Origin: a virus | Virus record (IMG/VR): IMGVR_UViG_3300032308_001864 | Location: 1-52,750 of that record | Reading direction: 5' to 3' (one strand) | Length of the DNA stretch: 52,750 bases | Shown: positions 1 to 52,750 of the stretch, in pieces | How the letters are laid out: every line of letters begins with the position of its first letter | Position numbering within the stretch: position 1 is the stretch's first letter | Notes under the pieces: model-generated | What the model was told of the DNA's origin: nothing | What the model saw: the letters and a program-made list of their open reading frames with translations, nothing else | Database searches by the model: none | Position numbers and translations under genes: made by a program

Positions 1-1105
1 CAGATAACCTTTCTGTTATCGCTGAAACTTCTCCCATAACAGGTTGACCCTTTTCATCAACACCAACTTGCGCGATAACCATTTTGTTTTTACCATCAAT
101 GATAGTAGTATCTTTTGATGAAACTGTTACCATACGGCATTTACCAAAAGCATTTGCCAAACTAGTCGGATCCATTTTCTCTAACTTATGACCTTTATTT
201 GCGGAAAGAACTGTACCGCCAGTCAGCACCGCAATATCTTCCAATATAGCAGTTCTTCTATCACCGAAGTCGGGAGCTTTCACAGCTACCGCTTTAATAG
301 TTCCCTGTGCTTTATTCACAATCATAATAGGTAAAGCCTCACCATCTATATCTTCTGCAATCACAAGTAGCGATTTATTCTGTATATGTGCCGCTTGTAA
401 GATTGGTACTATCTGTGCTGACGTAGTAATTCGTCCGTCGTAAATAAGAATGTTAGGTGTCTCTAAAATGGCTTGCATCAGGTTATTATCGGTGACAAAA
501 TAAGGAGATTTATATCCTCGGTCTATCATCATACCTTCTACAATTTCTAAAGAAGTTTCACCTGTTTTAGATTCTTCAATAGCAACAACACCATCATTAC
601 CAACTTTTTCTAATGCGGTAGCTATCAAGTTTCCTATCTCGACATCACCATTAGCAGATACCGTAGCTACTTGCTTAATCTGTTCTTCTGTAGTAATTTC
701 ATTGGATAACTCTCTAAGTCTAGATATTACGGCCTTAACGCCCATATCAATACCCTTCTTTATCTCAACTGGGTTGTTACCTCGTTCTATAACACGCATC
801 CCTTCTTGTATCATAACAGTAGCAAGTAATGTTGAAGTAGTAGTACCATCACCCGCTTTATCAGCTGATTTAATAGCAACTTCTTTAACCATCTGAACTC
901 CAATATTTTCAAGAGGGTCTTCTAGCTTAGTAAAATTTTTAGCTACTGTAACGCCATCTTTAGTTACATTTATAACATTCAGTTCATCATGAATAATTAC
1001 ATTACGTCCCGATGGACCTAAAGTTGAAGAAACGCTGTCATTTAATTTTTGAATACCGCTCAACAATTTAGATTTTAATTTAGTACCAAATTCTGTTTTA
1101 ATCAT
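1..1105 (-). CDS. groEL: GroEL-type chaperonin (Cpn60), C-terminus beyond window edge
   Basis: This is a 60-kDa chaperonin subunit that would fold proteins in an ATP-driven ring with a Cpn10 lid. About 368 residues are present, starting at the ATG at 1105; the remaining third or so lies outside the window. The equatorial ATPase signature AGDGTTTSTL is intact (Asp86 corresponds to the catalytic Asp of the family), as are the N-terminal TLGPSGRNV and TKDGVTVAK motifs and the apical-domain stretch KAPDFGDRR. It is the last gene seen in a minus-strand operon with groES and the sliding clamp. A groES homologue two genes upstream suggests a complete phage chaperonin pair. The family assignment is certain. 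The choice of clients (perhaps capsid or tail proteins, as with T4 gp31 and host GroEL) is inference. Confidence 0.96.
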   Translation of the reverse strand, partial: MIKTEFGTKLKSKLLSGIQKLNDSVSSTLGPSGRNVIIHDELNVINVTKDGVTVAKNFTKLEDPLENIGVQMVKEVAIKSADKAGDGTTTSTLLATVMIQEGMRVIERGNNPVEIKKGIDMGVKAVISRLRELSNEITTEEQIKQVATVSANGDVEIGNLIATALEKVGNDGVVAIEESKTGETSLEIVEGMMIDRGYKSPYFVTDNNLMQAILETPNILIYDGRITTSAQIVPILQAAHIQNKSLLVIAEDIDGEALPIMIVNKAQGTIKAVAVKAPDFGDRRTAILEDIAVLTGGTVLSANKGHKLEKMDPTSLANAFGKCRMVTVSSKDTTIIDGKNKMVIAQVGVDEKGQPVMGEVSAITERLS

Positions 1106-1120
1106 TTTTTTGTTTTTTAA

Positions 1121-1345
1121 TTATTCGTTATTATTTGTTTTCAATATGAATATTTTATTTTTGTGGCCAATAAGAGAACGTCCCCACCCCGCAGTAGTTA
1201 TATCAGAAAGAGAGATATCGGTTCGTTCGTCATAGTTAAGATCAATGTATTCTTTCAAATCCTCGTAAAAGCCCGGAAACATTAGAAATTCTCCTTTTCT
1301 AGGGACATCTAAAATGAAAGCAAAATGTTTATCATCGTTACTCAT
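1121..1345 (-). CDS. Small hypothetical protein between groES and groEL
   Basis: This 74-residue acidic protein is not recognised. It lies between the groES and groEL homologues with 15 and 9 bp gaps, so it is almost certainly co-transcribed with them. It starts MSNDDKHFAF and carries a Trp-Gly-Arg segment near residue 54. No signal peptide, membrane segment or metal-binding cluster is visible. Its position makes a role linked to the chaperonin possible, but nothing in the sequence proves it. Confidence 0.7.
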   Translation of the reverse strand: MSNDDKHFAFILDVPRKGEFLMFPGFYEDLKEYIDLNYDERTDISLSDITTAGWGRSLIGHKNKIFILKTNNNE

Positions 1346-1354
1346 TCTATCATA

Positions 1355-1663
1355 TTATTTTAAATCCACTAAAGTTGCCAAGATTTCTACTTCACGGCAT
1401 ATATAATATTCTTCACCATCAATTTTTACTTCTGTAACCACAGCTTTGGGTACAATTACAATATCACCTACTTTAGATTTCATAGGGAAATATGCTTCAA
1501 CTGGAGAGTATGGATTATACATTCCCTCACCCACTGAAATAACTTGAAAATGATTTGATTTTTCTTTTCCTGTATCGGGTATAATAATACCTCCTACCAT
1601 TTCTTGGTCTGATTCTAATTTTTTCAGAACAATTTTGTCATGTAACGCTACTAAAGATTTCAT
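1355..1663 (-). CDS. groES: GroES-type co-chaperonin (Cpn10)
   Basis: This is a 102-residue Cpn10 lid protein. The N-terminal LHDKIVLKKLE matches the family start. The mobile-loop region reads GGIIIPDTGKEK, with a hydrophobic III tripeptide at the place where Cpn10 contacts Cpn60. The C-terminal half has the canonical TEVKIDGEEYYICRE. An insertion around MYNPYSPVEAYFP (residues about 48-60) is longer than in typical bacterial GroES (about 95 aa). It lies downstream of the sliding clamp and upstream of groEL. Having both GroES and GroEL, rather than a GroES substitute alone as in T4 gp31, is uncommon among phages. Confidence 0.93.
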   Translation of the reverse strand: MKSLVALHDKIVLKKLESDQEMVGGIIIPDTGKEKSNHFQVISVGEGMYNPYSPVEAYFPMKSKVGDIVIVPKAVVTEVKIDGEEYYICREVEILATLVDLK

Positions 1664-1682
1664 ATTTGTTTTTTTTTATTTT

Positions 1683-2396
1683 TTATAATGTGTCTAAAGC
1701 TATTAAATAATATTTTGATTTAATTTTACTATCTTCGAATTCTATTTTCATTAATCCGTCAGCAAAAATTACCATGGTTCCTTCTGCGTCTTTATTTCTT
1801 TCAAAAATCTCTTCTATTATATCTGATGAAAATAATAACTTACTCATATCAAATAAGTAAATACCATTACTTGTAAATGAGATTTGATTACTGTAGGAAT
1901 TATCATCACCTACGGTATATTTTAATATTCCTTTTTCTATCAAAACAGAAAATATTTCAGAATTATTAGCTTTTTTAGCTTTTAAAAATCTATCAGAAAA
2001 ACCTTCGTTCAATTTAACCATCAGATCATATTGTCCAGGTTCATCTATATCCGGTACACGTTGTGATACCGAATCGGGGTCACATAAGATGAAAGTGGAA
2101 GTAAAATTAGAATCTTTTATCTTTATGACGTTCTTATCTATCTTCATATTCAATTCTTCTTCTTTTATGTTGAGCAGATTTAAAAGTTTTTTTGGCTCAC
2201 GTATGATAAAAAAACTATCTTCCATTTCTAATTTATTTATACACACCGTAGAAACGGTGGTCGACCCAAATGCTACAACATAAGAAGATAGTATAAGTTT
2301 ATTATTCTTTAAATTCCAAAATATATGATACTCATCGGCCCCTTTCAAGTCTAAAAACACTTTTTTTATAGCCGGTAATAATGTACTTTTATTCAT
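1683..2396 (-). CDS. DNA polymerase sliding clamp, T4 gp45-like
   Basis: This is a 237-residue probable processivity clamp. Its length and beta-rich pattern fit T4 gp45 (228 aa), and the C-terminal KYYLIALDTL resembles the end of gp45-type clamps. It is directly downstream of the family B polymerase, with which it would act. In T4 the clamp also activates late transcription with gp55, and a gp55-like sigma factor is present in this window. The start is set at the ATG at 2396. An in-frame TTG upstream would put the start inside the promoter, because the -7 element TATATTTG ends only a few bases before this ATG. Similarity is structural and contextual rather than motif-based, so the call is likely but not certain. 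Confidence 0.75.
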   Translation of the reverse strand: MNKSTLLPAIKKVFLDLKGADEYHIFWNLKNNKLILSSYVVAFGSTTVSTVCINKLEMEDSFFIIREPKKLLNLLNIKEEELNMKIDKNVIKIKDSNFTSTFILCDPDSVSQRVPDIDEPGQYDLMVKLNEGFSDRFLKAKKANNSEIFSVLIEKGILKYTVGDDNSYSNQISFTSNGIYLFDMSKLLFSSDIIEEIFERNKDAEGTMVIFADGLMKIEFEDSKIKSKYYLIALDTL

Positions 2397-2403
2397 AGTA
2401 TTG

Positions 2404-2435
2404 CAAATATACAACTTTTTTTGTCAAAAAAGAAA
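2404..2435 (-). promoter_or_regulatory. Bacteroidetes-type promoter upstream of the clamp-groES-groEL operon
   Basis: The minus strand has TATATTTG at 2411-2404, matching the -7 consensus TAnnTTTG. Exactly 20 bp upstream is TTTC, one mismatch from the -33 TTTG. The clamp ATG is only about 7 bp downstream of the -7 element, so the transcript would have almost no leader. Confidence 0.7.
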
Positions 2436-2440
2436 TAAAT

Positions 2441-5038
2441 TTAGATAAATTTAAAAAATTTATTGACATTTTTATTAAAATTAATAGTACCCCAAGATAA
2501 ATTATCATATATTTTTTGAAGTTTTTTAACTAAATTGCCTTCAAACATAGCATCTTTATCTATATACTTATTAGCATAATTTAATATTTCTTCCGGTGTA
2601 TCATATTGAGATATAGCTAAAACTTCTATATTATAAGGATTTTTTGCCAAGTAAACCCATTTCATTTTATCGCCCACTTGTATCACGGCATACATCTTAT
2701 CTAGGTTTTTAAACTTCAAAAGGTCATTATAATGTATCGCGGCTTTAATATGCGCTGCCGTACCAGACGCGATTCTAGAAAATATGGTGCCTTTGATAGG
2801 TTTAGCAAGAACATATTCTTTTAAATTCTTATTTATACCCGATGGTTTAGCTATTTCATTTATTGAAAGAGTTTTAAATTTTTCTCTAAAATCTAAAATA
2901 TCTTTATCTATTTTACTTTTACCGGTGTTGAATAATATGTCTTTAATCAACTTTTGATAAAATTTTCTATACAAAGGCGGGAAAGAACTTTTCATTCCAT
3001 CCAATCCCTTAAAATCAAAATCTTCTTTTGTTATTCCCTCTTTATCAACTATATATTGAGCATATTGTTTCTTAGCAGAAACGTAAAGTGTCTTTGCTAT
3101 AGTCTCAGATTTTATTTTAACACGGTTATTACTGGAGTTAAAATAAGATTTAGTGAATTCTTGTTCATAGAAATTATTCAAATAGTCCGAGAATTCCTTT
3201 GCTATTGGTCTAAGATTTTCGATAACCTCAGCGTCATTCGATAAATCTATCCCAGGGAATCTATTTTTTAAGATATCACAAGCTTCTAAATACAAACTAT
3301 CTGTATCACTCATTATCACGTAGTCTTTATCTGTATCGCATTCCGCACATATCTTTTCGTTCGCCATATCAGCCGAAGTCATGATTATCTTTCTACCACA
3401 TGCAGTTATGGCCGAAGCCAAATAATCTTTACCATCCGAATATCTAAATGATGGTAACCCTAAGCAACCATAAATACTATTAAGAAATACTTTCATAACT
3501 TGCTGATAAAGATCATAGAATTCTTCGGATTTTTTATCACCCGCTTTACCAAATTGAAGCATCAACTGTTTAAATTCTTTTCTTTTTTTAAACCATTCAA
3601 CCATCACTTCAACAAGCACAGAATTACTTTTGCTGTCAAATCCCACCCCATTTGGTGAAATACAAATATCATTTTTTTCTATAATTTTTATTAATGCCCC
3701 AATAGAAATATCTCTAATTGTACCATCTATTTTTTCTATCTGAACAATTTTATTTGGGTCTTTTAATTTCAATTCTTTTAAATTCCAACTATCATCGAAT
3801 TTATCTTCTATGACAATTTTAAAAATAAATGTTTCTATACCCGCATTTAGAAGAATACCGGCAGAAGGATACTCCGATTCAATATCTAGATCAAAGTTCC
3901 AACTATACAATCCTGGTATTGGATCTTTTACATATGCTCCCGCAAATTTTTCATCTTCTTCATCATCATCTAAATTGTCATCCCAAACTTTTTTCAATTC
4001 GGGGTTATTGGTAGATGGTCTATTAGGAGAAATGATGTTCTTTCTTTTTAGATAAGTCATAATACACCCTTCGACCACTTTCGATGATTGGTAAACATAT
4101 TGATATGGCACATGACTTAAATGACAAATCATTATAGCCAAATCTAAAAATTTCTTTTTTTGATCTAGTTCAACTATAAGTCTAACGTCATTAATATTAT
4201 ATTCTATAAATTTATCTATATCTTCTTTAAATAATTTATCTAAAGAACCTTCGTATAAGATTTTACCTTTACCGATCTCTTTTAAACATATATCGTTTAA
4301 TGAATAAGATGGTTGCTGTCTAGGTATAAATTTTTTATATAGTCTGAGGTAGTCCATACAATTCACGCCAGCTATTTTAAAAGGCATTTTATTATCTCTT
4401 TCATCATAATCTACAATACCAATAGGAGATAGAGAATCAGCTTTTTCTCTACCTAAAAGTTTTTTCATTCTATTATATAGATATGGTATATCGAAGTTAT
4501 CCGAATTCCATCCACATACTATGGTTGGGTCAAGTTGAGTCCATTTATCAAGAAAGTTCGATAACAAATCATATTCATTATCACATGGAACTATTGTAAC
4601 CTCATCATTTGGAGAGGATATAGATTTGCCGGTCACATTTTCTACAAATGCATAATATTTTTTTGTATTCTCGTCATACAAAGCAATTGCAGTTATACGG
4701 GAAGGTGCACTAATGCAGTAAGGTAAATTTATGGCGCCTCCCATAACTGTTTCTATGTCGAGGAAAACTCTATTGTGGACTTTTGGAATAGAGTCTTCCT
4801 CTCTATAGATTTCAAGTAATACCGATAAGGTTTTATCTACGTCTTGCTCATAATAATTTAAATCGCCATAAACAACTCTATCGACTTCTTTAACTTTTTT
4901 TCCGTCGAGTGTTGTATATTCGCCATTATCGTCTAGTTTATAATACTTGGGATTATAAGTAAAATTAAACCATCCTTCATTATCGTCGCGTATAAAAACA
5001 TTTCTATTTTTATAATTGTAGTAAACACTTTGGTACAT
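2441..5038 (-). CDS. Family B DNA polymerase with 3'-5' exonuclease, T4 gp43-like
   Basis: This is the 865-residue replicative DNA polymerase. The proofreading domain has Exo I FLDIET (Asp94/Glu96), Exo II GWNSDNFDIPYL and Exo III YNINDVRLI. The polymerase domain has motif A DIESEYPS (Asp385), motif B KVFLNSIYGCLG and motif C MSDTDS (Asp578/Asp580), so every catalytic acid is present. Motif C reads MSDTDS rather than the usual YGDTDS. The protein ends NKFFKFI, a hydrophobic tail like the C-terminal clamp-binding peptide of T4-type polymerases, and the next gene downstream is the probable clamp. Length is close to T4 gp43 (898 aa). Confidence 0.97.
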   Translation of the reverse strand: MYQSVYYNYKNRNVFIRDDNEGWFNFTYNPKYYKLDDNGEYTTLDGKKVKEVDRVVYGDLNYYEQDVDKTLSVLLEIYREEDSIPKVHNRVFLDIETVMGGAINLPYCISAPSRITAIALYDENTKKYYAFVENVTGKSISSPNDEVTIVPCDNEYDLLSNFLDKWTQLDPTIVCGWNSDNFDIPYLYNRMKKLLGREKADSLSPIGIVDYDERDNKMPFKIAGVNCMDYLRLYKKFIPRQQPSYSLNDICLKEIGKGKILYEGSLDKLFKEDIDKFIEYNINDVRLIVELDQKKKFLDLAIMICHLSHVPYQYVYQSSKVVEGCIMTYLKRKNIISPNRPSTNNPELKKVWDDNLDDDEEDEKFAGAYVKDPIPGLYSWNFDLDIESEYPSAGILLNAGIETFIFKIVIEDKFDDSWNLKELKLKDPNKIVQIEKIDGTIRDISIGALIKIIEKNDICISPNGVGFDSKSNSVLVEVMVEWFKKRKEFKQLMLQFGKAGDKKSEEFYDLYQQVMKVFLNSIYGCLGLPSFRYSDGKDYLASAITACGRKIIMTSADMANEKICAECDTDKDYVIMSDTDSLYLEACDILKNRFPGIDLSNDAEVIENLRPIAKEFSDYLNNFYEQEFTKSYFNSSNNRVKIKSETIAKTLYVSAKKQYAQYIVDKEGITKEDFDFKGLDGMKSSFPPLYRKFYQKLIKDILFNTGKSKIDKDILDFREKFKTLSINEIAKPSGINKNLKEYVLAKPIKGTIFSRIASGTAAHIKAAIHYNDLLKFKNLDKMYAVIQVGDKMKWVYLAKNPYNIEVLAISQYDTPEEILNYANKYIDKDAMFEGNLVKKLQKIYDNLSWGTINFNKNVNKFFKFI

Positions 5039-5043
5039 TTATT

Positions 5044-5301
5044 TTATTTTTCTTCGGTTTGGTTTGCTTCTAGAAACTCTTGGAAATTGTCAGCAATAAC
5101 ATTTGCTGTATACTTAATAGGGTCTGCTTCTTCGGTAAAAAGAATAACACCCCCATGTAAAGCTGAAAATCCTTCTGTATGCATATACAGAACATCTTCG
5201 CCTCTCTGCATAGCCACGCTATCAGGATTTTGATTATCTAAAAGTAAATCAATATTGTGAGTATTTTTTAACTCGTCTGCTAATTTTTTTAATTCTACCA
5301 T
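5044..5301 (-). CDS. Small hypothetical protein upstream of polB
   Basis: This 85-residue soluble protein is not recognised. It ends 5 bp before the polymerase start, so the two are co-transcribed. It has an amphipathic N-terminal helix (MVELKKLADELKN) and a central glycine/hydrophobic stretch (LHGGVILF). No signal peptide or membrane segment is seen. Confidence 0.7.
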   Translation of the reverse strand: MVELKKLADELKNTHNIDLLLDNQNPDSVAMQRGEDVLYMHTEGFSALHGGVILFTEEADPIKYTANVIADNFQEFLEANQTEEK

Positions 5302-5337
5302 TTGTAATAAATTTAATTTGTTTTTAAAATTTTTGTT

Positions 5338-5619
5338 TTATTTGTTTAAATTAATAATATTGTTTACTATCTCATTTGCATCAATAGGTTTTTGAATCTC
5401 AATGAATCTTTTTACATTAAAACTTGGTTCAAAGCCCGATGTGTCTAATTTATTATCTATTTCCTCTAACAATATACTAAGGGTGCCACCGGCACATAAA
5501 TGTGTCCCTATGTCCCTCACGGTATATATAACATTTTTAATAGGAGTCACTACATGTTGAAACTCGTAACCTTTTTTAAAAAGGTCATTTATACATATAA
5601 CTAGAGAATTTTTTTCCAT
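5338..5619 (-). CDS. Hypothetical protein
   Basis: This 93-residue protein is not recognised. The start is placed at the ATG at 5619, which overlaps the stop codon of the upstream membrane-protein gene (TAATG), a coupling seen repeatedly in this genome. A longer reading from 5670 would overlap that gene by 52 bases. The sequence MEKNSLVICINDLFKKGYEF followed by a Cys-Ala-Gly-Gly segment suggests a small alpha/beta protein. Function unknown. Confidence 0.65.
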   Translation of the reverse strand: MEKNSLVICINDLFKKGYEFQHVVTPIKNVIYTVRDIGTHLCAGGTLSILLEEIDNKLDTSGFEPSFNVKRFIEIQKPIDANEIVNNIINLNK

Positions 5620-5819
5620 TAGATTATAATAAGTAGTATACCAAAAAATAAACCTATAATCAATAAACATAATAAATCTAATATAAAACTAGAAAATTTT
5701 TTAATTATAGGATGCATTTTTCTTTTATTTAAATAATTTTTAATGTATGTCGCGCCTTCTATTATAGAACTCATTAGTATAAATGCGTATACTGCTACTA
5801 CTGCTAATATAAAAATCAT
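5619..5819 (-). CDS. Small membrane protein with two transmembrane segments
   Basis: This is a 66-residue protein with a hydrophobic N-terminal helix (residues 2-22), a basic central loop (KNYLNKRKMHPIIKK) and a second hydrophobic helix at the C-terminus (about 46-66). That topology fits an inner-membrane protein; a holin-like role is possible but unproven. It is coupled to the next gene by overlapping stop and start codons. Confidence 0.65.
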   Translation of the reverse strand: MIFILAVVAVYAFILMSSIIEGATYIKNYLNKRKMHPIIKKFSSFILDLLCLLIIGLFFGILLIII

Positions 5820-5821
5820 AT

Positions 5822-6007
5822 CTATTTGTCTTTATCTTCTTCTACTTCTTTACTTTTTAACAGTAAAGTTAAAATCATAGATGCGGCGACCATGTCCTCA
5901 ACCAGTATTTTTAAACTCTTTTTCACTCTATCTATAAGATAGTGGACGTATATAAAGGATATTGCAGTCAAGGCAAATCCTAGTAAAATGTATTGTATCT
6001 CTGTCAT
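5822..6007 (-). CDS. Small single-pass membrane protein
   Basis: This is a 61-residue protein with a hydrophobic segment (about residues 5-24), a basic linker (DRVKKSLK), a second, weaker hydrophobic helix (about 38-49) and a strongly charged tail (KSKEVEEDKDK). It is the first gene after a promoter at 6026-6057. Function unknown. With the adjacent two-pass protein it forms a small membrane pair between the reductase and polymerase genes. Confidence 0.6.
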   Translation of the reverse strand: MTEIQYILLGFALTAISFIYVHYLIDRVKKSLKILVEDMVAASMILTLLLKSKEVEEDKDK

Positions 6008-6025
6008 AAATTATTATTTAGAGGA

Positions 6026-6057
6026 CAAAGATACAACAATATTTACCAAATACCAAA
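6026..6057 (-). promoter_or_regulatory. Bacteroidetes-type promoter upstream of the membrane-protein/polB operon
   Basis: On the minus strand TTTG (6057-6054), exactly 20 bp, then TATCTTTG (6033-6026): a full match to TTTG-N20-TAnnTTTG. It sits between the end of nrdA and the first small gene and would drive the operon that ends with the DNA polymerase. Confidence 0.8.
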
Positions 6058-6064
6058 TTTATTT

Positions 6065-7711
6065 TTAAGCTTCGCAGCTAGAACACTCTAAAATGTTCCT
6101 AGAAAACTCTTGAGCGGCATTAACATTAAGTTGATAATATAACGATTTTATTCCAAGTTTCCATGCCTCTATGATAAGACTATTAACGTCTTTTATAGGG
6201 ATAGACGGATGTATCATCAAGTTTAATGATTGTGCTTGGTCAATATATTTCTGCCTTTGAGAAGCCTGAATTATGATTTCCATAGGAGTAATTTCTATAA
6301 AAGTCCTAAAAACTTTCTTTTCGTGGTCACTCAAAAAATCTAAATGTTGGACACTACCGGCTTTCATTAGTATACTATTCCACACGTCCATGGTGTTATG
6401 ACCTTTTTCTTCCAATAGTTTTAACAAATGTGGATTTTTATATGTATATTTGATTTTAGCCAAATCTTTAATATAATAATTTGAAATTTGAGGTTCAACA
6501 TTTTCTGAAACTTGTCCTAAAATAAATGCAGATGATTTGGTAGGAGCGATAGCGAGTAAGGTAGTATTCCTACGACCGTAACCTTTTAATACTTCAGGCT
6601 CACCATATTCCTTTGCCAATTTCTCACTGGCCGCATACGCCTTCTCTTTTATATTTTTAGCAATCGCCACGTTCAAAATTTTAGCTTCCATGCTCTCGAA
6701 AGGAATCATCTTACTCTGTAAGTAGCTATGCCACCCTAGTTGCCCGATACCTATCGCACGATGTCTCTCTGCAAACCTAACTGCCCTTTCTAAATAAGGA
6801 ATATCTTTAGCTTTGTTAGTAAAATCGGTGCAAACTGCGTCTAATAAATATACAAATATTTCTACCGCATCCGTGTCTTTCCATTCATCGTAATGAAGAA
6901 TATTTAAAGAACCTAGATCACAGACAAAAGATTCAAGTATACTAGAAGGCAGACCAATTTCCGTACAAAGATTTGAAGCATAAATTTTCATACTTTTATC
7001 CTTATAAACATCTACAGTGTAATTGTTCATATTATCAATAAAAATAATATAAGGATAACCTATTTCAGCACGAGTTTGTAATACCTTAGCCCAAACTTTC
7101 CTTTTATCTATATCACCAGCCATCATTTCTTCCATCCATTTATCAGTAACGGATATACCAAAAGAAATATCCTGTAATGGGCTACCATCACTTTTTATGG
7201 TGAGGTGTTCCATAATATCTTTATGTTCAATCGGTAGATAAGAAGCGAAATTCCCTCTACGGAGTTTACCCTGACTAATTATATTAATCAAATTATCGAA
7301 AGGTTGCATAAAATGCACCGCACCTGAACTTTCTCCATTGTCTTTTATAGCAGCCCCCCTATGTCTCAATTCCCCAAAATAAGCTGAGGTGCCGCCTCCA
7401 ACTTTTGTCATCATGCCTACCTCAGAAATTGTCTGTAAAATGGATTCCATAGAATCACCTATGTAAGATCCAAAACAACTAATAGGAAGACCCCTAGAGT
7501 TCCCAAAATTCGCCCATATTGGGGTAGATAGTGAATACCATCCCTTCTCAATATTAGCCTTTAATTTAGCCCCGTAACCGGGTTTATTCAATATTTTTTC
7601 AGCCGAAGCACATATGATATCTACTCTTTCATCCAGCGTTTGGCCGGGTAACAAATAATCTCTATCTAGAAACACCTGTGATGCTTCATTTAACCACCTA
7701 TAATTTCCCAT
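6065..7711 (-). CDS. nrdA: Class I ribonucleotide reductase, large (alpha) subunit without ATP cone
   Basis: This 548-residue subunit reduces ribonucleotides to deoxyribonucleotides using a radical from the beta subunit. The redox cysteine is in ISCFGS (Cys79). The catalytic centre is NLCTE (Cys249 with Asn and Glu), followed by FVCDLGS. The radical-transfer pair is in KSLYYQLN, and the C-terminal thiol pair is CSSC (Cys543/Cys546). It is much shorter than E. coli NrdA (761 aa). The missing N-terminal part includes the ATP-cone that senses dATP, so overall activity feedback is probably lost. The start is 1 bp after the nrdB stop, so the two are coupled. Confidence 0.95.
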   Translation of the reverse strand: MGNYRWLNEASQVFLDRDYLLPGQTLDERVDIICASAEKILNKPGYGAKLKANIEKGWYSLSTPIWANFGNSRGLPISCFGSYIGDSMESILQTISEVGMMTKVGGGTSAYFGELRHRGAAIKDNGESSGAVHFMQPFDNLINIISQGKLRRGNFASYLPIEHKDIMEHLTIKSDGSPLQDISFGISVTDKWMEEMMAGDIDKRKVWAKVLQTRAEIGYPYIIFIDNMNNYTVDVYKDKSMKIYASNLCTEIGLPSSILESFVCDLGSLNILHYDEWKDTDAVEIFVYLLDAVCTDFTNKAKDIPYLERAVRFAERHRAIGIGQLGWHSYLQSKMIPFESMEAKILNVAIAKNIKEKAYAASEKLAKEYGEPEVLKGYGRRNTTLLAIAPTKSSAFILGQVSENVEPQISNYYIKDLAKIKYTYKNPHLLKLLEEKGHNTMDVWNSILMKAGSVQHLDFLSDHEKKVFRTFIEITPMEIIIQASQRQKYIDQAQSLNLMIHPSIPIKDVNSLIIEAWKLGIKSLYYQLNVNAAQEFSRNILECSSCEA

Positions 7712-7712
7712 T

Positions 7713-8687
7713 TTAAAATAAATCGTTTACTGTTATTGATTGTGTTTTCTTCGAATAATTGGTAGGTCGTTTGTTAAAAAAATCAGTACTAGTTGCCGTG
7801 TACATTTCTTCAATAAACCATTGTAACCCCGACAATTTTTGATCATCTATATTAAAAACTTTATTACCACCTATCATTGCAATAGATTCATTAAATCTAT
7901 ACTTTATAAATTCTTTTAATACATCTTTAGTTAAAAAATCTAATTCACCTTTTTCAAAAATCCAATCAATTATTTTTGCTTCGGCTTCATAAGCTTTTTT
8001 ACAAGCCCTTTCTATTTTTTTATAAAAATCTTCATCGAACCATTCCGGATATTCTTTTTTTATCTCGTTTATTATAAACACCCCCAATAAAGCATGGAGC
8101 ATTTCTTCTTTTTGTGTAGCTTGAACTACATTATCAATATCTTTTAGTATGTTTTTTTCCTTGTTAAAGGATTTAATGATAGCAAATTGACTGAATAAGC
8201 TAACATTTTCTATAAATAAAGAAAATAATGCCAAGGTTAAGGTGTAAATTTGATGGTCGTCTTCTCCAACTCTCTTCAAATATTTACTTAAATAGTCCAC
8301 ACGACCTTGGATAACTGGTTCTTGTAAAAGTAATTCAAAATCTCCGTTTAAATCTAACACTTCTAACAAGTGAGAATAGGCTCTTTCATGTCTAACTTCG
8401 CTTTCAGAAAATGTGGCGCCTACAGCGTTAAACTCAGGTTTAGGGAATCTTTCTCCCAACTTACCCCAAAATGTTTTTACTGATACTTCAATCTGTGAAA
8501 TAGCAAGTAGGGTATTCTTAATAATATTTCTTTCTTTTTCGTCTAATGTAACATTAAAATCTTGTATATCAGAAGTAAAATTAAACTCTGTATGAATCCA
8601 ATATGAATGATTAATGGCGTCAACAAATTTTAAAACTTCGGGATATTCAAAAGGTTTAAATGCTACTCTTTTGGTAAATATGCTCAT
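7713..8687 (-). CDS. nrdB: Class I ribonucleotide reductase, small (beta) subunit
   Basis: This 324-residue ferritin-like subunit makes the radical for NrdA. Probable metal ligands are Glu67 (Glu rather than the Asp of E. coli), Glu97 and His100 in SEVRHERAY, Glu160, and Glu195/His198 in EEMLHAL. The radical tyrosine is present at Tyr104 (E-x-x-H-x-x-x-Y). It ends SITVNDLF, the usual hydrophobic tail that docks on NrdA. No ATP-cone is present here either, although some Bacteroidetes NrdB proteins carry one at the N-terminus. First gene of the nrdB-nrdA unit. Confidence 0.94.
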   Translation of the reverse strand: MSIFTKRVAFKPFEYPEVLKFVDAINHSYWIHTEFNFTSDIQDFNVTLDEKERNIIKNTLLAISQIEVSVKTFWGKLGERFPKPEFNAVGATFSESEVRHERAYSHLLEVLDLNGDFELLLQEPVIQGRVDYLSKYLKRVGEDDHQIYTLTLALFSLFIENVSLFSQFAIIKSFNKEKNILKDIDNVVQATQKEEMLHALLGVFIINEIKKEYPEWFDEDFYKKIERACKKAYEAEAKIIDWIFEKGELDFLTKDVLKEFIKYRFNESIAMIGGNKVFNIDDQKLSGLQWFIEEMYTATSTDFFNKRPTNYSKKTQSITVNDLF

Positions 8688-8729
8688 AATTTAATTGTTT
8701 TTTTTACGGAATGTAAAAATAAATAGGTA

Positions 8730-8761
8730 CAAATGTACATTTTTTTTTACCAATTTTCTAA
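8730..8761 (-). promoter_or_regulatory. Possible promoter upstream of nrdB
   Basis: The minus strand has TACATTTG (8737-8730), a full match to TAnnTTTG. The element 20 bp upstream is TTAG, one mismatch from TTTG. It lies in the 101-bp gap between the helicase and nrdB genes. Weaker than the other promoters in this window. Confidence 0.5.
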
Positions 8762-8788
8762 TTTTTTTTACGATATATATGATATCTA

Positions 8789-10144
8789 TTAATCATTTAA
8801 TCGTATGAATTTTTTTCGTATAGTAGTTATCTCCTCATCTTCAAAACCGGCATGAGAATTCTTACTAGAATTGTCATCTTCCTGGTATTCTTCTTCTGAT
8901 ATATCTATATATCCTCGGTCTAAATCTATTTTAGCACTATAGGCCATCCCATCCTTACCTAATCGGGATTTCATAATATGAAATATACCGGTGCCAGATA
9001 ATTTGTCTTTTCTTCTTCTAGAAAGAGATATACTAAGATCGGCAATCATCATTTTGCCATAAGAACCGGCAACTTTGTCACCTTCTATAATCTCATCTTT
9101 TGACCCCATCCTATTAATTTGGGATGGACACACTATTGGTATTTTTAGTTCTTTGGCTAATCCTTTTATTTCAGTATATACATCATCAATTTCTTCTTTT
9201 ACATCACGTCTAGATTTTCTAACTTTTAACAAATCCGGATAATCTATTATAATTAAATCCGGTTTAAATGATAAAGTAGATTCTAACTGCGATAAATGTG
9301 ATTCAATTGTATCTAAAGAAGCTTTTTTAGGAGAATACTCTTTTATGACTATTTTACCAGGAATCTGTGATACAGCTTTCTCAACTTCTTCTCTACAATC
9401 TTTCAATTTTTTAACCTCAATACCTGTAAGAATAGAGTCTATCTTTTTACCAACATAATTGTCTGATAATTCCAAGGTATAAAAAACTACTTTATATCCC
9501 ATTTTAATGGCGTGTGCTGCCATATTACAAACAACTGTTGATTTACCTATACCCGGGGGGGCAAATAAAAGCATTAAATCCCCTGTACCTATACCGCCAT
9601 CCGTTATATCATTAAAAACTTTCCATGGGAAAGGTACTATCTTCCGTTCAGATTCCCTGAATCTAGATTCTATATCTTTATCATATTCGTGGCCAATATC
9701 TTTAGGTGACCCAGCTTTTAATGCGTCGTCAATAAGTCTTCGTATATCTCCGTACTCACCCGCTTGAAGCAAGTCAACAGAGGTCAACAATGCTTCTTTC
9801 AATCTTTGGTTTTTACAGAAATTAACAAATTCTTCTTTTACATATTCTATATCTTCTTGTGTCGTCGTATACGCTTCTCTAAGATCTTCCTTTATAGCGA
9901 ATTGTAATACTTCGTTCTTTAATTTTTTTAATTCTAATTTTAAAACTTCCATGGTAGGATTAGAATGATATTTTTTAAAATAATCTAATATCTTTTCAAT
10001 AATCCATTTATGAGAAGGTGATTCAAAATATTCAGGTGATAAAACATCAAATATCTCTGATAAAAACTTTTTATCGCTTAATAATGAATATAAAACCTTT
10101 GTTTGGAATTGTCTTCCATATTGATTTAAACGTTCTGCCGTCAT
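8789..10144 (-). CDS. Replicative DNA helicase, DnaB/T4 gp41-like
   Basis: This is a 451-residue hexameric RecA-fold helicase that would unwind the fork ahead of the phage polymerase. The N-terminal helical domain (1-110) resembles the DnaB/gp41 primase-interaction region. The C-terminal ATPase has Walker A APPGIGKST (Lys201), Walker B PDLIIIDYPD and the switch region VCPSQINR. It is 8 bp downstream of the exonuclease gene in the ssb-recombinase-exonuclease-helicase operon. No primase or clamp loader is seen in the window. Confidence 0.93.
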   Translation of the reverse strand: MTAERLNQYGRQFQTKVLYSLLSDKKFLSEIFDVLSPEYFESPSHKWIIEKILDYFKKYHSNPTMEVLKLELKKLKNEVLQFAIKEDLREAYTTTQEDIEYVKEEFVNFCKNQRLKEALLTSVDLLQAGEYGDIRRLIDDALKAGSPKDIGHEYDKDIESRFRESERKIVPFPWKVFNDITDGGIGTGDLMLLFAPPGIGKSTVVCNMAAHAIKMGYKVVFYTLELSDNYVGKKIDSILTGIEVKKLKDCREEVEKAVSQIPGKIVIKEYSPKKASLDTIESHLSQLESTLSFKPDLIIIDYPDLLKVRKSRRDVKEEIDDVYTEIKGLAKELKIPIVCPSQINRMGSKDEIIEGDKVAGSYGKMMIADLSISLSRRRKDKLSGTGIFHIMKSRLGKDGMAYSAKIDLDRGYIDISEEEYQEDDNSSKNSHAGFEDEEITTIRKKFIRLND

Positions 10145-10152
10145 ATACTATT

Positions 10153-11193
10153 TTATTTATAACTATTTAATGTCGAAAATATGTCTAACCAAGTTTCTAT
10201 ATTTTGCATAGACCCATCCAACTTATCTTTATGATACATTTTAATAAAATCTAATTTTCTAAGAGAACCAGTCGGTCTAAAAAACTGTCTTCTAATATCA
10301 TCGATATCAGAATCACAAATTGTAGGTTCTTTTAAATTCATTATTTTATAAAATATCTCAACCCTGTTACTACTATTTAATATTCTTTCATACAAGACAG
10401 ATTTTTTTGGGGGATTTTCGCAAATATCATACAAATCTTGTAATTTTTTTTCACTATTTTCTTTTAAAATTTCAAAAAGAACTGTTACGTTCTTTTCTCC
10501 TATGCCTTCCACACCGGGAATGTTATCAGAATCGTCACCTATCAAAGTTTTATATAATAAAAAATTGCTCGGATGAACATTATAATCTTGAATTACAGCT
10601 TCTTCATTATACATTCTCTTCTTTTTAGGAGAAAATACCTTAACACGATCATTTACTAACTGTAAAAAATCAGTATCTGTTGAAACAATGATAGTTTGAC
10701 TATCTTCGTAATCTTTATATATTTTATTTGCAAGATAACCTATAATATCGTCTGCTTCCAATTTATCAATGCACATACAAGTCACTGGTAAAAAATTTAA
10801 ATAATCCATTAAACGGACCATCTCATTGTATTTTGCCTCTTGTTCTTCATCGACGTTATTAAAAGACTTAAAATTAACAGTCCTTTTCTTATCTCTCTTG
10901 CCTTTATACTCAGGAAAAATAAATTTTCTAGAGGTTGAGCCATCTTCACCATCAAATACTATTATTACCCTAGTAGGTGAATGTAGTTTGACTAAGTACC
11001 CGATAGATCTTAAAAACCCTGTTAAGCCGCCAATATGATGGCCACTAACATTACTTTTATTTATAGCAGAAAAACTTCGCAGAAAGGTGTTTAACCCGTC
11101 TACTATTAAAACCCTGCTATTTTGATGATAGCGTATTTGTCTATCCTCGGGTTTTATATTGTTAAAAATGTCAAGCAATCGATTTTTATTCAT
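10153..11193 (-). CDS. 5'-3' exonuclease / RNase H-like flap nuclease (PolA N-terminal family)
   Basis: This 346-residue nuclease would remove RNA primers and flaps on the lagging strand. Family motifs with the metal-binding acids are present: LIVDGLNTF (N-terminal Asp), FDGEDGSTSR, KLEADDIIGYLA, VSTDTDFLQL, and the helix-3-turn core IGDDSDNIPGVEGIGEKN. It is a free-standing nuclease like T4 RNase H, not fused to a polymerase, and it sits 2 bp after the recombinase gene. Confidence 0.94.
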   Translation of the reverse strand: MNKNRLLDIFNNIKPEDRQIRYHQNSRVLIVDGLNTFLRSFSAINKSNVSGHHIGGLTGFLRSIGYLVKLHSPTRVIIVFDGEDGSTSRKFIFPEYKGKRDKKRTVNFKSFNNVDEEQEAKYNEMVRLMDYLNFLPVTCMCIDKLEADDIIGYLANKIYKDYEDSQTIIVSTDTDFLQLVNDRVKVFSPKKKRMYNEEAVIQDYNVHPSNFLLYKTLIGDDSDNIPGVEGIGEKNVTVLFEILKENSEKKLQDLYDICENPPKKSVLYERILNSSNRVEIFYKIMNLKEPTICDSDIDDIRRQFFRPTGSLRKLDFIKMYHKDKLDGSMQNIETWLDIFSTLNSYK

Positions 11194-11195
11194 TT

Positions 11196-12305
11196 TTATT
11201 CTTCTGTTAAATCATCATATCCCACAGCAAAATCTTCTTCAATATCAGCTTCTTCAATAATTTCAAAATCATCTGATTTAAGAATGTTCAACCATTCGTT
11301 CCTACGAGCTTTCTTATAACTGTCTATAGATTTGGGTGTATCTTCAATAAATCCATAAGGAGTCATTATAATTCTAGTAGTAGATGTAGCATCGGTCATA
11401 TGATTTTTATCTACAGAAATTTTAGTTCTTTTAGCAAAAGTCACTTTAAGACCATTCTTTATAGCTTCAATTTTAGATGTGCCCGAATTAGTAATATTAC
11501 CAAAAGTTACAACTAAAGAAGCGTCCCAATACATTGCATCACCAGCTTTATTACGCATTTTAGGTTTCTCATTTGGATTACCGATAGGATATTCGACACG
11601 AATTTTATTTACCACAATAAAAGTGTTCGTAAATTTAGACTCGGGTTTACGTGTCATAGTGAACATCTGATTAACATAGTTACCAAATTGTGTAGCCATG
11701 GCAGCAGCGTTCCACATAGCGTTATTTTTACCTGAATCTAAAGATTGCTGAGACGGTATAGAACCGGCAGAATCCCATAAAAATACTAAATCGTAAGGAA
11801 GCTTACCTTTCTTTTGATCATCAAATAATGATGTGATAAAAGCGGCAATATCTTCAATGCAATTTAAATTACTTCTATCAACGTAAATAAAATTACCACT
11901 ATAAGTAACCTCACCTGTTTCTAGGTCAGGAACAATATCAGCTTGAAACCCCATTTGAATTGCGTGTTCCCAAGACCACTTCATTTCTGTTATTATAAAA
12001 ACAGGAAGTTTTCCCGCTTGTTGTGTTGCAATAGCTGCTTCAACCATAGCAGTAGTCTTTCCTGTATCAGAGTGTCCTCTAATAATAGTTATGTGACCTA
12101 GGGGTACTCCAGGTAACCCTATTGAGTTATTAAACGCGGGCGATAACGGTAACCATTCTTGTGGTTTAAATCTAGCAGAATGTAAGATATTTCTACCTTT
12201 TTTATAATCGTCGAGATTAAAAGAAAAAGAATTTTTTTTCTTCACTGCTTTCGACGCGGCAGTTTTCAAATTTTCATTTGAAAGTTCAGTTTCCACTTTA
12301 GGCAT
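11196..12305 (-). CDS. RecA-like recombinase, T4 UvsX-like
   Basis: This 369-residue strand-exchange ATPase would drive recombination-dependent replication and repair. Walker A is GHSDTGKTT (residues 77-85), and the Walker B region is LVFLWDSAGSIPSQ. A conserved KMRNKAGDAMYWDAS segment and an acidic C-terminus (EEADIEEDF) are present. The start is placed at the ATG at 12305, after an A/T-rich leader; an in-frame ATG at 12338 would add 11 residues of atypical composition directly after a hairpin. Gene order SSB-recombinase-exonuclease-helicase forms a recombination/replication operon. Confidence 0.9.
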   Translation of the reverse strand: MPKVETELSNENLKTAASKAVKKKNSFSFNLDDYKKGRNILHSARFKPQEWLPLSPAFNNSIGLPGVPLGHITIIRGHSDTGKTTAMVEAAIATQQAGKLPVFIITEMKWSWEHAIQMGFQADIVPDLETGEVTYSGNFIYVDRSNLNCIEDIAAFITSLFDDQKKGKLPYDLVFLWDSAGSIPSQQSLDSGKNNAMWNAAAMATQFGNYVNQMFTMTRKPESKFTNTFIVVNKIRVEYPIGNPNEKPKMRNKAGDAMYWDASLVVTFGNITNSGTSKIEAIKNGLKVTFAKRTKISVDKNHMTDATSTTRIIMTPYGFIEDTPKSIDSYKKARRNEWLNILKSDDFEIIEEADIEEDFAVGYDDLTEE

Positions 12306-12340
12306 TTTAAATTTATTTATTTTATAAAAGAGAAACATAT

Positions 12341-12360
12341 AGGGGGAAATAATTCCCCCT
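12341..12360 (-). terminator. Stem-loop between SSB and recombinase genes (attenuator or terminator)
   Basis: A perfect inverted repeat AGGGGGAA-N4-TTCCCCCT forms an 8-bp stem with a 4-nt loop. On the minus strand it is followed by a pyrimidine-rich stretch (ATATGTTTCTCTTTT), not a pure U-tract. It lies in the SSB-recombinase gap, where partial termination would give more SSB than recombinase. It could instead protect the upstream mRNA end. Confidence 0.5.
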
Positions 12361-12388
12361 TATATTTCATAAATAACAACCAACAAAA

Positions 12389-13345
12389 TTAATTATCGTC
12401 ACCCTCAAACATATCATCAAACTTAGATTTGATATTTGCTTTCTTAGGATTTTTGACTTTATTAATATCTACTACGGGTCTTTGTACTTTTACCGGTAAT
12501 TCTTCTTCTTCTTCCTCATCCTCTTCACCATCTTCATCTTCAAAAGCAAAAGGTTTTACTTCTTTTGAATATGATGGGGCGGACTTACTATATTTAGGAG
12601 CTTCCTTTTTTTCGGGAACGTCTACGACTTCGTCATCTTCTGATGTGTCATTTTGTTCTCCCTCGGGATTCATCCATTGATTAAACATATCTTTAATCTC
12701 AGCAAATGAATACTTTTTATATAAGGAAAAAATATCCACTTGACTTTCTAACCATTCTTCAATCTGCTTAGATTGTTTGGATAATGGAGTAGAATTTCTT
12801 TTAGGTGTAATATTAACAGCAATATAAGATACTTCTCTTTTACCAATTTTAACAGAGTCATTATAACCCTCTACAGTAAGATCGGTACCAGTATTGATAT
12901 CTTCAATATCACCATAATCTTCATTAGCCATGATAGATAAAATTTTCTCATATGTGGTCTTATTAAATTTCCACAGGCGAACACCGGCTTCGGGTTCTTC
13001 ACGAACTACTACATGTGCGTAGTATTCAGTCTTAGGTTGAATTTTTTTAGCCAAATCGCGGCTTTCGTCTGTACCATCATTATACAGTTCTCTTACTAAT
13101 TCTACGACTGGATCTTTTTCACCAAAATTCTTTAGGGAATAGATGCTTTTTTTGAACACGTTGTACTGATGGAAATCCACTTGAATAAAGGGATCTTCGC
13201 TGTTTAGCTTGTTTGGTAGGATTCTTACTGTCTGAGAACCCAATTTAGGTTTCCAAAAAATCTTGGAGTAATCGGTTTTTTCATAGGAACCACCTTTTGT
13301 CTGAAATTTGTTTAATCTCTGTTTGATTAAATCTAGATTTGCCAT
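12389..13345 (-). CDS. Single-stranded DNA-binding protein, T4 gp32-like
   Basis: This 318-residue protein coats ssDNA at forks and recombination intermediates. The N-terminal basic/aromatic part (SKIFWKPKLGSQTVRILPNK) and the OB-fold region around TEYYAHVVVREEPEAGVRLW follow the gp32 pattern. The C-terminal third is a low-complexity acidic linker (a run of Glu/Asp near residues 270-285) ending KFDDMFEGDDN, like the acidic tail through which gp32 recruits partners. The Cys/His zinc site of T4 gp32 is absent. It is the first gene after a strong host-type promoter, as expected for an abundant early protein. Confidence 0.88.
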   Translation of the reverse strand: MANLDLIKQRLNKFQTKGGSYEKTDYSKIFWKPKLGSQTVRILPNKLNSEDPFIQVDFHQYNVFKKSIYSLKNFGEKDPVVELVRELYNDGTDESRDLAKKIQPKTEYYAHVVVREEPEAGVRLWKFNKTTYEKILSIMANEDYGDIEDINTGTDLTVEGYNDSVKIGKREVSYIAVNITPKRNSTPLSKQSKQIEEWLESQVDIFSLYKKYSFAEIKDMFNQWMNPEGEQNDTSEDDEVVDVPEKKEAPKYSKSAPSYSKEVKPFAFEDEDGEEDEEEEEELPVKVQRPVVDINKVKNPKKANIKSKFDDMFEGDDN

Positions 13346-13385
13346 AACTTAATTTATTTATGATTGTTAAAAACTTATTTATATG

Positions 13386-13417
13386 CAAATATACAACCTT
13401 TTTTAGGTAAAACCAAA
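13386..13417 (-). promoter_or_regulatory. Bacteroidetes-type promoter for the SSB-recombinase-exonuclease-helicase operon
   Basis: On the minus strand TTTG (13417-13414), exactly 20 bp, then TATATTTG (13393-13386): a full consensus match. Transcription would begin near 13380, giving a leader of about 35 nt before the SSB start. Confidence 0.85.
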
Positions 13418-13441
13418 TTTTTCTTAAATAATATTTTGATA

Positions 13442-13867
13442 TTAAATATTATTTAGATTTATTATGGTGTTTATTTTTGTAGTATATTTACAGAAATCCC
13501 CTTCTTTAGTGAGGAGAATACTATTTCTATAATTACCCCAGGAAATGGGATAATTTCTATCTAAAACCCCGCCATTCAACGATTCTATTAATTTATTTAA
13601 AGAATTTATTGTATATAATACATTATATTCTTTACGTCTATGCATCAAAATAGTATTATTTATAATATTTTCCTTGTTTATATTTACGGAATCTATATTA
13701 TATGTGCATATAAGTTCATTTGTATCAGAAATATCCAACACAAATATCTTACCGAATAAGATATTGTAATTTTCTTGAATGAAATTTATTGTTTTTTGTA
13801 ACTCCTCTTTAGTCGTAAAAGTACAAAATAATTTGTTTCCCAACTCTTCTATATTATTAAAATACAT
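13442..13867 (-). CDS. Hypothetical protein between PolA-like and SSB genes
   Basis: This 141-residue protein is Asn- and Ile-rich and probably alpha/beta. It is not recognised. It follows the PolA-like gene with a 35-bp gap containing an AT-rich ATATTTATATA motif that runs into its start codon. The segment SLNGGVLDRNYPISW near residue 95 looks like a conserved core. The replication neighbourhood suggests, but does not prove, a replication role. Confidence 0.65.
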   Translation of the reverse strand: MYFNNIEELGNKLFCTFTTKEELQKTINFIQENYNILFGKIFVLDISDTNELICTYNIDSVNINKENIINNTILMHRRKEYNVLYTINSLNKLIESLNGGVLDRNYPISWGNYRNSILLTKEGDFCKYTTKINTIINLNNI

Positions 13868-13878
13868 ATATAAATATC
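13867..13878 (-). promoter_or_regulatory. GATATTTATATA motif (candidate phage-specific promoter element)
   Basis: The minus strand reads GATATTTATATA and ends at the first base of the following ATG. The same motif recurs upstream of tail genes at 21734, 25051 and 42965. If it is a promoter here, the transcript would start within or after the annotated start, so this copy may be fortuitous. Confidence 0.3.
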
Positions 13879-13902
13879 TAATTTTTTATATTAAAAATAA
13901 AT

Positions 13903-15243
13903 TTATTTTAATTCTTTTAAACTGCCGTAATTTTTACCATATTTGGTAGAAACTGGGTAACCATCTTGCTCTAATATATTATTAATATCTAATAATAAGT
14001 GTTTACCGTCATTCTTAGAATAATCTAATAAAAAAGAATCATACGTATATAATACTAGCTTTGTTTCCATACCATTTAAACGCTCTTGCAATTCATTTAA
14101 TACTAAAATGTTTCTTTCCGTTTCATAAAACTGCATTAGATAGGGAAGCAACTGATTTTTATTTTCAATATTGTAAATAGGTCTTTTTGATATGTGCGTG
14201 TTAATATATTTATTTTCTTGATAAAAAGCCCACATCTCTTCTTTCATATCTTTTATTAGAGAGAAAAAAGGTATTTCGGTAAAATCATTTATAATTTTTT
14301 CATTATATAGTATTTTAAAAGTTATCTGCTTACTTTGGTCATATTCTTCTTCCGACAACACTTCTTTTTTAAAGTAGAATTTACCTAAAAAAGTATGAAT
14401 ATCATCGTCAGGGAACTCATATCCAACCATCTTAGATAAGATTTTTATATGATATGAAGAATAATCAAATTCTATTAAATAGTCGTTTTCACATAAAATA
14501 CACTTCCTAGCTTCACCTTCTTTAGGAAAAGACGTAAAATTCAAATTATTAAAGCTATTTGATGGTCTACCGGCAAGAGTAAAAAGATTGTAATTGGTGT
14601 ATACTTTACTGTCTTTTATTGAAAAATCTCGTGTGCCTATATTAACAGAATTTAAAAATCTATCTTCATCTATCAAAAGACCATTTTTCTCTATATTATG
14701 AAATATATTATTAGTAAAATAACTATAAAATTTATAATATTTTTGTTCAAAAATCTTCTTATTTACTTTAAAAGAAGAATAAATATTCTCATATTTTTCA
14801 TAGTGCTTAGATATAGGTATAATATTATTAATATTTTTAATATCGTTACACTTGGAATAGTAAAAATTGTGTGCCGGAGTGTTAAAAACATCCTCTTTAA
14901 ATATCTCGGTTGATTCAAAATATTTGGCTGTCTTTAAACAAAGAATATTAATATTTTCGTTAAAAAAATATAATATTTTCTTTATATTTGCAGTATAGAT
15001 TTTATCAAGCTTTGTTTTTAAGGCTTCTATAACTTCTTCAAATGGTAAACCAAAAGACTCGGTGTGGTCTATGGAAATTATAAAACCTTTCTTAGATATA
15101 AAAGGTTTTATATATATTAGAGATACTTCGGAAATAGATGGGTGGTAGTTATCATTATTTAATATAATATCTAAATAGCAAGAAGACAAATCAAACTCAG
15201 TAAAATCACGTAACTGTTCGGTATTTTCTATAATATAATACAT
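13903..15243 (-). CDS. Divergent family A (PolI-like) DNA polymerase, catalytic motifs partly degenerate
   Basis: This 446-residue protein has PolA family architecture. The N-terminal part (1-150) looks like an eroded 3'-5' exonuclease fold without obvious metal acids. HNIEKNGLLIDEDRF matches the PolI thumb entry. TLAGRPSNSFNNLNF matches the TGRLSS..PNLQN region. Motif A is EFDYSSYHIKIL (Asp260), motif B is SKQITFKILYN (Lys305, Phe309 and Tyr313 kept; the usual Arg and both Gly lost), and motif C is TYDSFLLD (Asp402 kept; His and Glu of HDE replaced by Tyr and Ser). Both catalytic aspartates remain, so low or specialised activity is possible. It coexists with a complete family B polymerase. 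Confidence 0.8.
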   Translation of the reverse strand: MYYIIENTEQLRDFTEFDLSSCYLDIILNNDNYHPSISEVSLIYIKPFISKKGFIISIDHTESFGLPFEEVIEALKTKLDKIYTANIKKILYFFNENINILCLKTAKYFESTEIFKEDVFNTPAHNFYYSKCNDIKNINNIIPISKHYEKYENIYSSFKVNKKIFEQKYYKFYSYFTNNIFHNIEKNGLLIDEDRFLNSVNIGTRDFSIKDSKVYTNYNLFTLAGRPSNSFNNLNFTSFPKEGEARKCILCENDYLIEFDYSSYHIKILSKMVGYEFPDDDIHTFLGKFYFKKEVLSEEEYDQSKQITFKILYNEKIINDFTEIPFFSLIKDMKEEMWAFYQENKYINTHISKRPIYNIENKNQLLPYLMQFYETERNILVLNELQERLNGMETKLVLYTYDSFLLDYSKNDGKHLLLDINNILEQDGYPVSTKYGKNYGSLKELK

Positions 15244-15275
15244 ATTTTAATATAACCTTTATTTTTGTAACTATG

Positions 15276-15306
15276 CAAATATACGACAAAATAACCCAAT
15301 TACAAA
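15276..15306 (-). promoter_or_regulatory. Bacteroidetes-type promoter upstream of the PolA-like gene
   Basis: On the minus strand TTTG (15306-15303), 19 bp, then TATATTTG (15283-15276). The -33 element lies inside the 3' end of the upstream gene. It separates the replication block from the tail operon that precedes it on the same strand. Confidence 0.75.
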
Positions 15307-15854
15307 ATATTTTTGTAATATTGTATGGGATTTTGTAAATATTCTGTTATTCCTGGTATAGTTCGCTCCGATGATTTTATAGACTGTCTATTGAAATATA
15401 TGACATCTTCTATAGAATATCTTGATATTCTCCACATCATTTTTGTGTGGCAATATAAAACATTTTTTGAAAAATAGTCGTACTGGGCGAGATTTATTTC
15501 TATTATGTCTTTAGTAGAACTATTGACTCTATTTATAAAATACCTATACATATACCCATCATCATATTCATCAGCAGTCGGTAATGTTGGGTTAAATATG
15601 GGTGAGTAGTTTATATTTTTTTTGTCTTTATTAGTTATAAAATTATATTTATGTTGCTCCGAATTAAGACTTGGTGAAGATAAATCTAATTTTATTATTT
15701 CTTTATTATCACCCGTATAGGTTGGACCAGTAAAATATTTTCCATCGTATGCAGAAAAATATTTACCCTTATACGCTTTTAACGAGTCTTTTAGAACAAA
15801 CTCCCCTTCTGGCGCATTAAGATCTTCTATTATTTTATTCTTTGGGTAATACAT
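15300..15854 (-). CDS. Hypothetical protein, probable virion component
   Basis: This 184-residue soluble protein begins MYYPKNKIIEDLNAPEGEF. It has Tyr/Gly-rich segments (YKGKYFSAYDGKYFTGPTY) typical of small tail proteins in marine T4-like phages. It follows the hub gene by 14 bp and is the last gene of the minus-strand tail operon. A structural role is inferred from context only. Confidence 0.65.
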   Translation of the reverse strand: MYYPKNKIIEDLNAPEGEFVLKDSLKAYKGKYFSAYDGKYFTGPTYTGDNKEIIKLDLSSPSLNSEQHKYNFITNKDKKNINYSPIFNPTLPTADEYDDGYMYRYFINRVNSSTKDIIEINLAQYDYFSKNVLYCHTKMMWRISRYSIEDVIYFNRQSIKSSERTIPGITEYLQNPIQYYKNIL

Positions 15855-15868
15855 TTTTTATAATGTGT

Positions 15869-18800
15869 TTATACAGATTTTCTATAATATTTTGTAAGAC
15901 CTCTATTATATTTTCCCGGTACGGCATTTGGCGTCGATATAAAATTGGTATAACTAATTTTATAACTATTAATTGCTATATTTGGGAAGTTTTTAGGAAA
16001 TTGAGATCTTTGTTTTATTTTACCGGTAACACCATCAGTCACTAAATTTATTAAAATAGTAGGAAAATAAAATCTATTTTGCTGACTTATGGCTTTTTGC
16101 ATTATAACAAAATTTTCATCAAAAAAAGTTTTTAAATTAAAATCTAAATTAGTGTAAAAATAATTATTTTTGATAATATAAGAAAGTATATTACTTCTAA
16201 AACTTTCTATTTCACTTTCGTTATATATTTTTGTACCAAATAAATCGGTTTTTTGCGGGAAATCTAATAATAAATTATAATAACCAGGTGGGATATTTGC
16301 ATAAATTTGATCTTTACTTGTAAGATCAATTTTTTGATCTATACCCAAACTTTTTTTAAATGGCGCTTCGGATGCTATTGATTTTGGGTCGGAGTTTATC
16401 CCATAAGTTAAAGCTTGACTAAAATAAAAATATACGGTTTCTAATGTGCTGCCATATGATGTATCAGAAAAGTTTTCAGAAATTATAGTTGATTGCAATA
16501 ATGAAGGCTCCGCTTTATCGGAGGAGGCCACTTCTCCAATATTAAATATTTTTTCACGAAAATATCGCATATTATTTATTGGATTATTCCCAGCAATATA
16601 TATTGTTGAATTATAAAAATCAGCTATAAATGCTACTAAAATATTATAATAAGTAACAGAAGATTTACTAATTTTAGTATTTTCAATTATTTGATTTTGT
16701 AATTCTTTTTTTGTAGTTTTTGATAAAGCAGTTATATTTTCTGAAAGCTTAAATTGATCTAGTAAACAGACTTGTGTCGATATAGTTGTAGTCCAATCAC
16801 CGTTTTCAATATTGTTAGATAAACCAGTTATAATAAATCCAACGTTTTTATTTTCGTATTCTTTAGGTAATACATCACTATTGACAGTAAATATTTCTCC
16901 TACAACCATCCCAGAGATGCCATCAATGGTTATTTCTAAATTTATAGGTATAATACCTTTGTAATTAGTAGTTTGATCTACTTTAACTAATAATGAATTT
17001 AACCAGCTATACGCAGAAGGTTTTATATTATCGTTATAGTCTAAAGTGACAACACCTTTTAAAAAATAATTTTCTACAATACTTTTTAATTTTAAAATAA
17101 TATCATTTGTTTTTATTTTTTCTCTTTCATTTTTCTCAGATATACCATTTTTATTATCATATTCAACTTTAGAAGACATTATTCTACTTCTTAACCCCTT
17201 ATTAAGATACGCCATAGTAGAAGATTCTACACTAGTGACATTTTCTCTATCTTGAGCTGCAACTGCAAACATGTTTGCTTGACTTGCAAAAATTTGAGTT
17301 TGCACATTATGAGTTCTAACTATTGAGTTAGTCCCGTTTAAATTTATTTTATATTTTTTTGAAGCATATGAATTTTCAGGATATTCAACATAGTGTTTAT
17401 CTATTATTACTATTTTTGAATCTTCTGTATATACGTCAAAATCATTTATGCCACCTAAAGCATAGCTACAATCTGCTAGTACTGCTTTTATTAGAGTCAA
17501 AACATCAGATACACCAGAATTTTTTATTAAATCTTTATATATATCCATTATTCTATGTAAACTAACATATATGTTTCCTATTACACCACAATAATAAATT
17601 ATATTATTTTTACTTTTAAAATCTACTAAAAAATTTTTAATCTGTTGTCTAGTCCCACCTTCTTTAGTTTTATCCGATATTTTTTTATACGTGTCATATG
17701 AATATCCTTTTAAACTTGGGATTGGACTTTGGAATATTGTAGATATTTCATTTTTTATTATACAAGATAGAGGATCTATTGAAATACTATTTTGCCCAGC
17801 CACACAAAGTCCGTTACCTTTATTTTTAGATAAAGGATCTTTTAAATTAGATGAATAAAAAGGCAATTCAATACTATACATTTTTTCCTGTTTTTCAGAA
17901 TATAAATTATTATATTCATCTAATATATGTAAAAAATATCCTAATTGAATAAAACCTTCAACATTTAAAGTATTACCGCTATCTTCACCTTTAGTATTAT
18001 CAGTTTTCTTTGGGGCTAAAAAACCTGTAATATAATTATAACCTACTAGGTCTTTTCTAGCCTCTTTAGTTGTGTCCCCAACTGACGGTTCCACAGAGGT
18101 AATATTTACTGAATTATTTATAGTGTATATATCAGTATCAATTACATTTTTATACTTTTCGGGTATATTATCGTTTATTTGTTTTATTACAGTATTATTT
18201 TCGTGACTACCAAAAGCTAATTTGTTCATCAATACTTCGAAATTGTCTTTTTTGGGCACATTTTGAGCTTCATTGCTGTCTGGATAGCCAGTGGCTGTGT
18301 TCATTCTTAATGATTCAATTACCTCGCCAATGCTTATTAACACAGTAGTACATTCATATCCACCATTTGGTAAAAGTCTTCTAGTAAAATTCTTAACAAA
18401 CCCCAACATTCCATCGTAATTGCCACAATATTTTCTTTTATTTAAATCTATTTTATCGTAAATTTCAAGTTGTGACATATTATTATTAAAAATATTGATA
18501 GTAGTCATATCATTACCGGGGTTTATTTTTATATCCGGAGTTTCAATATTTGCTAAGTCATGTTCATTAATAACATATTCGGTTATATCTTCTTTTTTAT
18601 TAAAAGTATCTAAAAAAACAGACCACCCCCATTCCAATAAAATTGGATAGAAAGGTCTCATATATAATATTTCTAGTTCTTCTAATTGTTTTTTATCCCA
18701 AGCATAGTAAGTTATAGTGGCTTCTCTTAAAGAACCATATGCACTTTTATTTTTTATCTCAATTTTTTTAATACCGGGCATTGGAACTAACCCGTATTCT

Positions 18801-19144
18801 CTACTCCAATCTGTGCTGCCGTAAACGGCATTTTTATTTGTACCGTCAGCAATACCTCTTCTTAATGTAAATCTTTTATCGTCATTGGGATCTATTTTTA
18901 AAGAGCCCCCAAATAAAACATATTTTTTAGCTAAATTAGACGAGTAATTTGGAGAATATGTATTATCATTCATTTTGTAGTTTGGGTCATAATCTACAAA
19001 AGATGTCATTTTTATCCAAGAAGATTTAGAAGATACATACTGCTGGAACTGGATAGGTCTGCGTCCCTGTATATTTAATAAGTCTTGGCGAGCTTTTATT
19101 TGTCTTACAACGTATCTTTTAAAAGAATTTTTAAATATGCTCAT
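15869..19144 (-). CDS. Large baseplate hub-type protein
   Basis: This 1091-residue protein is probably a baseplate hub. Around residues 728-800 lies GIIPINLEITIDGISG, followed by a segment ending NIENGDWTTTISTQV. This is the pattern of hub proteins (gp27/gpD/VgrG-like), in which a low-complexity beta domain specifies the central spike platform. An N-terminal conserved block (about 120-180) includes MPGIKKIEIKNKSAYGSLRE and LLEWGWS. The protein is far longer than T4 gp27 (391 aa), so extra domains are fused; the last 250 residues are unassigned. It is followed by the 184-aa gene and preceded by the LysM/gp53-like gene. Confidence 0.75.
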   Translation of the reverse strand: MSIFKNSFKRYVVRQIKARQDLLNIQGRRPIQFQQYVSSKSSWIKMTSFVDYDPNYKMNDNTYSPNYSSNLAKKYVLFGGSLKIDPNDDKRFTLRRGIADGTNKNAVYGSTDWSREYGLVPMPGIKKIEIKNKSAYGSLREATITYYAWDKKQLEELEILYMRPFYPILLEWGWSVFLDTFNKKEDITEYVINEHDLANIETPDIKINPGNDMTTINIFNNNMSQLEIYDKIDLNKRKYCGNYDGMLGFVKNFTRRLLPNGGYECTTVLISIGEVIESLRMNTATGYPDSNEAQNVPKKDNFEVLMNKLAFGSHENNTVIKQINDNIPEKYKNVIDTDIYTINNSVNITSVEPSVGDTTKEARKDLVGYNYITGFLAPKKTDNTKGEDSGNTLNVEGFIQLGYFLHILDEYNNLYSEKQEKMYSIELPFYSSNLKDPLSKNKGNGLCVAGQNSISIDPLSCIIKNEISTIFQSPIPSLKGYSYDTYKKISDKTKEGGTRQQIKNFLVDFKSKNNIIYYCGVIGNIYVSLHRIMDIYKDLIKNSGVSDVLTLIKAVLADCSYALGGINDFDVYTEDSKIVIIDKHYVEYPENSYASKKYKINLNGTNSIVRTHNVQTQIFASQANMFAVAAQDRENVTSVESSTMAYLNKGLRSRIMSSKVEYDNKNGISEKNEREKIKTNDIILKLKSIVENYFLKGVVTLDYNDNIKPSAYSWLNSLLVKVDQTTNYKGIIPINLEITIDGISGMVVGEIFTVNSDVLPKEYENKNVGFIITGLSNNIENGDWTTTISTQVCLLDQFKLSENITALSKTTKKELQNQIIENTKISKSSVTYYNILVAFIADFYNSTIYIAGNNPINNMRYFREKIFNIGEVASSDKAEPSLLQSTIISENFSDTSYGSTLETVYFYFSQALTYGINSDPKSIASEAPFKKSLGIDQKIDLTSKDQIYANIPPGYYNLLLDFPQKTDLFGTKIYNESEIESFRSNILSYIIKNNYFYTNLDFNLKTFFDENFVIMQKAISQQNRFYFPTILINLVTDGVTGKIKQRSQFPKNFPNIAINSYKISYTNFISTPNAVPGKYNRGLTKYYRKSV

Positions 19145-19158
19145 AAAAATAAAACTTA

Positions 19159-19458
19159 TTATAGATTGTTTATAATATTGAAATCTTCTTTTATTTTTTC
19201 TATATCGTATGGTATTCTTATTTGTGTACCAGGTGTTAAATATAGACTATCGCACTTTAAATTATTAGCTATAGCAATAATCCAATAGTAACTCATGTCA
19301 CTATAATAATTTAAAGCCAGTAAATCAAGACGATCATTTATAATAGATATAGTATAGATATCGTTGTCATTAAAATCTATAGTAGGATATTTTAATGCTT
19401 TATAGTACCTTATACCTTTAGAATCTTTTTTAATTTCTACGTCTCTATACCTATCCAT
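19159..19458 (-). CDS. Baseplate wedge protein, gp53/LysM-like
   Basis: This is a 99-residue protein. The stretch from DRLDLLALNYYSDMSYYWII through ANN to TPGTQIRIP matches the tail LysM/gp53-type arrangement (start a process, sit next to a platform, PG-x-x-I-x-IP ending). In T4, gp53 closes baseplate wedges into a star; in other contractile tails, LysM proteins bridge inner tube and baseplate. It sits 2 bp after the 675-aa baseplate protein and 14 bp before the hub. Confidence 0.75.
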   Translation of the reverse strand: MDRYRDVEIKKDSKGIRYYKALKYPTIDFNDNDIYTISIINDRLDLLALNYYSDMSYYWIIAIANNLKCDSLYLTPGTQIRIPYDIEKIKEDFNIINNL

Positions 19459-19460
19459 TT

Positions 19461-21488
19461 TTATTGCTTTTGACTATTAGGACCCTTTATGTTGCCAGAA
19501 TATAACCAGTTATTTTTTTTATTTTGACCATTGACAGAATCATTAATTCCAATAAATGGCGAATTAGCAGATTTTCTCGGTAGAAAATTGTATATTGGTA
19601 TAAAATTAACTGAACAACGAAGAATATGCGGTAACTCATGCATTTTACTGTCATTACCACCTTCAAAACTATCTATAGCTATCTCCCAATTGGTATCATC
19701 GTCTATAGATATATTTAAATCTGTTATTATACCGGGCTGAAATTTAACATAATCGCCTATTGTTAGCTGCATTAGATTACCTCTCAATTTATAATTTTGA
19801 GTATAATCAGGTGCTAAAGTAGATTTAAGATAATTTAGCTTCTGATATAGCGGTTTCATTTCCATCGCGGACGATGCTGCTATAACAAAAGAAAAGTTTA
19901 TATTATTTGTAAACGAATCGTATAAGTAAAAGTTTTCTCCTCGACCAGAGTATGTATATTGATTCCATTTAGAATTCATTTTATCATCAAAACTTTCTAA
20001 ATACGCTCTAAAAACCATATATACACCATATTCGGGACTATCATTATCTATTGATTTAAACCTAAATTTAACAATATCTCTTATTTTTTTTGCATCTACG
20101 TTTTCACCATTGTAATCCGTGATATTATTTAGTCCTTTTGTTACATCTTGATTATAAAAAAGACCAGTGGCATTAACTTTATCAGATGCACCCTCTTCGT
20201 CTTCCCAATATTGATATCTATTCTCACCAAGTTTTCTAGCTCTAGAGATTCCTATTCTTTTTTCCATATTCCATTCAACATAATTGGTCTCAGGAATATA
20301 GTCTTTTTTATCTCTACCACTTACTTTATTTTTATATTCTCTAAAATCTTGAGTAGAAAAATTAAAAATATTGGAATTAGGACCCGAATTAGCGTCTTCC
20401 GAGGGAGTAGGTAAAAAAATATAAGAATTTACACCATCAAAGTTTATAGAATTATATTCGCCCATTGTCATAGGCATAAAATTATTAAGAATCTTTTTTT
20501 TATCTTCTGTATTATATATAGAATCTACCGTTTCTACTTTTTTATTTTTGTTTTGAGAATCTATAGTTTTTACATAGTTGGTAGAACCACTTTTTACAAG
20601 AAATTTATTTTTATAATCTCTAAAATCTTGTTTAGAAAAATTAAATGAAGTAGAATCGAACCCAACAGTTGAAGGAAATATTATATTTCCAATAGTCGAA
20701 AGACTATCTATTTTAAGCGTATCTCCAATAGTAATTGGTACAAAATTATTTAATGCCCTTTTTTTAAGGTCATTATCATCCATTCCCGTTAAACTATTTA
20801 CATCTTTAGCTCTTTTAATTGTTGTTCTACCTATACCAAGAAAAGAATTCGGACCACCGTTATATCTAGATATAATATTATCATTTTTACCACTAAATTT
20901 TCTAACAAGATTTAATAATCTGTTATTATTATGGTCGCTATTAAATTTTACTACGCTTTCATATTTGTCTTGTTCAGACATTATAGGTAATAATCCGTGT
21001 CTTACAAAATGGCCTCCAAACGCATTTACACCCACTTGTAAAAGAGTATTTACACCTAGGTTATATATTCTAGTTCCACTGTTTTTAGAAGATAATGCAT
21101 TAGCAGAATCTATAATTCCCTGCAAAACTGAGTTAGTAGAGTAAATTTTTTTGTCTTGTTTGGCTTCAAGTTGCACGTTTTGTAACTGTAAGGCTACTTG
21201 CTTTGCTATAAACTTTGGTCCAGTCTTCTTATTTATTAAGAATTTGCCTATTCTTTCTAAATCCGCTGCTGTTCTAGTAGACGCATTAATTACACCAAAT
21301 CTAAAAAATCCATCGTCGGCACTAGTTGGACTCCATCGTTCTCCTATATCTCTTTTAATATAAGGTTGATTACTATCACCTCCACCGGAAGTATCTCTCC
21401 CGTATGGTCGTTCTACACTAAAAGAACCTCTTCCCCCATAATAGTTATAATTGGGGATATTTTCTACTAATTCCGCTAATGATGGCAT
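19461..21488 (-). CDS. Baseplate structural protein with internal duplication
   Basis: This 675-residue protein ends in a module, GNLMQLTIGDYVKFQPGIIT then DTNWEIAIDSF and a closing NFLPRK (about 570-655), typical of baseplate/tail-tube-initiator proteins of T4-like marine phages. Residues about 245-300 and 333-388 are diverged copies of one unit (LNNFVPITIGD...SFNFSKQDFRDYKNK versus LNNFMPMTMGE...IFNFSTQDFREYKNK), an internal duplication. The N-terminus is Gly/Pro/Tyr-rich. It overlaps the upstream 73-aa gene by one base. Confidence 0.75.
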   Translation of the reverse strand: MPSLAELVENIPNYNYYGGRGSFSVERPYGRDTSGGGDSNQPYIKRDIGERWSPTSADDGFFRFGVINASTRTAADLERIGKFLINKKTGPKFIAKQVALQLQNVQLEAKQDKKIYSTNSVLQGIIDSANALSSKNSGTRIYNLGVNTLLQVGVNAFGGHFVRHGLLPIMSEQDKYESVVKFNSDHNNNRLLNLVRKFSGKNDNIISRYNGGPNSFLGIGRTTIKRAKDVNSLTGMDDNDLKKRALNNFVPITIGDTLKIDSLSTIGNIIFPSTVGFDSTSFNFSKQDFRDYKNKFLVKSGSTNYVKTIDSQNKNKKVETVDSIYNTEDKKKILNNFMPMTMGEYNSINFDGVNSYIFLPTPSEDANSGPNSNIFNFSTQDFREYKNKVSGRDKKDYIPETNYVEWNMEKRIGISRARKLGENRYQYWEDEEGASDKVNATGLFYNQDVTKGLNNITDYNGENVDAKKIRDIVKFRFKSIDNDSPEYGVYMVFRAYLESFDDKMNSKWNQYTYSGRGENFYLYDSFTNNINFSFVIAASSAMEMKPLYQKLNYLKSTLAPDYTQNYKLRGNLMQLTIGDYVKFQPGIITDLNISIDDDTNWEIAIDSFEGGNDSKMHELPHILRCSVNFIPIYNFLPRKSANSPFIGINDSVNGQNKKNNWLYSGNIKGPNSQKQ

Positions 21489-21709
21489 TATCTAGGTGGC
21501 TTATCTAAATATTTTTTCGGATTCAATGTACCCGTACTTAAAGCCGTAGGCTTCAAAGTTCTCAAATAAGGTCTGGCGTATGTAGAAAAAGCGGGTGAAC
21601 CATCTAAACTTGAACGGTTATGTAAAGTAGAATTTACATCAAATTCAAATTTTAACGGTACACCGTTTAATCTGGTTTTTCCTGCCTCGTAAAGATCATA
21701 TAGTCCCAT
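21488..21709 (-). CDS. Small hypothetical tail-operon protein
   Basis: This 73-residue basic protein (MGLYDLYEAGKTRLNGVPLK) is not recognised. Its last base overlaps the start of the 675-aa baseplate gene, suggesting coupled translation. It is rich in Pro, Thr and Arg and has no membrane segment. A GATATTTATATA motif lies 14 bp upstream. Perhaps a minor baseplate part. Confidence 0.65.
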   Translation of the reverse strand: MGLYDLYEAGKTRLNGVPLKFEFDVNSTLHNRSSLDGSPAFSTYARPYLRTLKPTALSTGTLNPKKYLDKPPR

Positions 21710-21722
21710 AGTATAATAGTTT

Positions 21723-21734
21723 TATATAAATATC
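21723..21734 (-). promoter_or_regulatory. GATATTTATATA motif upstream of baseplate genes
   Basis: The minus strand reads GATATTTATATAAAAC in the short gap between the tape measure gene and the 73-aa gene. The same element precedes the gp26-like gene and the plus-strand gene at 43001. Candidate late promoter of the gp55-like sigma factor; inference. Confidence 0.4.
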
Positions 21735-21747
21735 GTAGTTTATATTA

Positions 21748-23955
21748 TTAAGCAAAAGAATTATAAGATATACCTTGAGCCGTTCCAACTTTAACAGAAT
21801 CCATTATTACTGTACCACCTCTTTGTAATAGTTCTATCATCTGTTTATTTTGTGATACAACGACTTCATTTTGTTCTATTAATTTAGACATACCCTTTAT
21901 GTCAAAAATATTCTGTTTATTTAGAGGTATTATTGCCTCGGGACCAGCTTCACCAATCATCCCCACATGTTTTCTAACTGCTATACCGCCATCAGCATGC
22001 CTGTTACCATCTGGTATAGCTTCTTCTGCGCCATTTATTCTAGTGGCGGCAAATGCCCCGGCAGCTATACCACCTATAGCAATACCTGCAGGACCAAAAG
22101 CTGCACCCATCAATCCCCCCATTAAAGTTGCTATTCCGACCGCAACAAGTTTTAATTTCTGAGCATCACTTAATATATTAGCAAAACCCTCCGCCAATCT
22201 CATAAGAGGCCCAGAAGTTATCTGAATTAATATTTGCTGTAATTTTAACATAGATTGTTCAAACTGTTTTTGAATAGTAACTTTTTGAATATCCTGTAAT
22301 AAAATTTGACCGTTTTGTTTTTTTAATATTTCTTGTTCAAATTGTCTTTTTTCTTCACCGTCTTTTATAGTCTCGTATTTTTTCTGCAATTCTTCTCTAT
22401 CTTGAACTCCTAAATCATTAAACAACTTTTGGTTTTTCATCATTTCCATCATTTCGTCCGATGACATACCTAACAAAGAAGCCAGCGATTTTCTTTGAAT
22501 AACATTAAGACTCATCAATTTGTCTATACCCCCAAACTGTTTAGATATTTCAGCTACTGCCTGTGAATCTTTTCCATCTAAAGCAAGTGATCTTGCTCTC
22601 TCTAGATTCAATTGACGTCCTGTTAATAATTCTGCTTCTAATTCGTTACTTATAGAACTTTCAAAATCTAATAGCCCATCAGCTGCTTTAGCTGCTTGTT
22701 CCATAGTAAAACCTAATTTATTAGCTTGTACCACGGCTTGCGTTATTTGTTCTACGTTTCCTTTATATTTAGCAAAAGTTTCCCCACCTATGTTTGAAAC
22801 ATCTTTCATTATCTTTTTATATGCAACAGATGTTCTATTCATTTTTAAAGTAGTCTGCATTAAATCTGATGCTGATTTACCTGTAAGTAATGACATTTTT
22901 TGGATGTTACCGGCTTCTTCTGCAGTAAGACCCATTTTTTCGGTCATGTCTATCTGATCTTTTAATTGTTGAGCAGTAAACATGGCGTTTGTCTGTAAAA
23001 CACCCTGTAAGGAACTTAATGCGTTTCCTAAATTTTGTGTATTTACAAATGAGTCATTTGCAGATAGTTGCATAGCATTGAAACTTACTTGAATACGTCT
23101 AGCAAAATCATTTGAAACGCCCATATTATTTGACATTTCTACAACAGATTCATTTAGCTTCATCATGCCTTTCCATAAAAATGAAATAGTTGTCGATATA
23201 GCGGTAATACTAACTAAAGGATCATTGAAAGATTGTTTTAATTGTTCACCCGTAGAGATTATACCTCGTTTAAAAACATCAAATTTAGTGGAACCCGCTG
23301 TTCTAGCAACATTTTCCATATCATCTCGAATGGCTTTTAAATTCATAAGATCACCAAAAATAGGAATTTTTGATACCCCCTTAATAAGTTTATCTATGAT
23401 ACCCATTTTAATCAAAAGCTTACCGTATTCTTTGTTAGCTGCTAAAACACGTTTTTCTTGATCCTCTTGAACATTTAATATGTTTCGGTTTTTAGCAAAA
23501 ATTTCAGTTAACATAGCTGCATGTAAATTCTGTTCAGTAGAATTATGTTGAGCTAATATTAAAGCTTGTTCCGCCAACATATTTAAATCTTTTTGAATTT
23601 GAGCCTGGTCGTTACCAGAATTTAAAATAGTATCTAACTGATTTTTAAGAGTACTATTATTTCTAGTAGAATGTTCTTCTATCTGCTGCAGCAATTGAAC
23701 TTCTTTAGCTTTACTTACATCTAATTCTCTTTGTATATTTCTATGTCTAATAAATTCGGTACCTAATTTAGCTTCTAGATCTAGAGTTTGTTTTAAACTA
23801 TTATTGACTGATGTCGCAATCGATTTAATAGTTCTATAAGATTGGGAGGCAGCTTGTGGCACTGATTGCGCAACTCGAGATAACCTATCACGGGTATCGT
23901 CAAACGCCATTTGGAGGTCAGTTAAGTCCTTTATTATTTGGTCATTAGTAGCCAT
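21748..23955 (-). CDS. Tape measure protein
   Basis: This 735-residue tape measure protein sets tail length. The first 200 residues are predicted coiled-coil (long runs of charged/Leu heptads, e.g. LMAEQALILAQHN region). A Gly/Ala-rich hydrophobic segment (about 610-640, GGLMGAAFGPAGIAIGGIAA) is a probable membrane-inserting stretch. The hallmark GEAGPEAIIPLNK preceded by ADGGIAVRKHVG lies at about 652-682. It lies downstream of the gp26-like chaperone gene, the classical order for tail operons. Confidence 0.9.
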   Translation of the reverse strand: MATNDQIIKDLTDLQMAFDDTRDRLSRVAQSVPQAASQSYRTIKSIATSVNNSLKQTLDLEAKLGTEFIRHRNIQRELDVSKAKEVQLLQQIEEHSTRNNSTLKNQLDTILNSGNDQAQIQKDLNMLAEQALILAQHNSTEQNLHAAMLTEIFAKNRNILNVQEDQEKRVLAANKEYGKLLIKMGIIDKLIKGVSKIPIFGDLMNLKAIRDDMENVARTAGSTKFDVFKRGIISTGEQLKQSFNDPLVSITAISTTISFLWKGMMKLNESVVEMSNNMGVSNDFARRIQVSFNAMQLSANDSFVNTQNLGNALSSLQGVLQTNAMFTAQQLKDQIDMTEKMGLTAEEAGNIQKMSLLTGKSASDLMQTTLKMNRTSVAYKKIMKDVSNIGGETFAKYKGNVEQITQAVVQANKLGFTMEQAAKAADGLLDFESSISNELEAELLTGRQLNLERARSLALDGKDSQAVAEISKQFGGIDKLMSLNVIQRKSLASLLGMSSDEMMEMMKNQKLFNDLGVQDREELQKKYETIKDGEEKRQFEQEILKKQNGQILLQDIQKVTIQKQFEQSMLKLQQILIQITSGPLMRLAEGFANILSDAQKLKLVAVGIATLMGGLMGAAFGPAGIAIGGIAAGAFAATRINGAEEAIPDGNRHADGGIAVRKHVGMIGEAGPEAIIPLNKQNIFDIKGMSKLIEQNEVVVSQNKQMIELLQRGGTVIMDSVKVGTAQGISYNSFA

Positions 23956-24001
23956 GTATTATATATTTCTAATATAAGTTTTATAAGTATATCCTATAAA
24001 C

Positions 24002-24011
24002 ATAAATATAT
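24002..24011 (-). promoter_or_regulatory. ATATTTATG motif upstream of the tape measure gene
   Basis: The minus strand reads TATATATTTATGTTTATAGG in the 69-bp gap before the tape measure start. It is a weaker relative of the recurring ATATTTATATA element. Confidence 0.25.
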
Positions 24012-24024
24012 AAGTAATGTTTTT

Positions 24025-24279
24025 TTACTTTTTCCTAGACATATTAGTGGCATAATCAAAAGATACCGGATTCTTTTTAGCCAAATCGTTCAAATTCAAA
24101 GTATTTTTAGAATGGTCTTTGTTGGCTTCTTCGATCTTTTTTACCAATTTTCCTATATTAAATTTACGTATAGGTACAGGCATATGATAACATTCATAGT
24201 ATGTTATACCCCCATTACTATTAGTACATAACCACAATAATTCTTCGTGAAATCCTTTCCGATAATTATCATCTAGGCC
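24025..24279 (-). CDS. Frameshift-encoded C-terminal extension of the tail assembly chaperone
   Basis: This reading frame encodes 84 residues from Gly (GGC at 24279) to the stop at 24025. It is open through the end of the gp26-like gene but has no ATG until residue 39 (CYHMPVPIRKF); the preceding residues (DNYRKGFHEELLWLCTNSNG) look like genuine protein. It joins the upstream gene in the +1 frame exactly at a run of seven T on the minus strand (24286-24280), GAC TTT TTT TGG, where tRNA-Phe can slip forward one base and read GGC next. The joint product would be 331 residues. This is the gpG/gpGT arrangement of tail assembly chaperones, just upstream of the tape measure gene. Independent initiation at a TTG (24237) cannot be excluded. 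Confidence 0.65.
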   Translation of the reverse strand, partial: GLDDNYRKGFHEELLWLCTNSNGGITYYECYHMPVPIRKFNIGKLVKKIEEANKDHSKNTLNLNDLAKKNPVSFDYATNMSRKK

Positions 24280-25021
24280 AAAAAAAGTCCGCCGTAAATG
24301 GCAAGCTAAGGCCCTCCACTACCTCGCCATCTTTCTTGGTGAAGGATACTGTTAGATCTACTCCTGGTGATAAATTTTCTACGTGCCGTCTGAATTTTAA
24401 AGAATCTAATGCCGGCATTGAATCTACAAAATTGTTTATTGTGCCTCGATTTTTATCACCATTTACAGCTACAATCATTTTTTTCAATTTAGTTGTAACT
24501 TCGGAAGCCATGTTCTTTCCTAACCTTTCCATAGAACGGAGTTCATCGGATATTTCTTTTTCGTCCCTACCAGTTAAAAACTTATAGGTAACAGTGACTT
24601 TACTCAAAGGCAAAACAAATTCGTGTTCATTGAGACCTTTTGTAAATAGAGATTCGTCTATTTCTTTATTTTTTAAAGCTGTCAAATCTACTATAACTTC
24701 TTCTTTTTTACTACCATCGGTATAATCAAAAGCATAGTCTTTTCCATAAGCTAATACTCTAGCTGCTACAATAATAGCATCTTTATCACCTATTAAAAGA
24801 TCCATATGATCAATTTTAGAAATTATAATTGATTCTATGAATTTGTCAATTGCGGCATTCTGCTTAATCAGATTTTTATTAGTTATAATATCTTCTTCTT
24901 TAGCGGTGGGTATTTTAAGTTCAATTATACCGTTGCTAATAGGACTAGAAGAAGGGTAGAAAATACCTTTTGAAGGTAAATCTAAAGGTTGAGAAGGTAG
25001 ATCGAAAACATTGTTTGTCAT
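24269..25021 (-). CDS. T4 gp26-like baseplate hub / tail assembly chaperone
   Basis: This 250-residue protein resembles the T4 gp26 family. The N-terminus has LPSKGIFYPSSSPISNGIIE and TAKEEDIITNKNLI. A conserved core follows with DLLIGDKDAIIVAARVLAYG. It ends PFTADFFWPR, and the final DFFW codons form the slippery T7 run that appears to give a +1 frameshift product (see the adjacent entry). The shorter, in-frame product would be the major form. Position directly before the tape measure gene supports a chaperone role in tail assembly; in T4, gp26 is needed for the baseplate hub. Confidence 0.85.
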   Translation of the reverse strand: MTNNVFDLPSQPLDLPSKGIFYPSSSPISNGIIELKIPTAKEEDIITNKNLIKQNAAIDKFIESIIISKIDHMDLLIGDKDAIIVAARVLAYGKDYAFDYTDGSKKEEVIVDLTALKNKEIDESLFTKGLNEHEFVLPLSKVTVTYKFLTGRDEKEISDELRSMERLGKNMASEVTTKLKKMIVAVNGDKNRGTINNFVDSMPALDSLKFRRHVENLSPGVDLTVSFTKKDGEVVEGLSLPFTADFFWPR

Positions 25022-25039
25022 ATAATCTTTATTTGTTTA

Positions 25040-25051
25040 TATATAAATATA
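25040..25051 (-). promoter_or_regulatory. TATATTTATATA motif upstream of the gp26-like gene
   Basis: The minus strand reads ATATTTATATATAAAC about 19 bp before the gp26-like start. This closely matches the element at 42965 (ATATTTATATATACAAAC). Candidate late promoter for the chaperone/tape-measure/baseplate genes. Confidence 0.45.
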
Positions 25052-25073
25052 TGGTAATTTTATTTTTTTACTA

Positions 25074-25319
25074 TTATGTGTTTAAAATTTTATATTCTTC
25101 GCGTATACCTTTCCATCCGCACCAACAACTATTTTCAAAAATATAATGAAACGAATGACCCTGGCTACAATTACCAACAGTGCTTCGTGTGTTATTATCG
25201 TGATGATGCAGTCTTCCATTTTCATCATAGTAAGGAATAAACCCCATAAGAGTGGATCTCGTATGCTCTGTTGTAACAGTAGATTTTAATCCTTGTTCTT
25301 TACATATTGGGCATATCAT
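25074..25319 (-). CDS. Small zinc-ribbon-like protein
   Basis: This 81-residue protein has an N-terminal CPIC pair (residues 3 and 6) and a later Cys/His cluster, GNCSQGHSFHYIFENSCWCG. That spacing fits a treble-clef or zinc-ribbon site. No known family is recognised. Its ATG overlaps the stop of the upstream 86-aa gene (ATGA), so translation is coupled. Confidence 0.65.
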   Translation of the reverse strand: MICPICKEQGLKSTVTTEHTRSTLMGFIPYYDENGRLHHHDNNTRSTVGNCSQGHSFHYIFENSCWCGWKGIREEYKILNT

Positions 25320-25576
25320 TTGCCGTAGGTTTCGTTGTAGAAATCTGTTGGGTCTTTCGTTTCTGATATACTTTTTGCGCTTTCATATCCATTCCATTTA
25401 CCATATTGAAAAGCATCTTCTATCTGCTGCTTTTCCATTTCTTTGGCTCGTACTTCTAAATCATTAAGTGCATGTAAGCATAATTCAAGCTGGAATGGAC
25501 TGTTGTTTTTAGCAAAATCAATTAGTATATTTTCAGCTTGTTTAGCAAACCACTCAACCGCTGTCTGCTGTGCCAT
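25316..25576 (-). CDS. Small conserved hypothetical protein (MAQQTAVEW type)
   Basis: This 86-residue protein begins MAQQTAVEWFAKQAE and contains EMEKQQIEDAFQYGKWNGYE. This type is common in Bacteroidetes phages and prophages, but its function is unknown to me. It is helical and charged and ends DFYNETYGK. Its start context AAATAACATGGCACA is identical to that of the next upstream gene. Confidence 0.7.
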   Translation of the reverse strand: MAQQTAVEWFAKQAENILIDFAKNNSPFQLELCLHALNDLEVRAKEMEKQQIEDAFQYGKWNGYESAKSISETKDPTDFYNETYGK

Positions 25577-25588
25577 GTTATTTCTGTT

Positions 25589-25798
25589 TTAGTTTGATTG
25601 ATATTCATTTCCATCTTGCAATATTGCATCTAAAACCCTGTACAAGGGAACTAATATTGCTCCGTTTGTATATATCTGCTTCTCATCTTTGAAGCTATAA
25701 GCAATTATAAAATCAGCTATTTTTAATTTTTGCTCATCAGTAATATATTTTAATCTACTGCTGATAGATATATGGTTTTTTATATCTTGTTGTGCCAT
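25589..25798 (-). CDS. Small hypothetical protein
   Basis: This 69-residue protein starts MAQQDIKNHISISSRLKYIT at the ATG at 25798. A longer reading from 25831 is less likely, because the ATG shares a 15-base context (AAATAACATGGCACA) with the start of the downstream MAQQTAVEW gene. Mixed alpha/beta, no membrane segment. Function unknown. Confidence 0.6.
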   Translation of the reverse strand: MAQQDIKNHISISSRLKYITDEQKLKIADFIIAYSFKDEKQIYTNGAILVPLYRVLDAILQDGNEYQSN

Positions 25799-25811
25799 GT
25801 TATTTATTGGT

Positions 25812-25913
25812 TTAGTATTTGTAAAAGTCAAAACACAACCAAGTAAAACCTGAATATGTTTTGAATGGTATTAAGTGCCACTCTAATAAATGTATTTCAA
25901 TAAGTATTTTCAT
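25812..25913 (-). CDS. Very small protein (33 aa), aromatic-rich
   Basis: A 33-codon frame from ATG at 25913 to TAA fills the gap between the sigma factor and the 69-aa gene. It begins MKILIEIHLLEWHLIPFKTY and ends with a Trp/Cys/Phe/Tyr-rich tail. The start follows TAAC as in its two downstream neighbours. The regular alternation of hydrophobic and charged residues looks protein-like, but at this length the evidence is modest. Confidence 0.4.
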   Translation of the reverse strand: MKILIEIHLLEWHLIPFKTYSGFTWLCFDFYKY

Positions 25914-25914
25914 G

Positions 25915-26760
25915 TTATGCTTTTTTATTTATTTTCCCAACTAAAATATTTTCATCCGAATCTAATTCTCCATTTAAATACATAACATTCATTTGTTGCT
26001 TATAAATCGTTTTTAAAGCCTTTACAATTTTTGTAATGTACGGGGTTGGTTGACCAGTTATCTCTCTTATAAAGAGATAAAAATGTTGTTTATTATATAT
26101 TTCTAAGCTTTCTCTTCTTTTGAATATTTCTAGTATAGCAAACACTATATCCTGGTCTTTTACATCCGGAAAATATTTATCTATATTTTTTTGAATATGT
26201 CTTATAAACGATTCTATAAAATAATATAATTTTTCATCACTTTCCGATAAAGACGAAGCAAAAGAAATTTTAGAATCATCTCCATAGTATTCATTATTCC
26301 ATACTATCTTTTCTTCATCTACATCTTCTAGATCTGCTTTACTTTTTAATTTTTTATAATTGTTTATATTATAAACTATTAAATATCTTTTAGCAATGGT
26401 GCCAAAAAAAGAATATGCTTTACCCAAATTTTGGTCATAACGATGTAATTTTTCTATTAAAAAAGTTACAACTTCATGTTTTAAATCTTCTATATTATCT
26501 AAATCGGTATAATAAAACTTAAAAGTATGTATTATATTTTCAGCTAATTTATTAAAACTTTTATCTATGTATTTATTGTACAATTTATTTCGTTCAATTT
26601 GATTGACCGATTTTAAATATTCTACAATAGCATCCTCAGTTTCTTTATTAAAATAATCTAAAGATTTTTTTTGTTTTCTTTTTCTAAGTTTACCCGATTT
26701 AGTGTAAATAGTTAAATCCAGTTTTTCTTCTTTTGTTTTTTGCATTACTGATATTTTCAT
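25915..26760 (-). CDS. RNA polymerase sigma factor for late genes, T4 gp55-like
   Basis: This 281-residue sigma-70-family protein probably redirects host RNA polymerase to phage late promoters. The region-2-like core is KLAENIIHTFKFYY, then EDLKHEVVTFLIEKLHRYD and KAYSFFGTIAKRYLI, the pattern of phage late sigma factors of the gp55 type. A charged N-terminal stretch (GKLRKRKQKKS) precedes it. Region 4 is not obvious, as in gp55. It starts at the ATG overlapping the previous stop (ATGA). It belongs to an operon with a host-type promoter, so it would be made early. The sliding clamp in this window is its likely co-activator by analogy with T4. Confidence 0.8.
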   Translation of the reverse strand: MKISVMQKTKEEKLDLTIYTKSGKLRKRKQKKSLDYFNKETEDAIVEYLKSVNQIERNKLYNKYIDKSFNKLAENIIHTFKFYYTDLDNIEDLKHEVVTFLIEKLHRYDQNLGKAYSFFGTIAKRYLIVYNINNYKKLKSKADLEDVDEEKIVWNNEYYGDDSKISFASSLSESDEKLYYFIESFIRHIQKNIDKYFPDVKDQDIVFAILEIFKRRESLEIYNKQHFYLFIREITGQPTPYITKIVKALKTIYKQQMNVMYLNGELDSDENILVGKINKKA

Positions 26761-27038
26761 TTTTTATAATTCAAAAAATACCCACTTAATATCAGTGATA
26801 TACTTTTTAATTGCTTAAAGAAAAAACCGGTTTCGTCGTCTGATTCAAATGCACCTAGTGTGTCTAGTTGTTTCATTTTTTGTGACGATTCATCTATTAA
26901 TGATTTTAATTTATCATAAAATTCATCTTTATACTTTATATCATCTTCGTATAATTCTACTTTTTTTAGTAGAACATATACTGCTGTTCCTAATGTAGAT
27001 GATGCAACAGCTAAAATAAAAATTATAAAATATAGCAT
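26757..27038 (-). CDS. Small membrane-anchored hypothetical protein
   Basis: This 93-residue protein has an N-terminal transmembrane helix (about residues 2-24), a charged coiled-coil-like middle (KKVELYEDDIKYKDEFYDKL) and a conserved-looking ESDDETGFFFKQLKSI segment. Proteins of this design are common in marine T4-like phages, but the function is not known to me. It overlaps the sigma-factor start by four bases (ATGA). Confidence 0.7.
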   Translation of the reverse strand: MLYFIIFILAVASSTLGTAVYVLLKKVELYEDDIKYKDEFYDKLKSLIDESSQKMKQLDTLGAFESDDETGFFFKQLKSISLILSGYFLNYKK

Positions 27039-27047
27039 TTTTTTAAT

Positions 27048-27653
27048 TTAAAGTGACGCGATTAAATTTGATTGATATATAATATGCGGAATTATACTGT
27101 TTTTATTTGCAAAAGTATAAGTGTAATTCTTATTACTTTCCTCGTATATTTCCAATGAAAGTTTAACTCCTAGAAACTCATTAAATGTCATTTTAATCCC
27201 CATTTGTTGCAATAGATAAATGCTTCTATCAGAAGTTTTCATATATTGACATGAAGGATTAAATTTATAAATTTCTCCTCTGTTTTTAACAAACCAGTCA
27301 TTATCTTGTGGGACAAATAAAGGTTCTGTAAAAGATCCGAATTTACCCAAATTAAAGTGCATAGCAGTAAAAACTAATTCTTCTTCACTATGTGTCATTT
27401 TATAGCCACTATTAGCAAAAACTTTATTCATTTCTAATGCAGCATTAACAACCTTGTTAGTATATTCTATGTATCCCCCTGGATACGCTCCCTTATACTC
27501 GTTAGATGTCGCATTAGGTAAATCTATAAATCTTTCTTCGAATTTAGTATAAAAATACTGAAGTACTTCTTTTCTTTTTAAATTCGAATTATATTTTTCT
27601 ATATTAGAAAGAAAGGTCTCCCAATTTTCTAAAATTTTTTCTCCTGTTATCAT
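27048..27653 (-). CDS. HD-domain family protein with lost metal ligands
   Basis: This 201-residue protein follows the HD-phosphohydrolase-like family of T4-like marine phages: AYPGGYIEYTNKVV, HSEEELVFTAMHFNLGKFG and SDRSIYLLQQMGIKM. The metal-binding positions are changed. The first His (normally PGG.v.H) is Tyr, the His-Asp pair before LGK is Phe-Asn, and the later HDG is replaced by SLE. The fold is probably kept but hydrolysis is unlikely, so it may act as a binding or scaffold protein. Comparison is from memory of the family, so the exact alignment should be checked. Confidence 0.7.
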   Translation of the reverse strand: MITGEKILENWETFLSNIEKYNSNLKRKEVLQYFYTKFEERFIDLPNATSNEYKGAYPGGYIEYTNKVVNAALEMNKVFANSGYKMTHSEEELVFTAMHFNLGKFGSFTEPLFVPQDNDWFVKNRGEIYKFNPSCQYMKTSDRSIYLLQQMGIKMTFNEFLGVKLSLEIYEESNKNYTYTFANKNSIIPHIIYQSNLIASL

Positions 27654-27658
27654 TGTTA

Positions 27659-27847
27659 TTAATATCTATTTAGATAAAAGTCTTCCTCAACATCAACCGC
27701 TTCTTCTAGCTCTTTCAGAGCTATTTTCATATTTTCAAGTAAGATAGTTGCTTGATCATAATTTCTAGTATTAAAAAAATAATTCATAGATATAACCATG
27801 TTTTGAACTTTCTCTAATTTGTTTAAAACCCCTTTTTTATTTTTCAT
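27659..27847 (-). CDS. Small helical hypothetical protein
   Basis: This 62-residue, mostly helical protein begins MKNKKGVLNKLEKVQNMVIS. It has an amphipathic helix LLENMKIALKELEEAV that could form a coiled coil. It is the first gene after the promoter at 27864-27895 and lies 5 bp upstream of the HD-like gene. Function unknown. Confidence 0.6.
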   Translation of the reverse strand: MKNKKGVLNKLEKVQNMVISMNYFFNTRNYDQATILLENMKIALKELEEAVDVEEDFYLNRY

Positions 27848-27863
27848 ATTTTAATATTTTACA

Positions 27864-27895
27864 CAAAGATAGTATATTTTTTTACATTTACCAAA
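27864..27895 (-). promoter_or_regulatory. Bacteroidetes-type promoter upstream of the sigma-factor operon
   Basis: On the minus strand TTTG (27895-27892), exactly 20 bp, then TATCTTTG (27871-27864): a full match. It would drive the operon holding the HD-like protein and the late sigma factor, and possibly the tail genes further downstream. Confidence 0.85.
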
Positions 27896-27896
27896 T

Positions 27897-28499
27897 TTAT
27901 TTTTCACCTTTTATTTCTAGTAATTCCTCGTACTCATCCATATTCCTGTATAATAAATCTCTATATCTCCAGTAAAATTTATCTAATAGCTTTTTTTGAT
28001 ACCTGGGAAATAGTAATTCTTTATGTAAGAATGGTGCTTCTTTGATGATATTAGCCGGAGTATTCCTATCATCTATTTCTATAAGTCCCGCGTAAGCGGG
28101 TATTACATGTGAAGTTAATAATCCTTTTGGTACAGCATACCAAAATTTATTTGGTTTTTTATAGCAATTTTCCGTATCATTGCTTTCTAACAGAATATGT
28201 TTATCTTTTTTGTTAAAATCATCTTTAAAATCACTTTTACTAACTTTAATCTCAAATTCATATACATATCCTGCATCAGATAAAGAGAAAAAATCTGACT
28301 CCCAATCAAATATATATGCATTATTAATTAAATATTTATGATTTACATATTTTAAAGATAATGAATATATTATATCTTTAGAAGATATCTCACCATAATT
28401 CTTAGCTGAGGATATATTCTTAATAGATTTAATTTTTCTATGTGTTGGTTTAACTAATTCAGTTTTATTTAAGTTACTAAAATCTATAAGTTTACTCAT
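27897..28499 (-). CDS. PD-(D/E)XK nuclease-like protein (MmcB-type)
   Basis: This 200-residue protein has a nuclease-like core. AYIFDWESDFFSLSDAGYVY is followed by EFEIKVSKSDFKDDF, giving the E...ExK arrangement of PD-(D/E)XK folds. PNKFWYAVPKGLL and VIPAYAGLIEIDD follow, as in MmcB-like DNA repair proteins. A basic linker (RKIKSIKN) lies near the N-terminus. It is the first minus-strand gene after the divergent control region; no promoter consensus was seen upstream on that strand. Confidence 0.6.
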   Translation of the reverse strand: MSKLIDFSNLNKTELVKPTHRKIKSIKNISSAKNYGEISSKDIIYSLSLKYVNHKYLINNAYIFDWESDFFSLSDAGYVYEFEIKVSKSDFKDDFNKKDKHILLESNDTENCYKKPNKFWYAVPKGLLTSHVIPAYAGLIEIDDRNTPANIIKEAPFLHKELLFPRYQKKLLDKFYWRYRDLLYRNMDEYEELLEIKGEK

Positions 28500-28533
28500 T
28501 TTTGAAAATATTTTTAAAAAATATGAAAATAAA

Positions 28534-28565
28534 TTTGGAATTTGTCTAAAAAGTCATTATATTTG
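28534..28565 (+). promoter_or_regulatory. Bacteroidetes-type promoter for the rightward virion operon
   Basis: TTTG (28534-28537), exactly 20 bp, then TATATTTG (28558-28565): full match to the window's promoter consensus. It fires toward the virion genes and lies 224 bp from the first start codon, leaving an unusually long AT-rich leader. Confidence 0.85.
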
Positions 28566-28566
28566 C

Positions 28567-28581
28567 ATTGTCTCAGACAAT
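28567..28581 (+). promoter_or_regulatory. Palindrome at the transcription start (operator candidate)
   Basis: ATTGTCT-C-AGACAAT is a perfect 7-bp-arm inverted repeat directly after the -7 element, covering the expected start site. This placement suits a repressor operator or a 5' mRNA hairpin. No repressor gene is recognised in the window. Confidence 0.5.
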
Positions 28582-28592
28582 TAATACTATTA

Positions 28593-28607
28593 GCCCCGTA
28601 ACGGGGC
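28593..28607 (+). promoter_or_regulatory. GC-rich stem-loop in the virion-operon leader
   Basis: GCCCCG-TAA-CGGGGC forms a perfect 6-bp GC stem with a 3-nt loop. It stands out in surroundings that are almost pure A/T. No T-run follows, so it is unlikely to be an intrinsic terminator. It may stabilise the leader mRNA or bind a regulator. Confidence 0.5.
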
Positions 28608-28633
28608 AAACTAATAACTAACTAAATACTACT

Positions 28634-28671
28634 AATAACTACTATATAATAACTAAATAACTACTATATAA
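28634..28671. repeat. 16-bp direct repeat in the AT-rich leader
   Basis: AATAACTACTATATAA occurs at 28634-28649 and again at 28656-28671, 22 bp apart (about two helical turns). That spacing is typical of protein-binding iterons, though the low complexity makes chance repeats more likely than usual. Confidence 0.5.
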
Positions 28672-28693
28672 CTATAATATAATAATAATTAAT

Positions 28694-28739
28694 ATATTTA
28701 TATACTATATTTATACTATAATAAATATATATTTATATA
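28694..28739 (+). promoter_or_regulatory. Two ATATTTATATA motifs before the virion operon
   Basis: The element lies at 28694-28704 and 28729-28739, 50-95 bp before the first virion gene. It matches the motif at 42965 and, on the other strand, at 21734 and 25051. Candidate late promoters, but the surroundings are so AT-rich that chance matches are possible. Confidence 0.35.
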
Positions 28740-28788
28740 TATAAAATACTATTTTTAATATATTTATTTTTATATAATAATAATTAAT

Positions 28789-29163
28789 ATGGCGGATTTT
28801 GATCAAATAATTTTTGGTAAAAAAAAATTTAGTGACCTCATAAAAGAGATTTATGACAGGTCAGTTAGTAAAGAATCCCAGATCGGAGATTTAATTATGC
28901 AATTGCAAGGATTAATACAGAATACCAGCGATGCTTTGATGGTAGTGCCACTTATAGCCTCATACATGGACTTAAATCTTAAAAACGATGATTTACTCAT
29001 AAAGATGCTTGGGGTCGTACAAAAGGCTATGGATAGGGGTAAAGAGACAGGTAGCACTATTCTTTCAGAAGAAGAAAAGCAACAATTGATAGATATAGCT
29101 AAAGAGTACGGTGGAACCGAAGGTCAGATTTTAACTAAAAAAGACTTACCCAACTCAAAATAA
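28789..29163 (+). CDS. Hypothetical virion-operon protein
   Basis: This 124-residue, mostly helical protein (MADFDQIIFGKKKFSDLIKE) is the first gene of the rightward operon. It ends directly at the next gene's ATG. No membrane segment is present. Proteins with this start and position occur beside baseplate genes in marine T4-like phages, so a minor virion or assembly role is plausible. Confidence 0.7.
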   Translation: MADFDQIIFGKKKFSDLIKEIYDRSVSKESQIGDLIMQLQGLIQNTSDALMVVPLIASYMDLNLKNDDLLIKMLGVVQKAMDRGKETGSTILSEEEKQQLIDIAKEYGGTEGQILTKKDLPNSK

Positions 29164-30714
29164 ATGAAAAACGGAACAGCGGCTTTAGGGGAATCCATAT
29201 CATCGGCTGCTAGGATGGAATATGGAATAGCAGGTTCTGTTTACGGCAAAAGTAAAGCCGGTGAACAAGATTTTGTCTGCAGAGTAGAATTTGTTTTATA
29301 TGATGATTCTGACAAAATTAAATATCAGAAATATTTAGGGGTAATTGGAACTATTGAATGTCGACCTGTTATAGATGATAACTTGTCTGCCGACAGTCCA
29401 ATTGTGGCTTTTCCAATAGATAGTAATATAAAAAAATTACCATTAATAAATGAATTAGTCTTAGTTAGAGCAGCTTCAAATATGAAGACTCAGGATCCCG
29501 ATGAAAACTATAATGCTTCTCATTACTACATCAATATAATTGGAACTTGGTTTTCTCCTGAACATAATGCCACCCCCGATGCGGGATTTTTCAAAGATAA
29601 AAGTAAATCTGTTACAGGTGATAGATTTAAAGATACTGGGCTTATTAGACCCTTAATACATAATCCCGGAGATATAACATTTGAAGGCAGATTTGGAAAT
29701 ACTATACGACTTGGCGGTTCAAATAAAACTTCTATTAAAAATCCTTTAACAGGAGAAGATAATAAACCAGTTATTTTAATTAAAAATGGTCAAAATGTCA
29801 ACTTAAAGAAAGAGTTGAATAAGGCTATATATGAAGATATAAATAACGATGGTTCTTCTTTTTATATGCTGTCTGGACAGAATAACCCACTAGTTTTAGG
29901 AAATTATAATTTTGAATCATACGGTCAAAAAGTTGAATCAACTAAAAGGAATATGGTTGAAATAGATAATGTTGTAAATAATACTCCTAGCACATCGTTA
30001 AAACAAAACGAAACCGCTCCCGTAAAAGAGGAGAAATATACTGAAAAGAAAGTTATAACAAGTGGAACCGAGAATAAAGACAAAAATAAATTATCAGACG
30101 AACTGGCTACTATTCCTGATACTGAAGGGGAAATGGACGAATTTGTTACTATGACCTCCGATTTAGAAGATGTGATAGATCTTAATCAAAGTATATCAGA
30201 AGTTTATGAGGACGCAAATTCTCCTACTATTACAATCGGTATAAATTTTGCATTAAATGTAAAACATATAATTCAAAATACACCATGGAAATGCTTCCTA
30301 GCCAGTACAGAAATGGTCATGAAATATTATAATATAACAACTGAGGCCACTCAAAACACTATTCCTAAAAAATATTTAGATTCTAGTAACAATTTTAATT
30401 CAAGTGCTTTTTATAGTGCAAAAGGATTCAATATAACTAAAGTGAATATCTCAGGAGGAGTAGAAGGATATGCTAAAATAATTCAAGTATTTAAAGAACA
30501 AACTCCTAGAATTCCTATAATTTTATACCGTAAGCCAACCAATTTAAGCATAACTGACCCTAACCGAGGTCACTTTGTCGTAGTGGTGGGAATTACAGAC
30601 AGTAATCGTATAATAGTAAATGACCCTGGTAGGAGAGATGGATATAGAGTTATTTTAAGAGAAGAACAACTAAGAACTTTCGGTGGAAGTTTACGTATAC
30701 CAAAAAAATATTGA
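29164..30714 (+). CDS. Baseplate spike-associated protein with C39-like cysteine peptidase domain
   Basis: This 516-residue protein has two parts. Residues about 20-250 resemble a gp5-type OB-fold/spike-base region (GVIGTIECRPVIDDN, ELVLVRAAS, FEGRFGNTIRLGGS). A linker rich in Lys, Glu and Thr (about 255-350) leads to a papain-like C39 peptidase domain (about 365-510). Its catalytic set is complete: Gln371, Cys377 (NTPWKCFLAS), His470 (RGHFVVVVG) and Asp487 (NDPG). T4 gp5 carries a lysozyme domain at the spike instead. The enzyme could cut peptidoglycan cross-links or host surface proteins on entry, or process a virion protein. Confidence 0.8.
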   Translation: MKNGTAALGESISSAARMEYGIAGSVYGKSKAGEQDFVCRVEFVLYDDSDKIKYQKYLGVIGTIECRPVIDDNLSADSPIVAFPIDSNIKKLPLINELVLVRAASNMKTQDPDENYNASHYYINIIGTWFSPEHNATPDAGFFKDKSKSVTGDRFKDTGLIRPLIHNPGDITFEGRFGNTIRLGGSNKTSIKNPLTGEDNKPVILIKNGQNVNLKKELNKAIYEDINNDGSSFYMLSGQNNPLVLGNYNFESYGQKVESTKRNMVEIDNVVNNTPSTSLKQNETAPVKEEKYTEKKVITSGTENKDKNKLSDELATIPDTEGEMDEFVTMTSDLEDVIDLNQSISEVYEDANSPTITIGINFALNVKHIIQNTPWKCFLASTEMVMKYYNITTEATQNTIPKKYLDSSNNFNSSAFYSAKGFNITKVNISGGVEGYAKIIQVFKEQTPRIPIILYRKPTNLSITDPNRGHFVVVVGITDSNRIIVNDPGRRDGYRVILREEQLRTFGGSLRIPKKY

Positions 30715-30716
30715 TA

Positions 30717-31172
30717 ATGGCATTCCAGGATATAAATACATTTAAAGGTGATAGTGTCATATTGAATACAGACAGAATTATATTCAATACTAAAAAAGAT
30801 AATATTTTTCTTTTATCTAAGAAAGACGTTGTTATATCAGCTTATGGTGATGTACATATAAATGTGGGGCCTGAAAATTATACTAAAAAAGATAAATTTT
30901 TTATTGTAAATTCTCCAATAATACAATTAGGACTAAGTTCTAAAGGAGAATTAGAGCCAATAGCAAAAGGAGCACAAGCAGAAAAAATTTTAAATAAAAT
31001 GATTACTGCGTTAGATTCTTTTTCAATAGCATTGAAAACAGCTACGGGCGCAGGAGCCGGAGTAGTAAATTTAATACAGATTAATGCAGCAGCTGATAAA
31101 TTATCGTCTGATTTGAAATTTATACAAAAAAATATAGAAAAAATAAAATCTGAAACAACTTATAGTATATGA
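30717..31172 (+). CDS. Baseplate spike/puncturing-type protein
   Basis: This 151-residue protein starts at ATG 30717 (MAFQDINTFKGDSVI), just after the previous stop; an in-frame TTG at 30711 is inside that gene. Repeating short beta units (DSVILNTDRIIFNTKKDN, VVISAYGDVHINVG) suggest a beta-helix like the tip of gp5/gpV spikes. A helical C-terminus follows. It may complete the spike of the preceding protein. Confidence 0.6.
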   Translation: MAFQDINTFKGDSVILNTDRIIFNTKKDNIFLLSKKDVVISAYGDVHINVGPENYTKKDKFFIVNSPIIQLGLSSKGELEPIAKGAQAEKILNKMITALDSFSIALKTATGAGAGVVNLIQINAAADKLSSDLKFIQKNIEKIKSETTYSI

Positions 31173-32062
31173 CAAATTTAGATGTAAATAGCATAAACGG
31201 TATAAAAAACACAATTTCTTCAAATCTTAACATAGAACAAAAGATAGAAGAGAATGTGACTTCTGCTATTAGTGATCCTATAGGAGCTTCAATAAAAAAA
31301 ATATTATTTAAATCAAACTCTTTAATAAACACAGTAGCAGATAAAATTGAAAATCTAAACGGAGATTTTATAAAAATGTCTGATAATAAATCTAAAGTGT
31401 TATTAGAAGGAACAAACATAGTAATAAAAACTACTTACGATAATATTGAAAAAGCTGCACAAATCCAAGAAAATATACAAAATAAAATAAATTCGATAAC
31501 AAACACTATAAATATTTTAAGCACAACCATAGAAACTCTTTCAGCTATAGCTACAACCGCAACAATCTTACTTAAAGTTTTATCTGTGCAAGAAACAATA
31601 TTATCACTTAATCCTGTTTCGGGTCCGATGTTTACAGTATTCAAAAAAGCAATTAAAATAGTTTTTTTAAAAGAAATATTAACTCAGAACTTAAAAGTAT
31701 TACAATCTTCTTTATTACAAAATAAGAAACTTTTAGAATTGTTAAAAAACCGGTTTAATGGGCTCAAGGTTCAAGTTAAAATTGACGACAACAATAATAA
31801 CATAACTTCAAATAAAGCGCAAGAAATGGTCGTGTATGACCTTCTTGGGGGTCAAAATGTTAATAACACATCAGAGGAGTATTTAAGTACTAATGGTAAT
31901 ACGTATATATTAAAAATAGAAAAATATGGAGAAAAAATGCTCATTGGTAAAGCGTATGATAAATTTTCCGGCCTGTTGTTTCAACAAACCGCACCGAGTT
32001 TTGTATCCTCGGCAGAAGAATTAAATCAAGAATTAAAACAAATATTAAACGACACTGTATAA
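31169..32062 (+). CDS. Hypothetical structural protein, helical
   Basis: This 297-residue protein overlaps the previous stop (ATGA). It is largely helical with many Ile/Asn/Thr repeats and a hydrophobic central stretch (IETLSAIATTATILLKVLSV, about 125-145). The C-terminal 80 residues are beta-rich. Not recognised; position between spike and gp25 genes suggests a baseplate component. Confidence 0.6.
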   Translation: MTNLDVNSINGIKNTISSNLNIEQKIEENVTSAISDPIGASIKKILFKSNSLINTVADKIENLNGDFIKMSDNKSKVLLEGTNIVIKTTYDNIEKAAQIQENIQNKINSITNTINILSTTIETLSAIATTATILLKVLSVQETILSLNPVSGPMFTVFKKAIKIVFLKEILTQNLKVLQSSLLQNKKLLELLKNRFNGLKVQVKIDDNNNNITSNKAQEMVVYDLLGGQNVNNTSEEYLSTNGNTYILKIEKYGEKMLIGKAYDKFSGLLFQQTAPSFVSSAEELNQELKQILNDTV

Positions 32063-32075
32063 TTTTATAACTTCA

Positions 32076-32086
32076 AATATTTATAT
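32076..32086 (+). promoter_or_regulatory. AATATTTATAT motif before the gp25-containing gene group
   Basis: AAATATTTATATTATATG runs into the start codon at 32090, in one of the few gaps of the virion operon (27 bp). Weak member of the recurring AT-rich element. Confidence 0.25.
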
Positions 32087-32089
32087 TAT

Positions 32090-32533
32090 ATGACAAAAGA
32101 CGACATCATTTTGATTAAAGAGCTGATTAAAGAATCAGTTAGATCCGTAATTAGAGAGGAAATCGAAGCTACGAACAGAAAAGACTTTAAAGATGTTAAG
32201 CTACTTTTAGCTAAAATCATTAAAGAAAACGCTGCTTATAAAGACAGTACTATAGTAGAAAGCAGACACAATAGTTACCGACAAATGGGGGAAAGACCCG
32301 CTGCGGAAGATAATTTCAAGAAAAGAGAAAGATTGAAATCTATGTTCGGAAAAGATAATAGTGACATGATAAACGAGTCTATGCGTTTCCCTATTGCTCC
32401 TATACCAAACATAAGTCAAGAACATGCAACGAATATATCTTTAAATGGAACGCTTCCTGACATCGACGCCCCAATTCCGTTTATAGATAAAAATTCTATT
32501 GCTTGGAAAGCAATGCAGGAAAAAATATCATAA
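32090..32533 (+). CDS. Hypothetical protein upstream of gp25
   Basis: This 147-residue protein begins with a charged helix (MTKDDIILIKELIKESVRSV) and ends in a Pro/Ile-rich segment (RFPIAPIPNISQ). It ends one base before the gp25 start. Not recognised; a baseplate assembly role is inferred only from position. Confidence 0.65.
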   Translation: MTKDDIILIKELIKESVRSVIREEIEATNRKDFKDVKLLLAKIIKENAAYKDSTIVESRHNSYRQMGERPAAEDNFKKRERLKSMFGKDNSDMINESMRFPIAPIPNISQEHATNISLNGTLPDIDAPIPFIDKNSIAWKAMQEKIS

Positions 32534-32534
32534 G

Positions 32535-32933
32535 ATGCCAATAAAAAGAGAAGAATATAATATACTTAGACAAGATATATATAAAAATGTTGGAATAGGT
32601 ATTGAAATACCTTTTTCAGAAGATACCGTTTTTAAAACCACATATTCTTCAAAAGATCAAATTAAAAGTAATCTCATCAATTATTTGTTATCAAATGTTG
32701 GTGAGAGACCTTTTAGTTCATTTGGCGCTAATCTACGGCAGTACATTTTTGAACAGATGGTAGATGAAGAAAGACTTTCTGAAATATTGATTGAAAAAAT
32801 ATATCTATATGTTCCTAATATAACAGTGAACAAAGTAGACGTTTCTAAAATAGAAGAAGATAATTCTTTGGCTATACAGATTTACTATTCTTATAATAAC
32901 ACTAACGATAAAATAGCAATAAAAATAGCATAA
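32535..32933 (+). CDS. Baseplate wedge protein, gp25-like
   Basis: This 132-residue protein starts at ATG 32535; a TTG-initiated longer form would lie inside the previous gene. The family signature is clear: GIGIEIPFS, then FKTTYSSKDQIKSNLINYLL and VGERPFSSFGANLRQYIFE. gp25 nucleates sheath assembly on the wedge and works with gp6. Its stop overlaps the gp6 start (TAATG). Confidence 0.93.
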   Translation: MPIKREEYNILRQDIYKNVGIGIEIPFSEDTVFKTTYSSKDQIKSNLINYLLSNVGERPFSSFGANLRQYIFEQMVDEERLSEILIEKIYLYVPNITVNKVDVSKIEEDNSLAIQIYYSYNNTNDKIAIKIA

Positions 32934-34822
32934 TGCCTACTAAAGATATATCATATATTAATAAAGACTTCTCTTCTTTTAAAAATTCGCTAGTTCAATA
33001 CGCGAAAAACTATTTCCCCACGACTTACACGGACTTTTCCGATGCTAACCCGGGTAATATGTTTATTGAGATGGCTAGTTACGTAGGCGATGTTCTTTCT
33101 TTTTATATCGACAAGCAGGTCCAAGAAAATTTCTTGATGTTTGCTCAAGAAAAAGAAAATCTTATATCTTTAGCTTATGCTTTAGGGTACAGACCCAGAG
33201 TAACTTCAACTGCAACGGTTTTTTTGGATGTATATCAACAGGTACCAGCCATAATAAATGGCGGGGTGGCTTCTCCTGATTATAACTATTGTTTAATCGT
33301 AGATAAAGAAACCAAAGTTAGATCTTCTGATGCTTCAAATACTGTTTTTATAACAGAGGATTTAGTTGATTTTAGTTTTTCTTCTTCTGCCGATACCACG
33401 AACGTAAACGTTTACCAAATAAATACTGTAACAAATCAACCAGATTACTATTTGCTGAAAAAATCAGTAAAAGCTATTGCGGGGACTATAAACACGGCAT
33501 ATTTTTCTTTTGGTAATCCGATTAAATTTCAAAGTATAACAATAGATGATGAAAATATCATTGAAATATTAGATGTAGTTGATAGCGATGGTAATAAATG
33601 GTATGAAGTACCTTATTTAGCTCAAAATACTGTTTTTGAAGAGGTCAGGAACACCGAATTAAATGATCCTTTTCTTTCTCAGTATAACAATACTACGCCA
33701 TATCTTTTAAGAACTCGAAAGGTTCAACGTAGATTTACCACAAGATTTGATTCTAACAATAAATTAACAATAGAATTTGGGGCGGGTATCATAAATTCTA
33801 ATGATGAGGAAATTGTTCCTAATTCCGACAATATAGGCATAGGTTTAATCGATAGTATAACTAAATTAAACACCGCATTTGACCCAGCAAACTTTATGTA
33901 TACTAGGGAATACGGTCTTGCTCCTTCTAATACAAATTTAACTATACGATATATATCTGGTGGTGGTGTATCAACCAATGTTCCTGCAAATAGCATTACA
34001 CAGATATATGAAATGTCTTTAAACACTGTTTCTTTAGTGCAATCAACATTAAATCAGCAATTATTAAACTATGTTAAAAATTCAATTGCTTTTAATAATG
34101 AAAATCCTTCTTCTGGAGGGGGTGACGGTGATAGTATAGAAGATATCAGGCTTAAAACAATGGCTAATTTTCCTACTCAGCTTAGGAATGTTACCAAAGA
34201 CGACCACATGATAAGAGCTTTAAGCATGCCCTCCAAGTTTGGAATGTTATCTAAAGTATATGTGGCACAAGATTTAGCTTTAGGAGAGTATGATAAGCAA
34301 GAGGATTTTATAAATAGTAACCCTTTATCTCTAAGTTTTTATGTTCTTTCCTTTGATTCGGATAAAAAACTAACAAAAGCTTCTCGTGCAATAAAAGAAA
34401 ATCTTAAAAACTATATTGGGCAATATAAAATTTTAAGTGATGGTATAAATATAAAAGACGCGTACTATATAAACGTAGGAGTTAATTTTGATATAATAGT
34501 ATTACCCGCATATAACAGTCGAGAAGTATTAAATCAAGCCTTATCTAGCGTCAAAGACTATTTTAATATAGATAAATGGCAAATAAATCAACCTATAATA
34601 CTATCAGACATTTATAATCTTTTAAATGCTGTACAAGGCGTGCAAAGTGTTGTAAAAGTTGATATAACAAACAAATATGGTGTTGTAAATGGGTATTCAG
34701 AATATGGATACGACATAAAAGGTGCGACAAAAAATAACATAATATATCCAAGTTTGGACCCGGCAATTTTTGAGGTGAGATATCCTAACAACGATATTTA
34801 TGGTAAGATAATAACATACTAA
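32933..34822 (+). CDS. Baseplate wedge protein, gp6/gpJ-like
   Basis: This 629-residue protein forms the inner iris ring of the baseplate with gp25. The N-terminus, ISYINKDFSSFKNSLVQYA, then DANPGNMFIEMASYVGDVLS and QEKENLISLAYALGYRPR, is typical of T4 gp6-like wedges (T4 gp6: 660 aa). The middle has GGGDGDSIEDIRLKTMANFP, the conserved gpJ-type segment before the C-terminal dimer domain. Confidence 0.94.
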   Translation: MPTKDISYINKDFSSFKNSLVQYAKNYFPTTYTDFSDANPGNMFIEMASYVGDVLSFYIDKQVQENFLMFAQEKENLISLAYALGYRPRVTSTATVFLDVYQQVPAIINGGVASPDYNYCLIVDKETKVRSSDASNTVFITEDLVDFSFSSSADTTNVNVYQINTVTNQPDYYLLKKSVKAIAGTINTAYFSFGNPIKFQSITIDDENIIEILDVVDSDGNKWYEVPYLAQNTVFEEVRNTELNDPFLSQYNNTTPYLLRTRKVQRRFTTRFDSNNKLTIEFGAGIINSNDEEIVPNSDNIGIGLIDSITKLNTAFDPANFMYTREYGLAPSNTNLTIRYISGGGVSTNVPANSITQIYEMSLNTVSLVQSTLNQQLLNYVKNSIAFNNENPSSGGGDGDSIEDIRLKTMANFPTQLRNVTKDDHMIRALSMPSKFGMLSKVYVAQDLALGEYDKQEDFINSNPLSLSFYVLSFDSDKKLTKASRAIKENLKNYIGQYKILSDGINIKDAYYINVGVNFDIIVLPAYNSREVLNQALSSVKDYFNIDKWQINQPIILSDIYNLLNAVQGVQSVVKVDITNKYGVVNGYSEYGYDIKGATKNNIIYPSLDPAIFEVRYPNNDIYGKIITY

Positions 34823-34833
34823 AAATACAATTT

Positions 34834-35376
34834 ATGATTTTTAACAGCGCAGGACATAACCCAAAAGGGATTAAAGTAGACCCAGGAGCATCCGGTTTTG
34901 GTTACAATGAAGCACATTTGGCATGTATGCAGCGTGATGCTGTCAATGCTGAATTAGATAAGAAGAATGTTAAGTATATTTCAGATAAAGACGACGAAAC
35001 ACTATCTGATTATCTTAAAAGAATACAGACAGGAGAAGGGTCGGTGGTACTAGAGTATCATTTTGACGCTTTTAATGGTAAGGCAAGTGGTGCTACAGCC
35101 TTAGTTGGCAGCGACGCTGATAGATTAGACAAGATGTTTGCCAAAGAATTGGTTGATACTACCTCTACCATTTTGGGTATACCTAATAGAGGCGTAAAAA
35201 GCGAGTCTGAAAGCCATAGAGGAAGACTAGGTTTAATGCGCGAACAAGGTACAGTATCTTTAATTGAAATATGTTTTATTGACAATAAGGCAGATTTAGA
35301 TAAATGGTTTGCCAATTATGGTAAATTAGCTAAAGCCTATGCTGATATTTTGATAAAATATGAAAATTTAGTTTAA
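34834..35376 (+). CDS. N-acetylmuramoyl-L-alanine amidase (amidase_3)
   Basis: This 180-residue zinc amidase would cut peptidoglycan between MurNAc and L-Ala. Ligands are His8 (NSAGHNP), Glu26 (YNEA) and His76 (EYHFDAF), with the catalytic Glu145 in SLIEICFIDN. There is no signal peptide or cell-wall-binding domain. It sits inside the virion operon between gp6 and adhesin-like genes, so it may be the endolysin or a virion-borne entry enzyme. Confidence 0.9.
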   Translation: MIFNSAGHNPKGIKVDPGASGFGYNEAHLACMQRDAVNAELDKKNVKYISDKDDETLSDYLKRIQTGEGSVVLEYHFDAFNGKASGATALVGSDADRLDKMFAKELVDTTSTILGIPNRGVKSESESHRGRLGLMREQGTVSLIEICFIDNKADLDKWFANYGKLAKAYADILIKYENLV

Positions 35377-35378
35377 TA

Positions 35379-35810
35379 ATGCCTGTATATAAAATTTTTC
35401 CAAGTAAAGATACTACCATTTATTCTGAAAAGAGTACAACCAACACTGGAATGGACGCTATATTGGAATTAACAAAAGAAAAAAGTGTATTATATCCGTT
35501 CCAACAAGTTGGAATAGCCTACATATATGTCGGAACAGACGCTTTTGATGCTAGTTTTGACCCGACTTTCTCGGGGAACCCGGCTTCTACTGGATCTATA
35601 TCTGTTTCTTTGGAGGGTGTACCCTTGGGTTCATATACTGTAAACCCTGCTACTGACACAAATGTTAGTATTCTAGCAACAAACCTGGCTGCTTCAATAA
35701 CTTTAAACAGCTTTACAGCTACCGCCACCAGTAATATTGTAAAAGTTGTTGCACCCAAAACATACGGGAATTATATTTCAGGTAAACAATTAACAATTAC
35801 TATATCATAA
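35379..35810 (+). CDS. Chimeric tail protein: DNRLRE-type N-terminus plus inserted beta domain
   Basis: This 143-residue protein begins MPVYKIFPSKDTTIYSEKST with NTGMDAILELTKE, the usual N-terminus of a larger DNRLRE-type tail protein. After about residue 35 the sequence switches to an unrelated beta domain (GSISVSLEGVPLGSYTVNP to the end). The expected remainder of the DNRLRE protein is found two genes downstream (36334), so this gene looks like the 5' part of an interrupted ancestral gene. Start is 2 bp after the amidase stop. Confidence 0.7.
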   Translation: MPVYKIFPSKDTTIYSEKSTTNTGMDAILELTKEKSVLYPFQQVGIAYIYVGTDAFDASFDPTFSGNPASTGSISVSLEGVPLGSYTVNPATDTNVSILATNLAASITLNSFTATATSNIVKVVAPKTYGNYISGKQLTITIS

Positions 35811-35827
35811 TTACAAAAAAATAAACA

Positions 35828-36340
35828 ATGAGTAAATCACGCACAGAACTTTTAACTAACGCGGCTACAATTAAGAACGAAACCACTGCTGCTGCAAATA
35901 CTGCAACAAGAATAGGAACAATGTTTGAAGACATTGTATATAGTACTAACAATACCAATTATACGTATTTTGCAAGATTATCTCAATCATCTACTTCCGC
36001 GCCAGCAGTACAAAGAGTATTCACGGATAATTTATCTGTCGGTGTGCCCGGCGATTTAAATTATACCGCAGTTGTTTATACTAGAAACTCTCCTGGAGAC
36101 TATAAAATTAAAATAAGATCCGCAGTTAGTTCTTCTAAAGTAACAGATGGTTATTCTTATGCGGTGTCTTTTTCTGACGCTAAAGTGAGAATGGTGTCTT
36201 ATACAAATGGGACAGATGGCTCTTATCCGCCAGCTCAATACTTTACAGAATTTAATATCAGGTCATATAATACTTCAGGTTCATTATCGGACGATGTTAT
36301 AAATTTTACTAACGTTTTAATACAATATTACGAATGGTAA
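35828..36340 (+). CDS. Tail protein inserted between the halves of a DNRLRE gene
   Basis: This 170-residue protein begins MSKSRTELLTNAATIKNETT followed by ANTATRIGTMFEDIV, an N-terminal helix module common in Bacteroidetes phage and prophage tail-fibre proteins, where it may anchor the fibre. The rest is beta-rich. It overlaps the next gene by 7 bp. Its location between two parts of a DNRLRE protein suggests it arrived as a unit. Confidence 0.7.
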   Translation: MSKSRTELLTNAATIKNETTAAANTATRIGTMFEDIVYSTNNTNYTYFARLSQSSTSAPAVQRVFTDNLSVGVPGDLNYTAVVYTRNSPGDYKIKIRSAVSSSKVTDGYSYAVSFSDAKVRMVSYTNGTDGSYPPAQYFTEFNIRSYNTSGSLSDDVINFTNVLIQYYEW

Positions 36341-37365
36341 TATCATCATCGTTATTTGCTTTAGGTGACCCAAATACAACTCCGGTAGGCTCTACTGCGG
36401 CTAGAATATTGATACAATTCTCTGATACAGATATACAAGATGTTTATTCAAAATACATAACCGGTAGTGATTATAAGGCGTATTTAAAACTGTATTTAGC
36501 AAATGCTAGTGAAATTCCATCGGATTATACCGTCGTATGTTACCCTTTATACCAAAGTTGGGATATGGGTACTGGCAAGTATGGTAATTATCCCGTTGAT
36601 ATAAATGGTGTTTCTTGGAAATACAGAAACGCGAACTCTACTAATCAATGGCAAGCCAATTCATTCCCAGTTAATGTTACTGCATCATTTTTAACTGGCA
36701 GCGTGGGTGGAGGTGCTTGGTATTATAATTATCCGTCTACACAATCTTTTGGTGTTTATATAGATAAAGATATCACATTGGATGTTACTACAGCAGTCAA
36801 AAACATGGTGTCTGGAACAATATCGAACAACGGTTTTATTATAATGAACTCTGGGTCAATAGAATTTAACGGTAACTACAGTTATGTATTAAATTATTTT
36901 TCTAGAGACACCAATACAATTTACCCTCCAGTATTAGAATTTAAATGGAACAATACTGTTTATACTCCTAACACGGCTTCCATGAGTATATCGACTTCTC
37001 CCGATATTAGATTGTCTTTAAGTAACAATAAAGGCACATATAACCAATACTCGGTAGAAAGATTTAGAATAAATGTTAGAGATCAATATCCTGTAAGAAC
37101 TTTTACTACTTCATCTTTATATACAACACCAAAATATTTACCTAGTTCATCTTACTTTAGTATAAAAGATGTTAAAAGTGATTTGACAGTTATTGAATTT
37201 GATGATAATTATACTAAGATAGGTACTGATAGTAAAGGAAGTTATTTCGATGTTTATATGTATGGACTTGAACCTGAAAGATATTATAAAGTTTTAATTA
37301 AAACTGTAATAGACGGTTCCGTCTTGGTATTTGATAACGAACAATTCTTTAAAGTAATAGAATAA
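36334..37365 (+). CDS. DNRLRE-type tail adhesin, N-terminus displaced
   Basis: This 343-residue protein has the DNRLRE core ARILIQFSDTDIQDVYSKYI, AYLKLYLANASEI and YPLYQSWDMGTGKYGNYP. It starts with MVISSSLFALGDPNTTPVGS, lacking the usual KDTTIYSE-type start that is found instead at 35379. The C-terminal half (from about 210) is a separate beta domain. Possibly a cell-surface-binding or baseplate-peripheral protein. Confidence 0.75.
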   Translation: MVISSSLFALGDPNTTPVGSTAARILIQFSDTDIQDVYSKYITGSDYKAYLKLYLANASEIPSDYTVVCYPLYQSWDMGTGKYGNYPVDINGVSWKYRNANSTNQWQANSFPVNVTASFLTGSVGGGAWYYNYPSTQSFGVYIDKDITLDVTTAVKNMVSGTISNNGFIIMNSGSIEFNGNYSYVLNYFSRDTNTIYPPVLEFKWNNTVYTPNTASMSISTSPDIRLSLSNNKGTYNQYSVERFRINVRDQYPVRTFTTSSLYTTPKYLPSSSYFSIKDVKSDLTVIEFDDNYTKIGTDSKGSYFDVYMYGLEPERYYKVLIKTVIDGSVLVFDNEQFFKVIE

Positions 37366-37697
37366 TGGGCCAAACTGTAGACGTAAAACGTAAAATATAT
37401 GGTATAAGCACTTTTAAGAACGTAGTTGACGTAACTTTTAATCAATTAGTTCCAAAAGATGCGCCGGTAGTTGTAACAAAGCCTACTAACGTTGATGATT
37501 TTTTTAAAAGTTATGACGAACTTTTTTATGATATACCCGCAGTTGGAGACACTAATTCTCATTTAGAGTTAATAAATAGAAGCTCTGATTACATAGGAGT
37601 ATCTTTAGCTGAATTAGAAGAAGAAATAAAAACTTTAAGACAAGAAAACGTTAGTCTAAAAAATCAATTAGCTACGTTGGCTACAAATAATAAATAA
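37365..37697 (+). CDS. Small coiled-coil structural protein
   Basis: This 110-residue protein is coupled by one-base overlaps on both sides (TAATG). The N-terminus is beta-like (MGQTVDVKRKIYGI). The C-terminus forms a heptad coiled coil (SLAELEEEIKTLRQENVSLK). Probably a trimerising linker or baseplate accessory, inferred from context. Confidence 0.65.
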   Translation: MGQTVDVKRKIYGISTFKNVVDVTFNQLVPKDAPVVVTKPTNVDDFFKSYDELFYDIPAVGDTNSHLELINRSSDYIGVSLAELEEEIKTLRQENVSLKNQLATLATNNK

Positions 37698-40600
37698 TGG
37701 GTGTTTCGATATCAGAATTAAATTATAGTCTAGAAAAATATAATGTAATTGATACCACATTAATTACAACAAAAGATTTTATCCGAAGTTTTGGACAAGA
37801 TATTGACTATATCGAAGCGCATCTTTATACTCAGAATAATACATTAATAAAATCTGATTATAATTTTACATACTATACAGTACCGGGGACACTTCAGGGG
37901 GAAACTGAAACTACTAGTAAGCAAATAGAATTTAAAACTGAGGAATATTTAAAATATCTTGGATACTACCTTGGTTCTTATAAGGTTCAATACAATATTT
38001 TTAGAAAGAAAATTTTCAATACCAATGAGAAACTTTTCTTTGTTAAAGAAATATCTCAAGATAGAAAAGAAATTAGAATATCTACGAATGATATTTCTAA
38101 TAGTGATATTGAATCAGGGGTTTTAAATTTTATTCAAGAATACCAAAGTTCTCCTTATTTCAAGGATTTTAATTTAAATTTTGGTGACAATAATATTGTC
38201 AATGCTGTAAATATAATATTGGATAAAAATACTAATCCGTATTCTATCTTAGTAAAGTTATACAACCCATTACCTTCTGAGTTCGATTTAAAAAGTTCTC
38301 TGTGGTTTGTGGAAGAACTTTCCGACCCACACCTATTTCAAATAGACATATTCCCAGATGTCGTAGAAGAAAAGATACCTTTTTTACGAAACGCAAATTT
38401 TGATATAGATGTTGAAAAAAATTCTATAAAGCCAACTGAATATATAAATAGTCAAAATATTTTGACTAATAGCACCCTATCTGGCTATCAGAAACTACTC
38501 AATGTAACTAATACTACGGGTATAAAAATAAATACTGACTATAGTTTATATGAAAACTTTGTTCATTTTTCTTCTGCTAAACAAAGACTCTTAAACTTTT
38601 TTTACAAGCTTCAGAATATAGAAAACAATCAGAGTAGTATAAATAGTATAAAAAATATAAATAATTATACTATATCATTTAATGTAAGTTCTAGTATATA
38701 CACCTTACAAGCTAAAATAAATGATATTATAAAGAATTTTGACGGATATGAAAATTATTTATATTTTTCTTCTGGTTCCAAGTGTTGGCCAAAATCTGGT
38801 TCGTATGGTTATTATACTAACTACCCAACAACTTCCTCTATTTCAAAAACTTGGTTAGGAAGCGATGATTATAACTCTATATATTATGGGGGGCAACTTT
38901 TTACTGCGTCATACTATGATCAAAATAATCAGAATAACTTAATTAATATTGTTCCCGAGTATATAAAAGAGGATGATATTAATTTTAGTTATGTTTTATT
39001 TTGTAACATGGTCGGTCAACATTTTGACGACATATGGCTTTATATAAAATCTGTTACAGATTTGTATAAAAACACTAATAGTTTAAGTACCGGTATATCT
39101 AAAGATGTAGTTTACTACGCTTTAAAGTCTTTAGGGATGGATACTTACAATTCAAAAAGCGATGATGACATTTATAATTACCTTTTAGGAATTAATCCTA
39201 ATGGTAGTATTCTACCTTTAACTGGTTCAAATCAAACTTTAGTAAGTAGTTCTAATGAATCTATGTCTGGAGAAGACATACAAAAAGAATTATTAAAAAG
39301 ATTATGGCATAATATTTCTCATATATTTAAATCTCGGGGTACAGAAAAAGGTATAGACGCACTGATAACTACATATGGTATACCTGATTCTATTTTAAGT
39401 ACTAATGAATATGGTGGAACTGATAAAACCTCAGCTGTCATAGAATATGTATATGAAAGATTTTCATATGCCCTGGCTAATACCACGTCTTCTTTTGTTA
39501 GAATACCTTGGTTCGCATTATATCAAAATGGATTGAAAGGAGCTGGTTCAGATGTAGTGCCTGATGCCATAGAATTTAGATTTAAACCGGCTAAGAATCT
39601 GATGCCATATTCAGCTTCTCTGTTAGATTTGATGTCTCCGGGTGCAACTACTAGTTCTTTTAGTTTATATTTTCAGCCCAACACAACTAGAAGGTATCCT
39701 TATGCAGATGTAATATTTAGACTATCTGGTTCTTCAGGGTACTATACTTCATCCTTGACGTTACCAATATATTCGACTCAATCAAATGGAGAGACATATT
39801 GGTGGAACGTTCTTTTAAAAAGAAGAACTCAAAAAAATTCTACTTCTAACAATGATGCTCAATATTACGATCTATTTGTAAAAAATAAAATAGAAGGTAG
39901 GATAGGCCATCAAGCGTCAGGGAGTATTTATGTTCCTGTGAACTCGTCATCTTATAATTACTCTTGGACTAGATATACAAACTATCCGGAACTTTACTTA
40001 GGCGGCTTTAGAAATAGATTTAGTGGTTCTTTTCAAGAGTTTAGATATTGGTCGTACCCCATATCAGAGTCATCATTTAACTTTCATGTGCTCAACCCAG
40101 AGTCAATCGAATCATATTCGACATCTTCTACATATGATGATTTAGCCGCACGTTATCCATTAGGTAATAACTTATACACATATAGACATTCTAACGTATT
40201 AATTGTTTCTTCTATCGCTCCAAGTAACATTAATCCAATTTATGTCAACACTTTACTGGATGAAAAAGATATGTTCTTTGGATTTACCGGGAGTAATAAC
40301 TATGTTGCAAATGTGGAGGAATATTATACTAATACACCTAATGCCGCATACTCAACTCCTGTAACTGAAAAGATTAGAATAATAGATAATATTATAACTG
40401 GAAGTCTTTTATCTCCTTTTATAAAAATGGAGAAAAAATCGATCGATCCTCTAACAAAAGATATACATTTTGTAGACGTATCTTTCTCCCCACAAAATGA
40501 AATAAATAAAGATATTATTGCCCATTTTGGTAATAAAGCAGATTTAGATGAATTTTTAGGAGATCCTAAAAATGATTATAAAAATGAATATTCTTTATTA

Positions 40601-42937
40601 AAAAATTTAAATGTTGAATATTATAAAAAATATACTAAAAGATATAATTATAAAGATTATGTTGAATTAGTAAAATCTTTTGACAATTCTTTATTCAAGA
40701 TGATTAAAGATAATGTCCCAGCTAGATCAAATGTTCAGACTGGATTGACCATAAAACAACCAATTTTAGAAAGATCTAAAATAAAAAGAACAGAGACAAA
40801 AGCGGAGAGTATTCAATATAAAAATGATAAAATAAAAGTAGGTAAAATATCTATAGATAGTACATATAAAAGTAATTATTCTGATGGTAAAGATTTTTAT
40901 AATGGCGAATTAAAAAATTCTTTAATAGATGTAAATAACTATTTTGAAAAAAATAATTACAATCCTTATATTGTTTATATAGAAAATTTAAATGTAAATA
41001 ATTTTGAACATACCGACTATAATACATTGATAAATAATGTTTCTTTAGGTCAACTTTCTAGAATAAATAAAGTAATAAATAATTACAATACTAATATATT
41101 AGAAGACGCTTACTTACAAGATTGGTATAGAACATATCAAAGACATATCAGACCAAGATATCTTGGTTCAAAGACTTATAGTGCAACTTATAATTTTTAT
41201 ACTCAAGGTGATTACTCTTATGGTAAAACGGCTGCGATAGATAAAAATACTTTGAAGTTTGCATGGATAAAAAATATAGCTAAAAAGAATTTAAACTTCT
41301 TTGATAAGACCTCTTTAAATTTAAAATATCTTGTTGATTCAGAAAGTTCTTTATTGGAGTTATCTAAAAATAATTCAAATTTATTTGAAGTTCAAAATAT
41401 TTTTAAATCTGGTAAAACTTCTATAATATCTCTCACTGACCCGCTTTCACCTACAAATCAAACATCTTTAAATGGTAATAAGATAATATGGAGAGGGGGG
41501 TTTTCTTTTGATCCCATATTGTATAGAGAATTAAATGAAACTTTATATTTTAAATACGACACTCCAATTCAAACTTTAGTTGTTCCATTAGGGATAAAAG
41601 CGTATTCAAATAATTCATATCAATACGCATATTTGGCAAATCAAAATAACGCCACACCACCTACTTCACCCGCTTTAAATGCTTCTGGAGATGGTTATTA
41701 TTATTATATAAATAACTCAACGTCAAATACTACCAGTAAAGCTATGGCTGATAATAGTTATACAACATCTACTTGGCGATATAATAATAAATCTAGTGTA
41801 AGCATAAATCCAACAACAATAACTTTTACTACTGCTGGTGGCGCAAATCCACAAACTCTTTCTGGGAGAAACTCTAAAGTGTACGGATTTAATTTATTAA
41901 ATTTTAATGATACTACAAGCGGATTTAATACAGAACCAGATATCAATACTTATAGACCATACATAACTTCTTCAAATTATTATTATGTTGCACCTAGAAC
42001 AGGTAAATATAATATTGAAGGAAATATAAAAATGTCTTTTAGAGGACACGATGAGGGAGCTGCCGGTACAGCTGGTCTTAGAATAGTAGGCATATTCGAG
42101 TATTGTCCTAACTCGGGAAATCCGCTTGATGAAGATCAATGGGTATATATCGCAAATACAACACTTGCTCCATTAAATGGGGTAGGGCATGGCAGCCTCC
42201 CAGGTAATTTTGGCTACAATAGTGCGGAAAGTGCTATATTCTACGACAGATCGATGATCAGTGAGTTCATATTTCAATTACAATACACCGGGGTAACCCC
42301 CGTTTTATTACAGGGATCTAATGTAAGATTTAAATTATATTGGTGTGATATAAACGGAGCGTACAATAACTCAAATTACGTTTCATGGTATGTGTATCCC
42401 CAATCATATTTTCAGATAACTGACACCACTGCGACTGTAAATAAGTATATCTACGAAAGATCTTATGGTCAAGATTCACCGTTTTATACAAAAGGTACCA
42501 CTTATATATCTAATGATACTTTAATATTTAATAGCGAAACCACGCAATTTTTTAATTTATCTAAATTTAAACCATACAGTTCTACGTCGGGAAGCTATAC
42601 GGATGTTGTCGATTATATGAGTGTTCAACCAAATGATATAATAAGAATAGGACCTTTCGAATCTGCTGCATCACAGCTATATGAAGTTAAGGAAGTGTCT
42701 CTTATTGCCGGGAGTTACTATATAGTTTTAGATAGAACTATAAGTGATATAAATTATGACGATGCGCAAAACTTTGCCATTCTTAGACCCAAACCAGACG
42801 AAACTTCTATAATATTGGATTATAATAAAACCGCAGGTGAAACTACAACGGGTGTAATAATGTGTGAAGATTTATTGCCGATAATAAAAAGCGACGTAAG
42901 TAATATAATAAAACCGTTAAAAACCGATTTATTATAA
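37697..42937 (+). CDS. Giant tail/baseplate wedge protein (1746 aa)
   Basis: This is the largest gene in the window. The N-terminal 300 residues (MGVSISELNYSLEKYNVIDT) resemble large peripheral baseplate proteins of marine T4-like phages, in the place of T4 gp7 (1032 aa). Residues about 650-800 look like a concanavalin/LamG-type beta sandwich (FRLSGSSGYYTSSLTLP, LYLGGFRNRFSGSFQEFRYW). Later parts are Asn/Tyr-rich with a beta-sandwich-like region near 1430-1600. Function as a baseplate/receptor-proximal protein is inferred. Confidence 0.75.
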   Translation: MGVSISELNYSLEKYNVIDTTLITTKDFIRSFGQDIDYIEAHLYTQNNTLIKSDYNFTYYTVPGTLQGETETTSKQIEFKTEEYLKYLGYYLGSYKVQYNIFRKKIFNTNEKLFFVKEISQDRKEIRISTNDISNSDIESGVLNFIQEYQSSPYFKDFNLNFGDNNIVNAVNIILDKNTNPYSILVKLYNPLPSEFDLKSSLWFVEELSDPHLFQIDIFPDVVEEKIPFLRNANFDIDVEKNSIKPTEYINSQNILTNSTLSGYQKLLNVTNTTGIKINTDYSLYENFVHFSSAKQRLLNFFYKLQNIENNQSSINSIKNINNYTISFNVSSSIYTLQAKINDIIKNFDGYENYLYFSSGSKCWPKSGSYGYYTNYPTTSSISKTWLGSDDYNSIYYGGQLFTASYYDQNNQNNLINIVPEYIKEDDINFSYVLFCNMVGQHFDDIWLYIKSVTDLYKNTNSLSTGISKDVVYYALKSLGMDTYNSKSDDDIYNYLLGINPNGSILPLTGSNQTLVSSSNESMSGEDIQKELLKRLWHNISHIFKSRGTEKGIDALITTYGIPDSILSTNEYGGTDKTSAVIEYVYERFSYALANTTSSFVRIPWFALYQNGLKGAGSDVVPDAIEFRFKPAKNLMPYSASLLDLMSPGATTSSFSLYFQPNTTRRYPYADVIFRLSGSSGYYTSSLTLPIYSTQSNGETYWWNVLLKRRTQKNSTSNNDAQYYDLFVKNKIEGRIGHQASGSIYVPVNSSSYNYSWTRYTNYPELYLGGFRNRFSGSFQEFRYWSYPISESSFNFHVLNPESIESYSTSSTYDDLAARYPLGNNLYTYRHSNVLIVSSIAPSNINPIYVNTLLDEKDMFFGFTGSNNYVANVEEYYTNTPNAAYSTPVTEKIRIIDNIITGSLLSPFIKMEKKSIDPLTKDIHFVDVSFSPQNEINKDIIAHFGNKADLDEFLGDPKNDYKNEYSLLKNLNVEYYKKYTKRYNYKDYVELVKSFDNSLFKMIKDNVPARSNVQTGLTIKQPILERSKIKRTETKAESIQYKNDKIKVGKISIDSTYKSNYSDGKDFYNGELKNSLIDVNNYFEKNNYNPYIVYIENLNVNNFEHTDYNTLINNVSLGQLSRINKVINNYNTNILEDAYLQDWYRTYQRHIRPRYLGSKTYSATYNFYTQGDYSYGKTAAIDKNTLKFAWIKNIAKKNLNFFDKTSLNLKYLVDSESSLLELSKNNSNLFEVQNIFKSGKTSIISLTDPLSPTNQTSLNGNKIIWRGGFSFDPILYRELNETLYFKYDTPIQTLVVPLGIKAYSNNSYQYAYLANQNNATPPTSPALNASGDGYYYYINNSTSNTTSKAMADNSYTTSTWRYNNKSSVSINPTTITFTTAGGANPQTLSGRNSKVYGFNLLNFNDTTSGFNTEPDINTYRPYITSSNYYYVAPRTGKYNIEGNIKMSFRGHDEGAAGTAGLRIVGIFEYCPNSGNPLDEDQWVYIANTTLAPLNGVGHGSLPGNFGYNSAESAIFYDRSMISEFIFQLQYTGVTPVLLQGSNVRFKLYWCDINGAYNNSNYVSWYVYPQSYFQITDTTATVNKYIYERSYGQDSPFYTKGTTYISNDTLIFNSETTQFFNLSKFKPYSSTSGSYTDVVDYMSVQPNDIIRIGPFESAASQLYEVKEVSLIAGSYYIVLDRTISDINYDDAQNFAILRPKPDETSIILDYNKTAGETTTGVIMCEDLLPIIKSDVSNIIKPLKTDLL

Positions 42938-42964
42938 AAAGTTATTTGAAATCATTATATTTTT

Positions 42965-42976
42965 GATATTTATATA
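42965..42976 (+). promoter_or_regulatory. GATATTTATATA motif before the fibre-region genes
   Basis: GATATTTATATATACAAAC lies in the 63-bp gap after the giant gene, 24 bp before the next ATG. It is the best plus-strand match to the motif seen upstream of minus-strand tail genes. Candidate late promoter. Confidence 0.45.
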
Positions 42977-43000
42977 TACAAACTTTAAAAACACTATAAA

Positions 43001-43660
43001 ATGGGCTACTTAGATAACACGATTGTTTCTATTGACGCGATATTGACAAAGAAAGGTAGAGAATTACTGGCTAGAAATGACGGTTCTTTTCAAATAACTC
43101 AATTTGCCTTGGCAGATGACGAAATAGACTACACATTGTATAATGTGAATCACCCATCAGGTTCTGCTTTTTATGGAGAAGCTATTGAAAACATGCCTCT
43201 CTTGGAAGCTTTCCCCGACGAAACACAAGTAATGAAGTATAAATTAGTTACTCTCTCAAGAGGAACTAGTAAACTACCAGTAATTAATGTGGGGTACAAT
43301 TCAATTGTATTAAAACAAGGTGCATCGATTGTAATAACTCCTCAAACACTTAATTACTTGGGTGCAGTTAGTACATTTGAGCCATCTGGGTACGTAGTAA
43401 CAGTTAGTGATGCTAGATTACTTGCAACTTTTACTGGAATAGGAGTAGACACTAGTAACTTAAACGTGACTAGTTTAAATAGTTCTGCGGGTTCTCAGTT
43501 AAGTAAGACCGCAATAGGAACATCTTTTACATTAGTTGGTACTACAACTAATACACTTTTCACTAATAATGGTACCACTTTAACTACTACTATCACCGTA
43601 GTTGGTAGAGATTCTGGTGCTAGAATTACAATTCCTTTAACAATAAATAAAAATAGCTAA
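43001..43660 (+). CDS. Conserved virion structural protein
   Basis: This 219-residue protein begins MGYLDNTIVSIDAILTKKGR then ELLARNDGSFQITQFALADD, a conserved block in tail genes of pelagic T4-like phages. From about residue 90 it is a Thr/Ser-rich Ig-like beta domain. Probably a tail or neck decoration protein; exact role unknown. Confidence 0.75.
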   Translation: MGYLDNTIVSIDAILTKKGRELLARNDGSFQITQFALADDEIDYTLYNVNHPSGSAFYGEAIENMPLLEAFPDETQVMKYKLVTLSRGTSKLPVINVGYNSIVLKQGASIVITPQTLNYLGAVSTFEPSGYVVTVSDARLLATFTGIGVDTSNLNVTSLNSSAGSQLSKTAIGTSFTLVGTTTNTLFTNNGTTLTTTITVVGRDSGARITIPLTINKNS

Positions 43661-43662
43661 AT

Positions 43663-44694
43663 ATGTCCTTTATAGCATTCGCAGAAGATGATAGTGTAAT
43701 AAGTTCAGAAACAATAACCTCGGCTTTATGGGCGGGTAACTCCTATAATTTAAGTGGTTCTTACTATACTTCTAGTGCACAAGAAACTGGTAGCAGCGGT
43801 AAATTTTATTTAAATGTTTATCAATTACCTTCCAATTTTAGTGGCTCAGAAGTACAATTTTCTGTAGCATATGGCCACATTTCAGGTAGCGGTTCCGCTT
43901 TATTTAATTCATTTGTAAACGAGAAATCGCCCACTAGAGATGTGTATGGCCAAATGAGAAATTTAGTTTATGGTGATGAAGGTTCCGTGTTTAATTTTGG
44001 TGGTTCTAACGGGGCTTCTAGAGATATCTATGTAATAAATGTAAATAGAAGTAGATTTAAAGAAAGTATAGCAACTGGAACTTGGAATTTGGAATTAAGA
44101 GTTGGTACTGGTAGCATATATTTAACTGACAATAGTAAAGATAGTTCTATAACAAGTTTTATTGGTAGTAACGAAGTATATTATATTGTTAGTGGTACTA
44201 ACGGTAATAGTTACAATAGTTCTTCCATACAAACTAATAGCGGTAGTTACGGATTGTTTTTCCCTGATATGGGGGTATTTATTCTTAATCCTAGAGCTTT
44301 AAGCTTACCATATAGTATAGGTGGGTTAAATATGTCAATTAATGAAACTCCAGCAACAAGTTACACTTCTTCTGTAAACTTAAATAATAGAACTTTGTAT
44401 ACTGCAATAGCATCTAGTTCTGTATTTTCTGCAAGAAGCCAAGAAACAATTTCATCAAGATACTTTTTTGTAAACGCTAAAAGTTCTCAACTAAATTATA
44501 CTACAAATCCATCTATTATCGATAATAACGGGAACCTGTTATATCCTACTTTAGTAGATAATCCTCAAACATATGCAACTACCATAGGATTGTATAATAA
44601 CTCAAATGAACTTTTGGCTGTAGCAAAATTAAGTAAACCTTTAATTAAAGATTTTACTAAGCAATTAACTTGCAGAGTTAAACTGGAATTCTAA
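43663..44694 (+). CDS. Virion structural protein
   Basis: This 343-residue beta-rich protein is Ser/Gly/Tyr-rich, with features such as VNRSRFKESIATGTWNLELR and YGLFFPDMGVFILNPRAL that look conserved in related phages' tail loci. It starts 2 bp after the preceding gene. No enzymatic motif seen. Confidence 0.7.
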   Translation: MSFIAFAEDDSVISSETITSALWAGNSYNLSGSYYTSSAQETGSSGKFYLNVYQLPSNFSGSEVQFSVAYGHISGSGSALFNSFVNEKSPTRDVYGQMRNLVYGDEGSVFNFGGSNGASRDIYVINVNRSRFKESIATGTWNLELRVGTGSIYLTDNSKDSSITSFIGSNEVYYIVSGTNGNSYNSSSIQTNSGSYGLFFPDMGVFILNPRALSLPYSIGGLNMSINETPATSYTSSVNLNNRTLYTAIASSSVFSARSQETISSRYFFVNAKSSQLNYTTNPSIIDNNGNLLYPTLVDNPQTYATTIGLYNNSNELLAVAKLSKPLIKDFTKQLTCRVKLEF

Positions 44695-44711
44695 ATTTGT
44701 TATGAACCATT

Positions 44712-47700
44712 ATGTCCGCATTCAAAAGAATAAATAAATCTGATGTAGTTGTAAGTCCATATATAGCAAATAAAAACTGGAGTTTTAATAATACTCAGTT
44801 AGAAAATAATGGAATACTAATACACAATGGTGCAAAATGCACTGGGTCTTTTGATCCTGACAAGGACTATTTTACAAATGGTGAATATGATAGATTGATT
44901 TATGAATCTATAAATCATATCTTTTATCAAGAATTTTCTGGTTCTTATTTAGATTCTCAACAAAATTTAACATCAAATTATTATCTATCTTCTTCTATAT
45001 ATAGAGCCAGTGGGTCATATTATACAGAAGGCGTAACTGGGTTTATCTATAAAAATTTTCCCAAAAATGTTGGAGATAAAATAAAAGTTATATCTGTACC
45101 TAAAAATATTTATGGCAACTCTTTACATCCGACAACTTTTAATATATCTTCTTCTACTTATAATTTTATAGACGATGGTGACGGTAATGTGTTAGATACA
45201 TTGAATAATAGAGAATTAGTAGGTAACATTTTTTATAAAAAAGGAATTGTTGTAATAACACACCAAGCGTATCAACAAATTTTTACCTTACCGGCTTTTG
45301 CAAAAAATGATTCGGTAACATTTAAAAGAAATGATGTTCTAAAAATGATATACCCGCTCTCTAATGACGATCCTAGAGACGGTTCTTTTATAAATAATAG
45401 TTTAACTTTATCCGGGTTAGACTCAAGTTTTTTTATAAATAATGGTGACGGAACAATCACATTAAACGCAAATGAAGTCGGGGTTTATAAGACGTATTAT
45501 ACAATAGATACGCAAGTACAATCTCCATGCCCAGGAGTTTTAACTAGTAACCAAGGTTTAATAACAGCGATCATAGAACCGGGAGATTGTTCTTTTTCTC
45601 TACTTGTTGATTTTAATCCTACTACGCCTACACTAACCCCTACAAGAACTGCTACTGCTGCACCAACTTCTACTCCTACTAGTACAACTACTTCAACACC
45701 TACTAGTACACCTGGATTAACTTCAACGCCCACTGTTACACCTGGGTTAACTAAAACCCCTACTCCCACGAACACTTCTACTCCAACTAGAACTGTAACA
45801 CCCACCTTGACTTTAACTGGAACTCCTACTAGTACACCGACATTAACAGCTACTAGTACTCCAACTCCAACTCTAACTTTGACACCTGGACTGACTCAAA
45901 CTCCTACTCCTACCGTCACTTTAACAGCAACTGTGACACCTGGATTAACTTCAACACCTACTCCAACTCAAACACCAACGCTGACAGTAACTGCTGGATT
46001 ACCACAAACGCCTACTCCAACAGTATCATTAACTGCCACTCAAACAGTTACCGCTACGCAAACGTCCACATCGACGTCTACACCAACGTTAACACCTACG
46101 TCTACCCCTAACGTAACGCCAACGCCGACTTCTACACCTACTTCAACACCGACAAGCACACCAGTTATTGGTCTTATCTATATAGATACCAATGCTTCTC
46201 AAACCATGGGGGTAGCAAGCGCTAGATTTGCTAAAGCTGGCTCTCCTACTACATATACAAATTTGGTATATTATTCCGGCAAAGATTTTCCTATTGGTCC
46301 TGGAGAATCAGGATATTTTACATCCGTAAGTCAAAGTGTGGGATGGGGTAGATTAGTGTTTACACCTACTACTACTGGATGTGTAGACATGGTTATAGAT
46401 AATGGTTTTGCAAGCAATTCTCCAAGCTATTGTTTCGACCCTGTATTTGAATATAGTAGTTGGGCAGAAGGAATCTACGGTACACCCGGGGCTGGTAAAA
46501 CTCTTTCTTTATTTTTAAGTCAACCTCCTCCTCCAACACCTACAATAACTCCGACTTTAACAAATACTCCTACTGTTACTGCGACGACAACTGCTGTTGC
46601 AACGGCTACGGGTAGTTTCTTTGTACAATTTAAGAAAAATACTGACCGAGGTGGCGGCAACGTAGATGCATTAAGCTTTTTCCTAAGAGTAAATAATGGT
46701 TCTTGGCAACAGTTTCCATCTAATGGTTTTTGCGTATCTCCACCTAATCCTCAACCAACATATATATCTTCAAGTTTTTTTGCAATCACAGCTTCGGTTG
46801 GATCCACGTTAGATTTTGGAGTAACTGATTGTACTGTGCTTACAGGAGCACCTGTTAAATTCGGGGTAGGGTATACAATAAGTTCAGGTAGCGGTGATTG
46901 GAATACTTATTGTGGCACTGACCCTTTTTATAGAATCACTAACTGGACTGGCAGCAATGTGTATTTAAACGTAGACGTTTCAGGAACAAGATTTGTAACT
47001 TGTAGTTTAGTACCAACACCAACGCCATCTCCGACACTTACTAGTACCCCCACACTTACTAGTACACCAACGTTGACTCGAACCTTAACTGGCACACCGA
47101 CTGCTACTAACACTCCAACACTTACTAGTACTCCAACACTTACTAGTACCCCCACACTTACTAGCACTTCAACTCCAACGAGTACTACGACATTGACTGC
47201 CACCAATACACCGACGGTAACACCACCGCCTACGCAGACTCCAACTCTAACGGGTACACCAACGTTAACGCCAACTTTAACTCAGACATTAGCGCCTACA
47301 CAGACACCGACGTTGACTAATACTCCTACCTTGACTAGTACTCCTACCCGTACTGCTACACAAACTGTGACGGGTACTCCTACTAATACACCAACTCAGA
47401 CTACAACAATAGGATCAACTCAAACTGCGCAGCCTACACAGACACCGACGTCTACACAAACACCGACACTTACTAGTACACCTACACTTACTAGTACACC
47501 AACGTTGACTGCTACTGGCACGCCTACCCCAACAAGCACGCCTACTAATACGGCAACACCAGCGGCTACTGCAACTGCAACGCAGACTCCTACTAGTACA
47601 CCGACGTTGACAGCTACTAATACTCCAACGTTGACTGCTACTAATACTCCAACGCTTACTGGCACAGCTACACCAACGTTGACTGCTACTAGCACACCTA

Positions 47701-48359
47701 CTCTGTCATTAACGCCTACACAGACGCCAACATTGACTTCTACGACAACTAGTACTCCTACACCATCATATATCGTAGATCCAGGATTTACATGTGTGTC
47801 TATCGAGTCGTTGAACTTAATTCAGGGTGAATGTTATTACTATCCTAATACGTATGAAAGCGCCATAGCAACTTTTGCTAAATTTTATAGTCCATATGGG
47901 TCACCTCCCGTGAGACCTTTATTAGATGTCGTATTTACTATAACTTTATCAGATAGTAGTGTGGTATACAGTACTATATACGCCACAGATCCATTTCCAT
48001 CTGATGGCGCATATGCTATATGGTATAGTGCATATCCGTGTGGTGGATTCCAAGAGCCGACTGTTACAAATGCTACTGCTAAATATTTAAATAATTATAA
48101 TGTTGTGAGTTGCGGCGATGATTCTTACGGAACTTATAATTACTATTTTGCAACACAATATTTAGATTGTGAGCAAAATTCAGCACCAGGTGGATTTGTA
48201 ATTAGAACAATACTTTCACCTTCTTCTTGGATTTGTGGGGCTACTGATGATTTACAATACGAAATTACAGGAACAGCAACTGAGGGTGACTATAACGTTT
48301 CACCAAATAAAATGAACGGAGATCTATTAATTAGTTCTTGTGGTGGAACATGTGCTTAA
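44712..48359 (+). CDS. Tail fibre with mucin-like Thr/Pro blocks
   Basis: This 1215-residue protein is organised as a chain. Residues 1-190 are a conserved virion-attachment region ([20 protein letters not shown]), and 195-300 an Ig-like domain. Residues 304-484 form Thr/Pro block 1. Residues 485-604 are a Cys-containing beta domain, 605-634 a short Thr/Pro/Ala block, and 635-767 a second beta domain. Residues 768-1018 form block 3, and 1019-1215 a Cys-rich terminal domain. The blocks repeat TPT/TLTSTPT-type units with Ser, Ala, Asn and Gln interruptions. Synonymous codons vary strongly, so the pattern is kept at protein level. Such spacers are extended and, in eukaryotic mucins, O-glycosylated. 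The next gene resembles a polypeptide GlcNAc-transferase. Confidence 0.85.
45621..46163 (+). repeat. Thr/Pro repeat block 1 of the fibre gene
   Basis: Imperfect tandem repeats encoding TPT/TST/PGLT-type units (residues 304-484), with mixed ACN and CCN codons. Opposite-strand translation gives a Val/Gly repeat frame, which is a shadow. Confidence 0.9.
47013..47765 (+). repeat. Thr/Pro repeat block 3 of the fibre gene
   Basis: The longest repeat block (residues 768-1018), built from TLTSTPT, TATNTPT and TQTPT variants. Near 47035-47165 some units are nearly identical in DNA (CTTACTAGTAC), pointing to recent unit duplication within an older repeat. Confidence 0.9.
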
Positions 48360-48414
48360 AAATAAAAATATTTGTAAATTTATATGTAATATTTTAAAAT
48401 TTTTAATTATAAAA

Positions 48415-48446
48415 TTTGGTTTTTAACAAAAAAAGTGTTATATTTG
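48415..48446 (+). promoter_or_regulatory. Bacteroidetes-type promoter for the glycosyltransferase genes
   Basis: TTTG (48415-48418), exactly 20 bp, then TATATTTG (48439-48446). The ATG at 48451 follows only 4 bases after the -7 element, so the mRNA should be leaderless or nearly so. It uncouples the glycosyltransferases from the virion operon. Confidence 0.85.
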
Positions 48447-48450
48447 CAAA

Positions 48451-49698
48451 ATGAAAAAGATTTTTATATCAATTGCGTCTTATAGAGACCCGGAACTAAT
48501 CCCCACAATCGAAGATTGTATAAAAAATGCTAAAAACCCCGAAAATCTAGTTTTTAGTATAGCTTGGCAACATTCTAAAGACGATTCTTTTGACGATTTA
48601 TCTGTCTACAAAGATGATAAAAGGTTTAAAATTATCGATATACCTTATGAAGAATCTAAAGGGGCGTGTTGGGCAAGAAATAGAGTCCAAGAAAATTATA
48701 ACGGAGAAGATTATTATCTTCAACTAGATTCACATCATAGATTTATCCCTAATTGGGATGCGGAATGCATAAAAATGATACAAAAATTAAAGAAAAAAGG
48801 TTTTAGCAAACCTCTTTTAACAGGTTATGTATCGTCTTATGATCCCTCTAATGACCCGGGATCTAGAATAATGCAGCCTTGGAGAATGGCTTTTGATAGG
48901 TATATACCGGAAGGAGCTATATTCTTTTTACCTGAACAAATTCCTGATTATGAAAAATTAAAAGAGCCCATACCAGCAAGATTTTTATCAGCACATTTTA
49001 TTTTTACTGTGGGTCAATTTGCAAAAGAAGTTCCTTATGACCCCGATTATTATTTTCATGGAGAGGAAATTTCTTTGGCTGCTAGAGCTTACACTTGGGG
49101 GTATGACCTTTTTCATCCACATAAAGTAATAGTTTGGCACGAATATACTAGACGTGGTAGAGTTAAACAATGGGACGATGATAAAGATTGGGTTAACAAA
49201 AATAATAGTGCGCATAAAAGAAATAGAACACTTTTTGGAATGGATGGAGAATGTCCTTGCACAACCGATTTTGGTATTTATGGCTTCGGTAGAGAGAGGA
49301 TGTTGTATGATTACGAGAAATACGCGGGATTACAATTTAGAACAAGACGAGTACATAAAAATACTTTAGATAAGGTAACACCTACACATGAACCTATAAC
49401 TGATCAAGAACATTATGAGGGATTAGTTTCTAGATTTAAACATTGTATAGATGTTTTTCCTGGACAAGTACCGGAAAATGATTATGATTTTTGGGTTGTA
49501 GCAGTACATTCTGAAAATGACGAAACCTTATATAGAAAAGATTTATCCGGCGAAGAAATAAAAGTGTTAGGTAGTGACCCTGACAATTATTATAAGATTT
49601 TTGTGGAATTTGATTCTATAGAAAAGCCTCATTATTGGGTTGTATGGCCGCATAGCACATCTAAAGGGTGGTGCGAAAGATTGACTAATAAAATATAA
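48451..49698 (+). CDS. GlcNAc-transferase-like glycosyltransferase (GT60/PF11397 type)
   Basis: This 415-residue enzyme is of the family that includes eukaryotic polypeptide alpha-GlcNAc transferases acting on Skp1 hydroxyproline and on Thr of trypanosomal mucins. The N-terminus KKIFISIASYRDPELIPTIE and the metal-site motif YLQLDSHHRF (Asp93-Ser-His95, then NWD) are diagnostic, together with GACWARNRVQ (sugar-nucleotide region) and YFHGEEISLAARAYTWGYD. The last 100 residues (from about 320) are an extra, unassigned domain. It lies directly after the Thr/Pro fibre under its own promoter. The fibre as substrate is inference. Confidence 0.85.
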   Translation: MKKIFISIASYRDPELIPTIEDCIKNAKNPENLVFSIAWQHSKDDSFDDLSVYKDDKRFKIIDIPYEESKGACWARNRVQENYNGEDYYLQLDSHHRFIPNWDAECIKMIQKLKKKGFSKPLLTGYVSSYDPSNDPGSRIMQPWRMAFDRYIPEGAIFFLPEQIPDYEKLKEPIPARFLSAHFIFTVGQFAKEVPYDPDYYFHGEEISLAARAYTWGYDLFHPHKVIVWHEYTRRGRVKQWDDDKDWVNKNNSAHKRNRTLFGMDGECPCTTDFGIYGFGRERMLYDYEKYAGLQFRTRRVHKNTLDKVTPTHEPITDQEHYEGLVSRFKHCIDVFPGQVPENDYDFWVVAVHSENDETLYRKDLSGEEIKVLGSDPDNYYKIFVEFDSIEKPHYWVVWPHSTSKGWCERLTNKI

Positions 49699-49700
49699 GT

Positions 49701-51317
49701 ATGAAGATAAAAGTAATACAGTATTATACGTCTAATATAAGTTATGGGCAGTATTCTAAAGAGATAAATGAAAAATATTGTAGCTTACATGGCTATGATT
49801 ATTACTGCGAGACAGACGATGTTAAAATACAGAATAAAATAAAAGATAGGGCTCCTACTTGGTACAAACCTATTTTTATAAATGAGCATTTACATGATTG
49901 CGACTACGTTTTATTTATAGATGCAGATGCAGTTTTTGATGATTGGTCTAAAAAAATAGAAGAATATGTTGAAAAAAATTATGATTTTGTTGTAACTGAA
50001 GACCACGGTCCATCTGTTATGAATGCGGGTGTTATTTTAGTAAAAAATACAGATACTAGCAAGAATTTTTTAAAAAAATGGTGGGAATTAGCGGAAAATT
50101 TAAATAATCTAAAAAATGGATTATGGCATGACCAAACATGTTTTGGTCTTCTTGCAAAATATAATGATGACCATAAAAATAAAATAAAGATTGTAACAAA
50201 TAGATTTTTAAATCATAGGGAATATAATAAAGGCGCTTTAATATTTCACGCATTTGCATATGGTATGCAGCCTTACAGAACGATTGACCAAGTCTATAAA
50301 GATAAAATATTAAATTCTAATTTTTCTTTAGAAAAAAAAGAAGTAGTTAAAAAAATATATTTAGTATATCATTGTTTTTTAGTAAAAAATTGGAAAATTC
50401 TTGTTAAAGAACAAATAGAGAGAATTGTAAATTCTGGATTGTATGATAAAGCTGAAGTTTTTTATTGTACTGTAATAGATTTGCATGACAATAAAGAAGA
50501 GTTCTTAGATCTTGTAAAAGATTATACTAAAATAAAACCAACATTTTTTGAAAATAACCAATACGAGCACGAAGGAATTAAAAAAGTTTGGGAAACAGCA
50601 AATGACAATGATGGATATATTTTGTATTTTCATACAAAAGGCGTCTTTAATGATTTTATAGATAATGATAATCCTCAGAAAGATGATTTAAAAATAAAAA
50701 CGGTTAAAGATTGGCGGCACTTATTAGAGTATTATTGCATAGATAAATGGGAAGAAGCAGTTGATAAATTGCAATATCATGATATGACGGGTGTCACTAA
50801 TAATAATAATTGGTGGTGGGGGAATTTTTGGTGGGCTACTACAGACTACATAAAAACTTTAAATACCCCTTCTGATGGAGATAGATGGTACTACGAAGCC
50901 TGGGTAAACAGCAGAGGTTCAGCAACTAAATATGAATTTCATCATTGTGATTTTATATTTTATTATACCGACTACCCTGAAAAATTTTATAAAAATAAAG
51001 AGTTTTATAAAGATAGTAAAATAATACTTAGAAGCGCTTTTTACGGGACACCCCATTCTAGAATGGACGAAGGTTGGCCCCCAGTAGAGGAAGATCCAGT
51101 TTTGATAGACGCTTATGAAAAAATAGAACAAAATCTAAAAGCACACGATTATAAAAAATTTCATTTTATGACTGATAATAATCTTGTTAAAAAAGATCCT
51201 TATTGGGGCAAAAGAAAAGTTTTATATATAACGTACAGCTATGATGTAGAACCCGATATTATTTATAATTTATTTTCTATAGAAGGACAATTTATTTCTT
51301 TTGGCCATGCAGAATAA
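49701..51317 (+). CDS. Two-domain glycosyltransferase (GT34-like N-terminus)
   Basis: This 538-residue protein has an N-terminal GT34-like domain. YCSLHGYDYY, then RAPTWYKPIFINEHL, the metal-binding DxD in VLFIDADAV (Asp74/Asp76), and GLWHDQTCFG fit alpha-galactosyl/mannosyltransferases. From about residue 220 a second domain carries FHTKGV and WWWGNFWWATTDYI, a pattern seen in other polysaccharide-type glycosyltransferases. It begins 2 bp after the preceding gene. It may extend a sugar started by the GlcNAc-transferase. Confidence 0.8.
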   Translation: MKIKVIQYYTSNISYGQYSKEINEKYCSLHGYDYYCETDDVKIQNKIKDRAPTWYKPIFINEHLHDCDYVLFIDADAVFDDWSKKIEEYVEKNYDFVVTEDHGPSVMNAGVILVKNTDTSKNFLKKWWELAENLNNLKNGLWHDQTCFGLLAKYNDDHKNKIKIVTNRFLNHREYNKGALIFHAFAYGMQPYRTIDQVYKDKILNSNFSLEKKEVVKKIYLVYHCFLVKNWKILVKEQIERIVNSGLYDKAEVFYCTVIDLHDNKEEFLDLVKDYTKIKPTFFENNQYEHEGIKKVWETANDNDGYILYFHTKGVFNDFIDNDNPQKDDLKIKTVKDWRHLLEYYCIDKWEEAVDKLQYHDMTGVTNNNNWWWGNFWWATTDYIKTLNTPSDGDRWYYEAWVNSRGSATKYEFHHCDFIFYYTDYPEKFYKNKEFYKDSKIILRSAFYGTPHSRMDEGWPPVEEDPVLIDAYEKIEQNLKAHDYKKFHFMTDNNLVKKDPYWGKRKVLYITYSYDVEPDIIYNLFSIEGQFISFGHAE

Positions 51318-52750
51318 TGTAACAATAGTCACCGGATTATGGGATTTAGGTAGAGGTGAACTAAAAGAATGGATGCGTAGAGATTTCGAGCAATACAAGA
51401 AAAAGTTTTTTGAAATGCTTGTGTCTGATGTACCTATGTGTATATGGATACCCTCGTCTTTGGTTGACGAAGTTATGAAAATTAGGTCTGAACATAACAC
51501 AAAAATATTTATAAAAGAAGTAAAAGATTTTGAACAATGGTTTCCTTTTTTTGAAGAACATGAGAAAATAAGGACTAACCCCGACTGGTACAATATAGAA
51601 GGTTGGGTAGCTGATTCACCTCAAGCGGCATTGAAATATTACAATCCTATGATGATGTGTAAAGTTTTCATGCTTAATGATAGCGCGATAATAAATCCTT
51701 TTGAATCTAAATATTTTTATTGGGTAGATGGCGGTTTAACAAATACTGTAAGTACAAGTTATTTTACAGACGGGTCTATATTTAAAAAAATTCCTAATTA
51801 TAGTGAGAAATTCATTCATATTTCTTATCCTTATATGCCGAATAAAGAAGTCCATGGATTTCCGGCTGATAAAATGTATGAATACCTTGGGATAAAATCC
51901 GACGAGGAGATACTGATTTCAAGAGGTGGGTTTTTTGGAGGTAAAAAAGAAGATGTTCACACTTATAATAGTCTATACTATTCTGTTTTAGAAGACACTA
52001 TGCGAAAAGGTCTTACCGGAGCGGATGAATGTCTATTTACAATAGTAAAATATCAAAATAAAAATTTTATCGATTCTTTTAAAATAGAAAGTAACGGTTT
52101 AGTTTGGCCGTTTTTTGAAAAAATACATAATTCAGAATTTGATAAGAGTAGAATTGGGTTATATGTAATAACTTTTAATAGTCCGGCACAATTTGAGACA
52201 TTAATAAATTCAATGTTGTCATATGATGCAAATTTTATAAATAAAACAGAAAAATTTTTGTTAGATAACTCTACAGATTTGACAACAACACCTAAATACG
52301 TAGAATTATGTGAAAAATATAACTTTGAACATATAAAAAAAGATAATATAGGCATAGTAGGAGGGAGAGTTTTTGTCGCTGAACATTTTGATAAAAGTAA
52401 TTTAGATTATTATTTTTGGTTTGAAGACGATATGGCTTTTTATGATAAAAAATTCGGAGTTTGTAGAAATGGTTTTAATAGATACACTCCCGATTTATTT
52501 AATAAATGTATCGATATAATAAAAAAAGAAGATTTTGATTTTTTAAAATTGAATTATAGTGAATTCTTTGGCGACAATTCCACGCAATGGGCTTGGTATA
52601 ACGTACCACAAGTAGTAAGAGACAAATTCTGGCCTGAAAATAACACCTTACCTGAACATGGTTTGAGTCAAAATGCGCCTAAAACACTATTTAAAAATAT
52701 AAAATCTCACAAAGAAACCTCTTATGTTTCCGGAGAAATCTTTTTATGTA
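51307..52750 (+). CDS. Two-domain glycosyltransferase (HtrL/YibB-like plus GT2-like), cut by window end
   Basis: At least 481 residues are present; the 3' end lies outside the window. The start ATG at 51307 overlaps the previous gene by 11 bases. The N-terminal part resembles HtrL/YibB-type proteins: NNVTIVTGLWDLGRGE, MCKVFMLNDS and YFYWVDGGLT (Asp141). From about residue 285 comes a second glycosyltransferase-like domain: LYVITFNSPAQFETLINSML, NFEHIKKDNIGIVGGR and YYFWFEDDMAFY (Asp374/Asp375). Both parts look intact. It forms a three-gene sugar-transfer cluster. Confidence 0.75.
   Translation, partial: MQNNVTIVTGLWDLGRGELKEWMRRDFEQYKKKFFEMLVSDVPMCIWIPSSLVDEVMKIRSEHNTKIFIKEVKDFEQWFPFFEEHEKIRTNPDWYNIEGWVADSPQAALKYYNPMMMCKVFMLNDSAIINPFESKYFYWVDGGLTNTVSTSYFTDGSIFKKIPNYSEKFIHISYPYMPNKEVHGFPADKMYEYLGIKSDEEILISRGGFFGGKKEDVHTYNSLYYSVLEDTMRKGLTGADECLFTIVKYQNKNFIDSFKIESNGLVWPFFEKIHNSEFDKSRIGLYVITFNSPAQFETLINSMLSYDANFINKTEKFLLDNSTDLTTTPKYVELCEKYNFEHIKKDNIGIVGGRVFVAEHFDKSNLDYYFWFEDDMAFYDKKFGVCRNGFNRYTPDLFNKCIDIIKKEDFDFLKLNYSEFFGDNSTQWAWYNVPQVVRDKFWPENNTLPEHGLSQNAPKTLFKNIKSHKETSYVSGEIFLC

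Follow-up and report, generated by a model that had tools for sequence, protein, structure and literature searches.

Our understanding of how tailed phages produce a short and a long tail assembly chaperone is anchored by phage lambda, in which the gpG/gpGT pair is encoded immediately ahead of the tape measure gene and the long form arises through a programmed -1 frameshift. An earlier review named T4 as the exception to G-T frameshifting (PMC5009743), and T4-like phages long counted as such. Vladimirov, Gautam and Davidson (2022, Virology 566:9-15), as cited in two later papers (PMC12846349, PMC10885494), showed which genes encode the T4-like tail assembly chaperones, namely, genes 26 and 51. 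In T4, a gp26-family N part (PF12322/phrog_150) and a gp51-type C part (phrog_634) occur in a short and a long form that are separate genes on opposite strands. According to the citing papers, the same study describes a short gene with a separate long fusion gene and no frameshifting in some T4-like phages (PMC10885494), and poly-T signals for a -1 shift in the TAC-N genes of T4-like phages (PMC12846349). As relayed there, both the chaperone identity of gp26/gp51 and frameshifting in some T4-like phages have therefore been in print since 2022.

Shifts in the forward direction are also on record. A +1 shift is considered very likely in the archaeal myovirus HSTV-2 (PMC5009743), and the training set of PRFect includes forward shifts in tail chaperones (PMC10885494), actinobacteriophages among them. 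In bacterial prfB (RF2), the P-site tRNA at CUU UGA slips +1 onto a U-rich codon, where the A site holds a stop codon and a Shine-Dalgarno-like element acts as stimulator.

Here we consider a locus in a 52,750-nucleotide stretch of viral DNA (IMG/VR record IMGVR_UViG_3300032308_001864), referred to below as the window. Judged by comparison with its relatives, it very probably encodes a tail assembly chaperone of the T4 type, produced in a short form (TAC-N) and, through a +1 frameshift, in a long form (TAC-NC). It shares with lambda a short/long pair just before the tape measure gene and differs in the site and direction of the shift; it shares with T4 the two families and the two forms, with the difference that here one gene would give both. 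Since the chaperone identity, T4-like frameshifting, and +1 shifts elsewhere are published, the kind of event is known, and the interpretation offered by the initial annotation stands in that context. What appears to be new, insofar as the citing papers convey the 2022 study, is the direction: +1 within the T4-like gp26 family as opposed to -1 on the cyanophage/T4 side. The initial annotation had called a +1 event unusual in a T4-like gp26 context, which holds within this family; in other tail chaperones, +1 shifts are already annotated.

Gene arrangement and the two reading frames

The locus lies on the minus strand (Table 1). Its zero frame ends GCG GAC TTT TTT TGG CCT AGA TGA, with a run of exactly seven T. 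From the slip site, the +1 frame stays open to a TAA at 24027-24025, which predicts a fusion product of 331 aa. The ending, the T7 run, and the open +1 frame are thus as first annotated; the extension had been counted as 84 residues where there are 85 codons after the slip, and its first in-frame ATG, placed beyond the first 38 residues, is at extension codon 34. An in-frame TTG lies about 16 codons into the extension.

Table 1. Features of the chaperone locus in the window
Feature	Coordinates	Strand	Remarks
gp26-like short form (TAC-N)	24269..25021	-	zero frame, 250 aa
Slip site TTT TTT T	24280..24286	-	0-frame TTT TTT TGG; +1 frame TTT TTT GGC
Two-frame overlap after slip	24269..24279	-	0-frame W-P-R-stop; +1 frame G-L-D-D
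+1-frame extension (putative TAC-C, gp51-like C-terminal domain)	24025..24282	-	85 aa after slip + stop
Tape-measure-like protein	21748..23955	-	735 aa; directly downstream of chaperone gene

Sequence comparison assigns the N part to the gp26 baseplate-hub family: the 250-aa product matches PF12322 (T4_baseplate) at E 4.5e-6, above the gathering score, and phrog_150 (baseplate hub) at E 2.5e-8, and it is 42% identical to the "baseplate hub subunit" of Flavobacterium phage immuto. Its AlphaFold2 model (pLDDT 90) has viral fold matches that include the baseplate hub subunit of SP-15 (E 7e-17). Among 598 re-aligned solved chains, the HK97 tail assembly chaperone 2ob9 came first at Z 4.8, the next at 2.3; this is the only match in the PDB to stand out, and a modest one with Z below 8, and the corresponding Foldseek chaperone-fold comparison gave E 1.4. 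Profile searches of the PDB with either gp26 or the extension returned chance-level matches only. The extension, folded as a model separate from the gp26 part, is predicted to be helical (pLDDT 77); Foldseek of this model against viral structures found nothing below E 0.8, and the window's own extension had no convincing match among PHROG families. The gp26 proteins of several relatives (L009, L010, L011, and L004 were compared) carry CxxC pairs, such as CPVCGTHSEHSF and CTSCGYEQ, that resemble zinc knuckles; the gp26-like protein of the window (24272-25021, minus strand) has none.

The 735-aa downstream protein shows 29-37% identity over ~320-530 aa to the large gene 3' of gp26 in many relatives, and the gene at this position in immuto is annotated "tail tape measure protein"; its match to the tape measure family phrog_23574 is weak (E 0.012). 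The gp26/tape measure block on the minus strand coexists with a plus-strand block holding a baseplate wedge-like gene (32933-34822). Elsewhere the window encodes a GroES-like co-chaperonin (1355-1663, minus strand; phrog_3188, E 2e-19) and a 415-aa protein that matches a glycosyltransferase family (48451-49698, plus strand; phrog_24687, nearly full length, E 5e-169).

In so AT-rich a window, T7 runs are common (67 + 31 matches on the two strands, overlaps included), with six occurrences of TTTTTTTGG. A T7 run alone is therefore no evidence of frameshifting; what counts is that the site and the +1 peptide are conserved.

Conservation of the frame relation and of the extension

Relatives were retrieved from viral contigs twice, independently: with gp26 as query (91 loci, including L005, L006, and RM378) and with a narrow alignment of the extension alone. 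A scan of bacterial genome contigs with the extension added five loci. The gp26-found and extension-found sets share some contigs, and the total of 176 loci was reduced to 144 representatives by clustering on shared 11-mers, with no strict identity cut-off. A DNA-level search of the phage collection gave no match.

The extension is +1 to gp26 in 91/91 loci of the gp26-found set; conversely, all 80 unique loci of the extension-found set have a long open frame in the gp26 position to which the extension is +1. The layout is accordingly the same in all 176 loci, and it includes four isolated phages: immuto, Microcystis phage Mel-JY01, Bacillus phage SP-15, and Rhodothermus phage RM378, the last with the T7 site and +1 frame present and an extension of no clear sequence similarity.

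The slip region reads TTT TTT TGG CCT in 118 of the 144 representatives. The remainder comprises TTT CTT TGG CCT (seven), TTT TTT TAC CCT (four), TTT TTT TTC CCT (three), and eight rarer forms, and at every one of the 144 sites a tRNA on one or other of the two slip codons could re-pair one base forward with its first two bases matched. The proposal that tRNA-Phe re-pairs one base forward at TTT TTT T, and the expectation of a conserved slippery site, are both supported by this comparison, in that forward re-pairing explains every variant. No T-run length that restores the frame was found in the conserved group; variants of the TTTCTTT type keep the frame relation. The 0-frame wobble base is T in 85/89 and 88/89 at the two slip codons (shared ancestry uncorrected), near-constant compared with the 22% of Phe codons that are TTC elsewhere in the gp26-family genes of relatives.

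A conserved +1 peptide, FFGLxxxY...GGxxxxxVYNMPIxLR, runs from the slip site onward. Past the slip, the 0-frame tail differs in length between relatives (3 to 8 residues), while the +1 residues are conserved. Between relatives, and with shared ancestry uncorrected, changes in the extension are distributed over the three +1-frame codon positions as 30/17/53%, and codons with a single change number 988 synonymous versus 515 nonsynonymous. By these substitution patterns, the extension is under purifying selection.

The gp51 likeness is seen at the domain level, through profile comparison. Against profiles of the gp51 C-terminal domain, built from T4-like gp51 and the -1-frame extensions of cyanophage-type phages, hhalign scored the extension at 37.2 (E 4e-7); the maximum of 100 column shuffles was 18.9, so that 0/100 reached the observed score. 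The extension of one relative (L009) also matches phrog_634, "baseplate hub assembly catalyst", at E 5.7e-4. T4 gp51 itself matches gp26 profiles (E 5e-17, probability 98.8%), as well as both phrog_150 and phrog_634; these matches make it a paralogue of gp26 to which a C domain has been added. When the fusion profile was compared over its whole length with T4 gp51 and gp26, hhalign gave no significant score (P 0.05 and 0.32). Domain profiles, by contrast, show homology between the extension and the T4 gp51 C-terminal domain.

Proposed slippage at the Phe codons and competing explanations

From these comparisons we infer slippage, its efficiency, the Phe codon that slips, and a role in assembly, as follows. 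Most ribosomes would end at the 250-aa gp26-like protein. In a minority, with tRNA-Phe on TTT in the P site and TGG in the A site, the tRNA would slip one base forward on TTTTTTT and re-pair with TTT; reading would resume at GGC CTA GAT... to give the 331-aa TAC-NC with its gp51-like C-terminal domain. This would be slippage of a single P-site tRNA, Phe-tRNA in most loci, with TGG (or TAC, TTC, CAC, CGT) in the A site. On the model of lambda gpG/gpGT, coating of the tape measure protein would fall to the N part and recruitment of tube subunits to the rare C domain.

The A-site TGG is an ordinary sense codon, used 9.4 times per 1000 codons in the long ORFs of the window. The window contains no tRNA gene and so gives no ground for invoking a tRNA encoded by the phage. 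Downstream RNA structure is no better than in the upstream stretch (mean fold z -0.5 to -0.9 over 60-80 nt), a Shine-Dalgarno-like sequence upstream of the slip occurs in few loci, and no clear stimulator was found. The TTT CTT TGG variants resemble the CUU U of prfB, with which the proposed mechanism has in common a P-site tRNA moving one base forward onto a U-rich codon; neither the A-site stop codon of prfB nor its Shine-Dalgarno-like stimulator is seen at the phage slip site.

A shift of -2 would reach the same frame, adding one residue at the junction, and the reading frame alone cannot separate it from +1, because frames +1 and -2 coincide. Such a shift operates in the tail genes of phage Mu. 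Where the run is seven uninterrupted T, re-pairing two bases back is indeed open to the second Phe-tRNA, and -2 is possible at 129/144 sites. At the other 15, among them TTT CTT TGG, TTC TTT TGG, TTT CTA TTC, and TTC TTT TTT, re-pairing two bases back with two matched bases is impossible, unlike +1 re-pairing, which is open to all 144. We consider -2 improbable.

Slightly less probable still is that the downstream frame is a gene in its own right, started independently or by coupling, as the annotations of immuto (a 37-aa ORF) and Mel-JY01 (a TTG start), the in-frame TTG of the window, and the existence of small gp51 genes with their own ATG in cyanophages and others might suggest. The conserved peptide, however, begins at FFGL, 5' of any conserved start, and candidate start positions differ between relatives. 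From the upstream +1 stop to 60 nt past the slip, ATG is absent in 111/144 representatives, and ATG, GTG, and TTG are all absent in 71/144; a +1-frame stop lies no more than two codons before the slip in 13/144. No conserved start was found in any relative of the conserved group, a distant relative described below being the exception. Conservation together with the lack of a start thus favors, as first annotated, a gp26-like tail chaperone upstream of the tape measure that shifts into the +1 frame. The extension pieces of immuto (QQO92150.1, L002:3836-3946) and Mel-JY01 (WWT39326.1, L003:3740-3976), deposited as "hypothetical proteins" that start at an internal ATG or TTG, are likely misannotated, and the +1 reading would correct the filing of such downstream pieces.

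RNA polymerase slippage on T7/A7, yielding a fraction of mRNA with a changed number of U, would exploit the homopolymer run present at the junction of most loci. Seven-base runs are short for efficient polymerase slippage, and the arrangement persists at TTTCTTT, TTCTTTTGG, TTTCTATTC, and similar sites that have no long homopolymer, which makes this source of the long form very improbable. A sequencing error or a decaying gene with one T too many or too few, conceivable for a homopolymer in an IMG/VR-type virus record, is already refuted by the comparative data: the same frame relation recurs across independent assemblies, in 144 representatives, as well as in the deposited genomes of immuto, Mel-JY01, SP-15, and RM378, several loci lack the T7 run, and the extension shows the purifying selection noted above.

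Proposed opposite shifts within the gp26 family

On the cyanophage/Ackermannvirus/T4 side, the gp51-like piece lies in the -1 frame in all ten loci sampled (Syn19, Sf-FS3, DLP_6, Ah1, CC2, D484, IC12, Cygsa01, K474, and Klebsiella 0507-KN2-1), with T TTT TTC at the gp26 end in most and a nearby ATG in several. These -1 loci, which include cyanophages, DLP_6, Aeromonas Ah1/CC2, Vibrio D484, and Rhizobium IC12, resemble the window locus in that a homologous gp26 ends at a Phe-Phe pair with the gp51 C-domain in another frame just downstream and possible slippage at Phe codons; they differ in heptamer and frame, T TTT TTC with -1 as opposed to TTT TTT T with +1. Within the present comparison, the T7/Phe site with a TGG A-site codon is seen in the gp26 family only.

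In a maximum-likelihood tree of the gp26 part, a branch with 100/100 support separates all sampled +1 rows (25/25) from every -1 or separate-gene row. Since one supported branch divides them, the direction of the shift appears to have changed once in the gp26 family. A large, mostly uncultured branch thus appears to make the same chaperone by shifting the other way from its cyanophage relatives, and with opposite shifts in related branches, production of a short plus a long form seems conserved while the means changed. We lean slightly toward a history in which the gp26/gp51 family split early, with its two branches shifting in opposite directions at one shared Phe-Phe pair (TTT TTT T for +1, T TTT TTC for -1), and T4 later swapped the shift for a second gene.

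If the +1 reading is correct, this branch constitutes a large natural set of +1 sites that use a single tRNA and a sense A-site codon with no obvious stimulator, and its more than 100 naturally occurring versions of a simple +1 site could serve the study of forward ribosome slippage. The isolated members immuto, Mel-JY01, SP-15, and RM378 make the shift testable. RM378 and L103, the latter a distant relative from a 595-kb uncultured phage, are long branches in the gp26 tree whose exact places are unsure. L103 falls on the +1 side and is an exception to the +1 pattern: its gp51-like ORF is in the -1 frame and has its own ATG immediately past the gp26 stop codon.

Follow-up and report, generated by a model that had tools for sequence, protein, structure and literature searches.

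Does a phage that encodes a Thr/Pro-rich tail fibre just upstream of several glycosyltransferases coat its own fibre with sugars in the manner of a mucin? This question is raised by the 52,750 b stretch of DNA analyzed here (hereafter the window), a metagenomic fragment of a freshwater-type phage. The 1215-aa fibre named in the original prediction was recovered as an ORF at 44712–48359 (like all genes described below, on the plus strand), and its product was assigned as a mucin-like tail fibre or tail-associated protein, the proposed acceptor, based on gene order and an N-terminus collinear with the tail genes of Flavobacterium phage immuto. The two preceding tail genes, at 43001–43660 and 43663–44694, are collinear with immuto gp164 (52% identity) and gp165 (43% identity, E 1e-79), respectively, and the fibre starts with a tail module (residues 1–259; 44712–45488) that is a homologue of gp166 (21% identity, E 5e-12), which itself has no Thr tract. 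The cassette transferases are encoded next to these virion genes, an arrangement consistent with phage self-glycosylation. By sequence match, TAnnTTTG, a Bacteroidota-type −7 promoter-like element, was found upstream of the first transferase gene (48439–48446, plus strand) and again upstream of the fibre gene (44692–44699); it occurred within 80 b of the gene start in 7 of 38 cases, against 1.8 ± 1.4 in shuffled upstream regions, and showed no enrichment across the whole window.

Composition and alternation tests defined three Thr-x-Thr tracts in the fibre, at residues 304–484 (45621–46163), 605–634 (46524–46613) and 768–1018 (47013–47765), and these are exactly the limits that had been predicted for its Thr/Pro blocks. 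Together the tracts span 462 residues, including 217 Thr (47%), 84 Pro and 36 Ser, with T+P+S amounting to 73%, which is the composition of a mucin-like domain. The pattern lies far beyond chance: 192 T.T pairs were counted versus 100 ± 5.4 in shuffles (17 SD beyond) and 11 adjacent TT versus 101, and every second tract position is held by Thr, not Pro. All four Thr codons are in use and the same hexapeptide is encoded by differing DNA, which indicates selection at the protein level rather than recent expansion of a DNA repeat. Thr/Pro domains are also carried by Trypanosoma cruzi mucin and gp72, both of which the fibre tracts resemble. A match of phrog_15511 to the fibre tract was set aside as low complexity. 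Searching phage records at the DNA level with two window tracts returned no match, and an XacN1 tract retrieved only XacN1 itself; these empty searches are probably due to the low-complexity filter.

The gene that follows the fibre (48451–49698) encodes a 415-aa protein, the proposed glycan initiator, which had been assigned to the polypeptide GlcNAc-transferase-like GT60/PF11397 family from its YLQLDSHHRF motif. The motif is present, with its D as residue 93, and the profile search confirmed family membership (E 7.8e-72; 243 bits against a cut-off of 21). The AF2 model (pLDDT 93.6) adopts a GT-A fold, and in a structure search its best 29 PDB entries were all GT27 polypeptide GalNAc-transferases (Z 19.0–22.5), aligned over 259–291 residues of the GT27 catalytic fold at approximately 12% sequence identity, after which Z fell to 16.9 for the next entry. 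The predicted pocket combines the metal-binding DxH motif, D93-S94-H95 (48727–48735), with H230 (49138–49140) as a putative third metal ligand, and D93, H95 and H230 are invariant among 49 phage homologues. Given that the metal ligands of GalNAc-T2 are Asp224/His226 and His359 (PMC4432651), and that the distance from the DxH motif to the distal His is 137 residues in the GT60 enzyme and 135 in GalNAc-T2, spacing and modelled fold suggest that H230 is equivalent to His359. A Pfam scan of the whole protein, whose C-terminal domain covers residues 300–415, listed no ricin-type lectin domain at E 0.1, and sequence searches of solved structures with this enzyme and the YibB-GT2 transferase described below gave chance matches only.

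As to which residue would be modified, the polypeptide alpha-GlcNAc-transferases of GT60, TcOGNT-2 of T. cruzi and Gnt2 of Dictyostelium, start protist mucin-type O-glycosylation, which in T. cruzi mucin is initiated on Thr (PMC3769586, PMC8724618), while the Gnt1 enzymes of the same family act at hydroxyproline (PMC6939170). A Skp1-like modification, in which the enzyme would act at hydroxyproline after a prolyl hydroxylase, could draw on the Pro content of the tracts (18%), but it is Thr that alternates there, and the prolyl-hydroxylase-type oxygenase PF13640 was absent from the window and from the complete genomes of XacN1, RAS14 and CM1. PF13640 occurred in 2 of 36 GT60 records, in a search confined to this oxygenase family and to phage-encoded proteins. 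Hydroxyproline is therefore very unlikely and not supported, and Thr itself is the more likely acceptor.

Another possibility is that the enzyme glycosylates modified bases of phage DNA. DNA-modifying glycosyltransferases have been described in phages (as cited in PMC12619734), and in XacN1 the genes for DNA polymerase and RNase H are a few kb away from the cassette. Nevertheless, the predicted fold is that of a polypeptide transferase, the cassette adjoins fibre genes in many relatives, and Pfam scans of 27 window proteins, a subset of the window ORFs, detected no base-hypermodification enzyme, which makes this reading improbable in the extreme.

The two further two-domain glycosyltransferases that had been predicted were both found in place. 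The first (49701–51317; 538 aa), proposed to extend the glycan, has a GT34 (GMA12/MNN10)-like N-domain (PF05637, 44 bits), and its only PDB match, a weak one, was the PBCV-1 glycosyltransferase 2p6w (E 0.003). The second (51307–52749), cut by the contig end, joins a YibB domain (PF09612 HtrL_YibB, 50 bits) to a GT2-like domain, with ATG 51307 rather than TTG 51301 as its best start; the model of a relative resembles GT6 and B4GALNT1/POMGnT1-type folds. This YibB-GT2 transferase (YibGT) is encoded alongside GT60 in 39 of 47 loci and is fused to it in one ORF in three bacterial loci, while the genes between the two are variable, encoding GT25, GT10, GT2, GT34, methyl- and carbamoyltransferases.

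If the enzyme serves the fibre, the two should recur together, as the original prediction expected of relatives, and this was observed. Tracts of the (Tx)7 type were found in 36 of 45 GT60-positive viral records (absent from 9) versus 2 of 41 random ones, with P 2e-13, a value that, like the other co-occurrence P values, overstates independence because the records, and the VgrG loci below, share ancestry. Their density was 1.38 versus 0.027 per kb, an approximately 50-fold enrichment. Conversely, PF11397 was detected in 14 of 50 records selected by a Thr/Pro pattern and in none of the 41 random ones. The GT60 enzyme is encoded in just three of 50,697 phage records, those of XacN1, RAS14 and CM1, and all three carry tracts, compared with 0 of 13 GT60-negative large cultured phages. 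Further, a Thr-rich gene lies directly upstream of GT60 in 16 of 47 loci versus 5.5 expected, a number reached by none of 20,000 within-locus permutations.

Shared ancestry alone, with large aquatic myophages carrying Thr-x fibres and the cassette without a functional link, might also produce such a pattern, and two observations agree with it. Many phages have Thr-x tracts without a detected GT60 (36 of the 50 Thr/Pro-pattern records, which are fragments), indicating that tracts do not depend on the enzyme and that the two are not obligate partners. Moreover, within a single lineage defined by the L071 polymerase marker the association is weak: (Tx)7 occurred in 26 of 27 GT60 and 9 of 12 GT60-negative records, many of the latter being cut contigs, with median counts of 23 and 10, respectively (P 0.02). 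Thr-rich ORFs near the locus did not differ in this lineage (21/27 versus 40/53) because flanks are cut, and whole records were hence compared. A 1746-aa tail gene was dropped as a lineage control, its sole phage relative being the near-identical fragment L084. Against ancestry alone, however, jumbo phages of Xanthomonas and Stenotrophomonas also have the pairing, with GT60 enzymes 42% identical to that of the window, and neither tract nor GT60 matched in RaK2, 121Q and CBB, large phages described as XacN1-related (PMC5852040). The direct adjacency exceeds the within-locus permutation, and type VI secretion spikes with divergent repeat units are also paired. Ancestry alone is thus highly improbable. 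Within the Thr/Pro-pattern records, a link specific to alternation was not significant (13/43 versus 1/7, P 0.66), and the 25 families listed among neighbours of GT60-negative Thr-x genes included no glycosyltransferase; we therefore make no claim that all Thr-x tracts are glycosylated.

In Burkholderiales type VI loci with GT60, VgrG ended in Ser/Thr-Pro repeats in 10 of 10 cases, with divergent repeat units, versus 0 of 20 further VgrGs encoded by these genomes, one of them a paralogue with 63% identity. Most bacterial GT60 genes, by comparison, have no Thr-rich neighbour, which indicates that membership of the family is not enough to specify the acceptor. The cassette could accordingly build or alter a host surface polysaccharide, for instance to block superinfection, with its position reflecting that cassette and fibre are both late, fast-evolving host-interaction genes and the tracts being unglycosylated flexible linkers. 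The LPS-type GT25 and carbamoyltransferase families in the cassette and the Thr-x tracts lacking a nearby glycosyltransferase would fit as well. We consider this reading unlikely, because the GT60 fold matches polypeptide transferases distinctly better than other structures, tracts are strongly enriched per kb in GT60 records, VgrG tails covary with GT60, and GT60-bearing XacN1 has glycoproteins (PMC5852040).

The profile match, the predicted pocket and the co-occurrence in relatives support the initial proposal, and we regard phage-encoded mucin-type O-glycosylation of the phage's own tail as the probable function of the cassette. Since the pairing recurs in dozens of phages and in bacterial secretion spikes, it is probable that phages decorate their own tails with sugars. 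The GT60 enzyme, acting in the host cytoplasm with Mn2+ and a nucleotide sugar as donor (probably UDP-GlcNAc), would glycosylate many of the 217 tract Thr, and the GT34-like and YibB-GT2 enzymes, joined in relatives by fucosyltransferases, methyltransferases and carbamoyltransferases, would extend and cap the glycan. The outcome may be a stalk of the bottlebrush kind, stiff and hydrated, that lies between the folded domains of the fibre, with surface sugars that would differ from phage to phage, and the benefit could lie in spacing, resistance to proteases or receptor traps, or masking; mimicry of host sugars, also suggested originally, might be another. If true, mucin-type glycosylation, a eukaryotic theme in the available sources, extends to bacterial viruses and type VI spikes. 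The long Thr-x tracts that fibres of aquatic phages contain would then have an explanation, as would the hypervariable clusters of glycosyltransferase genes next to fibre genes, and there would be consequences for the adsorption and stability of phages and for their recognition. It is an even bet whether a broader principle of prokaryotic mucin-type O-glycosylation holds, with GT60 initiators travelling with, and dedicated to, Ser/Thr-x tracts on contractile-tail machines (phage fibres and VgrG) and exchangeable downstream transferases varying the coat; eukaryotic GT60 mucin initiation would then have a phage or bacterial counterpart or origin.

The system had also been thought new, and a literature search on phage PF11397 found none, but it is not wholly unheralded. 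At least two glycoproteins were detected in XacN1 and its GT60 gene, ORF334, was called a glycosyltransferase, whereas the available account remarks on neither mucin tracts, the GT60 family nor the cassette, and its main text names no glycoprotein identity, site or enzyme (PMC5852040). In XacN1, Arg residues occur within the tracts of ORF369, ORF350, ORF384, ORF180 and ORF236 or close to them, and tryptic tract peptides therefore exist, such as TYTPTPSVTATVTPTVTR in ORF369. Mass-spectrometry data of XacN1 virions are public (PXD008065). XacN1 resembles the window in its homologous cassette of GT60 and YibGT (ORF330) and its many Thr-x proteins, with glycoproteins detected in addition, and differs in that no strong Thr-x gene directly adjoins the cassette.

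Among viruses, mycobacteriophage virion proteins carry glycans added by glycosyltransferases that the phages themselves encode (Freeman et al. 2023, as cited in PMC12619734). The likeness is that phage enzymes act on virion proteins, as proposed for the window from its genes; the difference is that the mycobacteriophage glycans decorate capsid and tail tube subunits at their C-termini rather than fibre tracts. To our knowledge, that system has neither mucin-like Thr-x tracts nor GT60. The chlorovirus PBCV-1 also encodes transferases that glycosylate its own virion protein, and a PBCV-1 transferase is the weak match of the 538-aa enzyme, but PBCV-1 is a eukaryotic algal virus with glycans on a capsid protein without a mucin tract. 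The GT27 GalNAc-transferases that initiate animal mucins are nearest in fold among solved structures (Z up to 22.5) and have similar Asp-x-His and distal His ligands, although identity is only about 12% and the window enzyme belongs to PF11397 by sequence; GT27 enzymes also carry a C-terminal ricin-type lectin domain. Unlike TcOGNT-2 and Gnt2, the window enzyme is phage-encoded beside its proposed acceptor, soluble and presumably cytoplasmic rather than Golgi-resident, and its activity is predicted; with them it shares the Pfam family, the DxH motif and a Thr/Pro-rich acceptor in which Thr greatly outnumbers Ser.

An ORF check of the AT-rich viral contig (52750 bases), which carries a T4-like gene set (family B polymerase, RNR, DnaB, gp32 and baseplate wedge), returned the fibre (44712-48359), the GT60 gene (48451-49698) and two further glycosyltransferases at the coordinates of the original prediction; the third transferase gene begins with the ATG at 51307 and is truncated by the contig end. 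Window genes 43001 and 43663 are collinear with gp164 and gp165 of Flavobacterium phage immuto (52% and 43% identity), and the fibre N-terminus with gp166 (21% identity). On the strength of this collinearity, and with annotated tail fibre and tail spike genes following in immuto, the 1215-aa fibre was assigned as a tail protein. No Thr tract was found in the immuto homologue of the fibre, and neither (Tx)7, seven consecutive Thr-any-residue units, nor a GT60 match in immuto. The Bacteroidota-type element TAnnTTTG was enriched 5′ of gene starts (7/38 vs 1.8 expected), including those of the fibre and the GT60 gene, and this enrichment together with the immuto synteny hints at a Bacteroidota host. 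The window also encodes a GroEL-like chaperonin (2-1105, minus strand; phrog_5725, E 1e-88), and its tail genes include a Peptidase C39-like domain protein and an Amidase_3 protein (29164-30714, 34834-35376).

The fibre tract comprises three blocks with 462 residues (217 Thr, 84 Pro, 36 Ser), in which every second position is Thr: T.T pairs numbered 192 vs 100 ± 5.4 in shuffles, and adjacent TT 11 vs 101. All four Thr codons are used and the same hexapeptides arise from differing DNA, which indicates maintenance of the pattern at protein level. Thr makes up about 50% of T. cruzi mucins, and the PTVTPTP domain of T. cruzi gp72 is very similar to the tract. A short fibre of another locus (L054, 11533-12075) has poly-Thr runs (PTTTTTTTIIPTTTTTT) that closely resemble the T. 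cruzi mucin peptide on which GT60 has been assayed as substrate.

The profile search proposed for the 48451-49698 product bore out its family assignment, with PF11397 matched at 243 bits (cut-off 21); GT60 enzymes are protist initiators of mucin-type O-glycosylation (reviews; PMC3769586, PMC8724618). Its AlphaFold2 model (41 sequences; pLDDT 93.6, pTM 0.90) best matched polypeptide GalNAc-transferases (29 entries, Z 19.0-22.5) vs Z 16.9 and lower for other GT-A enzymes, and Foldseek likewise placed the former nearest; such a predicted fold alone would leave the acceptor unproven. D93, H95 and H230, invariant in 49 phage homologues, are the likely counterparts of the GalNAc-T2 Mn ligands Asp224, His226 and His359 (PMC4432651), with nearly equal spacing (137 vs 135). 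Five loci (L050, L058, L062, L078, L080) carry a second GT60 gene in tandem, about 40% identical to the window enzyme where aligned, perhaps serving a different acceptor or step.

Thr-rich stretches of at least 40 aa were found in 60/80 GT60 loci vs 0/120 loci chosen by arbitrary 14-mer. The survey of relatives suggested originally did find Thr-x tracts and GT60 together: 36/45 GT60-positive viral records had (Tx)7 vs 2/41 random records (P 2e-13), at 1.38 vs 0.027 hits per kb. The directly upstream neighbour of GT60 was Thr-rich in 16/47 cases vs 5.5 expected (within-locus permutation; 0/20,000 reached). Conversely, PF11397 occurred in 14/50 Thr/Pro-pattern records vs 0/41. Thr-x tracts stood without detected GT60 in 36/50 records, and no glycosyltransferase family was prominent beside these among the 25 families listed; the tract can therefore have another use, for example as a linker. 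The tract-GT60 association is weak inside one polymerase lineage, and in bacteria the majority of GT60 genes are not next to a Thr-rich one. In one contig binned as bacterial, from a Planctomycetaceae MAG (L437), GT60 adjoins genes for Thr-x fibre-like proteins, and the contig resembles phage DNA.

Among 50,697 phage records, GT60 is encoded only by XacN1, RAS14 and CM1, as is full-length YibGT, the two-domain YibB-GT2 protein found at window 51307. These phages have 154, 6 and 6 (Tx)7 hits, respectively, and 13 other large phages have none (P 0.0018, or 0.0095 counting RAS14 and CM1 once). In XacN1, the tract-bearing ORFs include 174, 180, 236, 350, 369, 370 and 384, several of which adjoin structural or tail genes. 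The accessible sections of the XacN1 paper report at least two glycoproteins, neither naming them nor mentioning Thr tracts (PMC5852040); the raw data are public (PXD008065).

Across 80 IMG/VR loci and two phage records, grouped into 47 enzyme clusters, YibGT was present in 39/47 loci and, within one polymerase lineage, in 24/24 GT60 loci of sufficient length. A YibGT model combines a GT6-like N-domain with a B4GALNT1/POMGnT1-like C-domain. In three Myxococcota-type MAG contigs (L448, L476, L485), GT60 and YibGT share a single ORF of 1081-1210 aa, a natural fusion which argues that their functions are linked. In the cassettes, the genes between GT60 and YibGT vary (GT25, GT10 fucosyltransferase, GT2, GT34, FkbM and other methyltransferases, carbamoyltransferases). 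The arrangement looks like two conserved enzymes, an initiator and its partner, combined with decorating enzymes that can be exchanged. Among cassettes such as L082 and L083, that of XacN1 has a carbamoyltransferase gene 3′ of GT60 and that of RAS14 a gene of similar size in this place, which suggests carbamoylated glycans. On the Jiulongibacter sediminis chromosome (L434), a 262-aa PTPTLTPS-tract protein is directly followed by GT60, then YibGT.

Bacteria also carry GT60 relatives, and those of Burkholderiales are part of type VI secretion loci, in the vicinity of proteins that we take, from their sequences, to be Rhs-type, PAAR-like and VgrG. VgrG is a spike related to phage tail spikes. It is encoded on the opposite strand from GT60, so the two genes share a locus but not an operon. 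Each of the ten VgrGs encoded at GT60 loci of Burkholderiales genomes (L454, L463, L470, L480, L466, L474, L455, L459, L471, L443) has long C-terminal Ser/Thr-Pro repeats, which are absent from 20 other VgrGs of the same genomes (one borderline score, without repeat); a 63%-identical VgrG of Trinickia terrae, with no GT60 nearby, has no tail. Since the ten are orthologues, 10/10 is not ten independent events. The stronger point is that the repeat units diverged, as (TP)n, (ETPD)n, (SEEPPP)n, (TEEPPQ)n, (STPEP)n, (TEPPP)n and (SDEEPAA)n, with Ser/Thr and Pro retained.

Overall, the locus is probably a cassette by which the phage O-glycosylates its tail proteins in mucin style, with this fibre as putative acceptor. 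Phage self-glycosylation is already known; to our knowledge, the mucin-like tract, GT60 initiator, conserved YibGT partner and type VI secretion parallel are undescribed, and the novelty would plausibly be greater if GT60 were to prove an initiator dedicated to Ser/Thr-x in tail machines at large.
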